A stretch of 25,284 nt of DNA from a virus, in IMG/VR virus record IMGVR_UViG_3300034198_003779, positions 1 through 25,284 of that record. The stretch is one strand, 5' to 3'. Below are positions 1-25,284 of this stretch, in pieces. The notes beneath the pieces were generated by a model, which ran no database searches, was not told where the DNA came from, and saw nothing but the letters and a program-made list of their open reading frames with translations. Positions within the stretch are counted from its first letter, which is position 1; the number at the start of each line of letters is the position of its first letter. The position numbers and the translations under genes were made by a program.

Positions 1-1715
1 CACAAGTTCAACAACAGCAACCACAGGCACAGGCAATTAATCCTGTGAGTATAAATGAACAAGTTAACGTACCTCAGTTACCTCAGCCTGGCCCAGGAGT
101 TCAAGTTGCAGGACCTGCACAAATGCCGCCTCAAGTTAGTCAAGCGCCATATAGTGGTCCTAGTCAGGGTGCCGAAGGTCAAACTGTTGGGCAAGTAATG
201 ACTCCACCTGCTCCACCAAGTTGGACAGAAACAGTTAGTAAGATTGCAAATGACGAAAAAGGTCTAGCACAGTATATTGGTAACCCAGATAATCCACCTG
301 AAGGTATCAAATTTGCTAAACAACAGTTGCAACAGATGTGGGGCAAGACACAAAGCGATAAGAAAGCAGAATCAATGGTTAATTCAGCCGTTCAATCTGG
401 TAACTTATTGCCATTGATGAAAGAAATTAAGAAATCTGGCGAAGAAGGTAGCTATGTTAAAGCATATCTTTATAGTCGTTTAGGTTTAAATGATTTGGCT
501 AAAGAAGAACAACAAAAATTGGGCGCTGGAGCAAGTTACGCAAGTGCTGTAGGTCCTGAAGGTCAAAGAGCATTGATTAAGTATGATGCAAATGGATTGC
601 CAATGAAAGGCTTTGATGAAAAGGGACAAGAATTAAGTCCTGAAAGTCTATCAGCATTTGCAAGTGGCGCTATTGGCCCACAAACTAAGAGTTTCATGTT
701 ACCTAGCGTACATGGTACTCCAGTTCAACGTACAAATCCACAAGGTCAAGTTGAAACTGGCTTGATGATGTATGATCCTGCTACTCGTACAAGCTATGTA
801 CAAGTTGGAAATACAAAACAACCTACAACTGGTTGGACTACAATGGCACAAACGCCACAAAGCGTATATGGTGCCGCCGGTGCTCAGAAGTTGGGTGGTA
901 TGGCAGCAGAAACAGGCGTACAACAGCCTCAATTACCTCCAATGGCAGGTCAGACACCACCAATGGCTCAGCCACAAGTACAAGGTCAACCTCAAGTACA
1001 AGGTGCTCCACAACAAGCAATGCCACAAGCACAGGCTGCTCCGCAAGTTACTGCACAAGCAAGCCCTCAAGGTGGCGTAAGATTAACACCTCAGAGAACT
1101 GCAGGTGGTGGCGCTGTTGTTACTCAGCAACCAGGCGAAAGCTACGCAAGTTTCCAACAACGTAAGAAAGCGGCTGAAGAACAAACTCAAGCTAATATTC
1201 AAACAGGTAAAGAACTTGCTGTTGCTAGAGGTAAACCACCAGAAGAAGCTAAAGGTAAAATTGAAGCAAAAGACATTAACAATCAAGCATTTGCTGACAG
1301 TAGTTATGGCTTAATTAAACCAATTAATGATGAAATTAAGAAGTCTACTGGTAGTGGAATTGGTGCTGGAGTTGACGTATTAGCTGGTAAGTTAGGCGCA
1401 AGCACACAAGGCGCACAAGCAATTGCTAAGTTAGAAGTATTAAGTTACCCATTACTAAGTAACGTGCCACGTTTTGAAGGTCCTCAAAGTGATTATGACG
1501 TTCAAGTATACAAACAAGCCGCAGGTGACTTTGCAAACGCAAGCAAACCAGTTGCAACTCGTTTAGCCGCATTAGATGCTATGATTACTATATTGAAGAA
1601 GTATGACAAAGCAGGTAAAAACGATTGGTCATTTGGATCTGGTGGTAAATCACAAACTGAATCACAAGGTGCTGGAACTACAAGTTCTGGTAACAAGTAC
1701 AAGAGAGTTCAATAA
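1..1715 (+). CDS. Gln/Pro-rich probable internal virion protein, 5' partial
   Basis: The reading frame is open to the left edge of the window, so the true start lies upstream; the GTG at 45 is only the first possible start codon inside the window. The visible part is about 570 residues. It opens with a Gln/Pro-rich stretch, has a mostly helical middle, then a long low-complexity Pro/Gln/Ala segment (about nt 930-1080, including the repeated unit PQVQGQPQVQG), and ends in a helical domain containing RFEGPQSDYDVQVYKQAAGDF and KPVATRLAALDAM. That C-terminal pattern (GPQSD, then ANPxKPVATRLAAL-like) recurs, as far as I recall, in large uncharacterised phage structural or ejection proteins. No enzyme motif is seen. 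It overlaps the next gene by one base (TAATG), so the two are probably co-expressed. Role in the virion or DNA ejection is inferred from composition and neighbours. Confidence 0.6.
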   Translation, partial: QVQQQQPQAQAINPVSINEQVNVPQLPQPGPGVQVAGPAQMPPQVSQAPYSGPSQGAEGQTVGQVMTPPAPPSWTETVSKIANDEKGLAQYIGNPDNPPEGIKFAKQQLQQMWGKTQSDKKAESMVNSAVQSGNLLPLMKEIKKSGEEGSYVKAYLYSRLGLNDLAKEEQQKLGAGASYASAVGPEGQRALIKYDANGLPMKGFDEKGQELSPESLSAFASGAIGPQTKSFMLPSVHGTPVQRTNPQGQVETGLMMYDPATRTSYVQVGNTKQPTTGWTTMAQTPQSVYGAAGAQKLGGMAAETGVQQPQLPPMAGQTPPMAQPQVQGQPQVQGAPQQAMPQAQAAPQVTAQASPQGGVRLTPQRTAGGGAVVTQQPGESYASFQQRKKAAEEQTQANIQTGKELAVARGKPPEEAKGKIEAKDINNQAFADSSYGLIKPINDEIKKSTGSGIGAGVDVLAGKLGASTQGAQAIAKLEVLSYPLLSNVPRFEGPQSDYDVQVYKQAAGDFANASKPVATRLAALDAMITILKKYDKAGKNDWSFGSGGKSQTESQGAGTTSSGNKYKRVQ

Positions 1716-3715
1716 TGGCTTTTGTTTATGAAGTAAATGGTCAACGTGTAGAGTTTGAAAAAGAACCTACTGAAAAAGACATTGACGAGGCTGCTCGTAG
1801 CTTAGGCGCGGCTAGACCAGAATCACAACGTAAAGTAACTGAAACTGGCGGCGGAGCCGCAATCATACTTCCTAATATTACAGGACGTAGACCAGAAAGT
1901 CAACAAAATCGTGAAGCTAGTGCTGATATGGCTTTACAAACAGCACGTGGTGTAGCAAGCACTATTCCTAGTCTTGCTGGTATACCTGGCAGTGTTGTTA
2001 ATAGTGTTGCTAACGCACCAAGAACTGCACAAGATATTTCTAACAGATATCAAATTGCTAGAGAAGCATTTACGGGGCAAGCTCCACAAACACAACCATT
2101 ACCAGAACAAAAACAAGTAACACCATATGATATGAGTTACTTTGCTAATTTAACTCCTGGTCCACAACCTAGTAGTCCTGCTGGTCAATTAGCATTTGGT
2201 GCTGGTCAAATGGCTGGCGCTCCTATCGTACCTCCAGCAATGAAAATGGCTGCTCCTGTAGCAAAATATGGCTATGAATTAGGTAAAGATGTAGTATCTG
2301 CTGGTCTACATCCTATTCAAACAGGTAAAACAGCAGTAGAAGCATTTGGTCGTGGATACGCAGGTAAAGTTACTCCAGGATCGGAAGGTTCAGCATTAAT
2401 GCCTATTCGTGAAACATATGTTGAACATGGTCCAGCAAAACAATTTATGGAAGGTAAGATTCCGGCAACTAGTTTGACTGAAGTACCAACAGCACCTTTA
2501 ACTCAAAATAACTTATTCAGTCGTTTTGCTTATAATATGGCACCTACTAATGCAGAAGGACAAGCATTAGTTGCGCCTCGCGGTAGAACATTAGAAGGTT
2601 ATATGGAAAACTTAGGAGCTACATATAAAGAAAAACCTTTAATGGGTGCGCTTGATATAGCTACAACTCTAGGTGGTATAGGCCCAGTATCAGCTATGGC
2701 TAAAACTATTCCTGCATTGTCTGCTCGTCAATTGACTAATGCAACTAATTTTGAATCTGGATTTGGCCCAGCAAGAGCTGCCGCATTACAGCGTGAAGGT
2801 CAAATGGGATTACAAGCTGGTATGCCACCAACACAGAACTTGTTGCCTGCTCCTGGCCCAGTTCAACCTATGATAGCAGGTCCTCAAGGTATTACAGGTC
2901 CTGGTGGAACACCATTACCTACGCAAGCAAGTGGACAACCTGTTACGCAACCAGCAACTAACCCTAAACAATATAGTCAGCAAGTTGCGGCAACTAAGAT
3001 TCAACCAGTTAATCCAGCACAACAAGCTGATTGGGCACAACGCAGTGGTGGAGGTTATACGCCTCCAATGCAACAAGTTACTACTCCAGTACAAAGACCT
3101 CAACCACAACCTAGACCACAACCTGCACCAGTTGTAGAAACACCTGGCGTACGTAACAGTGCTACAATTCGTAAAGAATTGGATATGATTAGTCGTCAAA
3201 GTGACGATTTACATGAAAGTGGCTTACAAAGTGGTATTAAATATGGTACGCCTGAGGGTGAAAGTTATCAAGCACAACTTGGTCAATTAAACGCAAGAAC
3301 AAAAGTATTACAAAAAGAATTAGAAGAAGCGTTAAAAACTGAAAAGAAAAGTGCTAAGGCAGCTTCCAAAAAAGGACCCAATAACGTAAGTCAGATGTTA
3401 ATTGAGGATACTAGTAAATCAAAAGTTTATCCAAGTAAAGAAGCATTTGAAAAGGAATCAATATTTTCAACTTTAAAAGACGAGCCACATACAGGATCAT
3501 ATATACAGGGCGATAAAATTATACATGTAGAAAAACTTGATTATGGCACTTTACCAAAAGACATAACAAAAGATTTTCAACAAACTAAAATGTATGCTAC
3601 TGATAAAAATGGTAATCGTGTACCAATTGGTAAAACATGGACTGACATAGATCCAGAACCATTGGGTGCTAGAGTAAGAAGTATAATTGATAGAAATAAA
3701 GGTAAAAAGAAATGA
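1715..3715 (+). CDS. Large Gln/Pro/Ala-rich probable virion protein
   Basis: 666 residues, starting at an ATG that overlaps the stop of the previous gene (TAATG). The N-terminus (MAFVYEVNGQRVEFEKEPTE) is a short beta-type segment like those that begin several phage internal virion proteins. A helical middle with Ala/Gly-rich patches follows (about residues 70-400), then a Pro/Gln-rich linker (about 410-490). A Lys/Glu coiled-coil-like region lies at about 520-545. The last 110 residues form a separate charged domain, apparently a small alpha/beta fold, ending in a run of lysines. I see no catalytic motif and do not recognise the C-terminal domain. It is translationally coupled to the Dps-like gene by an ATGA overlap. 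An ejection or internal head role is inferred from size, composition and place; it could instead be a tail component. Confidence 0.6.
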   Translation: MAFVYEVNGQRVEFEKEPTEKDIDEAARSLGAARPESQRKVTETGGGAAIILPNITGRRPESQQNREASADMALQTARGVASTIPSLAGIPGSVVNSVANAPRTAQDISNRYQIAREAFTGQAPQTQPLPEQKQVTPYDMSYFANLTPGPQPSSPAGQLAFGAGQMAGAPIVPPAMKMAAPVAKYGYELGKDVVSAGLHPIQTGKTAVEAFGRGYAGKVTPGSEGSALMPIRETYVEHGPAKQFMEGKIPATSLTEVPTAPLTQNNLFSRFAYNMAPTNAEGQALVAPRGRTLEGYMENLGATYKEKPLMGALDIATTLGGIGPVSAMAKTIPALSARQLTNATNFESGFGPARAAALQREGQMGLQAGMPPTQNLLPAPGPVQPMIAGPQGITGPGGTPLPTQASGQPVTQPATNPKQYSQQVAATKIQPVNPAQQADWAQRSGGGYTPPMQQVTTPVQRPQPQPRPQPAPVVETPGVRNSATIRKELDMISRQSDDLHESGLQSGIKYGTPEGESYQAQLGQLNARTKVLQKELEEALKTEKKSAKAASKKGPNNVSQMLIEDTSKSKVYPSKEAFEKESIFSTLKDEPHTGSYIQGDKIIHVEKLDYGTLPKDITKDFQQTKMYATDKNGNRVPIGKTWTDIDPEPLGARVRSIIDRNKGKKK

Positions 3716-4143
3716 ATACGGCAGAACAATTAACACAAACATTCAACAATAACTTTGTTGCTTATTATCGTAGTCACGTAGCGCACGTGAACATTACTGG
3801 TAGAAACTTTCGCAGTGACCATAAGTTACTAGAAGGTATCTATACAAGACGCCAAGCACAAATTGATAGGCTTGCAGAATTGTTACGTACACTAGATGAT
3901 TACATGCCTTGCGAGATACAAGATGTATTGAACCAAAGCGAAATATCTACTGCAATTTTTGAAGAAGATGCAGATGGATTCTTAGAAGGAGTTAAAGATG
4001 ATTTGGAACTACTTAAAGGAACATACGAAGACCTTATGGCAGTGGCTGAAGTCGAAGGTCACGAAGAAATAGCAAATTATGCTCAGGATCAGATTTTAGA
4101 TTTAGCAAAGAGTATTTGGATGCTTAATGCTACATTAAGTTAA
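3712..4143 (+). CDS. Dps/ferritin-like protein
   Basis: 143 residues, a little shorter than typical Dps (about 155-190). Residues 15-66 follow the Dps pattern closely: FVAYYRSHVAHVNITG, then NFRSDHKLLEGIY, then QIDRLAELLRTL. The four ferroxidase ligands fall at H25, H37, D52 and E56, with spacings of 12, 15 and 4 as in bacterial Dps. Dps proteins form a 12-subunit shell that oxidises and stores iron and can protect DNA. The remainder (70-143) is acidic and helical, fitting the rest of the four-helix bundle. There is no basic N-terminal tail, so DNA binding by that route is unlikely. The usual Trp after the first His (HWN) is Val here. The start overlaps the preceding gene's stop (ATGA), which ties it to the virion-protein operon. 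Family assignment is firm; activity and any packaging into the virion are inference. Confidence 0.85.
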   Translation: MNTAEQLTQTFNNNFVAYYRSHVAHVNITGRNFRSDHKLLEGIYTRRQAQIDRLAELLRTLDDYMPCEIQDVLNQSEISTAIFEEDADGFLEGVKDDLELLKGTYEDLMAVAEVEGHEEIANYAQDQILDLAKSIWMLNATLS

Positions 4144-4185
4144 GTCGCCAACGACACGATCAAGAACTAGAAGATTTTGCGACTT
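4142..4185. terminator. Possible terminator between convergent genes
   Basis: An inverted repeat, AAGTCGC (4142-4148) and GCGACTT (4179-4185), encloses about 30 bases. It overlaps the stop of the rightward Dps-like gene and lies just before the end of the leftward gene at 4203. The stem is only 7 bp, the loop is long and the T-run on either side is short, so efficiency is doubtful. Its place between two converging transcripts is the main support. Confidence 0.4.
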
Positions 4186-4202
4186 TCTAATCTAGGTATC
4201 AA

Positions 4203-4709
4203 CTAATAGGCAGGAGTAGCTTGTGTTGTGTCAATTCTTTTATATGCGTAACTTCCGCGAACATCATAACCTTGACGTTCATGTAGTTTTAAAAAGCCAC
4301 TTTGGTCTTTACGCATTGTAGTAGAGCATATGATAGGAACGTTTGCAAGTTTAGCAAAGTTTTCCCAGATAGGAAACATATCATTTACTAATTTGATACG
4401 TAATTTAACTGGGACTGAGAGGTCAACGTGCGCCATACGAATGACGACCATATTGTCGTCACTCCAGGGAGCACGTTCTGTGGAACTAGCCCACGTATAA
4501 GCTAGTAGTTTGTTGTTGGTATCAACACAAACAGCAACTAAGGAGGTAGTAGGAAGGTAAAATTGATTTACAACAGCTAGTGAGATATTTCTCCCATAAG
4601 CTATTGGATCTGGTGTGAAAATATTGTCTATTTCAGTTTGAAAATGGCTCTCTGCCATTTGTACGATTGGTTGGATATATGTTCCGTCTGCTGGTTTCCA
4701 AGTTGTCAT
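4203..4709 (-). CDS. GNAT-like acetyltransferase (putative), reversed gene
   Basis: 168 residues on the minus strand, the only reversed gene in the structural region. The C-terminal part contains FLKLHERQGYDVRG (about 139-152), which resembles the last helix and beta strand of GNAT N-acetyltransferases, preceded by a beta segment (PIICSTTMRK). The central part alternates strands and helices as expected for the fold. A clear acetyl-CoA loop (Q/RxxGxG/A) is not visible, so enzymatic activity is uncertain. Similar GNAT-like proteins are often annotated near phage packaging genes. The start is supported by AAGGAA just upstream of the ATG on the minus strand. A TATAAATA box lies at 4745-4738 on the same strand, the best match in the window to a T4-type late promoter. 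It could be a structural protein with a GNAT-like fold rather than an enzyme. Confidence 0.5.
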   Translation of the reverse strand: MTTWKPADGTYIQPIVQMAESHFQTEIDNIFTPDPIAYGRNISLAVVNQFYLPTTSLVAVCVDTNNKLLAYTWASSTERAPWSDDNMVVIRMAHVDLSVPVKLRIKLVNDMFPIWENFAKLANVPIICSTTMRKDQSGFLKLHERQGYDVRGSYAYKRIDTTQATPAY

Positions 4710-4733
4710 TGCAATTCCTTACTTTTAAAATAC

Positions 4734-4745
4734 TAAATATTTATA
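4734..4745. promoter_or_regulatory. Divergent promoter sharing one palindromic TAAATATTTA box
   Basis: TAAATATTTA at 4734-4743 is a perfect palindrome. On the plus strand TAAATA (4734-4739) lies 5 bases before the ATG at 4745, a gene with no Shine-Dalgarno sequence. On the minus strand it reads TATAAATA (4745-4738), followed about 20 bases later by AAGGAA and the ATG at 4709. One -10-like element could therefore serve two opposite transcripts. The box matches those at other operon starts in this window. Promoter function is inferred. Confidence 0.55.
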
Positions 4746-5092
4746 TGGAACAGAAAAGCATTAAAGTTAACAAGCCAAAACGTGGTGGTAAACGTGAGGG
4801 CGCAGGACGCCCATTAAACAGCAAACAGCAAATAACTGTGGGCGGCTTATTAGAATCATTACGCAACAAAAGTGGCGGAGCAGAATACGAAGATATGTTG
4901 GTTGAGGACTTTTTAAAAGCAAGGGTCAATCAAGATACACAATTAACATTAAAGTACCATAACTTAATATTGAATAAGGTTATGAATACATTAGCTAAAA
5001 TTGAAGTCACTGAAGGTCAGGATCAAATTGAAGCGAAAAAACAAGCATTTGCTGATGCACTTGCAAAACTTACTGGGATACCAAAAGAATGA
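4745..5092 (+). CDS. Terminase small subunit candidate
   Basis: 115 residues. The N-terminus carries a basic Gly/Arg motif, RGGKREGAGRP (about residues 12-22), common at the start of phage small terminases and related DNA-binding proteins. The rest is helical with acidic and basic faces (residues 30-115). Small terminases bind the packaging start on phage DNA and hand it to the large subunit. The large terminase lies 2.6 kb downstream, after a cassette of small genes, so the assignment rests on the motif, size and place. The ATG at 4745 is chosen over an in-frame ATG at 4667 because the longer form would cross the divergent promoter and the start of the opposite gene. There is no Shine-Dalgarno sequence; a TAAATA box ends 5 bases upstream, consistent with a leaderless message. 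Confidence 0.6.
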   Translation: MEQKSIKVNKPKRGGKREGAGRPLNSKQQITVGGLLESLRNKSGGAEYEDMLVEDFLKARVNQDTQLTLKYHNLILNKVMNTLAKIEVTEGQDQIEAKKQAFADALAKLTGIPKE

Positions 5093-5244
5093 AAAACGGA
5101 TTATATGCAAACATACACGCCAAAAGAGAACGTATAAAAATGGGTTCTGGCGAAAAGATGCGTAAACCGGGTACAAAAGGCGCCCCAACTGCTAAGGCAT
5201 TTAAACAGAGTGCTAAAACAGCAAAGAAAACAAAGACTAAATAA
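5089..5244 (+). CDS. Small basic conserved phage protein
   Basis: 51 residues, rich in Lys, Ala and Gly, beginning MKNGLYANIHAKRERIK and containing GSGEKMRKPG and KGAPTAKAFKQSAKT. This pattern recurs in many tailed phages next to terminase genes as an uncharacterised protein; I know of no established function. Its start overlaps the preceding stop (ATGA at 5089-5092), so it is probably translated by coupling with the small-terminase candidate. The last codons and stop (ACT AAA TAA) contain the TAAATA box of the next gene. The strong positive charge suggests contact with DNA or RNA, which is inference. Confidence 0.75.
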   Translation: MKNGLYANIHAKRERIKMGSGEKMRKPGTKGAPTAKAFKQSAKTAKKTKTK

Positions 5245-5248
5245 TACT
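5238..5248 (+). promoter_or_regulatory. TAAATA promoter box for a leaderless gene
   Basis: TAAATA at 5238-5243, inside the sequence ACTAAATAATACTATG, ends 5 bases before the ATG at 5249. It overlaps the stop codon of the preceding gene. The same ACTAAATAATA string occurs upstream of the portal gene at 9727-9737. No Shine-Dalgarno sequence is present, so transcription starting at or near the ATG is plausible. Confidence 0.5.
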
Positions 5249-5398
5249 ATGCCGTTAATTAAATCAACAAGTAAAAAAGCGTTCAGTAAGAATGTAAAAA
5301 AAGAGATTGCTGCCGGAAAGCCCCCGAAGCAGGCAGTGGCAATTGCCTATGCTACAAAAAGACAAGCGGCTAAAACAACTAAAGGAAAATCAAAATGA
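5249..5398 (+). CDS. Small basic protein, DUF6496-like
   Basis: 49 residues. It contains KKAFSKNVKKEI followed by AAGKPPKQAVAIAYATKR. This matches the pattern of a small family found in phages and bacteria (S/KKAFSxNxxxEMxAGKPQKQAVAIAYxxxR) that I associate with DUF6496; its function is not known. The protein is strongly basic and helical. The ATG at 5249 is preceded by a TAAATA box and no ribosome-binding site. Starting further upstream would overlap the preceding gene entirely and lose the family-typical MPLIKS start. The stop overlaps the next start (ATGA). Confidence 0.75.
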   Translation: MPLIKSTSKKAFSKNVKKEIAAGKPPKQAVAIAYATKRQAAKTTKGKSK

Positions 5399-5736
5399 AA
5401 TATAATCCAGCAACTAGTACATCTAGCGATGGTTTCAGCCGTAACAATTCGGCAAAGGTATTAGTCAATCAACATACAGGTTATATGAATGATGGTAGAC
5501 TAGTTAACAAAGGTCGTGGTCCTACTGTAGGTAACAAGGGTACTAAATCTACTCCTGGTACTTCAAGTATGCCTGCACACAATCCAGGTAAAGATATGTT
5601 TATGGGTTCAAGCAATCCACAAGTACGCACTCCAGGTGGTACACGTGCTTGGGATCCAAAATGTGGTCAAAACTATAAAGGCAACCCTAACAGTATTAAC
5701 GTAGGACGTGGCCCAACTAAAGGGAATCAACTATAA
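5395..5736 (+). CDS. Gly/Asn/Pro-rich small protein with two RGPTxGN motifs
   Basis: 113 residues, low in hydrophobic residues and rich in Gly, Asn, Pro and Ser, so probably extended or disordered. It contains GRGPTVGN near the middle and GRGPTKGN at the C-terminus. A third related copy, KRGPTTGN, is in the gene at 6114. The start overlaps the preceding stop (ATGA) and the stop overlaps the next start (TAATG), placing it inside a coupled operon. I do not recognise a family with known function. A virion-associated or nucleic-acid-binding peptide is possible. Confidence 0.65.
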   Translation: MKYNPATSTSSDGFSRNNSAKVLVNQHTGYMNDGRLVNKGRGPTVGNKGTKSTPGTSSMPAHNPGKDMFMGSSNPQVRTPGGTRAWDPKCGQNYKGNPNSINVGRGPTKGNQL

Positions 5737-6104
5737 TGGCTATTACTTCATATCAAGTCACAGGACTAACACATTTAGTAACTGCTACTTCAACTAGCAG
5801 TTCAATTAACGTTACTCCTACAGAAGCAGGAACTAGCTTTTCAGGAGCAGGTGGTCCATACTTCTTAAAAATTACTAATGGTAGTGCTAGTGAAAACATT
5901 TACTTTAATACTGGCACAGCAAACGTAACAGCAACAATACCAACAGGTGAAGGCGCTAACGCAGGTAGTTGTGTAATTCCAGCATATGCTGAAGTAATCG
6001 TTCAAGTAAATCAAAACACTACTACACCACAAACAATCTATGTTGCGGCAGTTGCGGCAAGTTCAAGCCCAGTATATATTACGCCAGTAGCAGTTGTAGG
6101 ATAA
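5736..6104 (+). CDS. Small beta-rich protein, possible capsid decoration or fiber component
   Basis: 122 residues, Thr/Ser/Ala/Val-rich with alternating polar and hydrophobic residues typical of a beta sandwich. The middle segment (ITNGSASENIYFNTGT, then IPTGEGANAG and AEVIVQVNQNT) looks like those of small phage head-decoration or spike-type proteins. It has only one cysteine and almost no lysine or arginine, in sharp contrast to its basic neighbours. Its start overlaps the previous stop (TAATG). The decoration role is inferred from fold type and place in the head-gene region; no specific family was recognised. Confidence 0.6.
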   Translation: MAITSYQVTGLTHLVTATSTSSSINVTPTEAGTSFSGAGGPYFLKITNGSASENIYFNTGTANVTATIPTGEGANAGSCVIPAYAEVIVQVNQNTTTPQTIYVAAVAASSSPVYITPVAVVG

Positions 6105-6113
6105 GGAAATAAA

Positions 6114-6401
6114 ATGAATAACCCACAAAGTAAACCAATCAATCAAAAGCGTGGACCTACAACAGGTAACGCAGGTAATATGACAAAACGCAATGAGTTT
6201 ATGTCATTAAAAGCAAGTTCTGGTAGTGAAAAATCTGAATTAGCTAACATGGTAACATCAGCATTAGAGATGCGTGGTCGTGGTCAAAAGGCTACAACTA
6301 ACCCAGCATTAGAAGGTTTACATTCTAACACTGGTCCTAAGCGTAATCCTACAGCAGATGGTGCTAAGTTGCCTGGTAAGTATAAGTCACCTAAAAAGTA
6401 A
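6114..6401 (+). CDS. Basic small protein with RGPTxGN motif
   Basis: 95 residues, basic and rich in Asn, Gly and Ser. It begins MNNPQSKPINQKRGPTTGN and has a short helical centre (SEKSELANMVTSALEMRGRG). It ends in a Lys/Pro-rich tail. The RGPTxGN motif is shared with the protein encoded at 5395-5736, which suggests both bind the same partner. AAGGAA lies upstream of the ATG at a good distance. The stop overlaps the next start (TAATG). Function unknown. Confidence 0.65.
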   Translation: MNNPQSKPINQKRGPTTGNAGNMTKRNEFMSLKASSGSEKSELANMVTSALEMRGRGQKATTNPALEGLHSNTGPKRNPTADGAKLPGKYKSPKK

Positions 6402-6547
6402 TGACTAAAATTATCAAACCAAAAGACACTAAAAAACCCATAACCAAACAGGTTTCGGGTAAGCCTAAAATGCCCAAACGACCAATGCCTAGTAGATCAG
6501 GCACAGCAGGTCGCAAGGGCGCTTTAGGTGCCACTAGTGGTTATTGA
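6401..6547 (+). CDS. Very small Lys/Gly-rich protein
   Basis: 48 residues. The frame is MTKIIKPKDTKKPITK followed by a Lys/Pro/Met stretch and ending SGTAGRKGALGATSGY. The ATG overlaps the stop of the preceding gene (TAATG), the same arrangement used elsewhere in this operon, which is the main support for it being a real gene. It is strongly basic, likely disordered, and ends the small-protein cassette. A TATAAATA box follows immediately after its stop. Function unknown. Confidence 0.6.
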   Translation: MTKIIKPKDTKKPITKQVSGKPKMPKRPMPSRSGTAGRKGALGATSGY

Positions 6548-6548
6548 C

Positions 6549-6594
6549 TATAAATAGTCTGGGCGTTATGCCCTTTGTTTAGAAAGGAAAAGAA
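6549..6594 (+). promoter_or_regulatory. TATAAATA promoter box with 5' hairpin leader
   Basis: TATAAATA at 6549-6556 is an exact match to the T4 late-promoter box. Transcription would start about 6562. GGGC (6561-6564) and GCCC (6570-6573) would form a hairpin at the very 5' end of the message. This is followed by AGAAAGGAAAAG, a good ribosome-binding site for the ATG at 6595. The hairpin plus TTTGTTT could also act as a weak terminator for the small-protein cassette. Confidence 0.55.
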
Positions 6595-7401
6595 ATGAAA
6601 AAACAAAAAACAACAACCCAAGAAAATATTTGGGACACCCCTGCCACAGAAACTAAACCAGTTGATGAGGTAGTCAAACAATACTCAGAGGAAGTTGATA
6701 AAGTTGTGAAACCGAAATCAACTCCCGTTTTAAATGAGCAAGAATATGATATTGATGGTCTAATGACAGACTTTCCAACTGCAACTGATTTGGAACGATT
6801 TGTATATGATGAGACAGGTATTGTATTAAGTTTAAAAGGTCGTGCAAATAAATTAAAATATCAAGTTGCAATGGATGTGCTTAATGGTCAAGAAGTTGAT
6901 CCAAAGTTTATTGGTACAGACAATCCATACATTGACAGAACTGAATTAGTTCCTATTGATCCAATCAAAGAACCACCAGAACGTGATAAATTATTGCCCC
7001 CACGTTCAGAAATACAAAACGTATTTTATAGTCCTGTAATTCCCCATCCAGATGACGAACAAAGAGCACAAGACAAGAAAGTTCATATGTTGTTCCGTAA
7101 GTATAAAAACGGAATGATTAGTTATGAAATCTTAGGTCCACTAGAACAAAAACCTTATGGCGAAAAAATTGACAAGTTCGGTCGTACTCGTCCTGAAGTT
7201 ATTAAGTGGGTAGATCCTCGCACAGGTGAGCAAGTCATTATGCGTGAAGATGGAACACTGACACCTCAAGGCAAACGTCTACGTGCTATGATGCAGACAT
7301 TTAGAGTTAACAATACAAATCAATGGGAAGTTTGGATTGATAGAGAATTTGTAAGTATTAATGATAGTGTTGCACATAATCCCTGGGATTTAACAAAATG
7401 A
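6595..7401 (+). CDS. Hypothetical protein upstream of large terminase
   Basis: 268 residues, soluble, with no signal or membrane segment. The N-terminal 45 residues are charged and probably disordered. A helical part follows (DGLMTDFPTATDLERFVYDE), then a Pro/Asp-rich middle (about 105-150). The C-terminal part is mixed alpha/beta, with Trp, Arg and Gly conserved-looking positions (KWVDPRTGEQVIMREDG; NNTNQWEVWIDREFVS). I do not recognise the family. Tight coupling to the next gene (ATGA) and then to the large terminase suggests a packaging or head-assembly accessory role, which is inference. Confidence 0.65.
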   Translation: MKKQKTTTQENIWDTPATETKPVDEVVKQYSEEVDKVVKPKSTPVLNEQEYDIDGLMTDFPTATDLERFVYDETGIVLSLKGRANKLKYQVAMDVLNGQEVDPKFIGTDNPYIDRTELVPIDPIKEPPERDKLLPPRSEIQNVFYSPVIPHPDDEQRAQDKKVHMLFRKYKNGMISYEILGPLEQKPYGEKIDKFGRTRPEVIKWVDPRTGEQVIMREDGTLTPQGKRLRAMMQTFRVNNTNQWEVWIDREFVSINDSVAHNPWDLTK

Positions 7402-7736
7402 TAACAAAAACTAATGGTCAAACATTAACCTTAGGTAAGACAGTTCGTGATAATGAAATTGAACGAGCTAGTCAAGAACGTATGGTTAATGATACAAAGA
7501 TATTGCAAAAGGTTAATCAAGTACACAGAGAAGCATTCAAGTTAAAGTTTCCTGGACAAGTAGAGCATTGTATGCGATTGACTGCTGAACGATTACAGGC
7601 TTTGTTAACTAAAAAACCAAGTGATTTGACAGACACAAATACATGGAGTGGTTCTGCTAGTGAGATACATGATTTAAGTCATGGTCTATACTACTTAAGT
7701 ATTATAAACCAGCACTATCCAGTTGAGGAAGAATAA
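7398..7736 (+). CDS. Hypothetical helical protein before large terminase
   Basis: 112 residues, largely helical, of balanced charge. A central basic helix (QVHREAFKLKFPGQVEHCMR) is followed by an acidic C-terminus with tyrosines (LYYLSIINQHYPVEEE). The start overlaps the preceding stop (ATGA) and the stop overlaps the terminase start (TAATG). Its size and place would suit a small-terminase or terminase-accessory protein, but no motif supports this. If the 4745 gene is not the small terminase, this is the alternative. Confidence 0.6.
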   Translation: MITKTNGQTLTLGKTVRDNEIERASQERMVNDTKILQKVNQVHREAFKLKFPGQVEHCMRLTAERLQALLTKKPSDLTDTNTWSGSASEIHDLSHGLYYLSIINQHYPVEEE

Positions 7737-9349
7737 TGCTCGGTACTGAAACGCTAATGGCAAGAGCGTTGCGTTGGTCAGTAGACGAACACAATTTAAC
7801 AATTGATAGTTTAAAAACAATACCAGGTCCATTGAAGAATCAACTTCAGGATCTGGCTATTGATGTTTGTGAAGATATGAGGTACAATCAATTAAAGTAC
7901 TTTAGACCTTTTGAACATCAATTAAAGTTTTTTACTACTGGTAATAGCGAACGTAGAGGTATACTTGCGGCAAACCGTATTGGTAAAACAGTTAGTACTT
8001 GCTATGAAACAGCAATGCATTTAACTGGGTTATACCCAAGTTGGTGGACTGGATTTCGTTTTGAAAATCCTATTACTTGTATGGTTGCTGGTGAGGGCTG
8101 GAGTCAGGTTGCGTTAGTACTTCAGAATGAATTACTAGGCACACAAGATATAAAGATTACTGAAAATTTGGGCACAGGTGCGATACCAAGAGATTGTATT
8201 ATTACAGATACAATGCGTAATGATGGAGCAAACTGTATTGGTGTTGAAATAAAACATGTGTCTGGAGGTAAGAGTTACTTGTTATTTGCTAACTACACAC
8301 AAGAAGTTAGACAGTTACAAGGTTTCAAATTGAATCTTGCTGTGTTTGATGAACAACCGCCTGATGACTTTTTCTCGGAAATTGTAACACGAACGGCAAC
8401 TACACAGGGCAAGGTCCTTTGTTCTTTTACGCCACTGAAAGGCTTGAATGGTCTAGTAAGTAAGTTTTGGAACAAAGAAGAAGGTTACGAATATATTCGT
8501 GTAGCTTGGGACGATGTACCTGAGTACGATCCCTGGGGTCAACCATTTTTGTTAATGAGTACTCGTAAGCAATTGGAAAAAGATTACTTACCACATGAAC
8601 GTGAAGCACGTATTGCTGGTAAACCTGTTATGGGTAAAGGAGCTGTGTTCCAATTAAGTAATTGGCCAACATATAAAACAGGCGAAATTGACTTTACAAG
8701 AATGCCAAACATTCATAGAGTTATTAGCCTTGACTTGGGATTGGTAAATGACAAAACAGTTATCAGTTTGATATATTGGGAACCCTATGAAAAGATTGCA
8801 TATTTGCATAGACAGATTGTTGTACAAGGTGTTGAAGAAGCAGTACCCACTCAGTATATCAATCATTTACTTCGTCCTGAAGTGTTTGGTACTCCTATTG
8901 TGTTACCTGCTGATGCTAACACTAGTGGCAGATATACAATGAGTTCAAATAGTATTAGAGAACTATTTGAACAATATGAACTAAATGTATATGACAAAGC
9001 GATTATGAATCCGCCTGATAATCAAGGTCGTGTTACTAATCACAAAGCATATGGTATTAATCAAATGCGTCAAATGTTAGAAGTTGGTTCATTAATGGTC
9101 AATGAAAACTGCACTCAATTTTTGAGTGAAGCACAGAACTATTTTGTTGACGAAAAAGGTCGTTTTAGTGATCCAGATGATTGTATTGATAGTTGCAGAT
9201 ATGGCATTCTTGCTTGTTTGCAAGGTATTGCAGAACCCTGGGACAATAGAACACCTGCACAACGTATGAGGGCACAACGTGATAGATATATCACTAAAGA
9301 TACTTCAAACAAGCCCGATTGGAAAAGAACATTTAATCCAGCAAATTAA
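7736..9349 (+). CDS. terL: Terminase large subunit
   Basis: 537 residues, a normal length for the family. It is the ATP-driven motor that pumps DNA into the head and cuts it. The ATPase domain shows Walker A AANRIGKT (78-85), Walker B LAVFDE (201-206, with D205 and catalytic E206), and the coupling motif SFTPLKG (230-236). The RNase H-like nuclease domain shows SLDLG (D333), PADAN (D393) and a DPDD cluster (479-482) as likely metal ligands. The start overlaps the preceding stop (TAATG), and the protein keeps a typical N-terminal region with FRPFEHQLKFF before Walker A. No residue central to either activity appears to be missing. Assignment is firm; the exact terminase subfamily, and so the packaging mode, is not decided here. 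Confidence 0.95.
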   Translation: MLGTETLMARALRWSVDEHNLTIDSLKTIPGPLKNQLQDLAIDVCEDMRYNQLKYFRPFEHQLKFFTTGNSERRGILAANRIGKTVSTCYETAMHLTGLYPSWWTGFRFENPITCMVAGEGWSQVALVLQNELLGTQDIKITENLGTGAIPRDCIITDTMRNDGANCIGVEIKHVSGGKSYLLFANYTQEVRQLQGFKLNLAVFDEQPPDDFFSEIVTRTATTQGKVLCSFTPLKGLNGLVSKFWNKEEGYEYIRVAWDDVPEYDPWGQPFLLMSTRKQLEKDYLPHEREARIAGKPVMGKGAVFQLSNWPTYKTGEIDFTRMPNIHRVISLDLGLVNDKTVISLIYWEPYEKIAYLHRQIVVQGVEEAVPTQYINHLLRPEVFGTPIVLPADANTSGRYTMSSNSIRELFEQYELNVYDKAIMNPPDNQGRVTNHKAYGINQMRQMLEVGSLMVNENCTQFLSEAQNYFVDEKGRFSDPDDCIDSCRYGILACLQGIAEPWDNRTPAQRMRAQRDRYITKDTSNKPDWKRTFNPAN

Positions 9350-9358
9350 GGAATAGAA

Positions 9359-9571
9359 ATGAAAAAACTTGAAATAATACAGACATTAGACATGATTGAT
9401 AATATGCTTAAATATGAATTTCAAAACTATGGACTAAGTGAGCAGTCACATTTGACCGTTTGGCAAGAATCAGATTTGACTGATAGTGCCGCTAGACACA
9501 ATTTACATATTATAAGAAATTGGTTGGAAAAAATTCAAAATGCTATTGAAGAAGAAAATATTTACGAATAA
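9359..9571 (+). CDS. Small acidic helical protein
   Basis: 70 residues, apparently two or three amphipathic helices (KLEIIQTLDMIDNMLKYEF; RHNLHIIRNWLEKIQNAIEE) joined by a polar loop. AAGGAA (9348-9353) precedes the ATG and overlaps the terminase stop. It lies between terminase and portal. I do not recognise it. The small helical form would suit an assembly or accessory role, without direct evidence. Confidence 0.65.
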   Translation: MKKLEIIQTLDMIDNMLKYEFQNYGLSEQSHLTVWQESDLTDSAARHNLHIIRNWLEKIQNAIEEENIYE

Positions 9572-9582
9572 AAGGAGATATT

Positions 9583-9735
9583 ATGGGAAAAGGATCAAGA
9601 GCAAGACCTTTTGACGTAGACAACAAAGAATTTAGTAGTAATTGGGATAAAATCTTTGGTAAGAAAGACATAAAAGAAGAAAAGTCAAATCAGAATGACA
9701 AGCCAGAAAAGCCACAATCTGATGAGACTAAATAA
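9583..9735 (+). CDS. Small conserved phage protein (GKGSRxRPF type)
   Basis: 50 residues, beginning MGKGSRARPFDVDNKEF and continuing SSNWDKIFGKK, then a Lys/Glu/Asn/Gln-rich tail. The N-terminal pattern GKGSxxRPFxVxxxxFxxNWDxIFGKK recurs in many tailed phages near portal or terminase genes as an uncharacterised small protein. A strong ribosome-binding site, AAAGGAG (9571-9577), stands 5 bases before the ATG. The last codons and stop carry the ACTAAATAATA promoter-like string that precedes the portal gene. Function unknown. Confidence 0.75.
   Translation: MGKGSRARPFDVDNKEFSSNWDKIFGKKDIKEEKSNQNDKPEKPQSDETK
9729..9734 (+). promoter_or_regulatory. TAAATA promoter box upstream of portal
   Basis: TAAATA (9729-9734) within ACTAAATAATA overlaps the stop codon of the preceding gene. 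The same 11-base string occurs at 5236-5246. Transcription would start about 9741, giving a short leader that includes AGAAGG (9746-9751) as the ribosome-binding site for the ATG at 9761. Confidence 0.5.
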
Positions 9736-9760
9736 TAGATAATTCAGAAGGTCTACAATA

Positions 9761-12034
9761 ATGTTAGATATAAAAAATATACCCGTTGATAAGATAAATC
9801 AAAATAGAAAGATTAACGCTACTTTCGTCCGTATGAAGAATCAAATGGATGTTAAAATGGCTAGTTATCTACGATACTTAGGGACAAAAAATGCCGTCAA
9901 TAGAGCAAGTGATTACCATTATCTTTGCCTTGCTGTTACTGATTCAACTGCACCTGTAAATGGAATAGATTACATTCACCCTTCAGTAAAACCTGTTGTA
10001 GATTATGCAACTGCTGTTATTGCTAAAGGTCTAATGCCAAATGGCGAAGTCAATTTTGACTTTGTTGCTGACGGAGAAGATGACGAAATTGCCGCACGTC
10101 AAGCAAATGATATGGTTAGTAAAGTTGTGAATCAAATGAATGATCCACACTTTATACTAGAGCGTTGGATTATGGATTCAGTAATGCACAAAAACGGCAT
10201 GATGATGATTAAGCCAGTACGTGAACAAATTGTTCGTTATATTGACACACAAGGTACTAATGAACAATTAAAAGCATTTGAACAACAAGCAATGGAAGCA
10301 GGTTTAGTTGCGTTACGTCAATCAAAACGTAGAGTTAATATTGATGCTAGTAAAGTTATGAATGAAATTCGTGGTGAAGCATCATTACAAAGAGCAAACT
10401 TTGGTATTGATGCACTTGATAATTTTATTAATGGATTAACTGATACAGAAGAAGCAGTTGATGTTTCTAGTATGTTCCAAGATGCACAAATGGTAATGGC
10501 TACTGCTGAACAAGACGTATTCCGTGATGTAATTGAACGCAATACAGTTTATTCGGCAAAGTATAAATTAACTGGTTATAATATCAACGTTAAGTTTCAC
10601 CCAATCGCACAACACTATTGGATCTGTGATCCTACTGTACCAGAAATGAAAGATCAACCATTCTGTGGTTATTATGATCCAATGACAATTCAGGAAGCTA
10701 CTGAATTATATCCTGGTATTGATTTAGAAGAATTTGAAAAGTTTGCTGAGTATAACATGAACGGTGCTTATCAAGCAGGTTCAGTATTAAACAACTTAGC
10801 TATTCACGCACGTGATTCAGTACCTGTTATGGGTATCCCTGTAAGTTCAGCCGCAAGTGCTGACCCAGATAGTCGTCAAGTTAGTATTGTTACAGTATGG
10901 AACAAGTACGATATTGATGGCGATGGTGAAATGGAATTGATTGAGTTAATTTACTCAGGTTCATATATCATTTCTGCACGTGAAGTTGAATTCATTCCTG
11001 TTGCTAACATGTGTCCAAAACCACTACCAGGCAACTTCTATGGTATGAGTATTGCTGAATCAGTAATACCAATGCAAGAGTATAACACATCAGCCGCACG
11101 TGCTGAAATTCAATTAGGTCTATTGACTGCTACTCCAAGAATTGGTGTTAAGCCAGATCGACTAGACTTTGAAATGTTACAAGATGGCGAAGCCGCAATC
11201 TTTATTTTAGATAGTAAGTTTGATCCAACAAAAGACATTTATCAATTACCTCCTCCAAGTGGAAACCTACAGTTCTTGGAAGTTGCTATGAATCGCATAC
11301 AACAAGATACAATGGCTATGGTTGGCATGACTACACCTCAGGATACATTTAATCCTGAAGTTATGAGTCCAGGTAACAGTGGTATCAAGTTACAATTAGC
11401 ATTAACACCTAACCAAATTATACAAGACAACACAGTTAGAAACGCTGCCGAAGGCTTGCGTGAGGCACTGTGGTTAGTATGGCGTACATTGATTCAATAT
11501 GGTGATGATTATGGCGTTAAGAAATTAGCACAAAACTTCCACCCAGACAAAAAGCCTGTATTCTTAGATTATCAAGCATGGGACGATATGAACTTCTGTG
11601 ACAGAAAACAGATTCATTTAGAACTTGCATTGGGCATGAACAGTGAAGAAAACGCATTAGCACGACTACAAATTATTCAGAAGTGCCAACAAGAGTTATA
11701 TACTACTACGCAAGCAATGGTTGCACAAGGCACATTGACAAAAGAAATTTACGAAAAGATTAAAAAGCCTTTCGCAGATACACTATATGTTCTTGGTGTC
11801 AAAGACTGTGACATTTACTTGCCAAGTAATGAAGAAGTAGTACAGATGATTGAACAAGGCAAGGCTGCAATGAAAGCAAAAGAACCTACTCCTGTAGAGA
11901 AGAAGGATCTAAGTGCCGCACAATTGAATAGTATTAAAGCACAACAAATCCAAGCAGAGATGAGTGGACAAGATGCTGAATCACAACTTGACTATATGGC
12001 ATTGGCACAAGGAAAGCCAAAAGTGTATAGTTAA
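9761..12034 (+). CDS. Portal protein
   Basis: 757 residues, the size of P22- and SU10-type portals. The portal forms a dodecameric ring at one head vertex through which DNA enters and leaves. The N-terminal wing includes the ring-contact pattern HPSVKPVVDYATAVIAKGLMP. The central part contains QHYWICDPTVPEM and CPKPLPGNFYGMSIAESVIP, typical of this portal class. The region PSGNLQFLEVAMNRIQQDTM through GNSGIKLQLALTPNQI matches the tunnel and stem side. The C-terminus is a long helical, Gln/Ala-rich barrel-like region. Residues 384-395 form a complete EF-hand-type loop with D384, D386, D388, G389 and E395. The start is supported by AGAAGG at 9746-9751. It lies between the terminase and the scaffold candidate, as expected. 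Confidence 0.9.
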   Translation: MLDIKNIPVDKINQNRKINATFVRMKNQMDVKMASYLRYLGTKNAVNRASDYHYLCLAVTDSTAPVNGIDYIHPSVKPVVDYATAVIAKGLMPNGEVNFDFVADGEDDEIAARQANDMVSKVVNQMNDPHFILERWIMDSVMHKNGMMMIKPVREQIVRYIDTQGTNEQLKAFEQQAMEAGLVALRQSKRRVNIDASKVMNEIRGEASLQRANFGIDALDNFINGLTDTEEAVDVSSMFQDAQMVMATAEQDVFRDVIERNTVYSAKYKLTGYNINVKFHPIAQHYWICDPTVPEMKDQPFCGYYDPMTIQEATELYPGIDLEEFEKFAEYNMNGAYQAGSVLNNLAIHARDSVPVMGIPVSSAASADPDSRQVSIVTVWNKYDIDGDGEMELIELIYSGSYIISAREVEFIPVANMCPKPLPGNFYGMSIAESVIPMQEYNTSAARAEIQLGLLTATPRIGVKPDRLDFEMLQDGEAAIFILDSKFDPTKDIYQLPPPSGNLQFLEVAMNRIQQDTMAMVGMTTPQDTFNPEVMSPGNSGIKLQLALTPNQIIQDNTVRNAAEGLREALWLVWRTLIQYGDDYGVKKLAQNFHPDKKPVFLDYQAWDDMNFCDRKQIHLELALGMNSEENALARLQIIQKCQQELYTTTQAMVAQGTLTKEIYEKIKKPFADTLYVLGVKDCDIYLPSNEEVVQMIEQGKAAMKAKEPTPVEKKDLSAAQLNSIKAQQIQAEMSGQDAESQLDYMALAQGKPKVYS

Positions 12035-12041
12035 AAAGGAA

Positions 12042-12047
12042 TAAATA
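12042..12047 (+). promoter_or_regulatory. Possible TAAATA box before 12052 gene
   Basis: TAAATA at 12042-12047 ends 4 bases before the ATG at 12052. AAGGA (12036-12040) also lies at an acceptable distance for ribosome binding on a read-through message, so the box could be chance. It is weaker support than the leaderless cases at 4745, 5249 and 14854. Confidence 0.3.
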
Positions 12048-12051
12048 AAAG

Positions 12052-12387
12052 ATGATTACTGACGATAGCATAGACTTTTTTAATACAAGACTTACAGTAG
12101 ATTACTCAAACTTGAATAAACTATCAGCAAGTCAACAAGACAAGATTAGACAATACGGCAGTCAGGCCGAAAATTTATTGAAGGACAGAGATTTTGCGAT
12201 GTTTGTCCATCATTTTAAGTTTGAATTGGCAGATGGTTTAGCTGGAATACGCGGTCATTCGCCAGAAGATAACAGTCAACGCATTGCAATTAGCAATGAG
12301 TTAGTTGGAATAGATAATTTTATAAACAGTCTTAAAAGGGCTGTTTATTTAAAAAATAAAATTGGTAACCCTGAAGTGGCCCAATAA
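12052..12387 (+). CDS. Hypothetical protein between portal and scaffold
   Basis: 111 residues, mainly helical and near neutral, starting MITDDSIDFFNTRLTVDY. A central segment contains DFAMFVHHFKFELADGLAGI, and the C-terminal helix is basic (NFINSLKRAVYLKNKIG). No known family recognised. It is preceded by AAGGA and possibly a TAAATA box. Its place between portal and scaffold genes suggests a head-assembly accessory, which is inference. Confidence 0.65.
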   Translation: MITDDSIDFFNTRLTVDYSNLNKLSASQQDKIRQYGSQAENLLKDRDFAMFVHHFKFELADGLAGIRGHSPEDNSQRIAISNELVGIDNFINSLKRAVYLKNKIGNPEVAQ

Positions 12388-12403
12388 TAGAAAAGGAAAT
12401 TAA

Positions 12404-13561
12404 ATGACAACAGAAAGTATCAGCCCTAACGCTACAAGCGCGGCCACTGAAACAAACTCAGTCCCCTCGATGGACTCAATAGCCGCTAAAATGGCCGCAA
12501 TGCGTGAAAACACATTACGTAACCAAATTGGTGCTACCAAAGAGACTGAAACAGGTCAAGAAGAATCGGCAGAAACTTCAAGCCCTGTGGCGCCAGACGA
12601 TGAAGTGCCAGAAGTTGCTGAAACCAGTGATGAATATATTGATGATAGCAGTCAAGAAGCAGATAGCCCTGAAGAGGTAACTACTGATAGTAATGATAGT
12701 ACTAGTGATGAATTAATTGACTTCTTAGAATTTGCAGAAACTAATCCGAACGCTAAGTTCAAGTTTATGCGTAATGGTAAAGAAGTTGTTATTGATGCTA
12801 AGAAAGCTGCCGCAATATTGGGTCAAGGATCAGCGATACATGAAGAAGCAAGACAACTCAAAATTGAAAAAGCCGAGTTTGATGAATATCAACAAGAAGC
12901 TAGAGCAAAACAAGAGGGTCTATCTTTAGCGATGGAATTCACGATTCAACCAAAGTTGAGAGGTGCATATGATGAAATTGTTAAAACACAAGGTTATCAA
13001 GCAGTATTTCAACAGCAATTGAATCAAACAAATGATCCCGCGCAAATTGCAAGAATTCAAGCGAGTATGGCTCAGAATGAGAGTTATATTCAGCAACAAC
13101 AAATGGTAATTTCAGAATTGAAACCCAGAATAGATGAATTCAGACAAGTGCGAGGTCAGCAAGTAGCACAAGTATTAGAACAGAACCGCAAGAATTTTAA
13201 AGACAAAGAATTAAAAAACGAATATGTGTTTAATGAATTGCGTGGTAAGTTATCTAAGATTTGGGTTGAAGCAGATAAGGAAGTAATTCCTGGAGTTCCA
13301 AACATTGACTTAATTTCTAGTGACGAAAGTTTACTAAGTTTATTAAGAGATGGATTACGCTACAGAGATAAACCTGCAACTAGGTCAGCTGGATCTAGTA
13401 TGGCTGCACTGACTTCTCGTAAGGGTTCATCTACACAACGTAACAGTGATGATGGAATGTCTAAACTTCGTGAACAAGCCAAGAGCGGTGATAAAAAAGC
13501 CGCAGACAATCTCTTAATGCAACGACTTTCACAAATTCGTTCAGGTAGAGGTGGTAGATAA
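12404..13561 (+). CDS. Probable capsid scaffolding protein
   Basis: 385 residues immediately upstream of the major capsid gene. Scaffolding proteins guide the capsid into a closed shell and then leave it. The N-terminal 110 residues are very acidic and disordered (Glu/Asp/Ser/Thr-rich). A short ordered part follows with FMRNGKEVVIDAKKAAAILG (about 123-142). A long charged, Gln-rich helical region spans about 145-290, and the tail is basic (last ~60 residues, Arg/Lys/Ser-rich), as in many scaffolds where the C-terminus touches the capsid shell. No protease motif is seen. AAAAGGA (12391-12397) supports the start. Assignment rests on composition and position. Confidence 0.75.
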   Translation: MTTESISPNATSAATETNSVPSMDSIAAKMAAMRENTLRNQIGATKETETGQEESAETSSPVAPDDEVPEVAETSDEYIDDSSQEADSPEEVTTDSNDSTSDELIDFLEFAETNPNAKFKFMRNGKEVVIDAKKAAAILGQGSAIHEEARQLKIEKAEFDEYQQEARAKQEGLSLAMEFTIQPKLRGAYDEIVKTQGYQAVFQQQLNQTNDPAQIARIQASMAQNESYIQQQQMVISELKPRIDEFRQVRGQQVAQVLEQNRKNFKDKELKNEYVFNELRGKLSKIWVEADKEVIPGVPNIDLISSDESLLSLLRDGLRYRDKPATRSAGSSMAALTSRKGSSTQRNSDDGMSKLREQAKSGDKKAADNLLMQRLSQIRSGRGGR

Positions 13562-13568
13562 AATAGCC

Positions 13569-13587
13569 TAAATATACATTCAAGGAG
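13569..13587 (+). promoter_or_regulatory. TAAATA box and ribosome-binding site of the capsid gene
   Basis: TAAATA (13569-13574) is followed by a predicted start of transcription near 13581 and by AAGGAG (13582-13587), an excellent ribosome-binding site 6 bases before the ATG. With the terminator at 14791 this would make the capsid gene its own short transcription unit in addition to any read-through message. Confidence 0.55.
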
Positions 13588-13593
13588 AATAAA

Positions 13594-14769
13594 ATGGCAG
13601 AAATTACAACCAGTCAAATTGGTAACGGTACAACAGCTTATGGTTCTGATATCGTTGTTAAAGACTTAGACCTAGACGTTTCTAACCGCGTCAAAGATGA
13701 TACGCCTGTTTTAAACATGGCAATGAGCAAAAAGCGTAAAGTTAACTCTACACTACCATTGTGGACAGATGACATTTATCGTGCTCCAGCAGTTCAAGCA
13801 CAAGTTGAAGGTGCGGCAGTTAGTACTTCTCAAGCAGAAAGTAACAGTCGTTACAACTTAGGTAACTACACACAGATTTTCAGTACAGTTATTGCCGCTT
13901 CAGGTACTGCACGTGCTGTTATGCAGTCTGGTGGTGACCCACAAGCATACCAAGAAGTTAAGCAATTGATCGAATTGATGTTTGACGTAGAACAACAATT
14001 AGTTCGTGCTGACCAAATTGGTACAAAGTATGCAGGTCAATCTGGCTCTGCATCAGGTTTACCAGCTGGTCAAACTGGCCGTCGTATGGGTTCATTGGCA
14101 TCTTTTGCTGGTACTCAATCATTCAACACTACTTCAGGTTCACTAAGTGGTTTGGATACATTCTTCAACAACGAAGATACTGACAGTGCAACACAAATCA
14201 GTAACGCTTTGCGTATCTACGCTAACGGTAGTTACTACTACGCTGGTACATTCACAAACCAGTACTTCTCACCTGCTCTATACAAGCAGTTGGTAACTAC
14301 TGCTGAACAGCGTTACAACGCTAAGATTCGTACTATTGTTGCTCCAACAAGTCTACGTACTAGTATCAGTGACAACATCACACAATCACGTGGTATTAAC
14401 CGTGTTGATTCTGCACGTGGTGACACAGTAGCTACATACGAAGGTGACTTCAACTACACTTACGAAGTTTATGATTCATGGATCATGGACCAAGCTGGTG
14501 TTTCTAACAGCATTTACTTCTTAAACGAAGATGTTGTTCAGTGGGGTTCATTACGTGATCTAGGTCCTAACAACGAAGTATTCAGTAATGCTGACGCTAG
14601 TTTAGACCAGTTCATCATGGAAGGTACATTGATCGTTCGTAACCCAGCAGGTGTTGGTATGTTGAATAACATCACTGCAGGTACAACTGCTCAATCTAGC
14701 TTACCTGGTCCTCGTCCAGCGGCTCTAGTAAGTCGTGTAAACTTCGGTGCAGGTGACGTTACACCTTAA
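13594..14769 (+). CDS. Major capsid protein, DUF5309 (SU10-type)
   Basis: 391 residues. The first 80 residues carry the pattern of the DUF5309 family, which includes the SU10 major capsid protein: DVSNRVKDDTPVLNMAMSKK, then TLPLWTDDIYRAP, then a Val/Gln/Ala-rich segment, SRYNLGNYTQIF and AASGTARAVM. A long helix (YQEVKQLIELMFDVEQQLVR) corresponds to the HK97-fold spine helix. Later parts include a peripheral-domain-like stretch (LYKQLVTTAEQRYNAKIRTIVAP) and the beta segments YEGDFNYTYEVYDSWIMDQ and MEGTLIVRNP. No prohead-protease-type N-terminal delta domain is visible; a separate scaffold is encoded upstream. Its strong ribosome-binding site, own promoter box and dedicated terminator fit very high expression. 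Family call is firm; the finer phage group is inference. Confidence 0.9.
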   Translation: MAEITTSQIGNGTTAYGSDIVVKDLDLDVSNRVKDDTPVLNMAMSKKRKVNSTLPLWTDDIYRAPAVQAQVEGAAVSTSQAESNSRYNLGNYTQIFSTVIAASGTARAVMQSGGDPQAYQEVKQLIELMFDVEQQLVRADQIGTKYAGQSGSASGLPAGQTGRRMGSLASFAGTQSFNTTSGSLSGLDTFFNNEDTDSATQISNALRIYANGSYYYAGTFTNQYFSPALYKQLVTTAEQRYNAKIRTIVAPTSLRTSISDNITQSRGINRVDSARGDTVATYEGDFNYTYEVYDSWIMDQAGVSNSIYFLNEDVVQWGSLRDLGPNNEVFSNADASLDQFIMEGTLIVRNPAGVGMLNNITAGTTAQSSLPGPRPAALVSRVNFGAGDVTP

Positions 14770-14790
14770 TCTTAATTGATTTTGCAACAC

Positions 14791-14815
14791 AAAGCCCTCT
14801 TCGGAGGGCTTTTTC
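14791..14815 (+). terminator. Intrinsic terminator after capsid gene
   Basis: AAAGCCCTC (14791-14799), a TTCG tetraloop (14800-14803) and GAGGGCTTT (14804-14812) form a 9-bp stem, with a T-rich 3' side running to 14814. It is a textbook rho-independent terminator and the strongest in the window, placed 21 bases after the capsid stop codon. Confidence 0.92.
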
Positions 14816-14841
14816 GTTAATAACGAGTATTTTATAAAGAA

Positions 14842-14853
14842 TAAATATATACT
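14842..14853 (+). promoter_or_regulatory. TAAATA promoter box for a leaderless gene
   Basis: TAAATA (14842-14847) ends 6 bases before the ATG at 14854, in the context ATAAATATATACTATG. It follows directly after the capsid terminator, so a new promoter is needed here. No Shine-Dalgarno sequence precedes the ATG, consistent with transcription starting at or next to the start codon. Confidence 0.6.
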
Positions 14854-15414
14854 ATGAATGATTTAAACAACCCTGATTATTTGGATAATAGTGATCCAGA
14901 AAAGAACCATAATTTTTATAGACAAGATCATGGTGGAATGGTAACGGAAGACAATGGTGTTGCTGACAGATTATTGAAAAACAATGATTTGTACAATAGC
15001 ATGAAAGGTGATTGGAAAAGAACTGACTGGAATAAAGGAAATAACATTAAAGTTACGACTGGACGACAAGACGGGAAGTTTTATATTACTAGAGAACAAA
15101 CAAATACCGAAGCCATAATGCAACACGTAAAAGAATATCGTGCTATGGCAGAGGCAGGTATTCCAGATCCACTAGCGCCATTAATGCCCGATGGTACATT
15201 GGGTTGGAAATGGATGGAATTACCAACTGTAATTTCAATTAGAATTAGTGACCAATATTTTGGCGGAATGCCCTGGAACGCTATCAAACAAGATAGAACA
15301 TTGAAAGCACAATTCTATCGTGTGGTTCAGCAAGAATACCCACAATACGTTTGTTATCCAGGTGGTAAATTGCCGATACCTGTGGCAGTATCATACCCAA
15401 ACAGAACAGGTTAA
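14854..15414 (+). CDS. Hypothetical protein after capsid gene
   Basis: 186 residues. The first 70 residues are Asn/Asp-rich and probably disordered. The rest is mixed alpha/beta, with a helical segment (TEAIMQHVKEYRAMAEAG), a Pro-rich turn (IPDPLAPLMPDG) and a segment with many aromatic residues (GWKWMELPTVISIRIS; DQYFGGMPWNAIKQ). The C-terminal helix contains RVVQQEYPQYVCYPGGKLP. I do not recognise it by family. Its place between the capsid and adaptor genes suggests a neck or head-completion role. The ATG at 14854 follows a TAAATA box without a ribosome-binding site. AAAAGGAA after its end serves the next gene. Confidence 0.65.
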   Translation: MNDLNNPDYLDNSDPEKNHNFYRQDHGGMVTEDNGVADRLLKNNDLYNSMKGDWKRTDWNKGNNIKVTTGRQDGKFYITREQTNTEAIMQHVKEYRAMAEAGIPDPLAPLMPDGTLGWKWMELPTVISIRISDQYFGGMPWNAIKQDRTLKAQFYRVVQQEYPQYVCYPGGKLPIPVAVSYPNRTG

Positions 15415-15426
15415 AAGGAAACATAA

Positions 15427-16641
15427 ATGTTTACAATCCCAACAGCAGATGACTTAGTTGATTTTATTAAAGATTTCACAGGGTCAAATAACACAAACGA
15501 AATCAAAAAGTGTATTTTCATGGCAGAAATGTCAATGCGTAATATTGAATTACCTGCATTGCGCTGTGATCCATATGCTCCAGAAAACATTAGAGTAGCA
15601 AATCAATTTGGTCGTATTCCAATTCCTGGTGACATGAACAAACCAATCTTGTTCTTTAAGCAGGGCGCACAATATATTACTACTGCAACTGCAACTGGCA
15701 ATAGTGGAGAAAATACGATTGTATTAGGCAGTCAACCATTACAAGCAATTAATAATGGCATGTATGTTACTGGAACTGGTATTGCAGTAGGAGCTACAAT
15801 TGTTGCTACAGGCGGTGGTGGTACAGGTGATACTGTGACATTAAGCGCAAATAATACTGGAGCAGTAAGTGGTACATTAACATTTACAACTCCTCCTTCT
15901 GGTAGCCAAAGTAGTCAAACTGGACCCTGGATTGTTTATGATCGTATTGGTGATCGTGACATTATTACACAAGGCATGATTGCACAATTGTATCTACAAC
16001 CTGTAAACGTACCTGCTGTTATTCGTGGTAAGTTCAGTGAAGTAGGTCAAGAATATGAATTCTTACCATATGTTTCCGCAGGCGATATTATTAACTTGTA
16101 TTACTACAAAGCATGGCCTTTGTTGTTTGCGCCTATTGGAAATGAATTAATTAGCGATACTGGTAGTGTTAATCCAATTAGTGGAACTGGACCCTGGTTA
16201 ATAGCAATTAGTGGTATGACTAGTACAAATGGATTAAGTGTCGGTGATAATATTACTGCTACTCCTGGTACGGGTACTTTGGGTACAGGCTTTACAAGCG
16301 CAGTGGTTACAGAAATCACAAACAGTACAAGCATTAAAGTTAGTGTAACTGGTGGTACCAGCCCAAGTGGTGGCACGATTACAGACATTTCATTAATTGG
16401 TCAAACAGTTCAAAGTAATGCTGTGTTAGCAACATTCCCTGAAGGTTATGTTTATGGTACGTTGCGTGAATATTACATTAAACGTCATAACGCACAAGAT
16501 GCTGGCGTGTATCAAAGCAAATTTGAGGCAGCATGGAACGTAATTGAAGATCAAAACAATTTAGGTAAATGGAGTGGTGGACACACAAGATTAACTTCAG
16601 TATGGCAACCAAGACAATATCGCCAGTATAACATAAAATAA
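15427..16641 (+). CDS. Head-tail adaptor protein (SU10-like) with two inserted beta domains
   Basis: 404 residues. The core resembles the SU10-type adaptor that attaches to the portal: MFTIPTADDLVDFIKDFTGS, an N-terminal helix with FMAEMSMRNIELPALR, GRIPIPGDMNKPILFF, GPWIVYDRIGDRDIITQGM, VIRGKFSEVG, GDIINLYYYKAWPLLF, and the C-terminal helix NAVLATFPEGYVYGTLREYY. Two Gly/Thr/Ser-rich beta modules interrupt it at about residues 82-158 and 241-326; both share a motif like GxxVGxxIxATxGxG. Without them the core would be about 240 residues. AAAAGGAA (15413-15420) supports the start. The adaptor call relies on remembered family pattern and gene order; the inserts are seen directly. Confidence 0.75.
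   Translation: MFTIPTADDLVDFIKDFTGSNNTNEIKKCIFMAEMSMRNIELPALRCDPYAPENIRVANQFGRIPIPGDMNKPILFFKQGAQYITTATATGNSGENTIVLGSQPLQAINNGMYVTGTGIAVGATIVATGGGGTGDTVTLSANNTGAVSGTLTFTTPPSGSQSSQTGPWIVYDRIGDRDIITQGMIAQLYLQPVNVPAVIRGKFSEVGQEYEFLPYVSAGDIINLYYYKAWPLLFAPIGNELISDTGSVNPISGTGPWLIAISGMTSTNGLSVGDNITATPGTGTLGTGFTSAVVTEITNSTSIKVSVTGGTSPSGGTITDISLIGQTVQSNAVLATFPEGYVYGTLREYYIKRHNAQDAGVYQSKFEAAWNVIEDQNNLGKWSGGHTRLTSVWQPRQYRQYNIK
15670..15900 (+). other. Inserted beta domain 1 in adaptor gene
   Basis: This segment encodes about residues 82-158 of the adaptor. It is Gly/Thr/Ala-rich and has the pattern GMYVTGTGIAVGATIVA followed by DTVTLSANNTGAVSG and LTFT. Modules of this pattern occur in many phage structural proteins as surface domains. 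It separates the adaptor core strands KPILFF and GPWIVYDRIGDRD. Confidence 0.6.
16147..16404 (+). other. Inserted beta domain 2 in adaptor gene
   Basis: This segment encodes about residues 241-326. It has the pattern WLIAISGMTSTNGLSVGDNI, then ATPGTGTLGTGF, then TSIKVSVTGGTSPSGGTI. It is related in style to insert 1 but not a recent copy. It falls between the core strands AWPLLFAP and NAVLATFPEGYV. Confidence 0.6.
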
Positions 16642-16653
16642 TAGGAAACTGAT

Positions 16654-19062
16654 ATGTCAGGAAATACAACAAGTTTATATACAACAGTTGGTTCTAATGT
16701 TGTTAATGCAAACAATTTTACTACACTATACAATAGTAGTGGTCAGGGAATTTTACCTCAATTACCATATGGCAACGCTAACGTAGAAGCGTTTTTAAAT
16801 GCTGGTACAGATGGCGGAAATACAGTTGAACACATACAAGCAAATGGTTCTATTGTCAGCAATAGTTACATACAAGCCAATGGTAATTTAATTGTTAATG
16901 GACAAAGTTTTTTAGGTAATGTAAGTAATGTTCACATTGAGGGCGGCACATTAAATTTTATTTTAAGTACTGATGGTAATGGTGGATTAAGTTGGGTAGA
17001 ACAGTTTGTTCCTACTCCTGCTACTCCTAATCCATTCATTCATTTTGATGTAACATCAAATGCAAATAACCAAACCTTTAGTAATTCATACATCAATGCA
17101 TATGGTTCAAATACGTTTATTAATCTGTTCAAAAACGGTGTTAATATTGAGCCAACATATTTCATCAAAACAAATGCAACAACTGTTCAAGTTAACATTC
17201 CATTAACAAATGGTGATACAATTGATATATTAGCAAGTGATGCTACTACAGGTAGTTCAACGCCACCTGCAGGTAATGTATATGAAATACAGTATAATGG
17301 TGGTGGAGTTTTTAGTGCTGAAAGCGCATTTACATATCAACCAGGTACAAACACACTTAATGTAGGTAACATTAGTGCAACTAACATTACAACTGCAAAC
17401 ATCACAAGTAACAGAGTTAACGCTAATTACTTGTTTGGTGATGGTGGTAACATCAGTAATATTACTGCTGGTAACATTACTGGCGCAGTGCCTTTTGCTA
17501 CAAACGCTACAACTGCTTCTATTGCAAATAGCGTAGCAGGAGCTAACGTTACTGGTTATGTTGCAAACGCAACTCATGCAACTATAGCTGACACAGCGAA
17601 TAGTGCAACAACTGCTACAACTGCAGGTACAGTAACAACTAATAGTCAACCAAATATTACTAGTGTAGGTACGTTAACAACATTAACTGTGTCAGGCGTC
17701 ACTAATTTAGGTGACGTAAGTAATGTACGTATTACTGGTGGTTTTGCAAACTATTTCTTGCAGACCAATGGTAGTGGTAATCTAGTTTGGGCAGTAGGTA
17801 CTGGTAATGGTGGCAATGGTTCACCAGCTGGTTCAAACACATACGTTCAATTCAATGATGGTGGCGCATTTGGTGGAAGTAGTGGATTAACATTTGATAA
17901 AGTTACTCAACAACTAACAGCAAATTATTTTATTGGTAATGGCGCTGGTTTAACAAACATTGCAGGACCTAATGTAACTGGTCAAGTAACGTTTGCAGGT
18001 ACTGCAAACAGTGTAGCGGGTGCTAATGTAACTGGTACAGTAGCTAATGCAACATTTGCAAATACTGCTAACGTAGCATACAATGTATCAGCAGCCAACA
18101 TCACTGGTGTTGTAAACTTAGCTAATTATGCAACTGTTGCTAATAGTGTAGCTGGTGGAAACGTTAGTGGTCAAGTAAGTTTTGCCGCTATCGCAAATGG
18201 CGTAGCAGGCGCAAACGTTTCAGGAGTCGTAGCAAATGCGAACTATTCTTCTTACGCTGGAAATGCTTTTGCTGTTTCTGGCAGCAATGTTAGTGGGGCA
18301 GTTGCTAATGCAACTTATGCAGTAACCGCAGGTAGCGTAGCAGTAGCTAACGTTACAGGTATTGGTAACATTGCAACAATTAACTTGACTGGTTCAAGTT
18401 CAAATGTATTATATGGTAATGGTGTATTTGCGCCAGGTGCCGCATCTGCAAATGCTAACTATGCAAACTTTGCAGGCAATGCATTTAGCGTAACTGGATC
18501 AAACGTTACTGGCCAAGTAGGTAATGCATTAGTAGCAGGTACAGTATATACAAATAGTCAACCTAATATTACTAGTACAGGTACATTAAGTTCGTTGAGT
18601 GTAACTGGCACAAGTACAATGGGTGACATTACAACTACAAATATTACAAGTAATGGTAATGTTATCTTACAACGTGCTTTTGAGAAGTTTACACCTAATG
18701 GTACAGGAGCTACAGGTACAATTAACTTTGACGCTTTAAATCAAAGTATTGTATTTCAAACTGCAAGCGCAAGTGGTAACGTTACGTTAAACATTCGTGG
18801 TAATAGTTCAACAACATTAGATTCTATATTACCTACAAATAATAGCTTAACTGTTGCGTTTTTAAACACAGTAACAAGTCCAGCATATATTGTAAGTCAA
18901 GTACAAATTGATGGTGTTAACGTTTCTCCTAAGTATGTTAATGGTTCTGGTCCAAGTATTGGAACTAGATTGATTAATGCAACTCAAAGTTACACATATA
19001 GCATATTGAAAACAGGTGCTAACACTTATACGATTACGGGAAGTTTGACGGAGTATCAATAA
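16654..19062 (+). CDS. Repeat-rich tail fiber protein
   Basis: 802 residues, dominated by Asn, Thr, Ala, Gly and Val. Modules include GNVSNVHIEGGTLNFIL and its relative GDVSNVRITGGFANYFLQ, FIGNGAGLTNIAG (the N/DGxGLTNI fiber motif), SQPNITSVGTL and SQPNITSTGTL, and many short repeats of the type ANSVAGANVTGTVANA between about residues 290 and 640. The last 130 residues form a distinct C-terminal domain (GTGATGTINFDALNQSIVFQ; LNIRGNSSTTLDSILP; SYSILKTGANTYTITGS-like) seen in many fiber and tail structural proteins. Such proteins form trimeric fibers used in host binding. AGGAAA (16643-16648) precedes the ATG. The stop overlaps the next gene (TAATG). Confidence 0.85.
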   Translation: MSGNTTSLYTTVGSNVVNANNFTTLYNSSGQGILPQLPYGNANVEAFLNAGTDGGNTVEHIQANGSIVSNSYIQANGNLIVNGQSFLGNVSNVHIEGGTLNFILSTDGNGGLSWVEQFVPTPATPNPFIHFDVTSNANNQTFSNSYINAYGSNTFINLFKNGVNIEPTYFIKTNATTVQVNIPLTNGDTIDILASDATTGSSTPPAGNVYEIQYNGGGVFSAESAFTYQPGTNTLNVGNISATNITTANITSNRVNANYLFGDGGNISNITAGNITGAVPFATNATTASIANSVAGANVTGYVANATHATIADTANSATTATTAGTVTTNSQPNITSVGTLTTLTVSGVTNLGDVSNVRITGGFANYFLQTNGSGNLVWAVGTGNGGNGSPAGSNTYVQFNDGGAFGGSSGLTFDKVTQQLTANYFIGNGAGLTNIAGPNVTGQVTFAGTANSVAGANVTGTVANATFANTANVAYNVSAANITGVVNLANYATVANSVAGGNVSGQVSFAAIANGVAGANVSGVVANANYSSYAGNAFAVSGSNVSGAVANATYAVTAGSVAVANVTGIGNIATINLTGSSSNVLYGNGVFAPGAASANANYANFAGNAFSVTGSNVTGQVGNALVAGTVYTNSQPNITSTGTLSSLSVTGTSTMGDITTTNITSNGNVILQRAFEKFTPNGTGATGTINFDALNQSIVFQTASASGNVTLNIRGNSSTTLDSILPTNNSLTVAFLNTVTSPAYIVSQVQIDGVNVSPKYVNGSGPSIGTRLINATQSYTYSILKTGANTYTITGSLTEYQ
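17520..18560 (+). repeat. Degenerate internal repeats of fiber gene
   Basis: At least five degenerate copies of a unit encoding A-N-S-V-A-G-x-N-V-(T/S)-G lie here, starting near 17524, 18004, 18139 and 18196, with variants near 18335. Spacings vary and third bases differ, so the repeat is old and kept at protein level. Related copies occur in the fiber gene at 20466. Confidence 0.75.
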
Positions 19063-20456
19063 TGCCAGCAATTACTACATTAGCATCAATGAGCAAGAAT
19101 GGATTTTCCAGTTCAACTGGTGCTGCCTCACCTTCTGGCAATAGCTATTTTAACAGCACTCAATTAGTTGTTCAAAGTAATACAGCAAAACAAACAATAC
19201 CACTTGTTTTAAATAATACGTACAATCAAATTACGTATAGTCAATCATATCCATATAATCCTGGACTTTTTAAATATGATAGCAATGGTAACCCTACGAA
19301 TTTAGTAACAGATATTACTCAAGGTTTAAGACCAGTAACTATGTTGTATGATTCATTAAGTAATCTTCATGTTTTATACGATACTAATACTAATGGTAAT
19401 TTTGGTACTTTTATATTACAAAAATACAATAGTAGTGGTACATTAATTACTAGCGTACAATTTACATATACAAACTTTACTATAAGCACTGCTTATACTT
19501 TAGGTATGATTATTGATAATAGTAATAACTTATATGTTTATAATTCAACTACTAGTACTGGTACCAATATAATAACTACTAAAATTTTAAATTCAACAAT
19601 ATACACTATTACAAGTAATACTAGTATTAATGTAAGCGGTAGTGGTGGTTTTACTTCAAGTAATCAATTAAAATTATTAGGTGGAAGTAATGGCGTAGGA
19701 TTAATTGGCGTAAGTAACGCTAGTGTTGTACCCTATTACACAGGTCTAATTAGTATTAGTAATACTGGTTCTGTAAACTATGCTCAAAAATTTGTAACTA
19801 ATATTAGTCAAATCATGCAGGATGGCATAGTTTTAAGTACAGATTTGTATATTTTAAAATATCCAAATATATTGATTAAAGTACCTATTAGTACTGGCAT
19901 ACCTACATATCAATATTCACTAAGTTATCCTTCTAATGGTATTACTTCAGCAACTAATTATGATACTATCAGTATTAATGGATTAAACAATATTGTTTTA
20001 GGTGCAAGAGGTTCTGATGGTCTTACTCAATTTATTGTACCATTAAACAGTACTAATCCACCTACGTTTGTTACGTTCCCAACTGCAATTAAATTTACAG
20101 GTAGTGCTGGATTTTTTATGGCTATTAATAACATAGATTGTACTACTACAAATACATATCTTTCTGGAAGTATAAACAAAACAACAAGTCCACAAGGTTA
20201 CAGTGCAATATCACTTAAATTGCCACCAAATGGTAACTTAACATTTGGTCCAACTAGTATTAATTATACTGTAGGAGCAACTACGTTTAGTGGCACATTA
20301 CAAGGTTCTGCAATAAGTGCTCAAAGTGTTTCAGTCAGTTCTGCAACACGAACTGCATTGAGTTTAGGTACTGCATCAGTGCCAAGTTCATCAGCTGGTG
20401 CTTCATTTGCTACAACAACAAGTGGGATAACTACATATACCCAACAATTGGTTTAA
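19062..20456 (+). CDS. Fiber-associated beta-rich protein, possibly a beta-propeller
   Basis: 464 residues, very rich in Asn, Ser, Thr and Tyr, with almost no charge. Repeating strand patterns such as TMLYDSLSNLHVLYDTN, LGMIIDNSNNLYVYNS and IDGLNNIVLGARGSD-like segments resemble blades of a beta-propeller. The C-terminal about 90 residues (LTFGPTSINYTVGATTFSG onward) look like a separate beta domain. It sits between two fiber genes with a TAATG overlap to the first, so it is probably part of the host-binding apparatus. The propeller call is inferred from repeated strand-turn patterns only; no enzyme residues are identified. Confidence 0.6.
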   Translation: MPAITTLASMSKNGFSSSTGAASPSGNSYFNSTQLVVQSNTAKQTIPLVLNNTYNQITYSQSYPYNPGLFKYDSNGNPTNLVTDITQGLRPVTMLYDSLSNLHVLYDTNTNGNFGTFILQKYNSSGTLITSVQFTYTNFTISTAYTLGMIIDNSNNLYVYNSTTSTGTNIITTKILNSTIYTITSNTSINVSGSGGFTSSNQLKLLGGSNGVGLIGVSNASVVPYYTGLISISNTGSVNYAQKFVTNISQIMQDGIVLSTDLYILKYPNILIKVPISTGIPTYQYSLSYPSNGITSATNYDTISINGLNNIVLGARGSDGLTQFIVPLNSTNPPTFVTFPTAIKFTGSAGFFMAINNIDCTTTNTYLSGSINKTTSPQGYSAISLKLPPNGNLTFGPTSINYTVGATTFSGTLQGSAISAQSVSVSSATRTALSLGTASVPSSSAGASFATTTSGITTYTQQLV

Positions 20457-20465
20457 GGAAAAAAC

Positions 20466-23327
20466 ATGACAACAAGAAGTCAAATCAACAGTAATTTTTA
20501 TCAGATCGTCAATGTTGACGCTAATAGTAATCCAACTCAAGTAAAACCAGAGTATATTACAGAAGTTGGTACATTAGCTAATTTGAGTGTAACTGGCAAT
20601 GCTAATATTGGAAACATTAGTACTGGTATAATTACAGCTACTGGTAACATTACAGCACCAAACTTTATTGGTAACGTTATTGGTAACATTAGTGGCAACT
20701 TTGTTGTGCCTGGCGCTAACATGGATGTTATTTTTAACAACAATGGTAATGCTGGTGCAAGCAATCAATTTCAATTTGATACAGATAACAACACATTAAC
20801 AGTGGGTGGTCCGTTGTATGCACAAAGTTTCTTTGGTGATGGTGCTGGATTGTATAACATCACTGCGGCAAACGTCAGTGGTTTAGGTAACATTGTTACT
20901 GTAAACTTAGATGGTAACAGTGGTAACATTTTATATGGTAATGGCGTATTTTCTGCTGTACCAAACGTAGCGAACGTAGCAAACGCAAACTTTGCAAACT
21001 ATGCTGGCAATTTAGTTGTATCCGGTAATGAAAATAATGTATATGTAAAAACATCAAATACAGTTATTGAATCTAGAACACAAGTAGGTAATGCTTATAC
21101 CGAGCAATATCAAACTCAAAGTACTTGGGAAGTATTTCCCGAAGATGATAATACAGGAGCAAATCCAAGTTGGTCTTGGATAAAATTAGATAATAGTAAT
21201 ATTGATAGTCCAAATTTATTGATTGAAATGAAACCAGCAAATACTGGTATAGAACAACGTTGGACGTTTGATGCATTAGGTAATTTGACATTACCAGGTA
21301 ATACCTTTCAAATTAACTATGCAAATGGAACACAAGTACCATTAGATGGTCCTGTTGCTAATGCTAACTATGCTAACTTTGCAGGCACTGCTTATAGTGT
21401 AAGTGGCTCTAACGTAAGTGGTGAAGTAGCAAATGCTAATTTCGCAACATATAGTAATCAAGCAAACACAGCTAATTTGGCTACGTATGCAACTACCGCA
21501 AATAGTGTAGCAGGTGCTAACGTAACTGGTACTGTTGCTAATGCAAACTATAGCGCATATGCAAACATTGCGGCAACAGCAAACAGTGTAGCAGTCGCTA
21601 ACGTAGTTGGTATAGGTAACATTGCTACAATTAATTTAACTGGATCAACAAGCAATGTATTGTTTGGTAATGGTGTATTTGCGGCTATACCTACAGATGA
21701 TGCAAACTTTGCAAACTTTGCAGGTAATGTAACTGTAAGTGCTCAACCAAATATTACAAGCACAGGTAATCTTGTAAGTCTAACAATAAACAATGGCGTA
21801 GCTGGTTCTACTACAAAACAATTTCAACCAAATGGTATTAGTATTGGTTCAACTGCTAACATTAACTTAATGGCTAACAGTAGTTTTGTTGATATTGATT
21901 ATGGTAACGGTCAAGGTGGTGGTAACGTATTATTAGGTAAGTCACAAACGTTCTTAAAAGCACGTGGTAATGCGTCAAGTATCACTACTGCTAACGTAAG
22001 TGATAAAGTTGGTCGTACAAACTTTATGTTCTATAATGGTACAGGTAACGTATTGGCGGCTGCTACTCAAGTTACGCCATTTTCAAACTTTAATAGTAAT
22101 GCAAACGCTGTTACAATGGCTGGTCAATATCAAATTATCACTGGTAACCCTAACGGAGATCAAGGCAACGCAAACGCATTGAGTAATCAAAACGTATTCA
22201 GTGTTGACCCATTTGGACGAATTACTGTTCAACAAGGTGCGGCAGGTACTACAAGTGTCGCTATGAACATTAATACATTTGGTGGTAGTGGTGGCAATGC
22301 GGCAGCGGCATCACAAAACATATTGTGGTATAGAAGTCGTGGAAATCGTGATGCACAATTAAGCGTTCAACCAAACGATCAAGTAGGTGGTTTGTTGTTC
22401 ACTACATATAACGGTACTGCTCAATTTGCAACTAGAAGTGCGGCAATTACTTCATTAGTTGATAGCGCATATGTTGCTAATAATGCAAACGTACCTACGT
22501 ATTTGCGTTTCCAAACATGTGATAATACAACAACATACACACATAACTTTTATTCAAATGGTAACGTACAATTTAACAGTAGTAAAACAGTAACTGCTGG
22601 ATTCTTTATTGGTGATGGTAGTAACTTAACAAACGTTACTGGAAATATAAGTAATTCAGCAACTGGTTGTCAAATCACTTTAAATCCATCAGTTGCAGGT
22701 TCACCATTCTTATATATTAATGGTAACAGCACTAGCGCAAATACAGGCTCATTACAATTAACAGATAGTGGATTAACTGTTACACTTGACGGTGATGTTT
22801 ATCCAGGTGGTGCACCTTCATTTGCATTCAGCACTTATCAAGATGCTAGTAGTAGTATTCCTCCTCAGTTCTATAAACGATATCATGGAACACCAGTAAG
22901 TCCAACTGGTGTTGCTAATGGTGACCAAATATTAAATCAATATTATCAAGTATATGGTGATAGTGGTAATACTAACATTACACTTGGTGGTGTGATTGCT
23001 GGTGTTGGTAATATTGCAAGTCCTGGTAATATAAGTTTTGAATATAATGTTTATAGTACCGGTAATGCCAATGACAAGTTTAATGTTACATTCCCAAATA
23101 TTAATTTAAATGGTAATGTAACTGCAAATAACGCAAGTATTAACAGTGGTGGTTTTATGAAACTATCAAGTTATACTGCAAGTGGATTGACAGCAATCAC
23201 AGGTCAGATAGGTTGGATGGCGGCAGTTAGTAACAGCGGTGGTGGTGGTAATCCAAACGGTATGATTGCGTTCTGGGATACAACAAATAATCGTTGGAGT
23301 TATATTCACGATAACAGTGCAGTATAA
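20466..23327 (+). CDS. Long tail fiber protein
   Basis: 953 residues. The first 40 residues are a short head, then come modules shared with the 16654 gene: AQSFFGDGAGLYNI, GNIVTVNLDGNSGNILYGNGVFS and GNIATINLTGSTSNVLFGNGVF, and ANSVAGANVTGTVANANY. A distinct central region with aromatic residues (WEVFPEDDNTGANPSWSWIK) lies at about 220-260. A long Asn/Gly/Gln-rich beta region follows. The C-terminus GQIGWMAAVSNSGGGGNPNG, ending in WDTTNNRWSYIHDNSAV, resembles the end domain of many aquatic-phage fibers. TAAGGAA (20454-20460) supports the start. Role as a trimeric receptor-binding or structural fiber is inferred from family pattern. Confidence 0.85.
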   Translation: MTTRSQINSNFYQIVNVDANSNPTQVKPEYITEVGTLANLSVTGNANIGNISTGIITATGNITAPNFIGNVIGNISGNFVVPGANMDVIFNNNGNAGASNQFQFDTDNNTLTVGGPLYAQSFFGDGAGLYNITAANVSGLGNIVTVNLDGNSGNILYGNGVFSAVPNVANVANANFANYAGNLVVSGNENNVYVKTSNTVIESRTQVGNAYTEQYQTQSTWEVFPEDDNTGANPSWSWIKLDNSNIDSPNLLIEMKPANTGIEQRWTFDALGNLTLPGNTFQINYANGTQVPLDGPVANANYANFAGTAYSVSGSNVSGEVANANFATYSNQANTANLATYATTANSVAGANVTGTVANANYSAYANIAATANSVAVANVVGIGNIATINLTGSTSNVLFGNGVFAAIPTDDANFANFAGNVTVSAQPNITSTGNLVSLTINNGVAGSTTKQFQPNGISIGSTANINLMANSSFVDIDYGNGQGGGNVLLGKSQTFLKARGNASSITTANVSDKVGRTNFMFYNGTGNVLAAATQVTPFSNFNSNANAVTMAGQYQIITGNPNGDQGNANALSNQNVFSVDPFGRITVQQGAAGTTSVAMNINTFGGSGGNAAAASQNILWYRSRGNRDAQLSVQPNDQVGGLLFTTYNGTAQFATRSAAITSLVDSAYVANNANVPTYLRFQTCDNTTTYTHNFYSNGNVQFNSSKTVTAGFFIGDGSNLTNVTGNISNSATGCQITLNPSVAGSPFLYINGNSTSANTGSLQLTDSGLTVTLDGDVYPGGAPSFAFSTYQDASSSIPPQFYKRYHGTPVSPTGVANGDQILNQYYQVYGDSGNTNITLGGVIAGVGNIASPGNISFEYNVYSTGNANDKFNVTFPNINLNGNVTANNASINSGGFMKLSSYTASGLTAITGQIGWMAAVSNSGGGGNPNGMIAFWDTTNNRWSYIHDNSAV
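21340..21690 (+). repeat. Degenerate fiber repeats related to those at 17520-18560
   Basis: Copies of the unit encoding ANSVAGANVTG and its ANSVAVANVVG variant (near 21498 and 21582) and the module GNIATINLTG...LFGNGVFA (about 21613-21680) match those in the 16654 gene at about 18361-18432. The two fiber genes therefore share modules by duplication or recombination. Confidence 0.7.
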
Positions 23328-23329
23328 TT

Positions 23330-23521
23330 ATGGAATTCAGTCTAAAACAATTAAGTTGGATAGTCATCGGTTCACTAGGAATCGGTGGCACTGGCTATAT
23401 GTCAATGAATAGTAAGATTGACGAACTATCAGTTAAAGTTGCAGTTGTTCACAATCAAATGGAAAATCAAAACAAGATGTTAGAAAGAATTGAACAGAAG
23501 TTAAATAGTATACAGAAATGA
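23330..23521 (+). CDS. Small membrane protein with coiled-coil tail
   Basis: 63 residues: a single hydrophobic segment (about 8-25, LSWIVIGSLGIGGTGYM) followed by a heptad-like charged and polar helix to the end (KIDELSVKVAVVHNQMENQN, then LERIEQKLNS). The layout, one N-terminal membrane span plus a coiled coil, is seen in small phage lysis-related or membrane-anchor proteins. I cannot tell a holin-type from another role. It begins two bases after the fiber stop and has no clear ribosome-binding site, so it probably depends on coupling to the fiber gene. Confidence 0.6.
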   Translation: MEFSLKQLSWIVIGSLGIGGTGYMSMNSKIDELSVKVAVVHNQMENQNKMLERIEQKLNSIQK

Positions 23522-23528
23522 ATAGAAT

Positions 23529-23975
23529 ATGGCAAAATATGCAGGATACATGGATCTATCGTTATTAGATAGATTACTAAACAAGATAGAAATTGATAGT
23601 GTTACTGATTGTTGGGTGTGGCAAGCTGGTACAAACAACATTGGTTATGGTATGATTCGTGATGGTAAGAAAATGCGTACCGCACATAGGGTCAGCTATG
23701 AAGAACATAATCAAACAGTGATTCCAAATCATCTTGTAGTCATGCATAGTTGCGATAATCCTTGTTGTGTTAATCCTCAACATTTAAGTTTAGGTACTCG
23801 CAGAGACAACACTTTAGATATGTTAAAAAAGGGCAGAGGTAATCCTTTTGGTGGAACAAGTATGCTAGGCAGAACACACCCTAAAACTACATGCCCACAT
23901 TGTAGTAGAGATATTGCTAACAATGTTTATACTAGGCATCATGGGGATAATTGTAAGTTAAAACAACTGGAATAA
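23529..23975 (+). CDS. HNH endonuclease with C-terminal zinc finger
   Basis: 148 residues. It shows the HNH_3-type pattern: CWVWQ (28-32), GYGMI (39-43), AHRVSYEEHN (52-61), VMHSCDNPCCVNPQHL (71-86), and N94 in RRDN. H73 and H85 with N82 and N94 are the likely catalytic and metal residues. A zinc-binding unit follows, CPHC (122-125) with H137/H138 and C142. Enzymes of this kind are often free-standing homing endonucleases in phages; they cut related genomes lacking the gene. No intron is visible around it. Its stop codon overlaps a TAAATA box. Confidence 0.9.
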   Translation: MAKYAGYMDLSLLDRLLNKIEIDSVTDCWVWQAGTNNIGYGMIRDGKKMRTAHRVSYEEHNQTVIPNHLVVMHSCDNPCCVNPQHLSLGTRRDNTLDMLKKGRGNPFGGTSMLGRTHPKTTCPHCSRDIANNVYTRHHGDNCKLKQLE

Positions 23976-23978
23976 ATA
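23973..23978 (+). promoter_or_regulatory. TAAATA box upstream of structured element
   Basis: TAAATA (23973-23978) shares its TAA with the stop of the HNH gene. A start 6-7 bases downstream would fall at about 23984, the first bases of the 17-bp stem described next. The coincidence supports an independently transcribed RNA. The box could also be chance in AT-rich DNA. Confidence 0.4.
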
Positions 23979-23982
23979 CAAT

Positions 23983-24074
23983 TGTAGCTCACGGGTTTAT
24001 CTATCCTTAAAATGCATAATAAGTTATCTTTGTGGGAGTGCCATCTCACAATTCCTTTAAATTTGTGAGCTACA
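23983..24074 (+). ncRNA. Candidate structured RNA closed by a 17-bp stem
   Basis: Bases 23983-23999 (TGTAGCTCACGGGTTTA) can pair along their full length with 24058-24074 (TAAATTTGTGAGCTACA): 14 Watson-Crick pairs and 3 consecutive G-U pairs. Inside lies an 8-bp hairpin, TTGTGGGA (24030-24037) with TCTCACAA (24044-24051), including one G-U, loop GTGCCA. A weaker 4-bp hairpin (24006-24009 with 24020-24023) has a loop carrying the palindrome ATGCAT. The whole is a possible three-way junction of 92 bases. The three G-U pairs are consistent with pairing as plus-strand RNA rather than DNA. No open frame of note lies in it, and it is not tRNA-like. Function unknown. Confidence 0.55.
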
Positions 24075-24354
24075 CTACATATTCTTTATAGCCCGGTTTC
24101 ACTGGGCTTTTTCCTTTTAATACTGCCCACGTATTCTGCTCACGCATATACTGATCTAACCAACTGTTAGCTTTCAAATATGTTTGTGGGCGTTTTCTTG
24201 CTCTGCCTGAGCCTACACTTTTAGGTGGTTGGAATATAATAACATCGTTGTCACGCATAAGTTTTAAAAACTTATCTAAGTCTGGACTGAATGGACTAGA
24301 CCATATATCAAGCATCTGTGTTATTCTAATAAAGTTATAACATTTTACATTCAT
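24070..24354 (-). CDS. Hypothetical basic protein
   Basis: 94 residues on the minus strand, with a start at 24354 overlapping the stop of the gene upstream of it (ATGA), which favours this start over an in-frame ATG at 24372. The N-terminus is MNVKCYNFIRITQML, followed by a helical segment (DLDKFLKLMRDNDVIIFQPP) and a Lys/Arg/Gly-rich stretch (KSVGSGRARKRPQTYLK). A mixed tail with aromatic residues ends it (WLDQYMREQNTWAVLKG). No family recognised. Its 3' end overlaps the terminator and one arm of the structured element that belong to the opposite strand. Confidence 0.6.
   Translation of the reverse strand: MNVKCYNFIRITQMLDIWSSPFSPDLDKFLKLMRDNDVIIFQPPKSVGSGRARKRPQTYLKANSWLDQYMREQNTWAVLKGKSPVKPGYKEYVV
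24090..24118 (+). terminator. Intrinsic terminator for plus-strand transcript
   Basis: AGCCCGGT (24090-24097) pairs with ACTGGGCT (24101-24108) around a 3-base loop, with one G-U pair, and is followed by TTTTTCCTTTT on the plus strand. It lies 15 bases after the structured element and inside the last codons of the minus-strand gene. It can end both read-through from the fiber operon and any separate small RNA from 23984. Confidence 0.85.
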
Positions 24355-24845
24355 TTTAATAACTGTTCCCAAATGTATTCTTTGCTTGCTAATATTTCTT
24401 TTACTTTCTTTCGGTAAATCTTAACTGCTTGTGTGTTGTGTATCAGTTCACGGTTGTTTACTTTACGTGCATATTCAAATCCATGATTGCTCCAAGCTAT
24501 ATGTTCTGGTAATGCCGGGCTATTCTTTATAGATAACGCTACACGGTCCAATCGTCTTTTTTCTTTACGTGCTGATTTTAATTTATCTTCTAGGTATTTT
24601 AATAATAGAATGTATGCTTCATTTTCAGTAAACTTGGCTTTCTTGTCGTACTGTCTTACATCATCACGTAGTTCATCACTGAACAATAATGAGATATGGT
24701 TGCGGTTATATGTGTAATTACATAGTTTATCACTATGTTTGTTACCAAAATGATAATCTACTGGTTGTGGTGTGGACCATTCACTTCCACTATATTGTTT
24801 GGGCGTAAAGACAAACTTTACTAGTTTTGGTTTATATTTTTTCAT
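24351..24845 (-). CDS. Hypothetical basic protein, reversed unit
   Basis: 164 residues on the minus strand, basic and Tyr/Lys-rich. The N-terminal third is beta-like with turns (MKKYKPKLVKFVFTPKQYSG; PQPVDYHFGNKHSD). The middle contains HISLLFSDELRDDVRQYDKK and then a long charged helix (YILLLKYLEDKLKSARKEKR). The C-terminal part is a second basic helix. No known motif was recognised. GAAGGAA lies just upstream of the ATG, and TAAATATATAAT on the minus strand (24874-24863) is the likely promoter. The downstream gene at 24354 is coupled by ATGA. Function unknown. Confidence 0.65.
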   Translation of the reverse strand: MKKYKPKLVKFVFTPKQYSGSEWSTPQPVDYHFGNKHSDKLCNYTYNRNHISLLFSDELRDDVRQYDKKAKFTENEAYILLLKYLEDKLKSARKEKRRLDRVALSIKNSPALPEHIAWSNHGFEYARKVNNRELIHNTQAVKIYRKKVKEILASKEYIWEQLLK

Positions 24846-24862
24846 TGCATTTCCTTCTATTC

Positions 24863-24874
24863 ATTATATATTTA
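24863..24874 (-). promoter_or_regulatory. TAAATA promoter box for reversed unit
   Basis: On the minus strand TAAATA (24874-24869) is followed by TATAAT, which could alternatively serve as a host-type -10 element, and by a ribosome-binding site before the ATG at 24845. A second minus-strand TAAATA (24939-24934) lies further upstream. Confidence 0.5.
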
Positions 24875-24898
24875 ATGGTTCTACTTGTCGTGTATATA

Positions 24899-24911
24899 GG
24901 GCAATTTGCCC
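24899..24911. other. Perfect 13-base palindrome in divergent intergenic region
   Basis: GGGCAATTTGCCC at 24899-24911 is symmetric around its central T. It lies 25 bases upstream of the minus-strand TAAATA box and 41 bases before the plus-strand TATAAT. It has no T-run typical of a terminator in the right place, so an operator site for a dimeric repressor is one possibility. Confidence 0.3.
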
Positions 24912-24951
24912 AAAAGTGCCAAAAAACCGTGCTTATTTAAATGAAAGGCTG

Positions 24952-24966
24952 TATAATTAATAAATA
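24952..24966 (+). promoter_or_regulatory. Tandem promoter elements: TATAAT and TAAATA
   Basis: TATAAT (24952-24957), a perfect host sigma70 -10 hexamer, is followed by TAAATA (24961-24966). No good -35 hexamer is seen at 17 bases upstream of TATAAT. Either element would drive the structured leader at 25003 and the gene at 25095. The pair could allow both early and late expression, which is inference. Confidence 0.45.
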
Positions 24967-24991
24967 CATTTGTACTTAGTGACATTTGTAC
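24966..24991 (+). repeat. Direct repeat ACATTTGTAC, possible operator
   Basis: ACATTTGTAC occurs at 24966-24975 and again at 24982-24991, 16 bases apart, overlapping the predicted transcription start region. Two identical 10-base sites about 1.5 helical turns apart at a promoter suggest a binding site for a regulator. No regulator gene is visible in the window. Confidence 0.4.
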
Positions 24992-25002
24992 ATTCCTAAT
25001 AT

Positions 25003-25065
25003 ATGTCAAACGAAGTCCCCAGCTGAACACTGGGGCTTCATCTCAAGTTCAGGTGAGATTGACAT
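25003..25065 (+). ncRNA. Candidate three-way-junction RNA leader with complementary loops
   Basis: P1: ATGTCAA (25003-25009) pairs with TTGACAT (25059-25065), 7 bp. P2: GAAG-CCCCAG (25012-25022 with a bulged T at 25016) pairs with CTGGGGCTTC (25030-25039), 10 bp. P3: TCTCA (25041-25045) pairs with TGAGA (25054-25058). The P2 loop contains CTGAAC (25023-25028), which is exactly complementary to GTTCAG (25047-25052) in the P3 loop, so a 6-bp loop-loop contact or an alternative fold is possible. TTGACA is repeated at 25065-25070, offering P1 a second partner. It lies about 30 bases before the ATG at 25095. A riboswitch-like leader or stabilising element is inferred; no known class is recognised. 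Confidence 0.55.
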
Positions 25066-25094
25066 TGACAGGAAACATATATAAAGGAAAAGAA

Positions 25095-25277
25095 ATGAAC
25101 GAACTCAACGAATTGGCGATCATCCGCCTGCAAACAGAACTTGAAAACGCTATTGGTTTCAGGGAGTATTTTCTACGGGAAAATGACTTGCATAGCTATG
25201 CAACGTGGGACCAAACATTAGACGATATTATTAATGAAATTATGAATCTGGAGAATGATTATGGATCATCCAGATAA
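25095..25277 (+). CDS. Small acidic helical protein
   Basis: 60 residues from the ATG at 25095, chosen because AAAGGAAAAG stands just before it; a longer in-frame form from 25053 would start within the structured leader. It is acidic and helical (LAIIRLQTELENAIGFREYF; TWDQTLDDIINEIMNLEN) and ends YGSSR. No family recognised. It appears to begin a new rightward operon under the promoter elements near 24952 and 24961 and the structured leader. Its stop overlaps a likely next gene starting at 25261. Confidence 0.6.
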   Translation: MNELNELAIIRLQTELENAIGFREYFLRENDLHSYATWDQTLDDIINEIMNLENDYGSSR

Positions 25278-25284
25278 GTTTAAA
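25261..25284 (+). CDS. Start of a further gene, cut by window end
   Basis: An ATG at 25261 opens a frame (MDHPDKFK) that stays open to the window edge. GGAG (25250-25253) stands 7 bases before it, a good ribosome-binding site. The overlap with the end of the preceding gene is like other overlaps in this genome. Only eight codons are visible, so product and reality cannot be judged. Confidence 0.35.

Follow-up and report, generated by a model that had tools for sequence, protein, structure and literature searches.

What function does a compact three-way junction with exactly complementary apical loops serve at the right end of a phage genome fragment, directly ahead of a 60-aa open reading frame (25095-25277)? 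The sequence analysed (the window) is a 25,284-bp IMG/VR virus fragment encoding a late phage module that includes the terminase large subunit, portal, major head protein, a spanin-like gene and an HNH endonuclease; a scan of the window returned no tRNAs and no Rfam families. The original prediction for positions 25003-25065 described three helices of 7, 10 and 5 bp, two to three unpaired junction bases, a perfect 6-base match between the apical loops (CTGAAC and GTTCAG) and a location ahead of a small gene's ribosome-binding site. All of these are borne out (Table 1), with a bulged U (25016) as an extra feature and with AC (25010-25011) and A (25040) as the junction bases. Absent from that prediction were an anti-Shine-Dalgarno (anti-SD) strand, an SD-like decoy and a second fold, and these elements suggest what the leader does. 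As developed below, the region is probably the 5' leader of an early/replication operon of an uncultivated phage, and, as judged from comparative sequence analysis and modelling, would act in cis as a two-state translational switch.

Table 1. Features of the predicted leader in the window.
Feature	Position	Strand	Basis or remark
Predicted promoter -10, TATAAT	24952..24957	+	Nearly all of the 16 homologues have TAAATA and, at this spacing, a hexamer like TATAAT/TACAAT/TATACT
TAAATACA, 3' of the -10	24961-24968	+	Probable transcription start
5' terminal hairpin of leader	24965..24990	+	Predicted in 16/16 leaders at the same place, stem sequence varying
Anti-SD strand UUCCUAAUAUAUGU	24993..25006	+	Predicted to pair in state B with the SD strand, in state A with the decoy and the 3' strand of P1
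P1	25003-25009/25059-25065	+	7 bp, ATGTCAA/TTGACAT
P1 5' strand AUGUCAA	25003..25009	+	Outer AUGU common to P1 and anti-SD helix
P2 hairpin GAAG.U.CCCCAG / CUGGGGCUUC, loop L2 CUGAACA	25012..25039	+	Fold and covariation
L2 kissing sequence CUGAAC	25023..25028	+	Complementary to L3, covaries
P3 hairpin UCUCA/UGAGA, loop L3 AGUUCAGG	25041..25058	+	Fold and covariation
L3 kissing sequence GUUCAG	25047..25052	+	Complementary to L2, covaries
P1 3' strand UUGACAU	25059..25065	+	Pairs with 25003-25009
SD-like decoy AGGAA	25070..25074	+	Predicted to pair with UUCCU 24993-24997 in state A; linker-shuffling effect
SD strand ACAUAUAUAAAGGAA, SD AAGGA 25084-25088	25075..25089	+	Predicted state B helix
First gene of operon, 60-aa protein without known function	25095..25277	+	Relatives of its leader head operons with Prim-Pol and DUF3987 or DUF5906 proteins

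In the window, the P2 helix spans 25012-25022/25030-25039 (10 bp plus the bulged U) and the P3 helix 25041-25045/25054-25058 (5 bp), and the fold has a minimum free energy (MFE) of -24 kcal/mol (z = -3.2), a value equalled or bettered by one of 200 shuffled sequences. When 17 phage sequences were scanned with a structural descriptor, comparable junctions with complementary loops turned up in shuffled DNA as well, so the geometry of a single sequence is insufficient and the proof has to be comparative.

At least 16 distinct leaders from related uncultivated phages were identified, and the comparison covers 16. L001 was reached through a relative of the downstream protein, and its leader forms the junction again, here with UUCGCC/GGCGAA as loops. 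A loop-free P1/P2 pattern recovered L085, L087 (from the same phage as L001), L088, L089, L090 and L091, a shorter P1/P2 pattern recovered L118, and a covariance model recovered G001 among records selected by terminase only. L198 was found with a pattern of promoter, anti-SD strand and P1 that specified neither P2, P3 nor the loops; these parts are wholly different in sequence in L198, and loop pairing is still present. A divergent group (L203-L209 and L213) was found by loop-based searches or by position, and its loop pairing was not counted as independent; the covariance model recognises most of this group (E-values of 2e-4 for L208, 6e-4 for L205 and 2e-3 for L206), with L204 and L203 scoring weakly. 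BLASTN of the leader against annotated phages returned nothing homologous. Several other candidates were discarded, including an exact match to the P2 pattern on another phage contig (L003, an unrelated hairpin), two matches to the first pattern (L084 and L086, unrelated terminator-like hairpins) and most matches to GTCAAACGAAGTCCC and to TAAATACA..TCCTAA..TGTCAA, which arose by chance except for known members, L118 and L198. A further match at G006:C1:31523-31591 (-), with a model E-value of 0.06, has a P2-like GAAAUCCCCCG stem lacking a matching P3 or kissing partner; it is probably a terminator and possibly a decayed copy of the leader.

Ten leaders were recovered by searches that took no account of the loops. 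All of them show 6-7 bp of L2-L3 complementarity, with loop sequences that read CUGAAC(C), UUGAACC, UUCGCC, UUAGCG, CUCGCCU and UUGGUAG; loops shuffled with the same letters reach at least 6 bp in about 0.7% of cases. Among the 16 hand-segmented cores, two-sided changes occur in 19 of 22 stem pairs and only 3 of 321 cells are non-canonical, a count favoured by a segmentation that was itself fitted to the structure and that was done by hand because MAFFT misaligned the second group when given all 16 cores. For eight cores that were aligned by MAFFT, pairing is 96.9% vs 31-52% for slid versions, and the covariation score of 0.148 (0.079 in shuffles) was not reached in any of 500 shuffles. P1, P2 and P3 covary across homologous leaders, the check named beforehand, and a search for homologues with uncompensated breaks in the loop or P1 pairing found both pairings kept; the claim of a real folded leader with conserved loop-loop pairing is thereby supported. 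The 16 leaders have 1-3 unpaired junction bases in J12, 0-3 (mostly none) in J31 and, in J23, one A, the only invariant base among them (A25040 in the window); the CAUCU segment formed by the end of P2 and the start of P3 is also well kept. The three-way junction with its touching loops is, on this comparative evidence, the conserved core of the predicted switch.

The elements flanking the junction point to a second fold. Every group-1 leader carries UCCUAA (UCCUUU in L118) just 5' of P1, followed by letters complementary to those that precede the SD; the window version pairs UUCCUaAUAUAUGU with ACAUAUAUaaAGGAA. The anti-SD strand forms a duplex with its own SD strand of -10.8 kcal/mol on average, compared with -6.8 kcal/mol for the strands of other leaders and -4.6 kcal/mol for shuffled strands, and none of 100,000 permutations was as good (p <1e-5); within group 1 alone, the means are -11.3 (own) vs -7.4 kcal/mol (cross), again with p <1e-5. 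The decoy, which takes the forms AGGAA, UAGGA, UAGGAG or AAAGG among the leaders and whose pairing continues P1, likewise prefers its own anti-SD strand (-8.2 vs -5.7 kcal/mol; permutation p 1e-5, group 1 p 0.0015), and both pairings covary. In L203, L204 and L207 the junction is present and the decoy less clear. Since the outer bases of P1 are common to both structures, the full P1 and the anti-SD/SD helix are mutually exclusive; computationally, the leader has the competing anti-SD pairings, one occluding the SD, that are expected of a translational switch. In the proposed state A, P1 would close the junction, the anti-SD strand and the decoy AGGAA would extend P1, and the real SD would be free for translation, whereas in state B the SD strand would be bound by the anti-SD strand together with the outer P1 half, with loss of P1, a hidden SD and translation off. 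A third competing pairing, between UUUUGAC of the 5' hairpin and GUCAAA of P1, was inspected by eye and discarded for lack of conservation in the L205 group.

When 13 leaders were folded under constraints (L203, L204 and L207 were left out), the two states came out close to balance: at 37 C, dE(B-A) lies between -2.0 and +2.5 kcal/mol, with a mean of about -0.2 (-0.16) kcal/mol, values that derive from nearest-neighbour energies with an error of 1-2 kcal/mol and that include neither the kissing interaction nor Mg2+. Shuffling the decoy linker shifts the mean for these 13 leaders to -3.6 kcal/mol, and the proportion with an absolute dE(B-A) of at most 2 kcal/mol falls from 12 of 13 natural leaders to 17%. 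Unconstrained folding gives state B as the MFE structure in the window, L087, L088, G001 and L207, and state A in L085, L089, L090, L118, L198, L205, L206 and L208; state A of L205, L206 and L208 has part of the SD engaged in other pairs. For nascent RNAs in which the SD strand has yet to be made, the P1 probability is 1.00 in 13 of 13, and the full-length RNAs are mixed between states. Because the decoy and P1 emerge ahead of the SD, state A would be expected to form first during transcription and then to decay towards state B, such that young transcripts would be translated and older ones shut down, with P2, P3 and the loop-loop contact forming a rigid core that would set how long P1 stays closed.

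What would trigger such a switch is a more tentative matter, and the candidates rank as a ligand-free timer, protein control, a metabolite and dimerisation, in that order. The timer is placed first because no pocket is conserved and the loop sequences vary freely; a ligand-free timer loaded by transcription is the leading candidate, although its probability falls short of even. An input acting on the junction, whether ligand, protein or Mg2+, is a lesser possibility, and a comparably tentative wider proposal is a ligand-free translational timer or transcript-dose sensor in which fold lifetime or transcript self-association would set the translation time of the replication mRNA. Metabolite control, in which a small molecule bound by the junction and kissing loops would stabilise P1 and turn translation on, would suit both the outline shared with purine-type translational riboswitches (P1-P2-P3, a loop contact, and P1 competing with SD sequestration) and an expression platform balanced near zero. 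It is nonetheless unlikely: with linkers of 0-3 nt and A25040 as the sole invariant unpaired base across 16 homologues, almost no unpaired junction bases are conserved and a small-molecule pocket is therefore not indicated. The loops, moreover, change freely, the first genes of the operon vary and no Rfam riboswitch matches. The earlier view of a ligand-binding fold as such is not supported by this comparison. A phage or host protein that recognised the shape of the junction and locked state A or B, for autoregulation or early/late control, would agree better with a conserved shape in which little unpaired sequence is kept, with the retention of CAUCU and with a position at the operon head, and is somewhat less doubtful than metabolite control. 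However, no candidate regulator was identified, and the first downstream proteins differ among homologues and match no known RNA-binding family.

Less likely still, in our estimate, would be a homodimer sensor, in which L2 and L3 pair between two transcripts and accumulating mRNA dimerises and shifts the switch. The two complementary loops belong to one RNA, and each covaries with its own partner. The unequal lengths of P2 and P3 that led the original prediction to raise pairing between molecules are real; they do not, however, require a dimer, as the 10-11 bp of P2 roughly equal the 3-5 bp of P3 and the 6-7 bp of the kissing helix combined, a geometry into which a one-molecule contact could fit. 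The free variation of loops that still match each other led us to discard the idea that they target another RNA in trans. Similarly improbable is a static SD lock or thermometer, in which only state B would matter and the junction would just shorten the loop closed by the anti-SD helix. No long-range pairing is as consistent as the anti-SD/SD helix, cooling to 20 C moves most leaders towards state B, and coexistence of the anti-SD helix with a shortened P1 could amount to a simple SD lock, but the decoy pairing is under selection (own vs cross, group 1) and the balance between states is abolished by shuffling the decoy linker, which counts against a static lock. Finally, chance hairpins or a terminator-like relic devoid of RNA function might account for the descriptor matches in shuffled DNA and for the unrelated hairpins L003, L084 and L086, yet for the leader itself this explanation is contradicted by homologous position, covariation and energy balance, and can virtually be set aside. 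We therefore return to the two-state translational switch, with a ligand-free timer as its tentatively preferred trigger.

Comparison with known systems places the leader near, and outside, the established families. An Rfam 15 search at gathering scores with the window, L198, L206, L118 and L204 found no family match, and the purine riboswitch RF00167 gave none even at E-values up to 5. As anticipated, the leader resembles a purine riboswitch in shape without being one. It shares with the adenine-responsive (add-type) translational members the P1-P2-P3 junction, the loop-loop interaction (supported here by stem and loop covariation) and a P1 exchange that would free or hide the SD, but the 16 leaders lack the conserved multi-nucleotide junction strands that form the pocket, have linkers of 0-3 nt and unequal P2 and P3, and make a full kissing helix of 6-7 bp that is free in sequence. 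Modelling thus predicts a leader that functions in the manner of a translational riboswitch, on an outline like that of the purine riboswitch. Compared with phi29-type pRNA and other self-associating RNAs, loop complementarity is likewise present, and its sequence fits intra- and intermolecular pairing alike. The lysine riboswitch also forms an L2-L3 kissing contact of ~6 bp between two apical loops of one junction and uses P1 as the switch helix, but is built on a five-way junction with a large conserved core, whereas the leader is three-stemmed and conserves hardly any unpaired base. Translation timed by successive folds is known from the MS2 maturation leader, whose co-transcriptional metastable fold sequesters the SD, and the phage lambda cIII early mRNA is bistable, with two near-equal folds of which one blocks the ribosome; cIII differs in its structure and has no junction or decoy SD. 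In the Helicobacter pylori aapA3 toxin mRNA, translation is similarly timed by successive folds of one leader, but the transient co-transcriptional fold hides the SD, whereas the first fold of our leader is predicted to expose it, and the abstract mentions no junction of this kind (PMC6733600). The yxjA purine riboswitch shares co-transcriptional strand exchange between aptamer and expression platform and differs in being transcriptional and guanine-responsive (PMC9756952). The aquatic phage Melnitz carries a structured regulatory RNA, a glutamine (glnA) riboswitch, which belongs to a known family with its own conserved core (PMC9004378). The literature searched, which covers few subscription papers, contained no description of this leader, which from sequence is a new, putatively cis-regulatory RNA, unmatched in Rfam, that heads a phage's replication operon. 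It would add an experimentally tractable switch to phages, where few structured cis-regulators have been reported. Since it conserves mainly shape and self-complementarity, the leader is a natural system in which to ask whether a kissing-loop three-way junction can time translation without a metabolite, and the related leaders, whose predicted balance points span -2.0 to +2.5 kcal/mol, constitute a ready panel for such a timing test.

The genomic setting bears on which genes the leader would control. The small proteins encoded 3' of homologous leaders fall into at least three unrelated types, and in several phages small first genes are followed by genes for Prim-Pol and DUF3987 or DUF5906 proteins; as the first genes vary and the position at the operon head is constant, the leader travels with the operon and not with one gene. 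It is also modular across phages, as G009 and G014 have a related small gene behind a short plain leader without the junction element. The leader was seen in 7 of 16 phage genomes compared (G001, G003, G016, G018, G025, G031 and G036), all of which have a close TerL relative, a rate that is biased because three of the seven positives were included as already known carriers of the leader or related genes; the leader is non-universal. The bacterial genomes searched gave neither an RNA match nor a TerL relative, and for this reason no host is named. Upstream, we infer that the TATAAT-like hexamer together with TAAATA forms the promoter; no good -35 element is present, and a consensus scan made no promoter call. 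The 5' terminal hairpin is weak in the window (-4.4 kcal/mol), and most homologues carry UGAC in the loop or close to it.

Additional observations concern neighbouring sequences. TAAATACA / TATAAATAC recurs 5' of several phage genes (window 23973 and 24961 (+), L088:636 and L089:14201), one copy in L088 preceding a probable head gene, and could serve phage-wide as a promoter or start-site motif. Two minus-strand open reading frames (100 and 164 aa; window 24070-24845 (-)) have no Pfam or PHROG match and recur in G003 and G031, where they are placed differently relative to the replication genes. A second candidate conserved structured RNA, without an Rfam match, lies 3' of the HNH/spanin genes (window 23980-24075 (+)) and has homologues in G009, G014, G018 and G025. 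It consists of a closing stem of 10-12 bp (TGTAGCTCAC/GTGAGCTACA), one hairpin whose loop contains UGCAU and one whose loop contains GCCA, followed by UCCUUUA, and RNAalifold of five sequences finds two-sided changes in 14 of its 25 pairs, with the loop bases conserved.
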